Of a stretch of 64,000 nucleotides of DNA, positions 1-64,000 are shown piece by piece. The stretch comes from Ectocarpus siliculosus (Eukaryota; Sar; Phaeophyceae; Ectocarpales; Ectocarpaceae). The position numbers were made by a program, and so were the translations under genes. The notes beneath the pieces were generated by a model. The model was not told the DNA's origin. It worked only from the letters and a program-made list of their open reading frames with translations, and did no database searches. Location: positions 899,087-963,086 of the forward strand of contig FN649759.1 in assembly GCA_000310025.1 (NCBI GenBank). The letters are read 5' to 3'. Every line of letters starts with the position of its first letter. Within the stretch, counting starts at the first letter, position 1.

Positions 1-561
1 GCGTCCACCAGAGGCACTATTTCGGCAAATCTTCCTATCGCAGCTGTCGACTACCGCGAGTGCTATGCAACATTTTGACACCCACACATAGACGGGGAGG
101 ATGCATAGTTGTACTGGCGTCGTTTCGCCCTCATACTGGGGAAGCACATGGACAATAAACAAATCCTACCCATTGACGTCCCACGAAGACTGGCGTCTTT
201 CCGTTATGGTCGTCCAGTTTCGTGCACTGGGTGCAGAAAGAAGCAAACACCGACACATCCTCAACACGTACAAGACGTGCCTGCAGATTTTCAAATTATC
301 TTTTTTTCGTTCGTTGAGGTCGGCTGGGCTCTTCGAGTCAATAACACGTCAGCTGTGTGAGCTGTTCGACCTTGGGAAACGGCAGCTGTCAGTTGACTCA
401 CACCAAGAAAGACAGGCTTTACTTTCATCATCCGTCACGCCTTGGATGACATACGCTCTGATGAGAGAAGTGCGCAACAGACCGCATCCTCAAACCAATA
501 CGAAACACTACCAAAGAAAGCTGGCCAACCACGAAAGGGTTGAGCGAGTGCTGCGAAGAAT

Positions 562-607
562 ATGGCGACTGCCACCATGGCCACGAGTGCGGGACAGCAG
601 TGTGCCG
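562..607 (+). CDS. Candidate first exon of an unidentified gene
   Basis: An ATG opens a 15-codon Ala/Thr-rich frame (MATATMATSAGQQCA) that runs straight into a textbook donor, G|GTGAGT, at 608. No following exon was recognised on the plus strand, and the minus strand here also has an open frame with a hydrophobic stretch. It could be a chance match; it is listed only because the donor is strong. Confidence 0.15.
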
Positions 608-1039
608 GTGAGTCCGTTGGATGGACTCGGACACGGCTAGGTGCCCCATTGGTCTTTCGCATATCAGGAGAAGGTCGTTTGCACTAGTTCGATATTTTTC
701 CCATCACTCGGTCTCCCCTTCCGGTAAAAAAGCATAGAAAGGGAACCACACCACCTAACCGGGCCGCACACGTCCGATGTGGGAACAGCAAGCTCCTCAA
801 CCGCCGACACACCCGACAGCCTATCCCGGTGTGATGAGGAAGATATCTCGACAAGAAGAAAATGAAGGGTATAGCTGAATGCTACTTGGGGATCGTAGAA
901 ATAGCAGGTAGTGCTCTGTTAACGCTATGAATCCACTCACCGATTTTGCCTACACTGTTATCTACGGATAGAGACGGACATAATTAAAATCTTTTGGTTT
1001 GTTTGTGCTGCTGTACGTAAGGTGTGGTTTGGTTCTCAC

Positions 1040-1936
1040 CGCCGTGTTGGGTCCGAAGTACGTCTCGGGCATGTCGAACACCAGGGTGGCTCCAGGCTTG
1101 ACGTCGAATTCTACGTTGACGAATCTGTACAGCAAGCCGACGGGAACACGAATGGAGCAGTGCCATTAGAGTACAAGTGGAACTTGCCCAAAACCGAGGC
1201 TCGGGGTACGACCTCGCACAGAAAATCGGACCATGTTGCCAGTGCTTGCGATTCAGAGTGATGTTTTCGGACCAATGCTATCTAGCATCAATAATTTTCC
1301 GCGTGGAAGCCCCCTCGCCGTAACTGATGTAAGCATCACCGCTCAGAACGCCCAAAAATATTGTTCAAAAAGCGACCCGGGCGAAGCGTCGCTTGGATAC
1401 AGACGGTACACTGCTCATAGCCAGACAACCAACGTGTTGTGTGAATTTCACGACAAGCGAATTTGTCTGGTAAAAACATGTTACTCTCGTACGCCAACAC
1501 GTCGTCAATGACGTTGGGGTTTCTTGGGCGTTGTGAAATGGAAACAGAAACAAAGACCACTACTGAATAACCAACACGAGAGGGAGCAGCCTTCATTTTC
1601 CCCTTCCACTTGGATACACAATCGGGTAATACAATTTTGCCGAAGCCATCAACCCATCGGGGCTTCAAGAAGGAAAATGCCCACCCAACTTCTTGTCTAT
1701 TACCGCTAGTCTTAACGTACACAGCCGCTCAGAATGCCCCGTACCGGACGTAGCTGGAGCTCTTCAGGGTGACGCTTCCGCCATCAATAACGATCTGCTC
1801 CAGCAGAATTTCGTTGCCAGCGTCAGTCTCGATCTCTGCACACTCGACACTGCTTACACCCTCGAGGTCGATCTCCATGTCGCCAGTCAGCGGATTCGGG
1901 ATGCCGAGATAGTTGTCGACATCGTCGCAAGCAGCG
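1040..1936 (-). CDS. Partial gene, two phase-matched exons, unidentified
   Basis: Exon 1745-1936 follows a CAG acceptor and ends in phase 2 at a GTACGG donor. Exon 1040-1124 follows a CAG acceptor, completes the split codon and ends at GTGAGA in phase 0. Together they give about 92 codons. The protein is acidic and looks beta-rich, with short strand-like segments such as GGSVTLKSSSYV and KPGATLVFD, a style seen in repeat-built cell-surface proteins. No catalytic motif was seen. The first and last exons were not found, so start and stop are unknown. The opposite strand is also open over the first exon, but its frame lacks this splice agreement. The family is not recognised; a secreted or wall protein is only a guess. 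Confidence 0.4.
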
Positions 1937-3018
1937 CTGTGGTGAAACACGTTCGCGGCCGATGCAGTTCGCACATGTTTGCTGGAGAGATGAAATAACA
2001 ACTTCACGGTTCTTGGTGGTTCGCTCTAACGTTTAAATTGGGCGATTCCAAGACAAAGGATATTGTGTGTGGGCCGCCCAATCGTCGATAAAAAAAACAT
2101 GCGGAAAAGAAGGCCGTTCGTTTAGGTCTTCAAGGGTATGCCTTGAAACGCCATCCCTGTTATTTCGTTGTTCCGTGACGGTGATTATTGCTACAAATGT
2201 TTTTTTCCTCGAACGTCAAACTTCTACGCAATAGATTAATCTCCTTGGCGGTGTGCCTACTGCACCATTCATATCCTCCCAACTATTGTTCGCCTGATAG
2301 GACACAAACCTCTCTACATCATTTCAATAAATCATAAAGAGCTTGAGCTCCCCCGTCGATACAACTGCAATGAACCTTTTCAGAAGAGGACTTAATAAAG
2401 CTCGAGATCGAGGTGCTCAGGTTTTGAGTATCATCACACCGCAGAGAAGTAGCCCAAAATAAACCAAAAAAGGGTGATTCACATGCGGACGGACAGCCAC
2501 GTTTCGCCACAAGGATCACACTACAGCCATTCAACGCCGCCGTGGTCAGCTCAAAGCGGTGACCTTGAAGTAATTATATCGTTAGGACTGAGGGAGTACG
2601 TGAGTACATACGGTCGACGTACCCAAGGGTCAGCGGTCATCGTGACGTGCCTTTCGAAACTCTTTCAATGTTTCGAAATTGAATGGTCTGTGGTGCTTCG
2701 CAGTAGACAGGTTATTTGCTTCCTCGCAAACCACTTGTTCGGAGGTGTTGTACTTGTATGCATACCAAATGATGAGCAAATTGGGCGTGGAAGTGTGCAA
2801 ACGCCTGCCTATGTTACCCTCCACCCCCCACTCTCGTTCGTGAGTCCGCCAAGTTATTGTGCTCTCTCTCGCTGGGGTGTGTTTCGTGTGTGCAGTGCTG
2901 TACGGCATGAAGTCCCATGGGGTACTCCGGGAGCCCCGCTCTTGACCATTCCTAAAGAGCTAAAAAATTAGCGCGCAAGCGATGACAGCATGAACTGACA
3001 ACAATACAGTAATTCGGG
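1937..3018. other. No gene recognised
   Basis: Several frames of 70-165 codons exist on both strands, but none has family motifs, good splice flanks or biased composition. The longest (plus, 2474-2971) is not supported by anything beyond its length. Upstream exons of the 1.0-1.9 kb gene may lie here unseen. Confidence 0.4.
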
Positions 3019-3052
3019 GCAAATCAGGCCGCAAATCAGGCCGCAAATCAGG
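3019..3052. repeat. 12-bp tandem repeat, nearly three copies
   Basis: The unit GCAAATCAGGCC is repeated head to tail at 3019, 3031 and 3043; the last copy is incomplete. It is not in a recognised gene. Confidence 0.85.
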
Positions 3053-3382
3053 TGGTCAAGAAGAAGGAACGACTCACACACCAGCTCTTTCAAGTAAGAC
3101 TATCCACGCCGACACCATGGTGCGGATGCCTCCTTCGCCTCTATCTACGTAGAGCTGTTCATGTTGACCGCACTGCTCTACTGCTTCTTCGAAAGGCAAA
3201 AGAACATTGTTTTGATTTTCCCTATCCACCGCTCGAACGTACAATAATTCAACCACAACGCCAGGCAGCTTTCCCCTCCGTCCTTCGAAACAGCGAAAAC
3301 AATATTGTAACATCCTCCCTTGTTTGTGTTAGAAGGTTAAAGTAACAGCTCCGCACACGCCCCGGGTTGCTGCAAACGAACT

Positions 3383-3425
3383 CCCCGCAAGTCAATAGAA
3401 ATCAACGACAAATATTCTGGAGTCC
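3383..3425. repeat. Dispersed repeat, copy 1 (partner at 60.23 kb)
   Basis: About 38 bp, beginning with CCGCAAGTCA and containing AAATCAACGACA, match 60233-60275 with three or so differences. This points to a family of dispersed repeats, of which the 60 kb region holds a fuller set. Confidence 0.7.
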
Positions 3426-3539
3426 TCCGCTCCCTCTGCGCGCTATGCGAGGTAACAACTGAGACTAGGAGTCAGCATCACGGGCCAGAGAGAAAGAGGT
3501 ACACCCCCTTGGTTCAATCTTGGTGCTTCACACGCAAGC

Positions 3540-3735
3540 AGAGACAAGGCCATCTGACACGGAAAAAGAGAGAAAAAAGAGAGAAAAAGAGCGACATTGA
3601 CGAAAAGAGAAAAAAGATAAAAGGAAACAGGAAGAAAAGAGAAAAAAAAGAGAAAAAAAAACGAACAAGAAAAAGAGCGAGGACAAAAAGAGACCAGGCC
3701 GAAAATAACAAGAAATATGAGACAGAATAAGGCAC
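3540..3735. repeat. Long purine-rich tract (AG-rich, plus strand)
   Basis: About 190 bp consist almost only of A and G on the plus strand, as irregular GAGAAAAA-type blocks. On the minus strand it reads as a pyrimidine tract and produces spurious hydrophobic Phe/Leu/Ser frames. It lies just downstream of the 3' end of the minus-strand LINE but is not its poly(A) tail, because the A-rich strand is the wrong one. Confidence 0.85.
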
Positions 3736-3894
3736 ACGGTGGAGAGACCGCTAACGAACGAACAAGCAAACACGCAAACATGGCCACCAACCAGCGATAC
3801 ATGGTAGTGGTACGTCATCACTAGTGGGGGGTTGGTGCAATGGTGCAGCGTTGGGGGGGGGGGATTGGCTAAAAGAAATTCAATCCGGCACGTA

Positions 3895-6128
3895 TCACGC
3901 CACTCGGTCCGTCTCTTCTCGTTTGCTTTCTTCCCTCGCCGTCTCGTCCGTCTCCTGCCCCCCTCCCGCCCCGTTGGTTGTTGGCTTGTGGTCTCGTTTG
4001 AGCGCTCGTTGTCGGCTAGCCTCTTCTTCCTTCTTGTGCCAGGAGGTCATGAACCTCTCAGCTCCCTGCAGCACCGCCGCATGCCAGGGTACTCCCCCCT
4101 CCACCTTCGCGGCTTCCGTCCACTTTAACTTCGGTGCCGTGTCTTTCGGTACCGGGACTCCGAGACAACCTGGATCGGTTTTCGTAGATCCGTGGTCGCC
4201 CCCCAATGCCTTCAAGTCGTCGAGCACACACTTCGGCCAGTTCTGTTCCTGTCCCCCCGTACGTCGCTTCTCCCCCCCCGTCAGTTCGCCGAGCACCAGT
4301 CGTTTCGGGAGTCGCCCGTCCGGCTGCCTTGCCAATGATCCCGCGAACGGTAGGCGTCGTTGTCGGATCGTGGCTTCAACGCTCTGGCATTCGACCCTCT
4401 TCAGCGTCTGGGCGAAAAATGCCGGTAGGTGTCTTTCTTGCGCTTGTACCCGATGATTCGGAGAAGCAGTCGGTGATGTATCGGCCGCAGCGTCTGGTAG
4501 TGGCCGCTGAGTGGTGACCATGTCATGCAGCCGTACAGCAATGCCTCCATCGCCTCCGCCTGGAGGAGGCGGATCTTGAGTCGGAATGGCGCTTTCGGTC
4601 TGTCGAAGAGCTCCCGGCCATATCGCCTGAGGCACGCCCACGCTCCTCTGCTCCTTGTAGTTGATCTCCCAGGTGAGGTCGCCATGTTCGTTGATCAGGC
4701 CACCAAGGTACCGGAACTCGGTCGTCGGGGCGTATTTCTGTCCCGCGGCTTCGATGGTCAGCGGTGGAGGCGGGGGGGGCTGTGGTGTTGTAGTCGGCTT
4801 GTCCTTCGCGCGCTTCAGGAGTGTCTCCGTCTTCTTCTCCGATACCGTCAGCCCGAACTCCCCGAACACCTCAACGATGATGGTCATCATTCTCGCCAGT
4901 CCTTCTGCAGACCTCGATACGACGCCGGCATCATCGGCATAGAGCATCCCCCATACTGCCCTCCGTACTCGGTCAAGGGGTGTCTCCTCCGCCCCGCTTC
5001 CGTCTTCCCTTCCTCCAAGCACACCAGGCTCCGCAGAACAACACCATCGTCGCTGAAGCGGATGACAACGACCTCGAGGACCTCGGCGAAGAAGATGTTG
5101 AACAGAAGTGGGGATAGCACACATCCTTGTCGCACGCCCTGTGTCACGAAGAACCAGTCCGATAGTTCTCCGTCGTCCATGAGCACCCGGGCCCGCATTC
5201 CATCATGGAATTGGCGGATGACTTTGATCAGCTTCGCGGGAATCCCAGCCCTGGCCAGCACTTTCCATAGCATCTCTCGGTCCACCGAATCATACGCCTT
5301 CTTCAAGTCGATGAAACACATTTAGAACGGTATTTTCTTTCTCCGCCCCAGCTCCTGGAGGCGGCGCACGACGAACAGCATGTCGACGGTGGATCGCCCG
5401 GGTCGAAATCCGCACTGTTCCTCCGGGAGGATGTTGTTGGCTTCGCAGAAGGCGCTTAGACGGTTGGTAATGATCTTGATGGGGACCTTGCCTACGTGAG
5501 ATAGTAGCGAAATCCCCCTGTAGTTGTTACAGTTGGACCGGTCACCCTTCTTGTACAGCACCTTGATGGTTGCATCCTTCCACTCTTGCGGAATATCTCC
5601 TCCGTTTCACACCTTTACGAGGATGGTATAGAGGTACCCCAGGGCGAAGGGTTCGTCGTCATCGATTTTGAGCAACTCGGCAGGGAGGGAGTCATGGCCG
5701 GGTGCCTTCCAGTTCCTGACGCCTTTCGTTGCCCGTTTCACCTCCTCGAGTTCTGGCACCTCTCCCAACCGTTGAGTGCCACGTGTCGCTGGCCGCTGCG
5801 TCCCTCGTTCGATGATGTCTGGGTTCAGGGTAGGGGATGTGGTGTTGAGCAGGGTGCTGAAGAATCTCGCCCACCGCTGGAGGATGTCGTCCCTGTTCCG
5901 GAGTAATACGCCGTTCTCATCCACGACGAACTGCTGTCCCCCCGCTTGTCTCCCGCTGAGGCCCACTGATCTCTTGAGGTGTTGGTACAGTCCTCGCATG
6001 TCGCGTTCTTTGTAGATTGCTTCGAGTTCATTCACATATCCGTCCAGGTGGGCATAAATGCCCGTTTCGACTGCTGTAGCCACTCCCTTACACGCTGCTT
6101 TCAGAGCCCTCCACGTTGCTGAGTTCTA
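3895..6128 (-). pseudogene. LINE reverse transcriptase remnant
   Basis: The RT motifs lie in order. There is a linker with NWKAPGHDSLPAELLK, then [41 protein letters not shown] (first catalytic Asp), [15 protein letters not shown] and YADD (catalytic Asp pair). A thumb-like part follows, with YLGGLINEHG and a Leu-rich C-terminal segment. Three in-frame stops and at least three frame changes interrupt it. Two of the stops, at 5607 and 5322, sit inside otherwise conserved motifs, so the element died by point mutation as well as by indels. It would have copied element RNA into the nicked target site. Confidence 0.92.
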
Positions 6129-6136
6129 ATTGCCCC

Positions 6137-7066
6137 TCATCGCTCGGCGCGCTTCCCGCCGTTTGGTAAGGGCATCCTCCAGTACTGCTCTCTTCTCTGG
6201 GACTCCTGCGTGCGGCGTCTCCGCGGTTCCTCCCCTAGGGTCGTCCGCGCTGCTTCGAGGAGAGCATTGGTAAAGTCGGTCGCCAATTCCGCGGCGGTGG
6301 TTGTTCGCTCGTCCAGTTGTGTGTCGAGGTTGAGGAGGAACCGATTGGTCACCACACACCGTGCTGCTTCGAACTGCAATTCCCGTCGGTTGAATTGCAT
6401 CTGTTTCGGTTTAGTCCGGACTGCACGGTTGTGGGCAAGCCTGCCACCGACATTGACGGTGGATACTACCATGTTGTGGTCTGAGTCTGCTTTGACTGGG
6501 CGAATCGGCTGGGGGATGACAACCACGTTAGATACTCGGTCGTGATGTACCTGCCTAGTCAGGATGTAGTCAAGGCGCTTGCAATCGGTTCCCGACACAC
6601 CGTTGCATGTGCGGTATATTCCGCCCTCGCGTGTCTCAAAGAACGTGTTCATGAGAGCTAGCCTGTTTTCCGTTGCGAAGTTCAACAGTAGCATTCCATT
6701 GTCGTTGAGCTCATCACGCCCGTACATTCCTATTACCCTTCCGTCCCCTCCGTCCAACCTATCTCCCGTCCGCGCATTGGCGTCCATCAGGACATACACC
6801 AATTCTTTTTCTTTGGAAGGGATCCTCCGCACGAGACTCTCAAGTTTCCCCCAGAACACGCGCTTGCTGTCTGCGGTTGAAGGTTCGGTTGGAGCATACG
6901 CGGCTACGAAGTTGACCGCTCCACGGTGGCCTGCCAACATAAACCTCATGGCCGTAAGGCGTTCGTCAATAAACTCCGTAGTGAACGTGGATGCCTTGTA
7001 CAGTGACTCTTTGACGGCTATCCCCACACCATGGGCTACACCAGTCTCCGTACCACAGCAGAACAC
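6137..7066 (-). pseudogene. LINE endonuclease (EEP fold) remnant
   Basis: This about 309-codon stretch carries the later half of an endonuclease/exonuclease/phosphatase domain. VLMDANARTG supplies the Asp/Asn pair of the active site, KRLDYILTR the middle strand, and DSDHNMVV the Ser-Asp-His motif near the end. The first third, with the catalytic Glu (usually in a QETH-like motif), is absent. The enzyme would nick target DNA to prime reverse transcription. It changes frame near 6.2 kb before joining the RT region. The first codon here is GTG, not ATG, as expected for a truncation point rather than a start. Confidence 0.88.
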
Positions 7067-7339
7067 TAAACCCGATAATAACCCTAAACCCAGATCTCAT
7101 GACAGCAGTAAGTCACAACCGCCAAACTCAGGATCCCCCTCTCAACAGTGCTAGGGACCGTATATCCGTCTTTGCTGGGTGGTCTTTCGAGGTCTAGATC
7201 CACTTGCGGAACCTCGGCCTACCCCAAGGACGGGGGGGGCAGGCCTGGGAGGGATATGCATACGTACATACAAAGAAATGTTCGCATCTCCGATGCGGAA
7301 AAAAATTGAGTAGGCTACACAACTAACTGCCCGCGCCGG

Positions 7340-7516
7340 TTGGAGGCCTTTCAGCTCGGGGTGCTAACAAAGAGCGACAAAAATCAAATGAACGAGCTCA
7401 TCGCACAAGCCCTCTTGCTAGCAAACGAATGCCCCAGCCTCGTATGCCTGTCCAAAATGTTCACCCGCCCGACAAGCTTCGCCCGAAGAAAAAGAAGACA
7501 GACCCACTATATAGAG
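7340..7516 (+). CDS. Candidate exon, unidentified
   Basis: A frame with balanced composition (about 58 codons) ends at a good donor, GAG|GTAAGG, at 7516/7517. It holds an amphipathic stretch, NELIAQALLLANECPS, then a basic segment, FARRKRRQTHY. No family is recognised, no acceptor or start was chosen with confidence, and no downstream exon was found. Confidence 0.22.
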
Positions 7517-7544
7517 GTAAGGAAAATTAGCTCAGGCTGAGGGC

Positions 7545-7790
7545 GCGCCGCAGGCCTCCGTTCGGCGCCCGAGAGCCAAGCGGCGGGATTGCGCCCACTC
7601 TCAAGTCGACACGATTAGCGTCGAGTGTTGGCGCGCGACGCGGGGGCCGCCGCTCGCTCTTCCGCTCCGCGGAGCCCTCCGGGAGCCCCCTGTCAGCGAG
7701 ACGCCGCCGCTCGGGGCTCCGGGCGTCCAGCGACAGGCGAGCTGCACGCGCCGGCGGGACGGCTCAAAACCACGTCGTTGCACTTTTTCT
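7545..7790. other. Strongly GC-rich island
   Basis: About 250 bp are visibly richer in G and C than both flanks, with many CG dinucleotides and short palindromic blocks such as GGCGCGCC and CCGCGGAG. The composition recalls rDNA spacer or a CpG-rich promoter, but no rRNA motif could be identified and no gene start follows. Confidence 0.5.
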
Positions 7791-8274
7791 CTCCACCTCG
7801 GACCCCTCCGCTCGGGACTGTCGTTCCAATCTAAGATTCAGCGATCCGATTGGTAGCTAACGTCTTTCCGTGTTTTTGAGAACTTGAAGTGACGTGTGTG
7901 GTGTGTTGTTGCTGTTGTTGTGCATTGTGCACTGCAACACGCATCTGTGCATGTATGCACTACTGCTGTATGTGGCAATATGTTGTTGTGTGACCGCATG
8001 GCGCGTTGAGAGATGCAACTTTGCTGTGCGTGGTGCTGCCGGCATTTTTTTCTGCAGCTGCGCGATGCTGCTGGGATTGCGCGTGCGGCAAGCTGTTGAC
8101 CTCAAAGAATACAGACGGACGTGCGTTCTTTCATTCTTCACCATGCTGTCGGTATTTTTTGATAACTTCAACCTATCTCGGAACATGAATTTTGAAGAAG
8201 AGATGACAACCGCGTGCACGTGACGCACGTTACTGCATGCATGTATCGCGGATCGTGTACGTATATCTATAGCA

Positions 8275-8307
8275 GGTAACATACACATACATACATACAT
8301 ACATACA
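8275..8307. repeat. (CATA)n microsatellite
   Basis: About eight CATA units run head to tail, with one imperfect unit at the 5' end. Confidence 0.95.
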
Positions 8308-10006
8308 AGCAGTACATCCCCATTTTCCTACCTTTCGTGCACTGTTTACTGTTTACCACCTGTGTGTGGTGTTGTAACGCTGATGCCACCCCTGTATGCG
8401 CGCCACCCTTGTATGCGCGTGCGGTAGCGGGCAAATATTTCTTCCGGAAACAAATGAGAAGACGGAAGCCGGACCACTCGCGGCGTTCATTGTGACAGAA
8501 AAAACTGGCTCTCGGAACTCGGAACACATCACATGCGTCTCGCTCATGTTTGTTTCTCATGATCAGCTCTGTGTGCTGGATCTCTCTGCGGTATGTATGT
8601 ATGTGGTCCGGAGGACGACAGACACCGGGTGTGTGTGTAGTGTGCGAACATTAAACTTTACGGAGTACTGATCTAGACTGACTGCTGTATGTTGCTGTAT
8701 TGTATGTAGTCTCACGGCTGTATATACTTATATAGCTATGGTACAAGCCGCACTTGCACACACAGACAGACAGGTCAAAGCGCACGCTACGCGCACTCAA
8801 AGTAGTAGCAGCCAAACAAGGCAAACAAGTAAGTGCAGTTTTCTTCTTCTGTTGCTATACGGTATCTATCTGTCTTTAATCTGGAGAGTAGCGTAGACTC
8901 CCCCGTGACACTCGGTCACAGGGTCCCAGATTGTTTACTGTAGAAGCGCGTTGTGTTTTTTCCACCGCACTGAGACTGACGTCTTCATTGGTCAGCCGGT
9001 TAGCGCGGTCAGATTCTTGCTTACAGTACGGGCCCGCAATTAAGAAACATTCCGCGAAGAAGAAAAGGCTCAACTTTTTAGTAAAAATAATAAGAAAATA
9101 TGACTAAGAAACACAGCTCAATCTCGGCCATAACATAAGAAACGTCCTAACAAGAAACAAACATGATCGTGCGATATCCCCAATGCATGAGAAACAAGGG
9201 TTGCTGGGGGAGTGTATCCAATATGAAACGTTCCAGTGCTGCTGCTCCTTCCGTGCTCCCACTCCCCCCGTACCTAGCTGGACAACGTTTTTTTTCGTAG
9301 GGCGGGAGAGTGATTGTTGGCGCTGTCCCCCCCACCTCCGCGTTATTTAGCTACCGACTCGGCGCCGCCGCGGGCTGCTTTACCCACGGCTGCATGGATG
9401 TTTGGTGTTGTTGTATGCATCTTCTTAGCCAGAAATTAAAGAAAATGAGAAATAACAGAATCAGGAGGATGCGACCGTCCAAAGGAATAAGAAATGCCTT
9501 CCTTTTAAGAAAATTGACGACTTCGGTTGGTCCTTCGACGCAAAGTAAGGGATTGAGCCTCGACCCGATCTTGACGTTTCTTATCTCCGGGCCCGTACTG
9601 TATACTAAAGACAGACAGGTGCACACACATACATGCTGGCTGGTGTGCGCCAGAAGCTTTAACGTTTGTTTGACTTGCCGTTCCGTGAAAAAAAACGTTT
9701 TTTTTTCGTTGCGTTAACAATAACCTTTAGAGTATCGATGAAAAAGCTCGTGGCGGTGTCAGCAGAGATGCAGAGCAGTGCACACATCTCCGTGCACACT
9801 GCCGAGCCAGAGGTCGGGAGGTCGGCATGCACATAATATATATACACATCCATCCGCGCGGCTGCGGGCTTTCAACCAAACTAAATCCAGAAAACCGTTG
9901 AAAATGTTGAGCTCGCGCCGACCTGCCGCGAATCCTTTGATACGAAGCTACAATCTATGCGTACGTATTTATTTATTGCTGTCGTTTCTCTGCTGGTAAT
10001 TTTTCC

Positions 10007-10042
10007 CATGTTCTTGCATCACCCCTTGCCGCGGTGCTCTGT
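10007..10042. repeat. Dispersed repeat, copy 1 (partner at 60.59 kb)
   Basis: About 35 bp, CATGTTCTTGCATCACCCC and onwards, match 60588-60622 with two differences. Confidence 0.75.
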
Positions 10043-11094
10043 TAACATAATGGTTGGGTTGGGTCAAGAGCGTTCGAGATCTCGTCTGTGGACGAAAATG
10101 AGAGAGAGGCTGGCCACCGAACTACTGCTGTGTGGACCATTCGTGTGAATTGCCACAGGGAAAGAGAGCAGCGACACCAATGTCGCGGTCTAGACATCGG
10201 GAGGCAGTTGGACTGGACGCCTGATGGCGCTCACCTTGCCGTCGCCAGGATGCCAGCTGCCACGACCACAGCAGCCCACGGTTGATGCATCATTTCGGAG
10301 CCCGGCGTACAAAGGGTTCTTGTTTTCGCCTTCGGTTCCAACCCCGGCTTATCTGAGACAGCAAGCCTTCTCTCGGTAACGAGGATTGCCGTCGGGTGTA
10401 AGGAGGTTGCGCAGCCTTTCTTTTGCCTCTTCGTGCTAGTTGCTGTGCTCACAGGGCCAAATGGGGATGCGGCAGAAGTTGGTTGTGTGTGACTGCCGCC
10501 ATCTCATTCGAAATACCCCGCACGACAGATCTCCGAAAATTATGCGGCGCGATGTGCACCCTTTCGGATGGCGGAGCAATGCACGATCTGATGACCTCAT
10601 GACTCACGACCTACAGTACAAGCTAGGCTACCGCGCGTAAGGGCCCATCTCTTACTCCTTCTTCCCACATTGCTGAACGCCCAACCGACCTCTCTCGCTT
10701 GATTTCTTGTCGCTTCCAGTATTGTTGTCATTTTGGTCTGGTGGACGCCGCATCCATCGCCGTCGGCGCTACTGCTATAAGCAGGGAGGAGACCCGCCGC
10801 ACAGGACACGAGTACAGATCAACACGGACGGGTGTTGATCTCGTCGTCCATAACTGCATACGACCATACTGCTTCCTTTCCATGCAACGAGGGAAACAAG
10901 ATATGGTTGGAACACAGAATCCGTGAGTTCGTGTTGGCAATGCATACGTATATATGTGTGGAGGTGTTGGCCCGTCCGATTTATCATGTTATATATATAC
11001 TTACAGGATGGTCGTCGTGACGTGATACATTTCTTGTTATTAGGAAAAAACTAAAAAAAAGATGGCTCGATTTTTGAATTTCTACAGCAGTATG

Positions 11095-11705
11095 GACCAG
11101 ACGCCGACTTTACATGGAAGTCGTACGAGTGTCGACTTAGTTGTGCTGTCACAGCATCTTCCACGCACTTCTGCCAGTGCTGGTTTGTTGATTGGAGCCT
11201 TGTAGGTCGAGATACAGCAGTGGGATTCTCGGGTTGTGGAGGCAAAAGTGAACCAGAGCAAAAAATTTCATGCATAGCTCGATTATTACTGCTGCTGTGT
11301 TTTTGCTACATACAGCAGTATGGACTAGACGCCGAACGACGTCCGCGTGCTACAAGTACCGCAACGACCTAACGGGATGGGATACTTCCTGCCACGACGA
11401 AGCATAGTACAGTGCGATGCAAACATCCGTTCGTGTGTCGCGCGGCTGCCACATGTGTCGACGACAGGTACACGTAGAGCTCTCGCCATGTTGTCGTTAC
11501 CGCGCAGGAGGACCCCTCGGAGATGTTCCACATGGTGCTACAACGACAGCAGTACTACTGTACATAGATGTCGTAGGAGAGTGGAGTTGTGCTGTCACGG
11601 CATCTCCCACGCACTCTCCTACCGGTGCTTGTGTCGATTGGAGTCTTGTAGGCCGAAATACAAGAGTGGGTTGGACTCCGGGGTTGTGGAAGCAAACCTG
11701 CCTGC
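11095..11705. repeat. Imperfect direct duplication (about 160-bp unit)
   Basis: Segment 11095-11255 is repeated at about 11575-11705. Both share the sequence around GTTGTGCTGTCAC, then CATCTYCCACGCACT, then GATTGGAG and CTTGTAGG. A shorter shared start (CAGCAGTATGGAC) lies at 11087 and 11313, so copy 2 is split by about 220 bp of unrelated sequence. In one plus frame both copies encode related Cys/Trp-containing peptides with the core SCAVTAS and VDWSLVGR, which hints at a duplicated exon. No full gene could be built. Confidence 0.7.
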
Positions 11706-13020
11706 AACAACAGAGAAGGCGGTGTTCTATTTACTATAATAGAGTATCCCGCTCAACTTTTTTTTTTCGCGGCATGTGGTCGCATATTTCTTTGCCACTG
11801 CCGAAAAAGACCGCTGGATCTTTACGCAGTACATCTTTTGCATTTATCATTTTACACTGAACGACGCAGGACGGGTCGACCTTCATCGTTGTTGTTGTTG
11901 CTGTTGTATCCACATTAAAAACCGTTCCGACGTCCTCCTCGATACTTGTGGACTACCTGTTGGAAATTGTGGGAATCCCTTCATTCTGAGAGAGAGAGCC
12001 ATAGGTCGCCATCCGGCCTTTTCTTTTTTTGTATGCACTTTTCTTCTTGTGAAGTTTTGACGTTGCGCTTGCCATCGTCGCCGCGTAAGTGTTTGTGTCT
12101 TCAAACCTTCTCAGCCGGCCTTCAAACTTCTTGTTGATAAGTCTCCGTGTGGTAACTTCTCCGCGCATGAGTCATATGCAGCTATGACCTGCGCTTTGAC
12201 TTTCATGATGGGTATTTTACCTCCCCGTCTTGCGTTGGTGAGTACCTGCGATATACAGAAGGATCGCTCCACGACGCAAACAAACGTCGACGTCTCCGTT
12301 TTTTTTGTTCCCGTCGCACTCCATCCTTGCGGGGGTTTTCACCCCGAGTTCGAACGTGGGGTGCAATTTCCTCTCTTCGTACCTTCCTCGTCGGCCTTCT
12401 CCGTCGTTGTGTACATAATGTATACCTCGATTTTTCGGCTTTTCGATTCCGATAGACAAGACTACGGACTGACATTTTCCTTTCACCCCCGACGGGACCG
12501 CGCGCTCGTCGAGTGCCGAAATTCTTCATCACTTCCTTGCCTCTCCCAACACCGTCCCTTCTTCCCGCCCTTACAAATCCTCTCCCCTTCTTCTTCTTCT
12601 TTCCGTCCTCCCGGACACTCACCACCATCCGTCCTGGACGTTGGCCCACAGCCCCATTGGGGGGCGGGGGGCCAATCCTTAACCCTAGTTTGCATTATTT
12701 GTCAGTACGCAGTTGGCACGAGCTCGGCCACACATCAACACATCAACGACACAGAGCACACTGGCGGTGCAGTTGAAAACCTCGCAACACCTTCTGTCTC
12801 TAGGCCATGGTTTGAATCTGTTTGGAGTGCAGCGCTCGCAGTAGTCCGTGAGTGTACACACAAAACGAATCAAGGACGAAGAGACTGTGTAGACCCCGAC
12901 GTATGTAGTTTACATGTAGCAGGTCCACCGATGGGTTTTAGAGCCAACAATAAATCGAAAACGCAAAAGAAGATCTTCATGCTCAGGAACCTCGATCTTA
13001 GACTCAAAAAACAATCAGTA
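11706..13020. other. No gene recognised; pyrimidine-rich
   Basis: It holds a GTT/GCT-rich tract with a dispersed repeat at 11884-11925 and long pyrimidine runs near 12550-12650. One long plus frame (12184-13038) was judged spurious. Confidence 0.4.
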
Positions 13021-13410
13021 GAGGATATCATGGAGTAATGAGATACGCTTTGGTACGCTCAGATCTGCTGCTGGAGCTGTGACAGACGGAAGGATGTCGC
13101 CGGGTCCAAAAACTCAGCACTATACTGTAGAAGTATTGAAACCAAAAACATTCCATGCTGTACTACAGTATTGTAGCAACCACGAGCCCCACCCTCTGCG
13201 AATCGTCCGAGGCAGCTAGCGGTATGAGCTATTGATGTACGCCCGCACTTCAGGAGATGGGGTATTTTGCGGCGAGTGCAGGAGTGGATGATTTGGATCG
13301 AGATTGGTCGGGTGTGCGGACCCGCACCTGCAGCCTTCGACAGCACACGCCCCCATCCACAGATCTGAGCGTGCAACTGCGCACGCCACTTTACTACTGC
13401 TGTGTCCCTT
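13021..13410. mobile_element. MITE family B, copy 1
   Basis: The left end (about 13028-13085) and the reverse complement of the right end (about 13330-13405) share a core CACGCTCAGATCTG preceded by a GCG-TTG-like segment. The same arms occur in copy 2 at 36.2 kb, where they are better preserved. The inside has no coding capacity. This fits a small non-autonomous inverted-repeat transposon; its transposase source is not in the window. Confidence 0.55.
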
Positions 13411-15389
13411 GCGGGGGTGTAGCTGAAAATATCGGAACATCTTTTACCCAAAGAACCTGGAAAGCACCGGCCGTGACGCCTGCCTAGTATTTAGGGTCAG
13501 TATTGGGATTCTTGGTCTTGGTTTGAGAGAATGTGTGTGTGAGGAGGTACTACTATAGACTTCATGGTGGAGACATATCCCCACAGTTGCTCTATCCCAT
13601 ACGAAAGGATTTTTCTCTTGCGCAACACCTCCCACCTGGCCTTCCGGACGTTGTGTGCGATTGCTGGATGCTCTGTCGATCGTTGTCAATACCATTCAGA
13701 ATCAAGTTCGACTTTCAACCGCTCCTCTACAAATGAAGGCAACCACCTCAGGAGGAAACCGGTAGAACAAAACGGAAAAGAGTATCGTTGTGGTTACCTT
13801 CTTCCTGTTTTTGTCGCGCAGGGAGAGCTACGTGTCCTGAAGCTAGGCGAATGTCCTGTGTTGCCACCAATCGGTACTGACAAGTGTCTCTGGCTCTCTC
13901 TCTCTTCTCGCCGTCTCTCTCTCTCTTTCTCCTTCCCCCTTGCGAAAGTGCCAAAGTGAAGTTCAGGAGCTCGTGTCCGGAAAAGATGCAGTGTGTTGTT
14001 CACGATCGGGTATGGGTCTATCACGATATAGTGCTGGTGAGTATCAAGTGCGTTTCAAGTCATATTGGGGGCCGCGACAATATGCTACGCTGCCAGCGTA
14101 GACGACACATCACGGTCCCTGTGAAGAGACGCACCGCCTGCTTTCCTGCACCATGAAGCGAGTACGGTGCACGAGCGTTCAATTGACTTTGGATCAACGG
14201 ACGGTTCCAATACGTCTGGTATTCCGTTGGTATTGGCATCGTCAAGCCACGTAGCCCCCTTCCCCTTTTCTCTCGTTCTCCTTGTTGCTAGGGCGGAGAG
14301 GGCTCAAGCACAAAGCAACAAGGGTATTGCTGGCAGTATTGTGCGGCCCAGAAATAATGCATATAGGACAGCGAAAGTGTTGCGATGATGCTGTACAGAG
14401 AGCATGGTTTCAAGTATCGTTGACAGAAAACAAGGAAAAAATGTCAACACATACCAGTAGTGTCCTACACTGCGCCCCGTCCGGTTGTTGCTCTGATATC
14501 GGAACGTCCTGGGAGCTAGGCCGGGAATTGAAACATCGATGAACTTGATTTCCTTCCAGAAGCTGGTACCTACGGCTGTTCAAGGTGCTTGTTCGAACAG
14601 TTCAAAACCGTTTTTTCAAGGGCAACATCGCGGCGGGATATGGCCTCGGAAGAATACGTTTCAAATAGAGTGACTACGATCGTATGCATTCGGCAAGGAG
14701 ACACTGCGGTCGACAGCAGCACATGAAACAGTAGTAAATACTAAATACTACCACCATATTGGTAGACAACATGACAATCATGTTACGCATGTGGAGCAGG
14801 AGAACGTTCGATCTGGAATGTTCTTACTTGAGCGGAGTCATGATGGATAACCAGGGCAAGGGAAACGTCGGAACCAGCTCGCGTGCAGTACGCTCACATC
14901 TCCTGCTCGCTCCAACGAAATACTAACTTCTCAAGCAAACTTATGTACGAGCGTGCATTCTTGCAACTGCATCGTAAGTACGCAAAGCCATGTCTCACCA
15001 AAGGTGTCAACGTTCTGCATGCTACAGGTGGAGGGACTTGATTCAGGCTGCACCGTCGGAAACGTCAAGGACAGGCAAGCTCAAGCCTTGCAAAACACCT
15101 GAGGTTCAGCTGTAAAGAGTTTCAGATAGTCTACTAGGAGACCTTAACCTGCGGGAGGTCAGGCCGATATCAACAACGACACACATGCCATGGCTCAGCA
15201 ACATTCACGGCGTTTCCTTTCTTGTTTGGCCGCCCTCTGAAGAGAAAACGCCCGACCTATATAATTTTGTTTTGCCAGACCTGACATGAAGGCACATTCG
15301 TGAACTATTGGAAACAACTTGACGTCCTGAGCATAAGAAATGCCATGTTCACCATATACGCACGTCGCACACCAATAATTCGATCACAC
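13411..15389. other. No gene recognised
   Basis: Short CT-rich runs (13.89-13.94 kb) and no frame with family motifs. Between about 14.54 and 15.35 kb there is not even a moderately long open frame. Confidence 0.45.
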
Positions 15390-15539
15390 GAAAATCCAAG
15401 AGCGTTGGTAGTCGAAGCATAGCGTTGATATCATCTCTGGATGTCGGTCGAGGCTTAGGGCCAGTTACAACAACATTTGCCCGTTTCTCCTGTACCATGC
15501 GGTAAAGATCGGCCGCTGGCGAGCCACAAAACGAACCCG
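15390..15539 (-). CDS. Candidate internal exon, unidentified
   Basis: A 150-bp open stretch lies between an acceptor (AAAACAG) and a possible donor (GTGTGA). It encodes a compositionally normal peptide with segments DLYRMVQEKRANVVV and RDDINAMLRLPTLLDF. Neighbouring exons were not found. It could be part of a gene with the 16.4-17.0 kb frame, but phases were not linked. Confidence 0.25.
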
Positions 15540-16439
15540 CTGTTTTGTTCTGATGCCCAATATTGATTGCCATACAGAGTAAACGAACTAACTGGTATCC
15601 CAGGGGCCAATATGGAGGTCGTGATATTTTTCGTTAACAACAGCCGCGAGCGTTCTAGCACGGCGGACGACAGCTCTTCCGCAGGGGGTAGCAGCACCGG
15701 AGGCAGCAGGGGCAGCGAGAGGAGGCGCAAGTCAAGGGAACAAGGCCCGATATCTCTTTGCCTCTGGACTCCGGCTAAATGTCAGTCGCACCGACGTTTT
15801 TCACCCGCACACGGCGAAAATCCTTAAATCCGAAGAACACGTAGTACAGTATTTATTGCAACGCCGCGTCGTTTCAGACGGCACGAACCCAGTCTTGCTT
15901 TGCTAAGCATCGCACAATACATCTTAGAAACGCTTCATTATGCGCGGTAAACAGTTATGAACGTTTCACATCGTAATGGGTATAATTTGTGCCAAATCGA
16001 CGAAGAACCGCTTCAACCGTTGTGACTACATCTCCCCCCACTCTCGCGCCCCATTTTCTCTCTACCCCCCACGGTCCCGCCTTGCACAACGAGAAGCTGG
16101 TAGGGACAAAAGGTTTCTCGTGACCGTGGCTGCGAATCCGGCGTAGTAACAGGCACCCCGCAGCATCACCTTCGGCAGTTTGTGTTCTTGAAGTAGGTTG
16201 TGAGAGGAAATATAGCAAAGGTCAACAATTAGAGCGAAATTGTCCTGAAACGTTTCCACGGGCACTAGAAGGAAAAGGAACCTGAACACTACTCTGAACG
16301 CGTGACGTAAACTGCGTGAAGACCGCGTGAAGAGGTCGGAAGCTTGGAAATGGGGACGGGGGGGCAAGGGAGCGAGGAATGGGAGGGAGAAGGGTAATAG
16401 AATAACCCTGTCCGGGTTCATGGAGGTGACAACCAGCGT

Positions 16440-16970
16440 TCAAGGAGGGGGATGATTTCGAATTTCGCGATATGAGTAGGAATACTGCGTGGGCTCCGTT
16501 GAAACCATCCATAAGGACAGTATTGCGGTTGAGATAGTACGAGGAAGACAAGCAACAACAACAAAGGGTATACGCGAATCATTAGCTGCAAGCAAGATCG
16601 ACACGCAGAAAGGGGAGACCCAAGCAAACACCGCAGCGGTGGCGAGAACTCCACACAGCATATTGATTGCTGTGGCCAAGCGGCTCGATGGGGTGACGGG
16701 AGTAGAAGATGATTGCCTGGGCGGGCGACGACCCGGGGTCTGATTGCGCAAGCACACTACCTCGACCTTGCTCGAGAGCTTGACGAGTTTGAGAGAACCG
16801 ATCATCAAAGGAGAGTAAACAAATGCCCACCGCGGACTAAAATTCAAAGAGGACAACAACGGCATCAAAGGAACCGAGGCGACAAGATAATATGTGGCAA
16901 GAAAACCAACGTGTATAGCTTCGGTGCCCCGAGCGGAGAGTTGACGCTGCGGCCGCCGCTGCCGCCGCAT
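16440..16970 (-). CDS. Candidate multi-pass membrane protein (exon or short gene)
   Basis: A 176-codon frame starts with ATG at 16970 and a basic N-terminus. It contains four hydrophobic stretches: residues about 22-42, 48-66, 98-130 (INMLCGVLATAAVFAW and on) and 135-158. A polar Pro/Ser/Thr/Arg-rich loop separates the second and third. The layout, with charged or polar breaks between helices of normal length, looks like real membrane topology. The segment SPRWAFVYSPLMIG vaguely recalls the Trp/Pro motif of TMEM185-like proteins, but this is weak. A TTTTAG acceptor near residue 45 suggests the true exon may begin there. Another minus frame here is also partly hydrophobic, so the reading is tentative. 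Confidence 0.35.
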   Translation of the reverse strand: MRRQRRPQRQLSARGTEAIHVGFLATYYLVASVPLMPLLSSLNFSPRWAFVYSPLMIGSLKLVKLSSKVEVVCLRNQTPGRRPPRQSSSTPVTPSSRLATAINMLCGVLATAAVFAWVSPFCVSILLAANDSRIPFVVVACLPRTISTAILSLWMVSTEPTQYSYSYREIRNHPPP

Positions 16971-18699
16971 ATGTCACCAAGAGAAGCTCGAAATCCGCGC
17001 GAAAGCGGCCGGTGAGAAGGGACATCAAAGGATAGAATCCACCGCCACTCTGGCACCGTCCCTTCAACCGACCAGGCGACCAGCAGAGATTCGGGGATGG
17101 TTCCCTCTGACGAAAAATCCTCAACCGCTGGCAGGGGAGTTAGACGGCAACAATGGAGGCGGAGGCTGCACACGTAGCAGTCGAAGGCCGTGAACACCTT
17201 CTCGCTTCACCATGGACGCCTCTGGATGATTGAGGGGCAAAGGGACTCAGGGGAGGGTAACCTGGGAGAAAAAGAAGGCTGAGCAAGCCAAGGTCAAGGT
17301 CGAGCTCTAGGAGCAGGGGAAGCAATTGAGGGAGGCGGGGCATAAGGTTGGGGTTGTGGTTTAGGCGTTCGTATCAGCGCCGATTTCAACCGGAGCAGGA
17401 CCGACAGTGGTAGCGAGTATAAGAGTGACAATGACGGTGATGGTGGTGGTCGAAGAAGAGGGGTTCGGGGCACAGAACCGGCATTGTTAGTAGTCGAGAC
17501 GGAGCGGGGAAGTATGGCCTGTGTCCCGAAGAGAGACCGGGAAGCGAGCCAGACCCACCGTTGGAACCGATAGTAAAATTGGGACTTGACGGATGAATGA
17601 CAAGACCGTGGTGCATGTACACTCGCACGGGGGTCGGTTCCATGTAGGGTGGTGTGGTGATAGAGTTGAAAGTGGTGCGGCTGCTTGTTGCTGCCATGGA
17701 ACCGCTCACGTCTTGATGAAACACAAGAAGAGAAAATATGATCGTTGTGCGCCGTGAGGCGATTGCTCGAAAAATATACTAGTGTGAGAACGATTCTCTC
17801 ATTCATCGGACGAGGCGGGCGTGTTTGCCGAGAATGACAATCTCTGCGATGCTCTGTACGACGATGCAGTACAGGAAGCGATGGTATATACAATAGCAAG
17901 TGTAGGTTGGTGCAAAACCCATGCTGTTGCACCCGCGTGTAGCTTGGTGTAAAGACCACGCAGGTATCTGTACGGCACCGCAAAGTGTTGTTGGACCATG
18001 GGGTGTGTTTCCCTGCTTTCGAAATGATTCGCCAACCATTCTTTGTCATACGTTGGCTGTGAGGCGACACGTGATGGGTTTGTTGGTGCATGCAAACGTT
18101 TGTTTTTGGGTTTCATTGTATGCGGGAATAGAGGGAGCGATCTATTGGTGGATCTACATTGATTGCCTCTATCGTGTTGTTGCATTTTCGTCGTTGCATG
18201 ACATAGAAAAACGAAATAATGGTATCGTTCAGCGACCCTCCATGACAAGTAGGGACGCCATCAGGCGAATGTGCTTGCCGCACCGTGTGCCGGCCGCATC
18301 ACCAGCAGTTTTGATTCACAAACCAAGCGTTGAGTAGGAAACGCTAAACGACGAGACCACCCTGCGTGTAAAGCACAACCCAGCCTGCTCGATACGTCCG
18401 CCCATTCCGGTTATTCTCGTACCGCAATGAAGCAACCAACAAGCTGGTCATCGTCTACCGTATGCATTGGCTCGTCTTGGAGATGAGACCAATCTCAGAT
18501 AAACGGCAGCACATCGAGACTACCCATCAAATGGAACAAGGTCGTAGGACCCCGTGTAAACACGCCTGCCTACATCCTGCGTCACATCCACGCGAGCGAC
18601 AAATACGCCGTCAACCCATCCATCCACATGACACTCATACATCGAGAAAACAGACGGACCCCTTGGTGACATGTTTACACCCGTCGACACCGTCAACGT
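16971..18699. other. Undecided region
   Basis: The minus strand has overlapping Pro/Ser/His-rich frames up to 265 codons. One candidate exon at about 16984-17130 (acceptor CCTGCCAG, peptide including SLLVAWSVEGTVPEWRWI) could precede the 16.4 kb membrane frame. Frames compete and no consistent splice chain was found, so no gene is called. Confidence 0.3.
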
Positions 18700-21600
18700 C
18701 TAGACACTGCCGCGCTTGGCGTAGCGCAGTATGTGGGCGTTGTTGGTCAGGACATCCCGCTCGTTTACATCGACCTCGTCTTGGCCGTTGTGGCGAATCC
18801 ACCTTCCGCCCGGTGAGCGGGTGTAGGCCACCCAGTCCGAAGAGGCAGCGGAACTTTGTCCGTGTATCACACCGACCAGATCGTAGCAATTCGCGCCAGG
18901 AGGATCTGTGCACCGTAGACGGACACGGGATGAGAGGAGTGGTGGGATTAGCCGGCTTTCTGTTCTGCCCTCTCATTACCATTGTCATTTTTCAAGAGTC
19001 CGTTGGCAAAATGAATCGAAGTCACCTATTCCTCTTGCTTGGGATTGACACACACACATACTTTTCATCGGTAAGTTCTCAGCCAAACACCATTTATAGC
19101 TATCGCTCGGTGTATCCGCGTGTCACGTGTTCTCGTCGCTTTTGCTAAGGGCCCCACCTGGAGTCCGACTGAAGGTTGGCTCTACGTTGCTTGTCTCCAA
19201 AGAAAAAGCGATAACTCTTCAGTGTTTCCTTCCCTTATGTGCAAACTACCACAAACGCGGTGACCGACTCGTGGAAAGCTCTATACATTCCCAATCGACC
19301 GATCCGTGCATTCTATGTGTACGGCGAAGAATTGCAACCGTTTTGTGACTGGGTGTACCTCGTCTTTCGGTGAAGCGGTTCATGCCGAGGATGGTGGGGA
19401 TAATCACTTTCACGGCATCTTGGGAGTTCCTGCGGGATTTGCGGCGGAACAACCATGGGACAAGGAGATCAACGAAGGGAAAGGAGCGACTTCATAGTCC
19501 CCGGATCTACGTCCTCGTCTCTCTTTCACCCGTGCCTTGCCGCGGCCCCACCTTCCACTCCCACTCATACCTTTGTTCGCGAGATCGTTCCAGAGAGAAC
19601 AGAAGGGTGGAAGGCGCGTCCCGAAGGTACTGCCAGCGAATATTCATAAGGCCCCCCTGATGACAGCGTATTCCGAAAGACACAGTACAATCGCATGCGC
19701 GCGGACGGGGGGGGGGGGTAATCGTCAACATAGCGATTTTCCTTTAGCGTACCACCAACGACGGGACACGTCGAGTTTTCCGGTCACCAACAAGTTGATC
19801 GACTCTCTGGCTGAGCGAAAAGCCTGGAGGATACACAAGAGCTGTCGCTGTTTTCGCGCGCCACGTGGGACAAGTAATGTACACCCCTCAATGCTACGCA
19901 CGCCAGATCAGATTGTACAGCGGCCCAACTCAGAAGTGCCATAGCGGACAATAACTCACAGTTTCGTTTTGCGAGCACCACCCGCAGTACTCGGAGGGGC
20001 CATGAAACAGTCCCTGTGTTTGTATATCACAAGCCAAGGCGAGAAACAGAGGTTAAGGCGTGGGGTTCTCCGTCAGGAGTGTTTCACCCAAATCGCGCTT
20101 CCTCCCAACCCTGCGCCAAGAAAGTACGGCCGCTGGCTGATCAGAGAGATGGCGACACCGTCTATACCTTATAACACAGCCTCGTTGAACCTTTTCAGGG
20201 GGGCGTACAGAGCATGACTTGGGAATAAAGCCCCGGGCAGCTCTTGGGGAATGCACCCGGACGGGGGGCATTTGTGAAAGGAGCCCCAAAGACGAAGAGA
20301 CCCCCTTTCATTCACGGTGTATAGCATACAACCAAACTTTGAACAGTGCCCCGACCTTATGCTCGAAACCTTGATTCAACATATGCCACACCGTAAAGCA
20401 TCACACACTGTACCTTGCTAAGCAAGTTGACCAAAGCGTAGCGTCCAACGCTCCCTGAGGTCGGCCCGGGGACGGGGTTTGGTACCGCGACCTTGATGAT
20501 ATTGTTGCTGTAGGTTGGCCTGATGCCCTGAAAAAATGAACAAAACACACGTTCGTTAACTAGGTGAAATCGCAGGCGATCTGGCATAGCCCCATCACAC
20601 CCCAATGACAACGCTGATTCGATCGCGGCTTGTCGGTCATTCATTCACCACAAAAGGCGACCGATCGCTCTGCGGAGTGTGGCGTCTTGCGTTAGCCCTG
20701 CAGAACGTTCCGGCACCTGGCCAACGTCGCATCGATACCATGCACTTAGGTAAAATTGAACGCTGTAACTCACATGTCCGCAGCACTCGCAAAAGAAGAG
20801 TCGCTCAACCTTACACGCCGTTGCCCTGAGAGGCTCGGTCAACGTCGTGCGCTGCCAACAAAAAGGGGGAGGTGGCGGAGAGAGGGGGGTGCGAGAGCGT
20901 GCTACTGTAGTTGTCGCTGGCGTACATAGAACCATGACAATCGATGGCGGCACATGCGCCTCACGCGGACCAACCAACGTCAAACATAACCGCTGGTCAT
21001 GCTCGAAACATACCGAGTCAACCGCAACACCGAAGCATATTGTAGGTCAAATCCACTCGTGCATCAGTCGACACGCTCTCAGAAGGCCAACGACACAGCG
21101 AATACAAGAACACAGACCCATCCCGGTCTGCCCGGTGTCTCTACTCAGGGACCCTCGTTTGCGAGCAACCCTAACTGGTTGCCAAGCATCGAACAAAAAA
21201 GTGTTCCCCGCTGCATGTTAACCCCCATCGTGCTTCATCACCATTAGTGGGAGCAAATGCCAGCCATCACACTCACATTGAAACGTGCTGTGCAGCGTGT
21301 GAGCTCGCTGAAGAGCTTCTCGAGGACGGCCGCGGGGTCCACAGACGACCGGTCGCCCACCTGCGGAGTGTCAGTTTCATTTTGGGCATGTCCTTGCATT
21401 TGAGTTTGAGAAAACCAAGCATGCAGCAATCACGGGTTGAAAAGGACGCGGAACGTCTTGAGTCGAACGACCCCTTGGTAGGGGGGAAACGTTCTTGGTC
21501 ATGCACTAACCCTTGGTGTTGTGTTGATGACAACGTTTTCTGGCACCCTACGAAAATCCGGACTGTCGGGCGCTCACCTCGAACATGGCCCTGAGAGACA

Positions 21601-23463
21601 CCGCGTTGTTTCCCGGAACGTTTCCGCACTGCAGCTCGAGAAGTGCCTCCCTGAATGCCGGCACGGGGCGGAGGATCTGCAGCACCGCCTTTAGGACGTC
21701 CCCGGTGTTGGAAGGGCTACCTACCCGCCTGCAATGCCACGTAGAGATTCAAGTGTCAACAGGGTGTTCAGCGAGGGCATCACGTGGAGACGATAGGTAC
21801 GCGAATGATGATTGAGATTCAAAGCGCTGCAGTGGCGATCGCGAAAAATCAGCTAGACGAATGCAACGTGATGATGTGTGTTGTTTCGGGTCAGGAAAGA
21901 CGAGATCGCCTCTGTATGTAGAGCGTCGACGCACATCGTGGTAGGATGGCCTAGGCTCTCCGAAACCAGGCCTGGTGCGCGACGTGAATGGTCGGCCCCG
22001 ACGCCGCCGTTGTGCGGCCTGTGGGGCCTGTTTGGCCTGCTTCCACCGGTCCTCGCCCTTGGGGGCGATGTCGTCTGCTGCTGCTCCCGTGCTGTGCTCG
22101 ATGAACGGCCGAGATGCTGACGAATCGCTCCCAGCTGCAAATGGCCATTCCCGAGGATTCGACCAGTGCCCCTACCACCATTGTCGTTGCAACGAGCACC
22201 CCCACCCACGCGTTTCCTCATACCTGACGCCTGGAACAGCACCCCCGGGGATATGAATTAGATTGGGGTGAGGGAGGCAGGGTGTGTGAGGTGGTTGTCT
22301 TGCCGAAAAACGTATCTAGCCACATCCCGATCCAACCACACGTACGTGAGCTCCTGTGCTAATGGAAAGTAATGCAACGAACCCTGTTCTACCAAGATGT
22401 GTATGTTGTCGGGGACCGTGTCATCAATGGGCCAGGAGGTATCGCAATCAAGCCCACGGGGGAGCGGGGCGGGCATTGAAGCTCGCTTGGTGTGCCATAC
22501 GCTTGCAAGGCGCCTCCTGAACCACTACAGCCTTAAGGTGTGCAGGACACCACAGGCTGCAGGGCTGCAGGGGTTAGACATAAGTGTGGACCGACTGTAG
22601 TACTTGCGAGAATAGAAAAGACGTACCGGATAAGCAGCAAGGGAACGTCGGGGCGGGGCAACGATCACTTGATGAAAAACCAAGCGAAATAATGATTGGG
22701 GTCAAGAATAGTGACCACCTTGTGCTTACCGTCGATCGCGATGCGTATAGCTTCCTCATGCTCACCGCCTTGTCAGGCGACGCATAGAAGTCCACGATGA
22801 GTCGTGCCGTAGTTCGTTCCACATGGACGACGAGCCCTGGGATTTGGAGCGATCGGCCGTCGGCAGAGGCCCATTCCCGGAGTGATTCCGGGAGCGGGAG
22901 ACAGGCCGGCATCAGCAAGTTTTCGATCGCTGGCGATGTCGCTGCGCAGATGAGCAGCGGGGAAGATGAAGTTGTAGCTCGAGCTGGAGGTCTCGTGAGC
23001 AGCACTCGTAGGGCGCGGGAGATATGAACCAGACGCGTAAAAAACTCCTCGCGCGCAATGCTGTTCCTGAAGGCAACGGCGTTGCGTTTCCTCCTGCGCC
23101 TGTGAGTGGACCGGGTATCACCAAGCATCAGATTTTGTGATTGCGACATTTTGTGTGTTTCCGGCACGGGTTTGAATTCCACGGGGTAGATATGAACAGC
23201 CCGGATCGTCCTGACATGTACAATATGTGTCGATGTCCTTGGGCTACCATGTGTGCATCTACATAACACAATGATTGAATTCGAGTTACCCACCTCTTCC
23301 TGACCATCTTCCGGGCCACGGCGAAGACGAGCAATATCGTCAAAGAGACACATCCGACCGTCGTGCAGTACCTCGCCATAGTCCACCCTTCCCGGGAGTT
23401 TGGCGGTATGTGGGGGACAGATTTTGTGTCGACGAGGATGGAGGGGCAGTTCTCCTCAAGCAT
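18700..23463 (-). CDS. Membrane-anchored USP-family protein, catalytically dead (10 exons, 520 aa)
   Basis: Exons: 23294-23463, 22766-23099, 21935-22230, 21578-21728, 21277-21360, 20774-20851, 20414-20527, 19571-19629, 19359-19429, 18700-18905. All have GT-AG introns with matching phases, and the sum is exactly 521 codons with stop. The start is ATG at 23463. One transmembrane helix (about residues 31-50, CTTVGCVSLTILLVFAVA) is followed by a polybasic stretch and a disordered Arg/Pro/Gly linker. A ubiquitin-specific-protease fold then starts near residue 268: the box normally holding GNTC reads SNTGDVLKAVLQIL, then PAFREALLEL, a CECCGH zinc-ribbon segment, APSTLLFSLER, YDLVGVIHG, SSDWVAY and AHILRYAK. 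The catalytic Cys site is Asp or Gly and the His of GHY is Asp, so cleavage activity is unlikely. Architecture resembles USP30 (organelle outer membrane). Likely role: ubiquitin-binding scaffold (inference). Confidence 0.87.
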
Positions 23464-24870
23464 AAGGCATGACCACCTTTGGAAACTAGTGTATCTGGCG
23501 CCACGTGCATACAACGTAGAGTTTGGGTGAGAAAAAGGGGTCGTTAGCAACGCTCAAGGCATCAAATACACGTTGCTTGATGAACGAGACGAAGGCGCCC
23601 GCATACGGCATCTCTTTTCATATAACGTGCAACGATCCTACACGTGACTTCACTCGTGTACAACTACGTTACAACTACCGTAGTTCCTGTGCTAGCTCCG
23701 GAGCACCGGCTTGACGGCACCTACCTCTCGCTCTCGTGAGGTGGACTTTTGAAGAGGAATGTCAGGCCCTTCCCGATGCCGCCAAGGGCAGAGCGGACAA
23801 GACCCAAGTGAAAGAACCCCATGTTGCAGTTGTAGTAGCAATTCGCTTGCGATGGCTTGCGTTGATCACTGAACTGGCTGTGGGGGGTGAAGTATGGTTG
23901 TGACTTGTGGGGACGTGCAAAAAGAGCATTGGCGTCGGATGAGCACGTGTGGATCTTTAATCGAGACTGCGGGGTTGAACCGGCAGTGACGATCGTTCAG
24001 ACCCCTGTGTTGCACCGACAGAGTGTTGTCACATACGTCCGGGGTTGACCCGATATAACACACGGATTGCGAGCTGTCAAGTTCCACACACGGGCTCATA
24101 GAGTAGTGCCGGTACAGACAAATGCCGTGGTGATTGTTGTGCCGGTTTGCAACGTTGGTGAAACGATCATATATTTCTTGTCAGATGTTCTATCGGTTCG
24201 CGTCGTGCTGAAGTTGTCAGAACCTGTTCATTTATTTCGTTCGCCAGTTCACCTCTCACCCCCCCCCACGCTGCTGGTGAAGCAACAGGATTCGGACTTC
24301 GCGTGAGAAATCCCCCGCTTGAGAACTTCTCGTACACAGTCGGCTGAACATTGTCGAGTCTCGCAATGTATGTGAAGCCTCGAATATATGATCCAGACTA
24401 CGATCAAACGAACCTCCAGACGATGATGAGAGCAATCACGTGTTCTCATCGTCATCGTGGAAGGGCAGAAACAGCAGTCAATATTATTACTGCGATTTCT
24501 CGCTCGATATTCCTCTTTGCACCTCCTTCTAGGCAGTTCGACTGTGGGTATATCTCGAATGGGTAGTCTTTCTGTGTGTGCACTTATTTTTCCTAATACC
24601 CTGCCCTATGGCCGCGTCACCACGCCCCCCCGTCCCCCACATGGACTTCCTCTCCATCCACACGCCGAACACAGCAGCTCCACTTGGCTCCACAGGAAAA
24701 ATTCTGAAACACGGAAGGCACCCCCCCCCTGTTTTCGGTGTACAGATGACGGAGCCCCGTTCACGCGTGATGTGCTGTGTCATGTGGAGCTAGGCATGGA
24801 CTGACCGTGCAGAGTCAAGCAGCAGTCTGACACAAGTCGGTGACTGTAGTGCGTGTGCTACAGCAGTGCC
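23464..24870. promoter_or_regulatory. Divergent intergenic region (USP gene / plastid-protein gene)
   Basis: The region separates the starts of a minus-strand and a plus-strand gene, so it should hold both promoters. Only short unsupported frames are present. No TATA box or other motif was singled out. Confidence 0.4.
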
Positions 24871-25700
24871 ATGGATCGCTTCAGGGGAGTGCTTCTGGGC
24901 ATTGCGAATGCCTTGCTTTGTATCCAGCACGCTGCATCCTTTGCCGTGCAGCAGCCCATCCTAGCATCACCATCGGTGCAGCATCATGTAACCACGGCAG
25001 CGGGCAGGGCTAGCGGAAGTGCCCTTGTGATGCTGAGATCCCGTGGTGACCAAAGAAGGCGCGGTGGAAGCAGCAGGAATAGAAGAGACATCTCCAGGGG
25101 TGCAGCAGCGGTGACCACGCTTCGAATCAGCGAGGAAGACAGAGAGAGAGACCTCAAATTTGAACGCGAACTCGATCGAGATGCACAGCGATGGATCAAC
25201 GGTGATGCGAAGAAGCAGGAGCTCTGGAACAAGGCCAAATCTTGGCGGAACCTCAATAAATGTGAGAGTATGGCTGTCAACATACACATACGCATGGGCG
25301 GGCGATAGGTGACCTGGGGCGATGGCGTGTTTTTCTGGCGAGGAAAACGCGAGCATCATTGTTGTGCACCGTTGTCGGAGGTACGCAATAATCATCGTGG
25401 GCTCGAAGGTCAAGTTCAACAACCCCTGGTAATGCACCGATGTACTACACATGTAGACTGTAGGTAGTGCACGCTGCTCGGCGCGTCGGCTCCGGTGTGC
25501 GGGCTATATGCTCAGCCCCCAAATGCTGTGGGCAGTTGATTCCTTGTTCCATGCAAGACGCAGGACGCACTTGGTATGGGGGGTATGCCGCCGATGCCGC
25601 CAAGGAACATGTTGCTGCTGCTGCTGCTGTAGGTCCCGCCGCAACAGATGGACCAAAGGGCCCAGACCGCGTTCGCGAGGAGTGTAGAGTTAATCTATGA
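24871..25700 (+). CDS. Short plastid-targeted protein (two exons proposed)
   Basis: Exon 24871-25261 starts at ATG and ends in phase 1 at T|GTGAGA. Exon 25633-25700 follows a CTGTAG acceptor and keeps the frame to a TGA stop, giving about 152 residues. The N-terminus is a signal peptide (VLLGIANALLCIQHAAS) followed at once by FAVQQP, matching the heterokont rule that a Phe follows the cleavage site before a Ser/Arg-rich transit peptide. This implies import into a plastid bounded by four membranes. The mature part (from about residue 75) is highly charged and helical (EEDRERDLKFERELDRDA, then WINGDAKKQELWNKA) with no enzyme motif. The family is not recognised. The second exon is less certain than the first: it begins inside a CTG repeat, and further exons could exist. 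Confidence 0.55.
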
Positions 25701-28700
25701 ATTGAGGGGTGGGGGTCGTGTCCGTTACCCTAACCCTACCCCCCAACCCCACCCGACCCCCTACTAAAACCAAGCTTAAGTTTATTGCGAAGGCTACCTA
25801 CTGGCTGCTGTGACGAGTTTATACTATACTTTCCGTTGCCCTTCTTTTGACGGCCTTCACGTCGCTTGGTCCTGCCGCTCGATTTTGGCCGCAGTGCTCC
25901 TTGCGCGCGAGGAGGCAATGTCGGAGCTAGAAAGAGAAACACTTCGGTAAGTTTTTGTAAGCGGTGGGCGGTTTGCCTCTAGCCATGATTTTCAAGTTGT
26001 TGTTGGGGTCGTCTATCCGGGAATGCAATAGGCCTCCCTACCGAAGGGTGTTGGTTCGTTTGTATACGTGCATGTACCTCATCGTGTTGCTGCCTGGAGG
26101 AAGCGCTAGTTTGTGTTTACGTTTTTTGTACCCTTGCCTCACTTGTACGTTCTCGCCGAAAGACTGCAGTATCTCACATCTCTATCTGTAAACTCGCCAA
26201 CGGTGTCGTGCTAGCCTCCTCCTCGGCACTTGACCCTACGAGTTTTTTATGTTCGTGTCTAGTTTCTGGTTCCATCCTCTCTCTCCCCTCCACGTTTCTA
26301 CTCTATTCCGAGGGACTCTGTCACCCGTTGGTCAGTATATTTAGTTGACCGCGTCTCTCGTGGGGTTCAGACCACCGCGATCTACCTGCCGATGGCCGTG
26401 ATATTCGTATCTTCACATGAGAAACAACAAGCTGGAGCCTCCATAATTTTCGCTCTGCCCATCACCTGCGGGGATTTTGGTGCGTGACAACTTGAACCGA
26501 GGTGTCTCGCCAGGTGCCACCGGAAGATGCGTGCTGGGTCTTGGGGCGAGAGCCTCACACGCTGCCTTTTTCGGTTGAGCGCTGTCTCTTTGTGTTTGGC
26601 TCACCTCCGCGAGGGAGAGGCGCTTTTATCTGGTCATCTAACCGCTGCCGTGGGGCTGCTGTTTCGTGTTGACGTGCACAGATACTTCCTGAAGGACGTG
26701 CAGACTGTCACGGGATTACCTCTGGTGGAGGAAAACGAGATCACCCCGCTGGCCTGGTGCATCACCCTGACAATTCAGTTAATGCCCCTCGGTGAGATTC
26801 GTCGGGTCTGCTTCGTTTTGACTTGGTGACGTGGTGCATCTCGCCGGCTATTCAGTCAATGTCCTTAGCTGAGTTTTAGGGAGGATTGATGTCGGGTCTC
26901 CGTCGTTTTTTTTTTAATCTCCGAGTTCCTGTGGTCAGATTTTTGCGCTGTTTCTCCATCTCCTCGCACACATCATACCGCGGTCTTTCCAAAACCAACA
27001 TCACACAGTTGCTGTGATCACCACAACCCCTTTGAAAAGCTTTGGTTTCAGTCTGCACTGCATCAAACAGCGTGACGACGACGTCCCCACGCTAATGCGG
27101 ACGTGGCGTTTTGCCCGGCAGTGGTGATCCAACGGTTGCGAGACAGCTCCAAGCTTCGTCCAAAGATACACGATCAAGCAACTGGAGAGGTTTAATTTGG
27201 CACTGCATACAAGTGTTGTTGGTCGTCGAATTGAAATAAACCAAGGATCGCGCCACAGCAGTGGTTACGGCTGCTGATGGGCCTGGAGACCTTTTTTTTG
27301 CTTGTAATGAGGACGATTTCGTAAACTTTGGATGGACCGCGTAGAGCCGCGTAGAGTTTTCAATTTTTGTCCAGTCGTCGTGTTGAAATCTACCAGATCG
27401 TGCCTTCATGCTGGAACCTATTTTTTCATTTTGAACGATAGGAAGTCCCAGCCTCAAAGAAAGGTTTAGTTGTGATAAGACCACGCGAAGAGATGCGATG
27501 GTGCGAAAGGGAAATACGGCACGGCGAGCGCTTGCTTGTCGTGGTGTTTACAGATGAGCATTTCTCCCGAATCCGAAGATGACTGGGTGAATCATGTTTT
27601 TTTTTCTCGAAGGTGTCTCCGCCCGCAGTTTCGGCCGACGCAAGTGCTGCTTTCCGCTGCTTCTCTACTGTATCGGATCTGTTCCGGGTTCACACAGAAA
27701 AGCTACTCTTGAGTGCTCGTTTTCATGTTCCGAGGACGGATCGGCGGTTCCTTCCCTTCATGCTATTTCGTGCGAAATGTGGGAGAGAAACACCGATTCT
27801 CACCAAGATTCGAGTTCTCAGCCTCTCCTCTAGAATTTTTTCGATGTCACTTACTAAGTTGATCACTCGGTTGCGATTGTCGTCCACTGTTCTGTCCCTA
27901 TCCGTGCATGTTAGCGCGTGGTTCGTACTGCTTTCCCAACGCCCTCGAACCGATGGCAACTGCTTTCAAAATGTACAAGGGGAAGGAGTTTAATACTTCC
28001 TGTTGCCGGGGTCCTGGTCGATGTGTTTCCGGCTTCACACACCCTGTACAACTCGATCCATCGCGGACAAGGTTCCCGCCATACATTTTCCCATTCGGAA
28101 CGTACACTGTAGTTGCAACTTCGTCCAGAGTAGGTGTTATTTTTGGTGCGACCAAGAATATCGTTTAGGTACCAAACACAACCATTGTGCAAATGTCGAT
28201 CGGGACCCAAATGGAGATGTTTTTTGTTAGAATGGACCATGGGCATGCACGTACCGACGTTTCTGCCTGCGCGTTGCTGAGGCGTTGGCCTAGCGCAAAT
28301 TTCCCTCTATTTCATCGATCAGGCACGGCAAGTGCGTGGACTTTCTGCTCGGTCTGCTTGAAGAAGTTCACCACACCCCTGCCGTCCCTCGTTTTTGGTC
28401 GTCCCCTGCCGTTTTGCAGCTGCCATTTACATCATCGTATTCTCGATCGCGACGGAGAACAACCCGCAGCCTGTCTTGGACGCAGCGCATCCCTTCTGGG
28501 CATGACGCAAAGGCCCGCTACTCGACTTAACTTGCTAGAGATGTTGGGGGATCTAGCTGACTCCAGCACGTAATTCGTTACTATATTGTAAGTAGTTGTT
28601 CGATTAGGGCTGCCTGTGTGTCCGTTGTAGTTGCTGTATTGATTCCTACTGTTCGTTTTACTTTTGTTTTCCCCACCCCTCTTCGTACTTCGTGCCAATC

Positions 28701-29711
28701 GTAGAGAGAGAGGTGAACGAGTCGTCGGTCGTGGCGAAGACATACAGCAGTAGCGGGATTCTGGTGGAATCGTTATTTGCCAATTTTTTATGGTGAACGA
28801 AACAGCGTATGTGGACGAAGAAATACTGCATGCTTACCGCTTTCAGTTGGACTGCTTCTGCAGGGGGGCGGGGGTTACGACGGTTCTGACACGCTGAGCT
28901 GCTCGCGAGTCGGATGAGGGTTTCGCTGAGAGGTTCGAGGTTGGGGTGGTATAGTTTTCTCGCGTGCTCAGCCTCGTCTCATTTTGGCAGCGGATGCTAT
29001 GTTGATCGCAGTCAGGTTCTTCTATCCGGTGATGGTTTTTCCATTCCCTCGCGACTGTAGGCTTGGCAAATGGATTCGGGGCAAAGTGCCCGGGGTTTTA
29101 CTTTGGGGGTCGAAAGGACGACATTTGTGTTGCTTTGTTGGAACCCTGTAGCGACAGCAGTAGTTCGCTTCTGAAGGCAACGTGCAGAGGGTCTTGATAG
29201 CAAGTTGCGGCGGGTCGTCGCCACGTGGGGTAGGGTTGGGGACGTAACCGTTATGGGCCGATCGGTTTTTTCTTGGGTTTGGGAGTACAGTGCGTGGATC
29301 AAATCCGAGTGCCCGCGCGGACTACAAGAGAGGAAGGTCAAACCGACTGGAATAGACACCACCGTTTTGTCGTGAACTCGTTCCGATAAAAAAATGGAGC
29401 TAGCGCAGAATTGACACGGTGGCGCGGGACACTGAATGTCCCGCACGACGAAGTTGCGACGTATCGTCATGAAAACAACGAAGTGATGTGGTGTGGAGAA
29501 ACAGAAGCACGCCGAATTACATGCCATTTCACGACGGGCCCTCGCGAGCCCCGAGCCCTCTCACCCCTCATTTTTTTCACTTTTTTTGCAACATTCGCAT
29601 GCACTCTCCGTCATTCTCGAAGAACACCCGATTGCCTTCACAGAGCTGCGGACAGAATGAGCAGAAAAGGAAAAAAAGGTACTCCATGCTTCGGGTGTGG
29701 AGGTCCATTAC
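25701..29711. other. About 4 kb without a recognised gene
   Basis: Frames of 60-130 codons occur on both strands (for example minus 27092-27484 and plus 27908-28168) but none has motifs or splice agreement. An imperfect duplication of about 80 bp lies near 26745-26925. Two CCCTAA units at 25728-25741 are telomere-like but isolated. Confidence 0.4.
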
Positions 29712-29921
29712 CTGCAAACCTTGAAACCCATGTTGGGGGGCATAGGCTTGTACTCGAGCGGTGACGCGGCCACTGCTTTAGGGTTTACGGGAAAAATACC
29801 GTAGGCGATGTGCACCACACCAACGATCTCGCCACCCTGGTTCTCCGGGGGCGACACAAAATCAAGGTTGGAGAACCCGTGCACAACCACCACGCCGTCC
29901 CGCCAACAGACCCCGACGAAT
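29712..29921 (-). CDS. Candidate internal exon, unidentified
   Basis: A 210-bp open stretch lies between a TTTTGTAG acceptor and a CAG|GTAATG donor. It encodes a well-mixed peptide with VVVVHGFSNLDFVSPPENQ and EYKPMPPNMGFK. It lies downstream of the methyltransferase stop at 30002, so it belongs either to another minus-strand gene or to an alternative 3' end. No family is recognised. Confidence 0.35.
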
Positions 29922-30001
29922 CTACAAAAGCAGCACCGTGCCGTACGAACAAGTTGTGACAGGCACGCGACGAACCGCACCATGCCCCATCTGCCCTTCA
30001 C

Positions 30002-33000
30002 TCATTCCCCCGCCCCGGCGTCGCATTTCTTGCGTAATCTCATCAGAGCTCGTTGGCCCGGCAGCTGAGCCACCGCCGCCAGCTCGCTCTCCACCCCCTC
30101 CCCCCCCAACGCCGCCTTCACTTGTGGACCCCCCACCCCCCCACCTGCTTTCCTCTCCTCTTCCGGCCCCCTTTCGGCGACGGAGCGCGCCGCCGCATCG
30201 GGGTCGAGACCCGTGGGCTCGGCGGTAGCTCTTGCTCGGGCCAGGGCTGCTTCTACCGCCGCCGCATCGCTCTGGTTGCCAAGCGGCAGCTCCTCCGCCA
30301 GCGTGTCAATCTTGGACGTGTCCACTGTCTCTAGCTCGAAGTACTGGCGTGCCTGTCGTATTCGTCGCACAGAAGGACGTTGACGTCGGGGATGAAAGGT
30401 GAATAAACAGATAGATGGCATCAGAGGGTAGTCTTACGGTGATTCGGAGCGGATACCCAGGGACACCCATGCGTGTTTCCAAGGCCGGAAAAAAAAAATG
30501 AAACCCCGCTCGCAAGCAACAGAGTACAGTCGTCCGCAGACGACCACAGATATTATTCAGGGGCTTCTACTCCAACACGGCAGCGGTGCTATCTTGATAG
30601 CCTTCAAGTGCCCAAGCGAAGGAAACAGCGGAAAAAAATATGTATGCATATATATTTCTTGTTTCTTTTTGGCCTCTCAAAGAGTCTGTTCAAGGGCGCA
30701 ATATATTTCGAAATTCATGTACATACCCACACACGGCGACCACCGACGTCTCTCACCTGACCCAAGAAGCTCGCCAGCACTGAATGCCCCACCACGCCGC
30801 TCAACAAGACCTAACAGCAGGCACCCAGGCAAGGTAGTGTCCGAGCGTGAGTAAAAGTTTGTCGATACGATGTTGCTCGAAACTACCACGATGCAGAATA
30901 GGAAAAAAACGTGGTCCTTGGGTTCGCCTTGACTCCCGCAAAAGAACACACACCAAGACACCAAGAACAAACCATATAACCACAAGCGGGGTCCTACGCC
31001 GCTGATTCCGAACGAAGCGGGGCTTTGGGTTTCTGGGTAACCCACCCGTTTCCAGCCACACCAACAATATTAATGAACTCCCCCTTGCAACACCAAAACA
31101 CACAGAGCAACAACATCCCACCAAACAGCGAAATCACGCCCCACCTCTGTGTTGGGCCCGGACAGCGCCCACATGGTCTTGAGGAGCGGTGAGATACACG
31201 CCTCTTCGTAAAGGCAGTCCCCCGCGATGACAATGTCGTAGGGGGGCTCGAACAGCGCCAGTTCGGCCGCGCAGTCCCACTCTAAGCGCCGCACTGAGGC
31301 CTTGCCCGACAGGCCTCGCGGGTCTAGGTTCATGTCCACGTTGTCGGTGCACTTGGCTGTTTTTGGTTCCGCCATGCCGTGTGCAAGCGGTAGAGGGGAA
31401 AAATGGAGTAAAGGTCGTCATCGTGAGCGACACAGGGCACCGGCCAAACGTCTCGTGCGACCTCCGTGCGTCATTTCTTGTTCTGTTGTGTGTGTGTGTG
31501 CGTGTTGGACGCGGGGGTACGGGGAAAGACACGGCGGTCATCGCATGCAAGCCAACCACGATCGCACGCGTTCATCTCTGATCAAATTGTTGGCGTGGGT
31601 AGTGAAGATCGGGCACCGGATAATTGTTGCATCGCCGATCACAAGTGTCCGCGACGATCGCCAACTGCAGGAAGCGCCTCACTTTCAACAACAGAAGAGA
31701 TGTCCTTCGGCGACGCATGTGTGCAAGGATAAGGGAAGACTGCCCGGATGTACCGCTGGAGCTGTTGGCCACCGAACCTCAACGCGAACGTCCGACGCAA
31801 AGAAGATTAGCGGAGAAAGATCTTCGATGAAGTCGCTTGAGCGACATACACTTCACACGCGGCACCACATGTACGAAAGCCCGTGCTTGAATACTGGTAC
31901 CAGAAGCAAGCTCGAAGCATCGGCAGCCACGTCGTGGCTTGACCAATCATAGGGCAACTCATCGCCCTGAAAAAGTGCTCCCATAGACATTTACGTTACT
32001 TCTAAACGCCGAACCACGTGGCCGAGATGCCGCAAATATCAAGCTGATCCGTTTTGCGGTCCCGTTTCTCGCGGGGCATATCGACAAATACAACACGAGA
32101 AAGAGTCATCCTGGAGGCGATTGTAAACTCTAACCTGGGTCCATGTCTGTGATGGTTACGTCTGCTCCGCGAAGGGCGGTATAGATGCTCGTCAGTCCAC
32201 ACCCCGCCCCAACCTCGATCACTCGACGGCCCACAAAGTGGTCCTCCGGAAAAGCCTGCCTGCAATCCATGTACCGACTGCGTGGCGATCACACATGGCC
32301 CCCCAGCAGAACGGGGCGAGAATCGGCCGTGTGGCAAGCGAGGAAGGTTGACACGGGAGAGGGAGAGGGGGGAGAGAGAGGGAGAGAGAGGGAGAGAGAG
32401 AGGTGGGCAGAGAGAACACGGACTGTTACAAGCGTGCAGCGCAGCACGGGCTGTTTACTGCATGGAATGGGAAACAACGCAGGTTTGGCTGACCCCTCGT
32501 CTACGAAGTTGTCGTTAGCGTCGTTGTCCTCTCTATATACAACAATATTCCACAACTCAGGGCCATTTCTGCAGCTACAGCGGTGTCCAAGCGGATCCAG
32601 GCAGCATACGTATACTGTTCACAGAGTGGAAACGGTGGGTTCCCGCCTCGTTGGACATGAGGAATGGCACGGATGCCATGCCAGAACCACACCACCGCCC
32701 ACCAAGCCTGTGCCTTTGGACAACAAAGTGACAATACTCGCTTGGGCTCACGAGCCACACGTTGAATTGTTTGAATCGTCACACCGCATGGGGCTAGGCG
32801 AGCAGGCCAGGTACGTCTAGCCTAGACTTTCTTCCAAAGGAAAGGAAACATACGACGCAACGTAAAAGCAGCCTCTAACCTGAGCACGACACCACCCGGC
32901 CATTGCAGGCCTGCCAGCCCGTTCCCATCCCCTGACCAATCTTCTGTGATGTGGATATCGCCAACCGGCTGTAGGTAGACGAGAGATCAGGCACGTTGGG

Positions 33001-34625
33001 CAGGACGAGGTTTGGGATAGGCGTTTTACACTTCGTCCCAAAGGGATGGTGGACCAGTGAACATGATGAAAACTCATCGCATCGGAGCGTCGCTTGAAGC
33101 AATTTGAGAGGAGAATTCCGGCGGAGACCATTCGAAAGCAATAAGCACATGGTACGAACTGCATATTTCGGAGACTAGCTGCACCCGAACTTTGTACAAC
33201 TTTTGGTAAAACGTCTTGCGGGCAGTCCCATGCTTCATCTACCACCTCCCTCGGTTTTTCTTCCTGATGGAACGGTGATACAGTAGTGATCCAGCCGATT
33301 TTATCGGCATTATACCGGGCAGCCGGCGCAACTTGAATATTCCATCTGTGCCAGCAATTTTACCGGTATTACCGTAAAAGACGCAAGATAACACAACCCC
33401 TGGACCAATTTTCAAAGCTCGATTACGCCACGATGAAGAGGATGTATAAATGAAACAATACATTTTCGGAAAGCTCTCGACGAGACAGCTTCAACGCCAC
33501 CGTGTTCGGCGCTGTGACTCTTTCTGTTGTTGAGAAATCGAGATTTGAAAATCGGTCCAGGGGGTGTGTTATCTCGTGTCATTCACGGTACCGGGCTACC
33601 GGCACTATACCGGGAACCACTACTGCTGTAACACAACACCGAGAGCTTCTATACTCCACCCGACCAGTAGATGGCCAGCACAGCACATTTGCTTGTACCC
33701 AGTCGTTGCATAATTTCGAGTAGTACATATCTCAGAACCCTGTCATGTCTGCATACGCGGAAAACCAAGCAGCCATCCCGTCGATGGCAGCACTAACCTC
33801 TTGGAAGCTGTACTTGAGCGTCATGATGGAGGAGCCCTGCGAAAGTTGCATCACGTACAGCAGTAGAATGGAAGGGCCCGCTGGTGTCAGTTCTCTTGGA
33901 ACAGCAACGGTCGGGATGGAGCCACGCATACGTCAACGATAATGCAGCCCCATGCTCGCAGGGTCAGCGCATAAAACAACCCTGCTCAAGTTGTGGCAGC
34001 GGGCGCAACAGGAACAACGACGTGCCGGCGGGAACATGCCTCCAACGCACTTTCTGGCCAAACCAACGGCAAAACCGGCACACAGATCTCCCAGAGTGGC
34101 GAGGAAGAAACACTGCGGCGTTCTTGTCGAACATCTTCTCGTGATTCAATCAACTAATATATCCCGCGTGCACCCGCAGCTTGCTCATCGGTCGTTTTCA
34201 AAACGTTTTCCGTTTATTTAAAACATGCCACACGGTAGGTCATGCCGCACCCCTCACCCCCCACAACTTTTACTGTCATTTCGCCGGATGCCACGAGAAT
34301 AGGCGTGCACCGATCCACTACGCGAGTTCAGAGAAATCGTACGCCGAGTCCGCATGAACGCTTTACTACCACCGGGTCGTGCTGCTGCTGATGACGGCAT
34401 GTAGATGTCGCTGCTATCGCTGCCTGCTGCTGCTTGCGGGGATCCAGCAAAGCCGCACAAACTCACATCATCAATTCCCGCTGCTGCCTCAGTCTCCTGT
34501 TGTTCAAGCTTCCGCGCTGCTCTCTCTCTTCTTTTAGCATCTCCCGCCGAACCCCCTGACCTTCCAGCTGGTGGATTATTGCCTTCAGCTCCAGGTAACG
34601 TCGCCATCATCGCGCGGAGTGGCAT
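30002..34625 (-). CDS. METTL21-type protein lysine methyltransferase (six exons proposed)
   Basis: Exons: 34467-34625, 33798-33836, 32880-32968, 32135-32277, 31145-31356 and a terminal exon 30002-30352, all phase-compatible. The start is ATG at 34625 (a second ATG pair follows five codons later). A charged N-terminal tail leads to LKYSFQE and the family's Trp motif LQWPGGVVLSRYMD. The SAM-binding motif I follows (RRVIEVGAGCGLTSIYTA) with acidic end DVTITDMDP. The post-motif is YDIVIAGDCLYEEACIS, and then LLKTMWALSGPNTE. These place it in the Methyltransf_16 family, which methylates lysines on proteins such as chaperones and elongation factors using S-adenosylmethionine; the substrate is unknown. 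The strand after NTE is not in the model, so a small exon may be missing. The terminal exon is a low-complexity Ala/Glu/Gly-rich tail and is the least certain part. It shares a short promoter with the plus-strand gene at 35 kb. Confidence 0.76.
33355..33625. mobile_element. MITE family A, copy 1 (in methyltransferase intron 2)
   Basis: About 55-75-bp inverted arms (33358-33425 and 33535-33610) share AGATAACACA, CTGGACC and TTTTCAAA with roughly 85% identity. The centre includes GGAAAGCTCTCGACGAG, which recurs in copy 2 at 37.2 kb. There is no coding capacity. It lies inside the second intron of the methyltransferase gene, so it is normally spliced out. Confidence 0.7.
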
Positions 34626-34804
34626 TGTCGGTACGGAGCCACGGATACCAAGCGGCTACGTGTGATCAATACATTTGCCTTGTGGTATATATTTTGGTTC
34701 AGTACTAACTGCGCGCCCCCGAGTGGAGCTCGAGCAAGCACAAGTTCACCACAAACCAACTTCACTTCTCCGCCTGTCTCCGCGTACGAGGGACAAAGCA
34801 GCGG

Positions 34805-34867
<63 letters not shown>

Positions 34868-35020
34868 CAGAAGCTGGCCGTCGCAAATTATCTCGTCGAT
34901 TCAAGGCGATCTTCTCGTGTTGCGTAGCTGAGACAGGGTGCTGAAACTACTTGTGCGCTGTACGCGACGGGCACCTTCGCATACATTAGGGACTACTTGT
35001 TGAGACGACATATCGCCGAA
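34626..35020. promoter_or_regulatory. Head-to-head (bidirectional) promoter region
   Basis: Only 395 bp separate the ATG of the minus-strand methyltransferase from the ATG of the plus-strand four-exon gene. Both promoters and both 5' UTRs must fit here. A tract of about 20 CAG units lies near its middle, and a TATATATTTT-like AT-rich stretch lies near 34686. No other motif is claimed. Confidence 0.6.
34806..34866. repeat. (AGC)n / CAG microsatellite, about 20 units
   Basis: A run of about 60 bp of perfect AGC triplets. On the two strands it yields spurious Ser, Ala or Leu homopolymer frames. It lies between two divergent gene starts, so it is more likely promoter or 5' UTR than coding. Confidence 0.95.
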
Positions 35021-38000
35021 ATGGCGAATGCATCGTCGCTCGATGCGACCGCTGCGGCCACAGCATCACCACCGAACTTCACGCTAGATCTTGGCAAGCG
35101 GAGAGGCGGTCAGTCTGATTGCTTTCTGTTGGGCTACAAGTGAGTGCATCACATGCTGGGAAGGCGTCTGTGGAGCATCCTCGTATTGTTGGTTTTGCGA
35201 GCGGGAACATCGCGTGCGAATTCGCAGCTACATGTACACTCCGTGTGTTTGAAGTCGCCTGGGATTGGCAGTCCCCATGCGCGCTGCATCTTTCGAAGGG
35301 GAAAGAACGACGCTTGTGTGATTCAGGCGGTGCGCCTTCAAAGTTGCAGGAGGGGGGTGGAATGCGAAAGCGGCACCGTCCTCGTCCTGTCTTGACACCG
35401 CCGGTAGATATGTACGGGGAGGAGTACAAGCCGATGTCCTACGGCACCCGTTGTGCTCGCACCCATCGTGCCCTGCGTTTGTACTTGCGTTGAATCGCGA
35501 CCAATCCACTTAATTTATGGGATTTCCCATTCCTCGGAACCTTCGCATAACAGTATGCACATCCATGTCTGGGTTGTTACAGAAGCCGCTGCGTCGGGAG
35601 AGCGCTCCTGAACAGGTGCACAATTTCAAATATAGTCGTTTCGTCCGCACTCAGGCGCGATGACGGCAGCTTGGATCACTTGGCGCTGGTGTCGGGCAAC
35701 GCGGTGTACTCCGCCGGCAGTGGTTTGAAGAGCTGCGTCCGTAAGCCTTTGTCCAAGAAACAGCTAACGGCAGAACTCCACTTGTCTAAGGTGAAGACTA
35801 AGCACGGGGTAGAGCCAATGGCGGCTACGGCGGGGGGGTGGAAGGGGTGTACTCGTGTTGTGTTGAGGTTACCTTCGCAACTGAGCAAGTGCTGCAGTCA
35901 CACGGCATGGAGGCGTGCTGTTCCCAGACCCCACATCCGGCGATCATTGAGTCGACGTTCGGTTTTCTCTTCTACATGGCTTCATGGTCGTGCTTTGCGA
36001 TGGTCTCCAAGCCGAAGTTGCTTCTGTCATCATCTGCGTGATTATACTTGAGCCCGGGAACGCGTCGTTCCCCCAGTTCGCCGAACTCGCCTCCACACCC
36101 CTTCTCTCAAACCAAGACATTGAATTCCTCTAGTCTACATCGAAGGCAACACAGGCGACACAGCGGGTGCGAAAAAATCTGCGTGTGTTGCAGAGTCCGG
36201 ACCTGGGCACACGTAAAGGAAATCATGGAGCAGCCAGAAGTGCGTTGGCACGCCCAGATCTGTAACTGGGGCGGTGCTGTCGAAGTCTGCTAGTCTAAAT
36301 AGGTCCCGGGACGAAATACAGTACGGAGGATCGAGAATGCTATTGAACCAGATTTGCGGACTTTTCGGGTCATAGCTGCAGCATTCGACAGCACGGTCCC
36401 GGCGACAGATTTGGGTGTGCCAACGCGCATAACGCTTCTCCATGATGTCCGCTATTGGAGGAATAAATGAATGTCAGGACTCCGCAAGTCGGAAAGCCCT
36501 CTCTCTTCATTTTCTTTCTTGTATGTTCCGCAGAAGGCACACAACAACAACAGTCCGCAGTTGGGGCGCAACAAGCCCGAAAAGCAGAAAACAAGAGGCG
36601 ACGGGTAATTTAAGAGACGGCCACATTTGCGTCGAAGTCGGTGCCGCTTTGGACTGCCCGACGGCGTAGTTCATAAACTGTTGCAGCCAGCCGACGGACG
36701 AACCCGCCCGCACAGAAGTACCTTCCTCGCGAGCGGTTGTAGACGGAAAGACGGCATATCTCGACAAATTTTGGCACCCTGCGTACATGGTTGTCAAGGC
36801 GCTAATATCTTCCTTTGGTGTATTTTTTTTGGTCCTTTGACGTATGACCCTGTGCGTTCGTGTATACCGTTTCCGATTTTGTCGTTCGTTCTTTGACAAA
36901 CAAATACACCAGGGCTTGTGGTCAACGTGGGATTTCGCTCAGGGGCATTCGATGCCGTCTGACCGTATGCCGTTTGTTGTTGTTTTGATTCATTGTCCGT
37001 AGTCAAGGAACAATCTGCGCTCTACAACCGGGAGCTAGGCTCATCTGTGTTGTATTCTTACTATTGGCCTCAAACGTGTACCACTCTTCTCCTTGAGGCC
37101 GAGAACCGACTTCCCACCGGGGTTGCAGGATGAAACCCAGTACGCACCGAAGAGAAATGTATTGCTTCACAGATTACCGTACGTAACGCAAGATATCACA
37201 CACCCTGGACCGAATTTCAGAGTTTGGGTGCTCCACGACCAACAGGATTCACAACTCAAAAGACATGTTTTCGAAAAGCTCTCGACGAGCTTGTTCCAAC
37301 GCCGCCATTCTCAGCACCACCACTCTTTCGGCTGTGGAGTAATAGAGGTTTTTGGCAATCAGGTCAGGGTGTGTGGAATCTTGTGTCACCACCATATTCC
37401 TTCCACTCGTTGATCCTAGCGGAAACGATTGTAGTGGAAATAGCATGTGGAGGAAACCGCCGGAGAACGCCCGTTGCTCACACTCGGAGACGAAATCGGA
37501 CAGCGGCATGTCGCATTCAGTCGTCGCAACTCAGACTTCGGGCATTCATTCGATCTTCTTGTGCTCTTACTTGACTGTGATTGGCTGGAGCCCGAGTACG
37601 AGTAGTGCCTGCTTGTGTTGAGTCGGGTATGAGCCTAAGAACGATTGTGAGGCCCGCTTGTACATGCTTCGGGAAGTTGTACGGTGTGTAGCATACCTTG
37701 GTACAAGGTTTCCTTTCAACCGCGGTGTTGTCGCTCGGGCGATGTTTCGAGCCTGTCGTCTCTCCACCATCCCACTTTTGGACCGCTATTCTTTGCACGA
37801 GCTGTCGGGTGAATAATGAACACTTGATGTATTGTTGTGGGTGGTCGACGCTCGTCCCTACAACGTTCACTCAAGGTGCTATGCGCCCTGGAATCTGTAG
37901 CAGCTGCCGCTTCTTCGCCGGCTGATTCTGGCGGCTCAGCGACTACCCAGGGAAGTAGCGGCATCCCAAGCAACAGCAATAGCGGCGGTCCTGTGGCCAC

Positions 38001-38354
38001 CGCTAGCAGCACTACCGCGGTGATCATGTTGGAGAAAGTCGAGAAAGATGCCGTGCTTACGGTTAAGGAGGTCTCCAAGGTCGGCCCCGTCAAGCTAGCG
38101 ACCGTCACGCTGCCATCCCTGGGGCATGAGGTGCGCTTCCGTACATCGTTCTCTGAGCGGTACAATTTTACGACGGACCCAGGTTCATTATTGCTGTTTA
38201 TTTTGTTTTCTTTCGAATTGCTTCATTATTTCTTCGGTTTCTAGGCTACGTGTTGGGGAGAGAGACGCACGAAACGCTCATCGTCTCCGGCCGCGTTAGC
38301 TGCGAAGGCCGGCGTCAACCGTTACAAGTCCATCTCTCTCCCCACAAATACTAG
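35021..38354 (+). CDS. Four-exon gene, unidentified product (223 aa)
   Basis: Exons: 35021-35139, 35655-35790, 37876-38182, 38245-38354. They join in phases 2, 0 and 1, and sum to 224 codons ending in TAG. The first donor is AA|GTGAGT and the last intron is only 62 bp with a TTTCTAG acceptor. The protein has an Ala/Ser/Thr-rich start, segments FTLDLGKRRGG and HLALVSGNAVYSAG, a low-complexity Ser/Gly/Ala linker, then a likely folded part with DAVLTVKEVSKVGPVKLATV and HEVRFRTSFSERYNF. No family is recognised. The same strand continues 1 kb later with an XRCC4-like gene; the two could be one gene if the last exon is wrong. Intron 2 (2.1 kb) carries two MITEs. Confidence 0.58.
36217..36446. mobile_element. 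MITE family B, copy 2 (in intron 2 of the 35-kb gene)
   Basis: The left arm (36220-36287) and the reverse complement of the right arm (36383-36446) match over about 60 bp. They share ATCATGGAG, GCGTTGGCAC, CCCAAATCTG-like and GTGCTGTCGAA blocks. Spacer about 95 bp, no coding capacity. It is related to copy 1 at 13.0 kb. Confidence 0.75.
37177..37400. mobile_element. MITE family A, copy 2 (in intron 2 of the 35-kb gene)
   Basis: Inverted ends read CGCAAGATATCACACACCCT on the left and AGGGTGTGTGGAATCTTGTG on the right. The interior aligns with copy 1 at 33.4 kb, including AAAGCTCTCGACGAG. It is a second insertion of the same small element. Confidence 0.7.
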
Positions 38355-39365
38355 CCGGGGGACTACAACTGCAACCGCAGGAGTCCCAAAACTGACCAGG
38401 TCCTCAAATGGTACACACCATTCTACAACACCCGACTAGATACCGAATATTCCCGAACTTATGCCCCCACCTTCGAAAGAAAAGGGGTGGGAGGGCGGGA
38501 TTTTCTAAACTCCCGCCGCTACTGCGTTAGGCCGCTGCTGCTGTCCTTCCGTTGCTTCACGCGCTCTGTAGCTCTCACACGTTACCCGACTTTGCTACAG
38601 CCCCTGCGTGGACTCGATCACGGAATGACAATAATAAGTCCAAACACCGTGACCCTGGGTTTCCGATAGAAATCGAAGCCAAATTCTAATTCGACTGTTA
38701 CAAAATAAACACCAGCTATCTGCTCTTCGAACAAAGCTTGCTATTACCGGTGCCCTGGTATGAATGTCCAATGACATGATGGCACTCCACCGCAAGCGTC
38801 TTTCGATGTACATGATTCTCTACTCCCACAATGCCTGGCTCGTTTGAACGTTTGCGCTGGTAGGAAGGGCATCACTCGCGCTGCGTGTCGAACTTTGGAG
38901 TCTGTAACTGTAAGGATGTCGGCACCATCTTGGTGGTTTTCCAACAGGCGCGCTGTTTGGCGAAAAAGTATGCTGTTGTTGAATTTTCTCTTATCGGACA
39001 GTGGAGCAACACACCACGAGTACTGGTTTGTCGTGGCTAGTGGATGTACTACATTCGCACGCGGCGGCATTCCTCGTGGATGTTTATCCAAGTGGACTCC
39101 GCCTCGTTGCGCTTGATCCATGCGACGCAGTCCTGACAACCCTCTCTCTCACGGTGCGCGGGTTCTAGACTCCCTTGTCGCATAACAATGGCACCCTGTG
39201 TTTATTTTCATGATTGTGTTGTTATTCTATCTGCCCACCACGTTCCATGCGCATGCGCCTCATCAAGCACGTTCAGGCAAAGGGTCTCTCGTTTCCTGGC
39301 AAGTCGTCATGCCCACGTGCACCTCGGTTGCTCATTCCTTTCTGGCTGATGCTCATCTTGGCAAG
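38355..39365. other. Gap between two plus-strand genes
   Basis: If the XRCC4-like protein has the usual N-terminal head domain, its exons should be here or upstream. One short candidate lies at about 38714-38757 (acceptor ACACCAG, donor GTATGA, reading YLLFEQSLLLPVPW in one frame). A plus frame at 38844-39116 was not convincing. Confidence 0.35.
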
Positions 39366-42300
39366 GCTGGTGAGGGCGGGCCGCTACTCCGAGCACTGCT
39401 GCTAGGCGCCGTTCGAAAAGCGCACAAGAGGACGAGGGACGCGGAGGAAATGCGGAGGGACCGCGACAGAGCCATCGAGGAGAAGGTCAGGGTGCAGGAA
39501 CTGCTGGACTCCACCCTCAGGAACAAGGAAAAGGTATCTATCATGTTTCTTCCTGCTTTTCTTTTCCATTTTGTGTGTCATCCTAAGAGCTTTTATGTGA
39601 CCCCGGCTGATCTTTACGGAACATTCGTTGACGACCCTCTTTTAGTTGAAAATGATGTTTCCCCCATATCGTTCCTGTCCTCTTGTGTTTTATATGTGTT
39701 CGGACCACGCCCGTAAGCGGATACCGCACGGGGCAATTTAGTTGTGTTTCTTCCGGCTTGTCGGGGTTTGCCATGTGTCAACTTTTTTTTTCTCCCCCCT
39801 ACACTTGTGTTATTCTGATCCGAACCGGTCGCCGGCAGACTGTCTCCAGCATCCTGGAGCGAGCAGCCCTTGTCATCAATGCGAAGAAAGCACGCATCAC
39901 GACTCTCGAGGTACGTCGCGCCTGATGCTTTTCAGCAAGATCTTGCGGAGTTGTTGGAGGACAAAGAAAATACCTGTCTAGTATTTAGCGCAAGTCGCTT
40001 GCTCGTGGGAGTGGATTCGTGTTGAGTTTACAGGGCGACGTATATGTGTTCTTACGTATTGCGGAACATATCCATCTCTTGACATCTAGGATAGATTGGC
40101 AATGACATTTTTTTTTGTTTTCCTGGGTCATTTTATCCGCTGTGCTGTTCATGTTTTACCCCGCAGGAGCCCGGCAGTATGTTAAGTGGTTTGTAGGGGC
40201 ACGCAAAGAATCAAAACAAAAGGTGGTTTCCTAGACCAATCTCAGGGCGAAGGTTCTGGTTGATATGTGGCTGATCTGAGCATGTGTCGTTCATCTTGCT
40301 GTCGTCGCGAACAAGCTACCATGCTGTTGGCTTGATGGTTTGACAGACGACTTTGGACAATCACGTATTATTGTGACGAGCGCCTCGCCGACGACGTAAG
40401 TTGCACACGTACATAGCGTCGACTCGACGTCGGACCCTGACTATCTAACAACACGAGCATGAAAAGACCGACTGATTGCATCTCCGTCTTTGTTAACCGG
40501 AAACACACCTGGGAAGCACTGCTTCAGAGGGTGCTTGCGACACGAAATTTCACTTCCTACATGCGCTAAAGCCCTGATGTAGAGCCTCGCGCCGCACATG
40601 CAGATATATATATATAGTTTTGCCCCCGGACGATGTTCTATTGGTAGAGAGAGAACACAACACCGAAGGCAGGTAGGTTTCTACCATCGACGGGAATAGT
40701 TAGGAGTGATGTTGAGCTGGGGCAACAATGAAGATAAAGGATTTCTGTGTGCAAGCGACGCATTGTTACTCGTTGATACTGTAGATTCATTTCGTCGGCG
40801 TCAGGACCCTTGGAAAGTCGGCCTCTGCACGACCATGGAGATGCTAGCGAATATCGTTTTTGTGCCGTTTCACCGTTATCTTCTGCCGTCTACGCTATGA
40901 CGGTGACCCACCTGACCGCCATGCAGGCCGGTGTTGCGGCATATGACACGGATCACCAAATGTTTGCATCGGCTGCATAATCGTAACAGGCCACACAACT
41001 TTTCGACTTCTCCGAAACAATGAACACTAAATTGTTGCTTGTAACTCGTTGCTTTCTTGTCTCGCACCCGACGTTGATGTGCCATTGTCAGTTCGAAATT
41101 CAGCAACTGGAGCAGAGCGGCAGGGGCGACTCAGAGGGAGGCGAAGACGCATCCTCCGGTTACGACAGCAACGTTGACGACGAGTACAGAGACGAAAGCA
41201 AGGGTGGTCGGGAGGGAGATGGCGATCCGGGTGACGAGGGTACCCCTCCCCCCGGAAAGTGAGCTTCGATCTGTTTTCTGACACCCGCACAGCTGGCCCA
41301 TTTACCCCGTTGCTCGCACGTTGCGATTGCTCATTTCGCAGTCGATTTGTTCTCCAGCCCTGCGTGTCCATGTTGCGTTAGCATACTTCTGGCAGCCCTG
41401 TACCCCATCGATAATACGTGTTTGCTGCTTCTAACTTCACCACGCCGACAACTTCGCGGCCGACTTTGGGGTGGTATGTCCACTGAGTTCGGTGCACTCC
41501 ATCCAGATATGTTCTGCAGGGCCTGTGACCTCTCGAGTGTGGGCTATTGTTGTTAGAGACTCCAGGGCTCCGTCCCAGGTGCTGTGAATCTTGCTCCCCA
41601 ATAGAAGTACATAAAGGAGGAGAACCTTACCTTCAGCTGAAAGGGTGTTGGGTTCGAAAGGAATCAACTCGACACCCTCCAGCAGACGCTGAAACGCAAC
41701 CATCTCCATCTACCTCGGCCACAAGGCCGCTGTTTGGTAATGGTACCAGGTATTGCATCGATTTCATGCGGATGATCTCCTCCGCAAAGCGAAATGCGTT
41801 GAGCACACAATGTTTTTAGGCGTGGCAGTTCCTTGGAAGCGGCAAGCACGGTCACAGCACATACTCGCCGGGACCCGAGCTTCATGCTGTCGTGGTGAAT
41901 CGAAGCTCGTTCCTCGGAGACATGATGAGTCTCCTGAGCTTTGTACACGCTCGGTGTTCGCTGCCCTCAATGCCTTGGCGTTTATGTTTCGTTCCTGCGG
42001 CGCGCCTGTCCTGTTCACTATATATAAACCAGCATCTATTTACAAGCATGCTCACTACAGGACATGTTTTTGCAAACGGTCGGAGAAGTCCAAGTTGTGG
42101 CTCGATTTATTTTTCATCGTCCATTTGATACGGCTGGTGGTTGTCCTTTTGAGCGAGCATCTCCTCATGGCGTATCACCCGGTGGTCTGTGCAGTCACTG
42201 CGGTGGAGGTGCGCGGGAGGATTTGTTCGTGAGAAGCACCGCCGTGTTTATAGTGCCAGGCAACCGTCCAACACCTCCACCCTCACACACAAGACATGTG

Positions 42301-44513
42301 ATTTACCCCCGTTGTGGGACCACTAGTTGCATACGCTCACGAAGGAACGCTGCCTTGCCCCTTTTGGCTGTCCACTTGCCCATGCTCATTCGTCGCGATC
42401 GCCACATGTGGAATCCCAGCGGTAAGGGCAAGGTCAAGGGAAAAGGCAAGGCGGCAAACGCTCAACCTCGAGGTGCCGGCGTTACTCCTGCGGCCGTTTC
42501 CTCGAAACCGAACGACACGGATGCAGGAAGGGTGACAACAGGAGGGGGACAAAAGGGGGTGGGTGGGTCTCCTAGCGGAAAGGGCGGCGGTGCTGGTCGA
42601 GGTGGGGTCAAGGTGAAGGTCAAGACGGAGCCTGGGTTTATGGGGGCCGGGGGAGGTGCTCTCGCGGTGCCGATTGGAACACAGGTGCGATGAGGATGTG
42701 GGTTCAGTGTTTGTGTAGTTTTGACTTTTGAAGACACGCGATTTGTTTCTTTTTTTTTGTTTGTTCCAAATTTCTTTGTTTTCGGCGACGTGGCGGCACG
42801 TACCATTGGTTTCTTAACCTGAGCGTATGAATAATGTGTTTGGAATTTTCCATGATTCACCGCTGACTCAACCTGTCGGACCCACGCCACGACGCAACAA
42901 TAACTCTGCTCTCCCGTAGTTGTCATCGCGCTATTTTTCCAACCCTCACAGACTACTGTGTCTCGGACGTGGACACGCTTGGGGGGTTAGGATTGGCGTG
43001 AATCGAAGACGGGGTTGCGTTTGCTGCTGACCTCGGTATGCGTACCAAAGCTCGGGGGTGAAGGGAAATTGAGAGCGAAAATAATCCATATACCATCGAG
43101 ATATCGGGATACCATGTGTCCCCACCACGAGCGAACTCATTACTACCCAAACGTTCCTGAACCTGTTCGCTATGTTTCGGGCGGAGACAGCTTTTTGGTA
43201 GACAATCACGGTAAGGTCCGGGTTGACAGGAGTGAAGCAGTTCACAATGGTTGGCCCGAGGGCTTGTCATACTCGTTCATGTTTGTGCACAAGGTGAACA
43301 TGAAGTTTGTGGTAAGGACTCTGTGTGCGTTGTGATAAATCCTGGAAGTATGTCCAACAAAACGAACTCATGGTTTTCCCCGAAAGTAGGTTGGGCACTG
43401 GGAGAGTAGGACAAGTTGGCAGAGGTTGGGACAGAACTCTCCATAGGAGAGAAAGGGGGGCATATAGAGGAGCGTACTGTAAGCTTGGGGTGCTCTTGTT
43501 TGATTGCCTACAGAAGACTGTCTGCTGGCATGCTTGTCGGGGATGAGAATTTTGTGGTATTTTCGCGTTGTATAAACTTCATGTGAGTACTGTGTAGAAT
43601 ATATCTTCAACACAAGAATGAAATCGCTGTGGGAGCCAAGTTAGAGTAAATGCAACTAAGACCATGCTTAACACCCGTTGTGGTCGATGTAGAAAACCCC
43701 AACCAACCACCCGCCCCTGCGTGTGCCTGCGTACGTGGGCGTCCAGGAAGTATCGGGTGAGGACCTCTCGAAAGTCGTGGAAGCCACAATCAAGCTTGAG
43801 GGAAACGACGGTCGTGACGGCAGCGGGGCCAATCGAAAACGCTCCCGGCCGCAAGGCTCGGTGCCACCGTCTCCGAACGAGCAGGGATTCCGCGACTCAG
43901 ACGCCGCTGGCGGCGACAGCGGCAGCGGTGGTAGACGTGGCGGTGCCCGTGAAGCGGCCATGTACCTCGGAAGTGATGACGACGAAGGTATAGACGAAGA
44001 TCGGACACCCGCGAAATCGCGGAGAAGGGTTCGGAAGAAACCTGCTGCATCGACCGCTAATACCGAAGGGGGTGGGGGCGGCGATGGCAACCACGGCTCA
44101 GGAGGAGCGGCGGCGGCGGTGCCAGTGGATAGCCGGCCGACACAGGTGAAGGGTGGAGGTGCTTTGCGGGCTCTGACTGATGTGATGGCGTTGGTATTCT
44201 CAACGCGGTTGCGCGATGCCACACATGAGCTGGTGCCAAGTTGTGTACGGTGTCCAGCTGCTGCATCTCTATAGCGACAAAGGCGGTGCTGTCGGTGCTG
44301 ACTCAGTGCTCTGGTCGATGCATCCGACCAACGCATCGAATAGCATCCTTCGGAACTCACGCTAGACACGACCTGCGCCCGCCGGCTGTTGTGCGAAACG
44401 CTCCCCACCGCCTTTTGCTATGTCGCTCTGGTCTTGTTGAGCAGACCACATTTGCATGGACAGATATGCTGGGTGACGACGACAACTCGGACGACTTGGA
44501 TGGCATGCGCTAA
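39366..44513 (+). CDS. XRCC4-like NHEJ protein, coiled-coil and tail (N-terminal head not found)
   Basis: Exons: 39366-39533, 39839-39910, 41092-41258, 42420-42684, 43747-44152, 44464-44513. They join in phases 0, 0, 2, 0, 1 and total 376 codons with stop. The first two exons make a long charged helix (HKRTRDAEEMRRDRDRAIEE) ending in LVINAKKARITTLE. This matches the LNxKKxKIRxL motif of the XRCC4 stalk, which binds DNA ligase IV for double-strand break joining. A low-complexity Gly/Lys/Ser tail follows, with basic stretches (RRRVRKK, NRKRSRPQ), an acidic patch (GSDDDEGIDED) and an acidic end, DDDNSDDLDGM. Tail length is greater than in animals. The globular head (about 120 residues) must be encoded upstream. 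The donor of exon 5 is a choice made by phase. Family assignment rests mainly on the stalk motif. Confidence 0.52.
41367..41742. repeat. Duplicated 0.37-kb segment, copy 1 (inside XRCC4-like intron 3)
   Basis: It matches 45241-45604 in the same orientation at well over 90% identity. The difference includes a 12-bp block (CAGCTGAAAGGG) present only here, and base changes such as AATACG/AATGCG. On the minus strand it reads as an exon-like frame (MVAFQRLLEGVELIPFEPN) ending at a GTAAGG donor, followed by further open sequence. It is likely a fragment of another gene or element copied as DNA, because the presumed splice site is retained. Confidence 0.85.
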
Positions 44514-45240
44514 GCAAGCCCCATAGGCACGTGCAATACAGTACGTTATCGCGCTTGCTGCCAGTAGGTGTTTGGCGACGCGATCTGAATCGAATCGCTT
44601 ATCGTGGAGGAGTCCGAAAACCCGCTGCCGCTTTACTTGCTGATGTTATAATGAACATGCTTAGGCATTGTCCACGCGTTCATAGTCAATTCCGTAACGG
44701 CGCATGGATTGTGTTCGGTATGATATGTGTCGGGTGGTATGTAACGTGACCGGAAGAAACACTACGTATGCAGCCTCCGCGTTCTGTGACCGGCCTCTCT
44801 AATTTTGTGGTCTCATGTCTCTATAGGATTCGAGGATTTGTCTGGGTGTTTGCTATCCTTGCCATCCCGTGGATACTAACACCATCGTCGTGCCTGGACT
44901 ACAGTACTGTATGTATCGTTTGTGTACAGTCTTAGTATTTGTCTGCATCTTGAGTTGGCCGGAAGCGCCATGTTTTAGCATCACATAATCTTCCTCTGCA
45001 AGGTATCTACTGTTGTTCTTCTTTCTACAGCATCAAGGTCTCTGAGCTATCACACTCGACTAGCACCGGTTGGCGCCAGCCTCTGCTGCCACACGCTAGG
45101 GTATGTAGATCTCGAAGGTGGAGCGTGTCCCCGTAAGGCGCGCCCTGCGAACCAAAACATGCACACAGTAGTTCTCGAACTTGGGAGTCTTCGGTTTGCC
45201 AAGCAACCAGGTGGCTGTTATTTTGGGTGCCTCTGAGGGG
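44514..45240. other. No gene recognised (3' flank of the XRCC4-like gene)
   Basis: There are short frames only. The first part should include the 3' UTR and polyadenylation region, but no specific signal is claimed. Confidence 0.4.
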
Positions 45241-45604
45241 GCATGTTGCGTTCGCATACTTCTCGCAGCCCTGTACTCCATCTATAATGCGTGTTTGCTG
45301 CTTCTAACTTCACCACGCCGACCACTTCGCGGCCGACTCTGGGGTAGTATGTCCACTGAGTTCGGTGCACTCCATCCAGATATGTTCTGCAGGGCCTGTG
45401 ACCTCTCGAGTATGGGCTATTGTTGTTAGAGACTTCAGGGCTCCGTCCCAGGTGCTGTGAATCTTGCTCCCCAATAGAAGTACACAAAGGAGGAGAACCT
45501 TACCTTCATGTTGGGTTCGAAAGGAATCAACTCGACACCCTCCAGCAGACGCTGAAACGCAACCATCTCCATCTACCTCGGCCACAAGGCCGCTGTTTGG
45601 TAAG
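45241..45604. repeat. Duplicated 0.37-kb segment, copy 2
   Basis: A near-identical direct copy of 41367-41742, 3.9 kb downstream. It lacks the 12-bp block, so the minus-strand exon-like frame stays in phase but loses four codons before the same GTAAGG donor. Both copies end at the same GGCCGCTGTTTGGTAA. Confidence 0.85.
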
Positions 45605-46679
45605 CATTCAACAGGGGCTGCCCATAAGTAAGCTGACTAACAACACGCGAGATCGTGGGAGAACTGATTTGACTTGCGAACCGAAAAATGGGGAATTTTC
45701 TGGAGACCATATCCATACGTTTCTTCGGGCAAAAGAAATCCGCGCCCGACCACGACCTCCAGACAACGGGACGTGCCGCGTTCTAGGGAACCATGTACGT
45801 GCACCAGCCACACATGAACTGTGAGTGACACAGCAATGCCTTGCACGTTTGCGTTGTTGAGTCCGCTAGACGAACAAGGGAAATAATGGCTAGAGTAGGT
45901 TTTTCCCTTCTCCTGGTGCACTTGTCTTTGCTTGTGTGTGAACGACGAGTTAAGGTGTACTTCCCTGGACCGCACGCTCGTGGGTTTGTACACCGTGCTG
46001 CCCCGCCCGAAACACCCACATTAGCCTACTGCAGATATACATTTTTCAGGCAAGCGCAACAACATGAAAATAACGTCTACCGTCCCCCCCAATGTCATAA
46101 TTCTCTTTCCAAGATCTACAGACTTCGTCATCCCCGATGCCATCAACGCGTCATTCCCGCGACAACACGTTCGTCGTTGACACTTCTACCCAATTGGTGA
46201 CGTATTTTCTGTTTTCTAGCACGACAATACTGTACAGTACTCTCTAGCGATGCCTGAAAAACTGTCCCCCATACACATCACACTTGGACACTTTGTGATC
46301 GTGCCAACCCCGCCCCCTGAAACCCTACTCATCGCTTGCGCCCTCTCGCGCACGTACCTGTGCCCTCTGGTGAAGGTGATTTCCAGGCCATTTTCATTTA
46401 CCGAAACTCCACTAACAACCAAGTCACCATATGCGCGCTGTTCGCTGCGCATCATGGGCATCGACACGACCTACTGAGTTCCCCTAACTCGTGGTGGCAC
46501 CGCCGTTGAATCGATGACATGAAACAGACGCATGTCAGCAGCTAACAGTGCACGTGTGGCAATCACAAGAGAAGGAGAAGTACGAAACCGATTCCGACTG
46601 TAACATGAGTCATCAGGGAACCCCCGCGAGATAAAATTCACACCAGGTAGGTAAAACCCTTTCCCCTATTCCACCGATA
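45605..46679. other. No gene recognised
   Basis: Plus and minus frames of up to about 120 codons overlap, none with motifs. Confidence 0.4.
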
Positions 46680-47041
46680 GACACGTAGATTCGCGCTTCT
46701 TGGTCGGGTGATGCCAATTCAGCGCCGCATAGGTTTGATCGTCTGATACATCTTGAGTTTCCCGTTCCGGTGATTCGGATTTAGCACGGCATGTGTTTTG
46801 ACCGTCTGGGGTGCCTTCGGCTTCCTGGTCGGGTGGCGCTGTTTCAGCGCCGTATAGGCACTGATCGACCGACGCGCCTTGAGCTTCTCGGTCCGGTGAT
46901 GCCGACTTAGGACGGCATGGACTTTGCACGTCTGGGGTGCGTCAAGATTCGGCATCGTTTACATAGGCTATTACCGCCTGGATTGCGTTGAGCTTCCCCG
47001 TCGGTTGATGGCCGCTTCATCTCCCTCTCACTGTCTGACAT
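46680..47041 (-). pseudogene. Minisatellite-encoded repeat protein, frame-disrupted
   Basis: ATG at 47041 begins MSDSEREMKRPSTDGEAQ and runs into an array of about 62-63-bp units. In the best frame (46666-46929) the units read as 20-21 residue blocks rich in Pro, Asp, Glu and Gln. Examples are SASPDREAQGASVDQCLYG, TAPPDQEAEGTPDGQNTCR and SESPERETQDVSDDQTY. The frame starting at the ATG meets a stop at about 46907 and a shift is needed to enter the main repeat frame, so the gene is either broken or spliced here. All three minus frames are open over the array because the unit length is near a multiple of three. Function unknown. Confidence 0.45.
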
Positions 47042-48097
47042 GGCGCTATTGAAGCATGCCAACCCACGCAAAAAGCTTAGAAAAGTAATCGTCCCTGCCT
47101 GGTACTGCGGACGATATGCAACGCCCGGGGGACCTAGAGTGTTCTCCGCGGTCAGCCCAAGAGCCACCAAAGGCCATGACGCCCGTTGCCCCATTGACAA
47201 ACAACCGAGACAGGTTGGCGAGTGGAAGGCCCAAGTACGTTTCGTTGATGGACGGTAAGAGACACCGGCGGATTTGACGAATCTGGTAATCACCAACCGC
47301 GCGATAGCGAAGACCGACCTCCACAAGTTCTCAGGGTGAACCCAAGATTAAGGTGTAGTGTTGTAAACAACGGGAGAAATATGTCCGCCACTACCTCCGC
47401 GAAAACCACGTCAAGTTCCAAGGACAATCGCGGTCGACAGCACTTTCGTCGAAAGGGGTTCTATCCACACGCAAAGTGATATTTGAACCAAACAGGGACT
47501 CGTTCGCAGCAGTAAGCCCGAACAGGAAGATGTTCCGGGCAGACTGTTCCACAAAGAACAGAACAAGCAAGCGAAAAACGCTTCCGGAACTAACTGCGCT
47601 TCCGATCGCGATCATTAGATAGATAGCGGCCGCCGCTGCGCAGGAGGTATCCGGACAAAGAAGCCACATAAACCAAAGAGAATCAACGCCCCCATCATGA
47701 CGCTCTCTTTTGAGTTGGGTACCGGCAGAATATGCAAAAAAAATGTGTTCGGCTCTGGACAACACCTGAGCCATCAAGAGCAGGCAACTCTGCTTCTCAA
47801 CGCCTTGTGTAGCTTGTTGTTGTCACATTGATGTGCAACTCCTCGACGAGCTTCGTCGGCGTTGCCTGTCTGAAGCTTTCCTTCCTTGTTTTTTTCCGGA
47901 AGCCGCAGCTGCTGACTACGGTAACACTCTCGAGCCCGAGACACAGCTAAAACTATGTGACTGAAGAATGAAGACGTCCAAACCGCGACGAAGACCTTGA
48001 AACTATGGTGCCTACGATGACAAGGCCAAAGAACTAAATCCGAAGAAAACCTACGATGACAGGATACGACAAAAGCAAGAAGCAAACGCGAAAGAAT
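47042..48097. other. No gene recognised
   Basis: A minus frame upstream of the minisatellite ATG (to 47326) is open but looks like UTR or chance. A further minus frame at 47391-47777 has hydrophobic patches without a pattern. Confidence 0.35.
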
Positions 48098-48640
48098 CGC
48101 ACAAAAAACGACTCAAGTGTGGGCCGACAGGGGGAGACGGCCGGGGCGCAGGGACTCGCGGAGGGAGCGGCAGCGTCGCAGCATCAGCGACGAGAGTGGT
48201 GCCCCCCGGGGGCAGGGTTTTCCCCGCGATGCCGGGGGGAGACGGCCGGGCCGCAGGCACTCGTGACGGGAGCGGCAGCATCGGCAGCAACACCGGTGGC
48301 GAGAGGAGGGACGACCGGCAGTCATGTGTTCCCCGCGACGCCGGCCGTCGGGACGGCCGGGATGCAGGCACTCGCGGCTAGATAGAGCGGTACAATAGTT
48401 AGCAGCGCCAACGGCGAGAATGGTGACCCCCGGCGGCAGGGTTTTCCACGCGGCGGCGGCGGGGGAGACGGCCAGGCCGCAGGCTCTCGTGGCGGGAGCG
48501 GCAGCATCGGCAGCAGCACCGGCAGCAACACCGGCGGCGCGACGGAGACCACTGGCAGTCATGTGTGTTCTCCGCGGTGGTGGCCGGCCGGGACGCACGC
48601 GCTCACGAACGGAGCAGCGGCACCACCGTTGATGGGAGCG
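48098..48640. repeat. GC-rich minisatellite (about 100-bp unit, 4-5 imperfect copies)
   Basis: Copies share GGGGGAGACGGCCGGG, CCGCAGGCACTCG, GGGAGCGGCAGCATCGGCAG and ATGGTGCCCCC/GGCAGGGTTTTCC blocks. Both strands stay open and encode Gly/Ala/Arg/Pro-rich low-complexity peptides. A shorter run of GACGACGACAGGAGC units follows to 48690. There is no sign of a real gene. Confidence 0.8.
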
Positions 48641-48984
48641 ACGACGACAGGAGCGACGACGACAGGAGCGGCGACGACAGGAGAGGTAACCGTGACGGTG
48701 GCAACGGAGGGTGGACTGGGCTACCGCACGCCATGAGCCAACCCGGCATGCGGCGATCCGTCAGCAGCCGTACAAGGTGACGCCTGCGGTCACGCGATCG
48801 GGGTCTCGTCGAACCGATATCGTGGTTGGGTGCCGGCAAGTGTACTTCATTATCACGCTCGCGGGCTCCTGTAGAGAACGTTTCTGCGTACAGGAGTTAC
48901 TCAAGTTCCGCCCGAAAAAGAACAGTCCACGACCGGCACCGAGTGGACAAAAAATATCGTTCCCCCCCCTACGCCCCTGCGTAT

Positions 48985-49236
48985 ATGCACTACACAGGTG
49001 GAGGTCGACCCCCCTTCCCCAAAATGTCGGATGCCCTCGCCGCCTTGTGGAGGCCTTGACAAGGTCGAACACCTTGGAGAAGACAACCAAGGCCTAAAAA
49101 ATACCTCGATTTCTCCCCTTTCGAGGCCTTGGTTGTCTTATCCAAGGTATTCGACCTTGTCAAGGCCTCAACAAGGGGGCGAGGGCATCCGACATTGTGG
49201 GGAAGGGGGGTGGACGTCCACCTGTGTACTGCTGTA
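48985..49236. mobile_element. Hairpin MITE (family C), about 115-bp arms
   Basis: The left arm (48985-49100) and the right arm (49120-49236) are near-perfect reverse complements. Both contain ACACAGGTGGA at the outer end, then CCCCTTCCCC, ATGTCGGATGCCCTCG, AGGCCTTGACAAGGTCGA and AGACAACCAAGGCCT next to a loop of about 20 bp. The high arm identity suggests a young insertion or active correction between arms. There is no coding capacity. Confidence 0.85.
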
Positions 49237-49905
49237 CTTCTCTTCTGGCGAGGAAATCCTACTACTGCCGAGAGGGCTTTCTGATCACGTATATACATCT
49301 GGTTACGCGCGAATACAGCGAAAACTCCCAGATGAGATCACCCAGAACGCGCTCTGCTCGTTGTTTGCATGCGAGCGGACCCCAGTCTAGCTTCTTTTCC
49401 TCTCCCCAAAAAATGAGCCGGACGGGACATTGGCGGGAGGGGGGAAAGGCAGAGGGCGTAGAACCTGCGTTTCCTCCCGTCTGAGCATGGAATAAAACTA
49501 CCGTTCTTGTGGTGAACGATGCATGGAGGGGGTAAAACACCTGTCTGTGGGCCCGACCAGGTGACAGGATGTGGCCATAGGAAACACGCCCCCAAATACA
49601 ACCTAACAAACAAACAAAGCGTCGTCTGCGGTGAACTTGGGCAGTTGACGGGACTGGTTGTCATGCTCATCGACGATGGCCCCCCACACGCCTTGGATGT
49701 CTTAGAAAGCATACTGGTGTGTTTTGAGCTACTGCTGTAGGAGGGATATATGTGAAAGGAGGGCGGCGACTCGCCTTGTGGGGGGTGCCACCTGTGCAAA
49801 GGGTACACACATACCCGTCCAATACAAGTAAAAGTGGATTCTTGGTGGTGGGATGGGGGACCAATAGGGGACCCCAACAAACTGTTGGAAGAACAACAAA
49901 AATAA
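49237..49905. other. Non-coding flank of the foldback element
   Basis: Both strands carry frames of 60-180 codons without motifs. No gene is called. Confidence 0.4.
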
Positions 49906-50267
49906 CGGCAATGCTATTCGCTCCACCGGTGGAGTCAGTTCTTATTTGCTCCACCAGGCAGATCTCCACCCACAGAGCTTCAATCGACCTCAAACCAATT
50001 ACATCGTGTAGGTATGGTCTACAGCTATCTGCAATGCTGCTTGCAAGCTACAATCCGACTATTGGCTGCAGAGATATGCTGAAAAAGGGGGTTCCGCAGC
50101 ATGTCAGGAAGCAGTAATGGTCTGGAACCTCCGTCCCCACCGCTCCAATTGCCCTCAAATTTTTTGCATGGTGTTTGCACGGTCCATCCCGTTTTTTTAA
50201 GCTTTCATACACTCACTTCCGATGTTTTCCCGCAGAGATATGGTCAACCGACGGGGTTCCCCAGTTT

Positions 50268-50892
50268 TTAGGGGGGGGGGGGGGGGTGTACTCATAGTCG
50301 TGCATGCCGTAGTCGTTTGACCATTGACCTCGCATCCCTACAAAGCCGGGACGGAGCACGCCGGGTTCTCACCGGACCAGGCTCTCACATCACCAAGCGC
50401 AAAGCGCCGTGAGGTATTTGGCGAGTCGCATGAAGGGTGAGCTGCATCCTGCTAAGGGTGTTCGGCATCTTGTGCTTACTTCCTTGCGTACGGATGACAG
50501 CTACGTATGACTTAATTTATTTTCTGGTGCTTTCACTTCCAGAGACAGTTGTAAGCACTGTGTAACTGCCTCGAGGAAGCTTGACCATTTTAACACAACG
50601 TGGTGCGATCATCCCCCGTTGCGCGGAGTGAGGGTTCTCGCCCGCACAACATGATCTACTCGACCACCATTATGGTTACCGCCAAAAAAAAAAAAAAACG
50701 AGGTAAAAAAAAAAAAAACGGTAACCTGGTTGCCGAGTTCACGAAGTGAACTGGCTTATTTTACAACGTCGTTGCCAAGCGACGAAAACCCAATCCCGAT
50801 GGCAAACACCGAGTGGGGGGCTTGTTTTACAACGTCGTTGCCAAGCGACGAAAACCCGAACCCCGATGGCAAACACCGAGAGGGGTGCAGTA
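50268..50892. mobile_element. Nested repeat element D, copy 1 (inside left foldback arm)
   Basis: It interrupts the left arm between CCCCAG and TATCTAGG, which are adjacent (as GCAG-TATCTAGG) in the mirrored right arm. It starts with a run of about 15 G, then ACTCATAGTCGTGCATGCC, and ends with two copies of a 64-bp unit containing TTACAACGTCGTTGCC and CGATGGCAAACACCGAG. A second copy lies at 60.88-61.58 kb. No open frame suggests a protein. Confidence 0.8.
50757..50886 (+). repeat. 64-bp minisatellite of element D, two copies
   Basis: Two head-to-tail units, each with ACAACGTCGTTGCCAAGCGA followed by CGAAAACCC, CCCGATGGCAAACACCGAG and a G-rich spacer. Confidence 0.9.
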
Positions 50893-50943
50893 TCTAGGGG
50901 GGGGGTAACTGGCAATAATCCCGCTATACCTCCCGTCACATAG

Positions 50944-51660
50944 CTGAACCACGCCTAACTCGGCCTGCATCGTGTTGGCACGGCTCACAGCTATCATTCA
51001 ACCCATCCTCCACCCCAAATCGGACCAGTGGGTGCAGAGAAACGCCCCCGCGCGGGGGCTCAGTGACTCAAGGGCCGGTGGAGCAGATAAGCTTATCTGC
51101 TCCACCAGGTCAACTGTACTGTTTGTCCTACTACGGCTTGTATTGTGTCGGCACGGCTCACATCTATCATTCAAGCCATCGGACACCCCGATCGGACCAG
51201 TGGGTGCAGAGAAACGCCCACCCACGGGGGCTCACGGACTCAAGGGCCGCTGGAGCAGATAAGCTTAACTACTCCACCAGGCCAAACTCTATCTGGCACT
51301 GTTTGTCTTACGAAGACTTGCCTTGTGTTGGCCGGGCTCACAGCTATCATACAAGCCATGGGACACCCCGATCGAACCAGTGGGGGGAGAGAAACATCCA
51401 CCCACGGGGGTTCAGTGACTCAAGGGTTGGTGGAGCAGATAAGCTTAACTACTCCACCAGGCCAAACTCTATCTACTAGGTGCTGTTTGTCTTACGAAGA
51501 CTTTCATTGTGTTGGCCCGGCCCACAACTATCATACAAGCCATCGGGCACCCCAATCGGACCAGTGGGTGCAGGGAAACGCCAACCCACGGGGGCTCAGC
51601 GGCTCAAGGGCCGGTGGAGCTTACTGCTCCACCTGCCAAACTCTATCTACACCGGGCGCT
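50944..51660 (+). repeat. Foldback left arm: four tandem units of about 175 bp
   Basis: Each unit runs from CTCCACCAGG through CTGTTTGTCYTAC, GTGTTGGC, GGCTCACAGCTATCAT, CGGACCAGTGGGTGCAG and CCCACGGGGGCTCA to GGTGGAGCAGATAAGCTTA. The joint between units is itself a palindrome centred on AAGCTT, perfect over 30 bp at about 51078-51107. Confidence 0.9.
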
Positions 51661-51939
51661 GATCGTCGTACGACGACTGTGACAGGATAGGGGCACCCCC
51701 TGGATATGGGAAATTTTCTCAAACGGGCTCCCCTCCGGGCCAACGGACACTCCTCCCCACCCACCCCGACTAACGGGCACACCCCCCAATAACGCCCCCC
51801 CTCCTGGTGGTTTGGGGCACTCCGCCTCAACTAACGGCACTCTCCGTCAACAACGGCCACCCCCTCCTCCATTGTCGGTACTCCTCTCTGCTCACGGACA
51901 CCTCTTGGCGCCGTGTTCGGACGGTGCAGTGCTCTGTAT

Positions 51940-52790
51940 GTAGTATACACTGTATTTCCTGGACACAGACAATGTATTCTCTGATCACATACACTGTATT
52001 TGTTGATCAGATACGGCAAACACTGTATTCCCTGAGCAGATTCACTGTATTCCCTCATCAAGATACACCGTATTCCCTCGCTCGTTTCACTGTATTCCAG
52101 AATCAAATGCGTTGTATTCCCTGGTCAGGATCACTGTATTTCCTTATCCGATACACAGTGCTCGTCGTACTTTTCACTGTATTCCCTGAGTAGATTTACT
52201 GTGTTCCCTCATCAGATACACCATATTGCCTCGTTCGTTTCACTGTATTCCCTCATCAAATACACTGTATTCCCTGGTCAGGATCTCCGTATTCCCTCTT
52301 CAAATACACTACCGTATTCCTTGTACTTTTCACTGCATTCCCTAATCAGATTCAATGTATCCCTCATCAGATGTACACACCGTGGAATGCAGTGAATCTG
52401 ATGAAGGAATACAGTGTATCTGATGAGGGAACACAATGAATCTGCTCTGGGAATACAGTGTATCTGATGAGGGAACACAATGAATCTGCTATGGGAATAC
52501 AGCGTATCTAATCAGGGAATACAGTGTATCTGACGAGGGAATACGGCGATTCTGATAAGGGAATGAAAGGAATCTGATTAGGGAAACATTGTGTCTGATG
52601 AGGGAATACAGTGAATCTGCTCAGGGAATACAGTGTATCTGACGAGGGAATACAGTGTATCCCCTCAGGGAATACAGCGTGTGTGATCTGGGAATACAGT
52701 AGTATCCCGTGACAGCGTAGAATGTGATCAGGTAATACAGTGAATATGACTTAAGGATACAGTGAATGTGACGAGGAAATGGCTCCACAC
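51940..52790. repeat. Foldback centre: mirrored short repeats
   Basis: About 440 bp of short units built on CACTGTATTCCCTSATCAGAT are followed from about 52380 by the same units in reverse complement (GGGAATACAGTG). Units are about 30-35 bp. This forms the tip of the hairpin. Confidence 0.85.
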
Positions 52791-52799
52791 AGAGGCCAC

Positions 52800-53470
52800 A
52801 TATCTGCTCCACAGGCCATTGGGCGATGAGTCCCCGTGGGTTGGCGTTTCCCTGCATCAACTGGCCCCATTGGGGTGCCCGATGGCTTGAATGGTCGTTG
52901 TGAGCCGGACCAGCACAATGAAAGTCTTCGTAAGACAAAAAACGCCCGTTGTAGATAGAGTTTGGTCTGGTGGAGCAGTTGAGCTTATCTGCTCCACCGA
53001 CCCTTGAGTCACTGAACCCCCGTGGGTGGATGTTTCTCTCCCCCCACTGGTTCGATCGGGGTGTCTGATGGCTTGCATGATAGCTGTGAGCCCGGCCAAC
53101 ACAAGGCAAGTCTTCGTAAGACAAACAGCGCCAGATAGAGTTTGGTCTGGTGGAGTACTTAAGCTTATCTGCTCCAGCGGCCCTTGAGTCCGTGAGCCCC
53201 CGTGGGTGGGCGTTTCTCTGCACCCACTGGTCCGATCGGGGTGTCCGATGGCTTGAATGATAGATGTGAGCCGTGCCGACACAATACAAGCCGTAGTAGG
53301 ACAAACAGTACAGTTGGCCTGGTGGAGCAGATAAGCTTATCTGCTCCACCGGCCCTTGAGTCACTGAGCCCCCGCGTGGGGGCGTTTCTCTGCACCCACT
53401 GGTCCGATTTGGGGTGGAGGATGGGTTGAATGATAGCTGTGAGCCGTGCCAACACGATGCGGGCCGAGTT
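52800..53470 (-). repeat. Foldback right arm: four tandem units, inverted
   Basis: These are the same four unit types as in the left arm, in reverse order and orientation. The correspondence is unit by unit: the unit with the perfect AAGCTT palindrome is outermost-but-one in both arms. The arms were therefore copied as a whole rather than expanded independently. Confidence 0.88.
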
Positions 53471-53898
53471 AGGCGTGGTTCAACTACAATGTGACGGGAG
53501 ATATAGCGGGATTATTGCCAGTTACCCCCCCCCTAGATACTGCGGAACCCCGTCGGTTGACCATATCTCTGCGGGAAGACATCGGATGTGAGTGTATGAT
53601 AGCTTAGAAGAACGGCATGGACCGTGCAGACACGATGCAAAAGATTTGAGGTCAATTGGAGCGGTGTGGACGGAGGTTCGAGGCGATTACTGCTTCCTGA
53701 CACGCTGCGGAACCCCCTTTTTCAGCATATCTCTGCAGCCAATAGTCGGATTGTAGCTTGTAAGTAGCATTGCAGATAGCTGTAGTCCATACCTACACGA
53801 TGTAATTGGTTTGAGGTCGATTGAAGCTCTGTGGGTGGAGATCTGCCTGGTGGAGCAAATAAGAACTTACTCCACCGGTGGAGCAAATAGCATTACCG

Positions 53899-55769
53899 TA
53901 GAAATAAAGAAACGAAACGGAGAAAGGCGAAAGAAGCGGCTACAGCAGTAGACGAATGTAATACTTGGGATAGAGGAGAGAGTTCGCCAATCCCATGCAG
54001 CATAATATATGTACATACACACACATGGAGAAAGTTCTTTGCCTGCCGTGAACTCCTTTTTATGTTGGCGAGCAATGTTCCTTGAGGCCATCTCGTGTAC
54101 TCTCGAAAATGCGCGGCAGCGGCAAGGGCGGCAATCGCGATAAACCGGCGACAACGCTTCGCGGACCCTTGGAACCAAAGATACTACCGAACTAGGCTAG
54201 CTATCCCAAGAGCCGCGGAAAGGGGAGGGACGCGGAGAGAGGGCGAAGGAGAGATATGGGCGAAGGCGTATGTAGTACGCGCTTCCTCCGTGGTAGAGGT
54301 GGCCTACCCAACTGTATACTCAGTTTGACATGGAAAGCGTCCTCAGTTGGTGGCTTGCGGCTCTCTCTTACAGCACACACCGACAACATTCATTATGAAC
54401 ATGGACGAGATGGAAGGGGGGCAGGAAAAAGTCGACTTGTCAACGCAAAGAGGAACTGTTGCACATCTTGTCAACTTGTCAAGGTTCGACGTAGACCTGT
54501 GTAGCCGCGTAGATGCACATCACACCACCGAACCATGTACTTCAGCAAGACCAGGGGCAGCGATCGCGGCAATTGACGTGTGATCCGGAAACCCTGCTTC
54601 ACATGCGGTCCGAAAACACTGCTCAACTGAAAGCAACCACACAAAAAACCGAGAGAAACAAAAGAAAAAATGGCCTGCATATGCGACGTAGATACAGTAT
54701 ATATTCCGAACGTTGTAATGAACGACAGTGACGATGGTTGTTGCTGTCCGTGCACGTTTTAGGGGATAAGTGATGAGTACGGCTGTCCAACATTACCAGA
54801 CAGAGACACCGTACATACCCCCGAGATGCCCGCTGTGGTGCATCACAGCAACAAACCATCAAGGTGGCAATGATGGAAAGCCCCGCTCACTCGCAAGAAA
54901 AAAAAACACATTTGTGATGCAACCGGACGGATGTTCAACCGCCTCGTTCGGGGTGCGGCATAGATAAGGCCGACTTAACGGCCACAGGAGGCGGAAGCTC
55001 CTCACACTCGGGGAGGGGTGATGATCTGCGATTCCCCACCGACGAATACTCGAGAATCCGCGAAATTTGCATTGTAACTCGAGATCAGTATTTCGACATG
55101 AAACATGGATATTGGTCTGAGAAACTGACAACAACCGTTCCGGTGTCAACTCCAAGAATGCTTAATTGGAACGAGCGATTGTCTATCTTCATGGCGATTC
55201 AAGGACCATGTCGCGGTCGTTACAAACATCCAGCAATGGCATATATGCCCATGGACTTGCCCGAAGCCATCACCACGCTTTCATCCCCACCCGCCCCCCA
55301 ACGCCTGCAGGTCGGCTCGTTTCGTCTCTCTGGGACAGACACAAATCCATGTTGAATAAAGGCTACACACCCAACGGCGACCAATCCTTGTGAAATGGGG
55401 TCCTCACCTCCATCTCCGCAGGTTAAATGACCAGGGACTAGAGTCAATCAAACTGTAAATCGGTGTACGGCATTTCACAACGTCACGAAAGCTCGGTGCC
55501 GGAACTGATGTATCCACCACAATGGATTACCCGAGACGTCGTCCGTGATACTTGCACTACTGGCTACCAACTACCGCCCTTTTGGGCATTTTTTGTAGCG
55601 CAGAAAATACGAAGTCGTAACAACCAGTGGCTACAAATCGACGTGCCTGCGCGTCAGAGGCTCCCTCGCTGACACGCATGGAGATTACAAAAACTCCTAT
55701 CCATAAACGCCCTGTTCAATGCCGGACACAGGAGGATTCGCACAACCGGGGGCGTGTCTCCCAGACGGT
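53899..55769. other. No gene recognised
   Basis: Several frames of 60-100 codons, no motifs, no splice chain. Confidence 0.4.
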
Positions 55770-57110
55770 TCATAGCAGACGAACCTCGTCCCGAGGTACA
55801 CTTTGTAAGGAAACCGGCCACACAACTTGGGCGACGGGCTGGTTGAATTTATTCCCGAACGATAGCTGCCGCAGGAACGCCGGCCACACGACGTCGTCGA
55901 GAGGTCGGTTAAAGCGAACCCCGAACGATAGCTGCTGCAGGGAGGCCGGCCACACGACTGTGGCAATGGGCTGGTTGAAACGATCCCCAAGCGATAGCTG
56001 CTGCAGGAAGGCCGGCCACACGACGTCATCGAGAGGCTGGTTGAAGCTAACCCCGAACGATAGCTGCTGCAGGGAGGCCGGCCACACGTGTTCGTCAACA
56101 GGCTAGTCGAAACAATCTGCAAACAATAGCTGCTGCAGGGAGGCCGGCCACACGACTTCGTCAACAGGGTGGTCGAACAGCTCTCCAAACGATAGCTGCT
56201 GGAGGGAGGCAGGCCAAACGACCTCGGCGATGGGATGGTTGAAGCAAAACCCGAACGATAGCTCCTGCAGAAAGACCGGCCACACGACCTCGGCTAGAGG
56301 CTGGTTGAAACTATCTCCAAACCATAGCTGCTGCAGGGAGGCCGGCCACACGACATGGGCGATGGGTTGATTGAAACCATCCCCAAGCACTAGCTGCTGG
56401 AGGGAGGCCGGCCACATGACTTCGGCAATGGGATGGTCGAATTTGGACCTGAGCGCCAGATGCTGCAGGGACGCCGGCCACACGACCTCTTGGATAGGTT
56501 GATTGAACGCCCTCCCGAACGACAGGTGCTTCAGGGAGACCGGCCACGCGACTTCAATAATGGGCTGATCAAAGTTGTGCTCGAATGTCAACTTCTGGAG
56601 AGCTGCCGGCCACACAACCTCAGCGATGGGCTGGTTGAATTCGTACCCGAAGTCCAGCTGCTGCAAGGAGGCCGGCCACTCGAAGTTGATGATGGGCTGG
56701 TTAAAGCGCCATGCAAACGATAGCTGCCGAAGGGAGGCCGGCCACACAACCTCAGCGATGGGCTGGTTGAAACTATCTCCAAGCGATAGATGCTGCAGGG
56801 AGGCCGGCCACACAACCTCAGCGATGGGCTGGTTGAAACTATCTCCAAGCGATAGGTGCTGCAGGGAGGTCGGCCACGCGACTTCGTCAAGAGGCTGGTT
56901 GAAGAAACACCCGAACGATAGATGCTGCAGGAGGGCCGGCCACACGACCTCGGAAAGAGGCTGGTCGAAACAATCTCCAAACGATAGCTGCTGCAGGGAG
57001 GCCGGCCACGAGGTCTTGTTCACTGGCGTATCCAACTCCAACACCAGCCAATTGAGCTTCTTGAGCCAAAACATCGATCCTAGGCTTGCTGCAGATGATT
57101 GTCCATTCAT
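55770..57110 (-). pseudogene. FNIP-like repeat protein with one in-frame stop
   Basis: From ATG at 57110 a short leader (MNGQSSAASLGSMFWLKKLN) opens into 18-19 units of exactly 22 residues (66 bp). The consensus is WPASLQQLSFGxxFNQPIAEVV. This is the spacing and signature (FNQP) of FNIP repeats, a leucine-rich-repeat relative known from Dictyostelium and giant DNA viruses; they form curved binding surfaces. Units 3 and 4 are identical in protein, so the array is still expanding. One TAG at 56103-56105 replaces the usual Gln codon of FDQP in unit 14. The same frame then continues for five more units to a second stop. The result is a 335-residue truncated product, a readthrough case, or a base error. 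The frame is open upstream to 57500 without an ATG, so an upstream exon is possible. No F-box or other partner domain is visible. Confidence 0.82.
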
Positions 57111-60050
57111 GCGCTGATATGATGATCCAGACCGACGCTCGTTGGCAGAACTCTGCGGCAGAACCTCCGTCGGGAGTCCCCATGTTAAACCAAAAGCCTG
57201 CACAGCCGGCACGCGACTCACGATGCAATCCTCTCGACTGCGTTTGCTGGCTGTGGTGTGTGGTTGGCGAGGAGACCACAGGCTAAGGGGCGTTTGTCCA
57301 TCCACTCGGACGTGCAAGGTTGGGACACATCTGCATGCTCCACAAAACTCCAGCGACACACGCTGTAGCTCCAGCGTAGATGCATACCAACGCCTTTTCC
57401 CCCCATCGTAAGTCTGGTTCAAGGCGACGATGAAGGCGTCCAGGCACTCGCTTCGTCCTGAGACAGTGGGAAGCAGATACACACGTGGGAATGCCCACAA
57501 TAGAAATGTTGTGGGACCTGAGAAAGGTTCTGGATGCGCAGCTGGTAGGTTAAAGTCGGATGCAGGGAAGAAAGTCAGAGTGGAGGGGGGTCCTCCCAGT
57601 CGAACAACAAGACGACGGCCCCCATTTCACTTGCCGACATCAAGCCTTGGTCGCCAGACAAAGTAGCGGTGCCCCTTGATCGATCACATGTTCTTTCTTC
57701 GAATATGTTCATATTCGACACCCCTCCTTTTACCGCTAGTTGCGTCGGGGGCAGATATCCAATTTTAATATTTAGGCCTCTACAACCCTAAAAAAAACGA
57801 ACAGCAACTTGGGGTCTTCGGTAATAAATGTGATGAAGTGAGACTACTTGTATGGCACACTGAAGCTATTCTTGAAAGAGAAGCCAAGACCAGTAGGCTC
57901 TCCGACACCACTTCCGGTGATGCTGGGGCGATATTTCCATCTCCAAAACCCGGTAATCAAACCAACCACTCTCGGATGGTGTGCCTGTATCGAAAAGGAT
58001 GACCTCTATCCCCAGCAATCAAGACTTGTCGTTCCATTCCAAACGCTCATTTTATCAAGAGGAACAGCAGAAACAAACCTTAAGCTCCGTACAGTATTCT
58101 ATGGGATTGGTGTTCTTTGCCCGGGTTAGAGTTTGATGTTTTCGAAGCAACCCTTCTGTCTCTGGCGGGAAAGTCATGTGCTTCGCCCGGAAATCAGTAC
58201 CGGCAACAACAAAGTGTATTGTGAATGCACCTCTTTCGCCTCAAGGAACACGATATTTCCGGGGCCTTGCTACAGTAGCCAGCCCCCGCCATGTTTCGAC
58301 ACAGAATCTGGACGACAAAATGGATTACAGCTCGACCGAAGCGCACGGTAGCTCGTTCGCGCGCTTGTGTGCGTTTTTGATGATACATAATCGCCCGTGT
58401 TGTGCCGCCCGACCCATGCAAGTCTTAGCAGACAAGAGCGAACATGATGCGTGTTGACTATCATAGATTTGTCCAAGCAGGGCTGGGGACCACCGGGCAG
58501 GACGTAGACACGGTGTCTTCGTTCCTTTCGACAGTGCGCTTGTTGGCCTGGTGGCGCCTCTACAACATCGTAGTTGCCGAGCCCCCCATTAGACACACCG
58601 GTGCAGGGGCCAACATGTTTCTGTGCAAGGTTTGTCCTAAAAAGTTTGTAAGAATCCTTCCCGCAAGGTACAAAGCAATGAGAAAGACGTTCGCTGACCC
58701 AACAGCAAACGAGACCCAATTTGATTCCACTCGACGACGGGCGGCTGAAGTTAGAACGTTCTGGGCTGTCTTTAAAAGCCAGTCATCGGGTGGCAAGCCT
58801 TTTCAGCTGTCACTGCCTGATGGCAGACTTCCAACAAGCTTGAGCCTTGCCAGCATCATCGTCCGTTCTTTGGCACACACGGTGGCCATGTCATCTGCAC
58901 ATTCAACTCGAAATCTAGATATGTTCGGCGTGTGATGTTGGAGTCCCGAGGGACACTCCGAAATAAGTATTGATCGAACAAGTCACAGCCAATTCACTTG
59001 CCGCCCGACCAAACTACTTAATGGCTTTCCGAGACAACTCAGAAGATTTTTCCCTTCAGACAGACGGTCAAATATCGAGTGTGGGTGGGATCAACATACA
59101 TTTCTGTTGGCTGGTCGTTAGCGGTGGAGGCCGTTCGGGTGATATTTTCCCTTCTGTTTCCAGACGGCTGTTCGACTTTGAGAGTCTCCATGTTCCTTGA
59201 AGCAGCCGGAACATTGTTTCCAGCACAGCAGCAAGCAGTAGCGGGTAGAACAGCCAAGAATCCTTGCTTGGTCACAAGAACCCGTTCACAGCGGTTTCGA
59301 AAACGCACGTCTGTACTCCGTGGTTGCGCTTGCTGCACGCTGGAAGAACAACAACACGCCCGCGAGAAAAGTCTGAACCGCTGAGTACAGCGGGTGGGCG
59401 ATTCAAGTACCACTGTAGCAATCTATCTGAGAGGTGGGAGGCGTTGTGGCTCGAATCGCTGCTGATGGATGTGGTGTAGAGGTTAGTTGTCTGTCGGTCG
59501 GTCCGATTTGCCTTCTCTTCAACTCAGAACAACACCAGCCGCCTTTGTTGGTTTCCTCTTTTCTACTGTCATCGACTTCCACGTTTGTGCCGCTGTGCTG
59601 CTGGTGCTGTTTTATATTGCTGCTCGGGTCTTGGCTGCTCGTATCGCATTGTTATACCTCCTGTGGCTCTCACCCTTCGTGAGGCACAGGCAAACAAACG
59701 CTGTGGTACATAGCTAGTACCCACACATCGCAGCACACCCGCACGGAGTCGGAACGTGGGCCGAAAATAGTAGAACACAAAGTGGCGACAACTAGGCCTG
59801 CACCCAGGTCGCTGCGGACGTGAGTTCGTTTTTTTGAAAAATTTTATTCCGTTGACCTGTCTGTTTGATTTGTTCCTCCCCCGTCGTGGGTGCAATACGT
59901 ACGTGTATGTACTGTGCGTGATGGTTTGGCTGTGCGTGCACACGTGCATACGTGTATCCATCTTTCCTTAGATCTTTGAAAAACACACACATGCGCGCTG
60001 TTCCTGTCTGGATTCATTCGATACGTCCCACCTTCACATCCATTCTTCGT
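57111..60050. other. Region without a recognised gene
   Basis: The largest candidate is the plus frame 58444-58935. The rest are short frames on both strands, often overlapping. Confidence 0.4.
58444..58935 (+). CDS. Hypothetical 163-codon frame
   Basis: An ATG-started frame with normal-looking composition, including FLSTVRLLAWWRLYNIVV, a CKVCPKKF pair of cysteines and a Ser/Thr-rich end. There are no recognised motifs, no upstream exon and no splice site at its ends. The opposite strand is also open. It is retained only as the best frame in a 3-kb gap. Confidence 0.18.
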   Translation: MMRVDYHRFVQAGLGTTGQDVDTVSSFLSTVRLLAWWRLYNIVVAEPPIRHTGAGANMFLCKVCPKKFVRILPARYKAMRKTFADPTANETQFDSTRRRAAEVRTFWAVFKSQSSGGKPFQLSLPDGRLPTSLSLASIIVRSLAHTVAMSSAHSTRNLDMFGV

Positions 60051-60063
60051 ATATTACAACGCA

Positions 60064-60110
60064 TTGTTGTTGTTGTTGTTGTTGTTGTCTTCACATTAAA
60101 AACCGTTCCG
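60064..60110. repeat. (GTT)n tract plus dispersed repeat (partner at 11.88 kb)
   Basis: Eight or so GTT units are followed by CACATTAAAAACCGTTCCGA. The same combination, with a less pure GTT tract, is at 11884-11930. Confidence 0.8.
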
Positions 60111-60837
60111 ATCTCTCTCTACCCAGTACTTTCGTATGTCTGTACCGATCCAACACTCGACGCGGTCGATTCCCGTGGTCACAGGTTAACTTACCCTGAA
60201 AAGGTACACTCAAATAAACTGGCCCCGAGGGGTCCGCAAGTCAAAAGAAATCAACGACAGATATTCTGGAATCGCATGCTTCCCTCCGGATGTGCGACAC
60301 ACACACACAAATAATGATGCCCGGTCACACTGCCCTAGATACTGTGTGCATGCTAACCGAGCGAACACATACAGCGCTTCTCCGTCCGCCTGTGGCGGGG
60401 GTGTGCGCGTTTCCTGGGCGACTAAACGGCTCGGAAAAATTTCAAGTCGTTTGGCGCGGCCAAGAATCCGCGGCGGTAGGCGACGCAGCATCAGAGAAAA
60501 AAGGCAAAAAAAATGAGTGTGGAAGGAACGAAAACCTAGTTATCCACACAATTTATTGTTCCTAATATATCTGTGATTGCTGTTTGCATGTTCTTGCATC
60601 ACCCCCTGCCGCAGTGCTCTGCTTTACCCCACTCCGGAGGGGCGCCTTGGAAGTGTGATATATTGTGCAAACTTTGTACGGTGCTACTACAAACCGTAGA
60701 CGAAACAAGATAACACACCCCGGTGATGACCTTTTGGGCAAAAAAAACATCGCCACCGGGTGTGATATCGGATGTAGCCTGGGTGATAAAGCAGCTCGAA
60801 GGGGCCCGTAAGGGGGGGTGATACACCAGGAGTGTGA

Positions 60838-61660
60838 TCGCACGTCCGAACACCCATAGGGTATGTTTGGGGGGGGGGGGGGACTCATAGTCGTGCATGC
60901 CGTACATTGACCTCGCATCCCTACAAAGCCGGGACGGAGCACGCCGGGTTCTCACCGGACCAGGCTCTCACATCACCAAGCGCGAAGCGCCATGAGGTAT
61001 TCGGCGTGTCGCACGAAGGGTAAGCTGCATCCTGCTAACGGTGTTCGGTATCTTGTGCTTACTTCCTTGCGTACGGATGACAGCTGCGTATGACTTAATT
61101 TATTTTCTGGTGCTTTCACTTCCAGAGACAGTTATAAGCACTGTGAAACTGCCTCGAGGGTGCTTTATCATTTTAACACAACGCGGTGCGATCATCCCCC
61201 GTTGCGCGGAGAGAGGGCTCTCCACCCCGCATAACATGATCTACTCGACCACCATTATGGTTATCGCAAAAAAAAAAAACAGAGGTAAAAAAAAGACCGG
61301 TAACCTGGTTGCCGAGTTCACGAAGTGAATTGGCCTGTTTTACAACGTCGTTGCCAAGTGACGAAAACCCAATCCCGATGGCGAACACCGAGGGGGGGGC
61401 TTGTTTTACAACGTCGTTGCCAAGCGACGAAAACCCAATGCCGAAGGCAAACACCGGGGGGGGCGGCTTGTTTTATAACGTCGTTGCCAAGTGACGAAAA
61501 CCAAATCCCGATGGCAAACACCGGGGGGGGCGGCTTGTTTTACAACGTCGTTGCCAAGCGACGAAAACCCAAACGAGGGTTTGCGGGGGTGATAAATGAG
61601 TGTGTGATAAAAAAAGGGGGTGAGATAGCGCGTACGAACACCCACAGGGTTTGTTTGGGA
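60838..61660. repeat. Element D, copy 2, between two short direct repeats
   Basis: The body (60883-61580) aligns with 50290-50886 over its whole length, including CCTACAAAGCCGGGACGGAG, AATTTATTTTCTGGTGCTTT and TACTCGACCACCATTATGG. It is flanked by a direct repeat, CGAACACCCAYAGGGTWTGTTTGGG, at about 60847-60872 and 61637-61660. The left flank leads straight into a long G run. This helps define the true ends of the element. Confidence 0.78.
61334..61576 (+). repeat. 64-66-bp minisatellite of element D, nearly four copies
   Basis: Three full units and one partial unit of the same minisatellite as at 50757-50886, with G-run spacers of variable length. Copy number differs between the two element copies (2 versus about 4). 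Confidence 0.9.
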
Positions 61661-62090
61661 GTGTGATTAAGAGGGGGGGTTATAACACTGCGTGTAGAGT
61701 TGAACCGCTGCTACCACGCACTTGAAGTGTTTGGTGAGGCGATACGGTGGTTGTCATGCTGGCGCCTGTTGCTGTGCCAGCTGCTGCTGCTGTTAGATCA
61801 GCAGCAGCAGGAGGACGAGCCGTAGCAGGAGCCGCTTACGTAGCAGAAGTGCGCTCGCGTTGAAAGAACGAGGTGATCTGTGGCGCTTGTACTGCTGCGG
61901 TTGAAGCAGTTGTGGAAGAAGCGGAGGTACTTGCGGCGGCACTCTACTCTCCCTGCACGTTCATGCTGTTGGAGGTCTTGTTTGTGTTACTTGGATATGA
62001 GTCCGATCTGTGCATCCTCTGTGGGGGATACGCGTATGGGATGTATGGGTGTGAGGGCATGTATGCGGTTGTGGTCCAAGTGCGGGGCCC

Positions 62091-62118
62091 CCGGGAGCAC
62101 ACGGCGGTGTGCTCCCGG
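62091..62118. repeat. Perfect hairpin, 12-bp stem, 4-base loop
   Basis: CCGGGAGCACAC, loop GGCG, then the exact reverse complement. It lies upstream of the TATATA box within the putative LTR and could be a protein-binding or structural element. Confidence 0.8.
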
Positions 62119-62178
62119 CACTTGCCTGAGGGGCTTGCGTGTCGAATACCAGCTTGCCTGAGGGGCTTGCGTGACGAA

Positions 62179-62184
62179 TATATA
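62179..62184 (+). promoter_or_regulatory. Candidate TATA box
   Basis: TATATA, 136 bp before the ATG of the long frame at 62320, in otherwise GC-balanced sequence. Initiation about 30 bp downstream would leave a short R-U5 if the LTR reading is right. Confidence 0.4.
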
Positions 62185-62319
62185 CAATACATGGTCCTTT
62201 TTCATCTGCTGTTCCTGGGATAACATAGTCCCCAGTCTCAACACCACAGACCGCTGAAGGCGGCAGTGCACTAACACGATATCGAGTGGAGCCTAGCTAG
62301 GCCAGGTGTTGGTTCAGCG

Positions 62320-64000
62320 ATGACGGAAAGAGAAAGAGAGTTGGAAGAAGAAATGAAGAAAGCGGCAGCCGAGAATGCGGAGTTACGGAGGAGAATTGAG
62401 GAGGCAGAGGAGAGGATTTCAGCAGGGGACGCTACTAGAGATAGGGTGGATGGCGCTGGGTATGCGTCTGGATACTATAGGGATGGAGCCGGGGGAACGA
62501 CTAGTTTCTTTCAGGATTGCGGGAGGAACGGACCGGCAGTGCAGCATCTGCCCGTTTCGGTGTCTCTTCAGCTCAACAGCGAGGAGCAGGAGTTCTTGGA
62601 CAGCTTCGGTCTCGAAGTGGAACGTCTGGATGTCTCGAATTTGGAGCTATTGGCTAGCTGGGGGATCGGGTTGGTAGTGCAGCACCCGCCCGTTCCTGCG
62701 TATCTTCCGCAGCATCAACTCAACGAGGTGCAGCGGGAGTACGGAGCCGGCGGTGGACTCGGAGTACAACAGCAGCATGGTCAACAGCAGTCCTGCAGAG
62801 GTGTTCTCGTACAGCAGTCGTTCCAGCAGCAGTGGAGGCACGGCGGGTTTGGCAGAGGGTCTGCGTTCCACCAGCAGCAGCCAAGCGTGATGTACGGCAG
62901 CGATCGTGGTGGATTTCAGCAGCCGCAGCAGCAGCGATCGCCACAGCCGCAGCGGAACGGAGGATTTGCCACATTTTCTTCGTTGCATCAACAGCAGCGT
63001 GGCGGTGAGTTTGCCGGTGAGAACGAGGGATATTCTCCTCGCGGGTCGTTTGGCGCCACGCAGCAAGCGTGCCGGTATGTCATGAGTGCACACCACCAGT
63101 CGCCGAATCAGCAGCCAGCAGCGTCACTTGTGCCTTCATCAACAGTGACAGCAACGGCGGTGGTGAGGACAGCGGCAGCGGCGACGTCCCCGGTGACCGC
63201 GTTTGCCGGTGAGAAAGAGAGATATTCTCCTCGCGGGCCGTTTGGCGCCACGCAGCAAGAGTGCCGGTATGTCATGAGTGCACACCACCAGTCGCCGAAT
63301 CAGCAGCCAGCAGCGTCACCTGTGCCTTCATCAACAGTGACAGCAACGGCGGCGGTGGGGACAGCAGCAGCGGCGACGTCCCCGGTGGTCGCGTTGACGC
63401 CGGGCATCGAGACGGTCGCAGCGGCGGCAGCGACCACGGCGGCAGAGGACACGGCGGCAGTAGCGACGTCCCCGGTGGCCGCGTTGGCGCCGGTCATCGA
63501 ATCGGCCGCAGCAGCAGCGGCGACAACAGCGGCGGCGGGGGCTGCAGCGGCAGCGGCGTTCCCGGTGGCCGGGTTGGCGCCGGACATCGAGACGGCCGCA
63601 GCGACAGCGGCGACAACAGCGTCGGTGAGGACAGCCGCGGCGGCGTCCCCGGTGGCCGCGATGGCGCCGGGCAGTCAAGATGCGTGCGCCGGCAGCGGCG
63701 GCCTGACCTGCAGCAGCGGCGGAGACGACGGCATCTGCGGTTTCGAGAGGGGCGCATCGTACCCTTTTGACCCTGGAGGATTTTCTACGCAGGAGGTGCG
63801 TGTGGATGGAGAGGAGAAGTATGGTGGAGAGATGGACGACCGGAGCAGCGGCGGCCGCGGCGGCGGCGGTAGCGACATCGGTGACGGGGGGAACGGCGGC
63901 GGCAGAAGCAGCAGCGGCGTCCCCTGTCGCCGCGTTGGCGTTGGGTGTCCAGACGGCCGCATCGGCGGCGGCGTTGACTTGCGTGTCGGGGGTAACGGGA
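62320..64000 (+). CDS. Long repeat-rich protein, open to the window end (at least 560 aa)
   Basis: From ATG at 62320 (previous in-frame stop at 62272) there is no stop codon in 560 codons, so the true C-terminus is outside the window. Residues about 1-38 form a charged coiled coil (MTERERELEEEMKKAAAENA). Residues 90-230 are Gln/Gly-rich with QQQ runs. At residues 231-294 and 295-358 a 64-residue unit is repeated (192 bp, with YSPRG, FGATQQ and CRYVMSAHHQSPNQQPAAS). Ala-rich repeats with TSPVAALAP and a Gly/Ser-rich end follow. A gag-like protein behind the putative LTR fits the position and the coiled-coil start; a cellular low-complexity protein is the alternative. No Cys-His zinc knuckle, protease or polymerase motif is reached within the window. 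Confidence 0.6.
   Translation, partial: MTERERELEEEMKKAAAENAELRRRIEEAEERISAGDATRDRVDGAGYASGYYRDGAGGTTSFFQDCGRNGPAVQHLPVSVSLQLNSEEQEFLDSFGLEVERLDVSNLELLASWGIGLVVQHPPVPAYLPQHQLNEVQREYGAGGGLGVQQQHGQQQSCRGVLVQQSFQQQWRHGGFGRGSAFHQQQPSVMYGSDRGGFQQPQQQRSPQPQRNGGFATFSSLHQQQRGGEFAGENEGYSPRGSFGATQQACRYVMSAHHQSPNQQPAASLVPSSTVTATAVVRTAAAATSPVTAFAGEKERYSPRGPFGATQQECRYVMSAHHQSPNQQPAASPVPSSTVTATAAVGTAAAATSPVVALTPGIETVAAAAATTAAEDTAAVATSPVAALAPVIESAAAAAATTAAAGAAAAAAFPVAGLAPDIETAAATAATTASVRTAAAASPVAAMAPGSQDACAGSGGLTCSSGGDDGICGFERGASYPFDPGGFSTQEVRVDGEEKYGGEMDDRSSGGRGGGGSDIGDGGNGGGRSSSGVPCRRVGVGCPDGRIGGGVDLRVGGNG

What the first reader, a model, noticed from the sequence alone, without database searches (positions are those of the whole stretch)
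49906..53898. Foldback element whose arms are built from four tandem ~175-bp units
Seen directly: left and right arms are reverse complements block by block, including single-copy parts, four tandem units per arm and a mirrored centre of short repeats. This is the foldback (FB/Galileo-like) architecture known from animals. I know of no described example in brown algae. Unit order is conserved between arms, so arms are copied as wholes, perhaps by gene conversion. If transcribed it would give a long double-stranded RNA, so it could also be a small-RNA locus (inference).
Basis: partly seen in the sequence, partly recalled or inferred. Interest (0 to 1): 0.82.

Follow-up and report, generated by a model that had tools for sequence, protein, structure and literature searches.

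The report
Foldback Mutator-type transposon, non-autonomous
This is a real jumping gene with no enzyme of its own, shaped like a giant hairpin, and its relatives in the same genome suggest that a Mutator-type enzyme recognises a short family-specific word repeated along both arms.

Summary
Confirmed: 49906-53898 is a foldback element with 374-bp outer inverted repeats, four ~180-bp units per arm and a mirrored centre of 22-bp repeats. Not mirrored: a 285-bp block (51660-51944) and a ~620-bp unrelated repeat inserted in the left arm (50280-50897).
It is a transposon. Forty genomic matches to its end were scored; 10 of 16 two-ended elements examined carry 9-bp target duplications; five paralogues of its host repeat run through the insertion point.
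It encodes no transposase. A related family (M) has similar ends, perfect 9-bp duplications in 3 of 3, and a Mutator (MULE) domain between long repetitive arms. Best reading: a non-autonomous Mutator foldback element moved in trans.
Two new observations. In four families the 14-bp word at each end recurs inside elements of its own family only, at up to two mismatches (at three, the A and M words overlap); this suggests transposase-binding sites. Arm homogenisation is graded: outer ends match the partner arm, the innermost unit matches the same side of other elements, so arms are not copied as wholes. Small-RNA activity was untestable; the host is unverified.

The parts
49897..49905 (.). left 9-bp target-site duplication (7 of 9 match the right copy)
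49906..50279 (+). left outer terminal inverted repeat, begins CGGCAATGCTATTCGCTCCACC
50280..50897 (+). insertion of an unrelated high-copy ~600-bp repeat at a poly-G tract, left arm only (ends approximate within the G run)
50944..51117 (+). left unit 1 (outermost), with the 30-bp palindrome GGTGGAGCAGATAAGCTTATCTGCTCCACC
51118..51297 (+). left unit 2 (borders approximate)
51298..51481 (+). left unit 3 (borders approximate)
51482..51658 (+). left unit 4 (innermost, partly truncated; borders approximate)
51660..51944 (+). single-copy block on one side only; gives the element a polarity
51945..52372 (+). 22-bp tandem repeats, left half of the centre
52384..52780 (-). 22-bp tandem repeats, right half of the centre, inverted
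52801..52946 (-). right unit 4 (innermost; borders approximate)
52953..53132 (-). right unit 3 (borders approximate)
53133..53310 (-). right unit 2 (borders approximate)
53311..53486 (-). right unit 1 (outermost; borders approximate)
53525..53898 (-). right outer terminal inverted repeat
53899..53907 (.). right 9-bp target-site duplication

Best explanation
A non-autonomous DNA transposon with foldback arms, belonging by descent to a Mutator (MULE) lineage. Shown: it is an insertion flanked by a worn 9-bp duplication, one of many copies, with no transposase of its own; a related family in the same genome carries a MULE transposase domain between long, internally repetitive inverted arms, with similar ends and perfect 9-bp duplications. 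Inferred: a MULE transposase acting in trans binds the word ending in GCTCCACC at the terminus and again in the palindromes of the tandem units, synapses the two arms, cuts at CGG/CCG and inserts with a 9-bp stagger, mostly in A/T-rich DNA. Inferred: the two arms repair each other from the outer ends inward, which keeps the outer repeats alike and leaves the innermost unit unconverted.
For: Copies: 40 scored matches of 111 candidates for the outer repeat, the window's own two included; 75 places match the 23-base end pattern at up to 3 mismatches against 0 for the reversed pattern (by eye at least six of them are family B). Duplications: 10 of 16 two-ended elements match at 7 or more of 9 bases, 6 of them at 9/9, against 16 of 240 and 0 of 240 mismatched left/right pairings; the match peaks at length 9. 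Uninterrupted sites: 5 of 5 fetched paralogues of the host repeat (of 23 listed besides the window) align through the junction. MULE link: the outer repeat of A aligns with the arms of two M copies above all 300 shuffles; M carries PF10551 at E=1e-7, over its cut-off, and 9/9 duplications in 3 of 3. Family B shares the terminal CGGNAATGCTATTT with A (44 matches, 0 control matches), and two of its copies (L015, L017) hold a stretch related to the C-terminal part of the M gene. Word evidence: 4x4 matrix with 38/15/12/4 on the diagonal and 0 in all 12 other cells at up to 2 mismatches.
Against: No copy of the window's own family was found with a transposase: M-gene queries hit none of the 31 fetched family A loci nor the window element at E 1e-3, and by eye none of the 31 genomic matches to an M C-terminal frame lies inside a family A element that I could delimit. 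M's terminal word differs from A's, so M need not be the enzyme that moves A. A's outer repeat aligns best with an internal module of the M arm (positions 222-299), not with its terminus, and A's tandem units do not resemble M or D above shuffles (9, 57 and 36 of 300 reach the score). At 3 mismatches the matrix is not clean: A's word occurs 21 times in M, more than M's own (18), and M's word 4 times in D. A and B arms are at best weakly alike outside the terminal 14 bp, B and M arms not at all. 6 of 16 two-ended elements (6 of the 12 of family A) lack a match of 7 or more. The matrix held one D and three M copies, and 10 of 31 family A elements.
Confidence: 0.83

Rival explanations
1. The same structure, but moved by a transposase of another superfamily (for example P-type as in Galileo, or hAT/KDZ-type enzymes, which I recall as making 8-bp duplications); the resemblance to the MULE family is convergence on the ends.
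For: No cognate transposase inside family A. Galileo shows that foldback arms with four long direct repeats can go with a P-type enzyme (PMC3688188, passages).
Against: Duplication match peaks at 9, not 7 or 8; A's outer repeat is significantly similar to M arms; families B and D contain remnants of the M gene's C-terminal part. The KDZ search found nothing in any genome, so it is uninformative.
Confidence: 0.1
2. The tandem units are not binding sites; they persist as by-products of slippage or unequal exchange, and the within-family identity of terminal and internal words only reflects that units and termini were duplicated from each other within each family.
For: The palindrome is only modestly more conserved than the rest of the unit (0.92 against 0.87 over 49 units). 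Outer repeat and unit resemble each other within family A. At 3 mismatches the words of A and M overlap.
Against: At up to 2 mismatches all 12 off-diagonal cells of the word matrix are empty, although A's outer repeat and M, and M and D, are homologous, so termini and interior carry the same changed word in each family. In Galileo such internal sites bind the transposase domain in vitro (PMC3688188, passages).
Confidence: 0.33
3. A small-RNA or long-hairpin RNA locus selected as such.
For: A transcript across both arms could pair over some 920 bp (sum of the two arm pairs; inference). Intact Ectocarpus TEs are reported to be associated with small RNAs (PMC12477816, abstract).
Against: Dispersed copies with target duplications and uninterrupted paralogous sites are explained by transposition alone; no transcription evidence exists here. 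It could be a secondary effect.
Confidence: 0.05
4. Assembly artefact or a local inverted duplication.
For: Palindromes are hard to assemble (general knowledge).
Against: The same architecture recurs at other loci, with 9-bp duplications and uninterrupted paralogous sites.
Confidence: 0.01

Closest known systems
Tm1, Mutator/Foldback family of root-knot nematodes (PMC3169594; abstract and passages read)
   Same: Foldback-type composite inverted repeats, 8-10 (mostly 9) bp duplications, MULE transposase in few copies, non-autonomous majority, derivatives keeping only sequence 3' of the MULE domain
   Different: Tm1 repeats are ~14-bp motifs, not ~180-bp units; Tm1 ends carry asymmetric 7-bp motifs; no comparison of terminal and internal words was seen in the passages read
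Galileo of Drosophila (PMC3688188, PMC3573991; abstracts and passages read)
   Same: Long TIR of 1.2 kb with four long direct repeats in Galileo-G; secondary transposase sites inside two of these repeats; defective copies without transposase
   Different: P-superfamily transposase; the related enzyme here is MULE; duplications here are 9 bp (7 bp for Galileo is recalled)
Tetris of D. virilis (PMC4079207; abstract, introduction and start of methods read)
   Same: Apparently non-autonomous foldback element with ~220-bp tandem repeats inside its inverted repeats
   Different: Its repeats also form kilobase satellite-like arrays; I did not search for such arrays here
Plant MULEs with tandem long TIRs (PMC3310237; abstract and passages read) and FARE of Arabidopsis (cited in PMC3169594; not read)
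   Same: Mutator elements whose ends are multiplied in tandem, mostly non-autonomous
   Different: Whole TIRs are duplicated in the tomato cases, rather than a ~180-bp internal module with a palindrome
DNA/MuDR entry of the Ectocarpus TE survey (PMC12477816; abstract, section 5 and passages read)
   Same: Survey of a brown-algal genome of similar size (200 Mb): one MuDR family, 56 copies, and 51 unclassified DNA families
   Different: 'foldback' and 'mutator' do not occur in its main text; I could not check whether this family is among its unclassified ones

Membership tests
Foldback-type transposon (structural class) | Long inverted repeats making up most of the element | tested here: met
   375 nt at 94% plus 548 nt at 97%; in other copies
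Foldback-type transposon (structural class) | Internal tandem repetition inside the inverted repeats | tested here: met
   180-bp period in both arms, 22-bp period in the centre
Foldback-type transposon (structural class) | Dispersed copies bounded by target-site duplications | tested here: met
   uninterrupted paralogous sites
Mutator (MULE) superfamily | Target duplication of usually 9 bp (size as stated in PMC3169594) | tested here: met
   peak at 9; window copy itself 7 of 9; 10 of 16 elements at 7 or more
Mutator (MULE) superfamily | MULE transposase encoded by the family or by a family sharing its ends | tested here: inconclusive
   None in family A. PF10551 in family M, whose arms resemble A's outer repeat but whose terminal word differs
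Mutator (MULE) superfamily | Mobilisation by a MULE transposase | not testable with these tools
   needs a binding or transposition assay
Galileo / P superfamily | 7-bp duplication (recalled) | tested here: not met
   match peaks at 9 (0.72), 0.52 at 7
Galileo / P superfamily | P/THAP transposase | not tested
   no search with a P/THAP model was made
Small-RNA locus | Small RNAs mapped to the arms | not testable with these tools
   no RNA data held

The most novel reading that the evidence does not exclude
A clade of Mutator foldback elements in which each family carries its own recognition word, written at both termini and again along the arms, and in which lineages have changed the word at all these sites together. 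The arms would then be multi-site docking arrays whose code changes as a unit, with arm-to-arm conversion running inward from the cut ends as the copying mechanism and stopping before the innermost unit.
Probability: 0.4. Interest if true: 0.68.

Novelty: new member of a known kind. Interest (0 to 1): 0.5.

Why it matters
Whether the tandem repeats inside Foldback and Phantom arms act as transposase-binding sites was stated to be untested in 2013 (PMC3688188, passage). Here four families with different words give a natural specificity test: each cognate protein should bind its own word and not the other three. The graded homogenisation (outer repeats by element, innermost unit by side) shows where arm-to-arm conversion stops and constrains how long inverted repeats stay matched.

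Tried and rejected
1. Autonomous copy of the window's family: the two long loci (C77, 12 kb; C134, 7.4 kb) turned out to be copies with nested insertions; L009 holds a reverse transcriptase fragment. None of the 31 fetched family A loci matched M-gene queries at E 1e-3.

2. KDZ transposase: no match in any genome including controls, so uninformative.

3. The first MULE loci fetched (L018-L020) have other ends (TTATAAAAGAGAACC..., with GGGGCGCGAATATTTGC outermost in L019) and were rejected as partners; L021-L023 showed no inverted repeats in the stretch fetched.

4. I first took the ~620-bp insert, present in both arms of L011 at the same place, as proof that arms are copied as wholes (note). 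Rejected: its two L011 copies are less alike (0.88) than L011-left is to the window's (0.95); independent insertions at a poly-G tract fit better. It is a very common repeat (40 scored of 2310 candidates).

5. One search used start coordinates one base off for L003 and L040 and seven for L027; one search corrects them. Left out because one end was incomplete or not set: L042, L007/L008, L032. Left out: L003 and the L031 block-side unit (innermost layer), the L026 right unit (outermost layer); its TIR layer uses 5 elements, the tree all 13 two-ended ones that I had set up. Left out: 21 of 31 family A elements; L016 (14-mer only, no partner end seen) and L017 of the six B candidates. Its shuffles were single-base, five per cell.

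6. By raw identity the picture is weaker than by tree: the partner arm is the closest sequence for both arms in 9 of 13 elements; not for WIN right, L001 right, L006 right and both arms of L040 (L006 left is a tie).

7. No search of other eukaryotes was possible with the tools at hand; viral contigs were not scanned. The odds of the best explanation and of the novel case were lowered slightly on rechecking, because of the three-mismatch overlap and the lack of unit similarity between A and M or D.
Full report
Check of the observation. The window lies at G000:C34:899087-963086 of an unnamed 189-Mb genome. Searches confirm a palindromic element at 49906-53898. It has outer inverted repeats of 374 bp (94%), unit arrays mirrored over 548 nt (97%), a 180-bp period with 3.7 copies per arm, and a centre of 22-bp repeats whose halves are inverted copies. 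Two parts are not mirrored: block 51660-51944, and the stretch 50280-50897.

It is one of a family. The first 395 bases give 40 scored matches of 111 candidates at 78-100% identity, the window's own two included. The 23-base end gives 75 matches at up to 3 mismatches and none for the reversed control (at least six are the related family B by eye). I fetched 31 loci (L001-L011, L024-L043; L007 and L008 cover one element), so 31 elements with the window. Outer repeats, tandem units and the one-sided block recur in the same order; the block was found in 19 of 31 elements, and in none of them on both arms. Several loci hold only an outer repeat (L024, L025, L033, L039). Complete copies without large nested inserts run from 2.4 to 4.4 kb.

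It inserts. In 16 two-ended elements (12 of family A including the window, 3 of M, 1 of D) the nine bases outside each end match at 7 or more positions in 10 (6 of 12 in family A), and at all nine in 6. Mismatched left/right pairings of the same flanks do so in 16 of 240 and 0 of 240. The mean match peaks at length 9 (0.72, against 0.42-0.54 for lengths 5-8 and 10-13). Six elements have fewer than 7 matches. The flanks of 11 family A elements are A/T-rich (nine-base sites 88% A+T, window 47%). The window's left flank is a repeat with 24 places in the genome, itself included. The five paralogues fetched all align through the junction of the joined flanks at 69-77% identity, four over more than 300 bp of the right flank and L050 over 40 bp. 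So the sequence is an insertion, not an assembly artefact.

What is inserted in it. Bases 50280-50897 match a high-copy repeat (40 scored of 2310 candidates, full-length ones mostly 97-99%). Other family A copies (L011 in both arms, L030, L040) carry it at the same poly-G tract. In L011, the one element with it in both arms, the two copies are less alike (0.88) than L011-left and the window's (0.95), so independent insertion at a preferred site fits best.

Related families and the enzyme. Family B shares the terminal CGGNAATGCTATTT. Of six B candidates fetched (L012-L017), four show inverted arms in the stretch held; L016 and L017 do not. A protein fragment inside B (L017:4104-4757, no Pfam match) matches 70 places. 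Four of these lie 1.2-1.7 kb downstream of, and on the same strand as, places found with the MULE model. Three of those four loci were fetched (L046-L048). Each is a ~6.2-kb element with arms of 746-820 nt at 95-99% identity, themselves internally repeated, ending CGGCACGGCTAAACACCCCACC and flanked by perfect 9-bp duplications. An open frame of L048 holds PF10551 at E=1e-7, 32.7 bits against a cut-off of 27.6. I call this family M. Family D (one copy, L049) ends CGGTGTGTCTAAATCCCCCCCC, has ~194-bp units, an 8/9 duplication, and matches only the C-terminal frames of M. The outer repeat of A aligns with M above all 300 shuffles, M with D likewise, A with D in one of two A copies tested (3 of 300 reach the score for the window's). 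The A-M alignment joins A's end to an internal module of the M arm. A's tandem units do not resemble M or D above shuffles; A and B arms are at best weakly alike; B and M arms are not. B is tied to M by the protein stretch and to A by the end.

A family-specific word. The last 14 of the terminal 22 bases differ between families (CTATTTGCTCCACC, CTATTTACGACACC, CTAAACACCCCACC, CTAAATCCCCCCCC). I counted them in element interiors with 60 bp trimmed from both ends of each sequence given (10 of 31 A, 4 B, 3 M, 1 D; for L013-L015 the second end was arbitrary). At up to two mismatches each word occurs only in its own family: 38, 15, 12 and 4 times, and 0 in all 12 other cells; single-base shuffles give 0-0.4. 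At three mismatches the diagonal holds for A (95), B (26) and D (12), but in M the word of A is as frequent (21, shuffle 1.8) as M's own (18), and M's word occurs 4 times in D (0.6). In the window the core GCTCCACC occurs 13 times, against 0.1 expected; its places are the two ends and the units. The palindrome is a little more conserved than the rest of the unit (0.92 against 0.87). I read the units as transposase-docking repeats. This is inference; the experimental parallel is Galileo, where internal copies of the site bind the transposase domain (PMC3688188, passages).

How the arms stay alike. In a tree of outer repeats the two arms of one element are exclusive sisters in 11 of 13 two-ended elements (10 with strong support); L005 is unresolved and L040 is not. 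By raw identity the partner arm is closest for both arms in 9 of 13. Units group by position: a clade of 18 rows holds all 16 outermost units and two second units, a group of 16 rows holds innermost units. The innermost units behave oppositely to the outer repeats: those of the arm without the block form one clade (100/98) in 8 of 9 elements, apart from those of the other arm; the exception is the truncated unit of L003. Identities: outer repeat, own partner 0.970 (5 elements), same side of other elements 0.916, opposite side 0.915; unit 1, 0.958 (7), 0.940 and 0.931; innermost unit, own partner 0.854 (7), same side 0.930, opposite side 0.854. Conversion between arms therefore covers the outer part and has not reached the innermost unit. 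That conversion starts at the cut ends is inference.

Comparison with what is known. Foldback elements with Mutator transposases and 9-bp duplications are described (Tm1, PMC3169594; FARE as cited there). Long units inside foldback arms are known from Galileo-G and Tetris (PMC3688188, PMC4079207). MULEs in stramenopiles are known (PMC6446971, passages). The Ectocarpus TE survey lists one MuDR family and 51 unclassified DNA families, and its main text does not contain 'foldback' (PMC12477816). Searches of the open-access library for foldback elements in algae gave no paper for two term sets, one unrelated listing, and nothing on the subject among the 20 of 1,349 listed. So the element is a new member of a known kind. 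The multi-family change of word and the graded arm conversion are the parts that I have not seen described in what I read.

Limits.

Noticed in passing
window 56106-57626 (-): Open frame of 507 aa with FNIP repeats (PF05725, E=1.6e-66, 11 stretches); it overlaps about three quarters of the 66-bp tandem array 55814-57009. An array of 66-bp period with a similar unit by eye lies beside family B copy L012 at 4451-4881.
   Followed up: partly
window 49000-49220: A separate 221-bp near-perfect hairpin repeat (folds at -187 kcal/mol, z -23), with many genomic copies (40 scored of 76 candidates). It looks like a MITE.
   Followed up: partly
window 49000-49220 and G000:C45:302552-302773: The hairpin repeat lies within 1 kb of a family A end both in the window (685 bp) and at C45 (87 bp). 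Both may favour the same host repeats; not tested.
   Followed up: no
window 50280-50897 and 61332-61572: High-copy ~600-bp repeat ending in 66-67-bp tandem units; the same units form an array at 61332-61572. Its size and number recall the ~600-bp RTEX-N1 of PMC12477816; not tested.
   Followed up: partly
L018-L020: A second MULE group with other ends: 26 places share the score of 52.4 bits with the MULE model; TIR alignments of 95-118 bp; different ends. Perhaps the single MuDR family of PMC12477816.
   Followed up: partly
L049 3482-6121: Family D element matching only the C-terminal frames of M; six places with nearly the same score (C36, C30, C9, C140, C489, C110) suggest spread of a truncated form.
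   Followed up: partly
L048 2819-3529: Open frame upstream of the MULE domain in family M, conserved at 87-90% in L046 and L047, no Pfam match.
   Followed up: no
window 49906-50279: The window's left outer repeat has diverged about eight times as much as its right one (branch 0.061 against 0.0078; L001 is similar, 0.045 against 0.005). No cause found.
   Followed up: no
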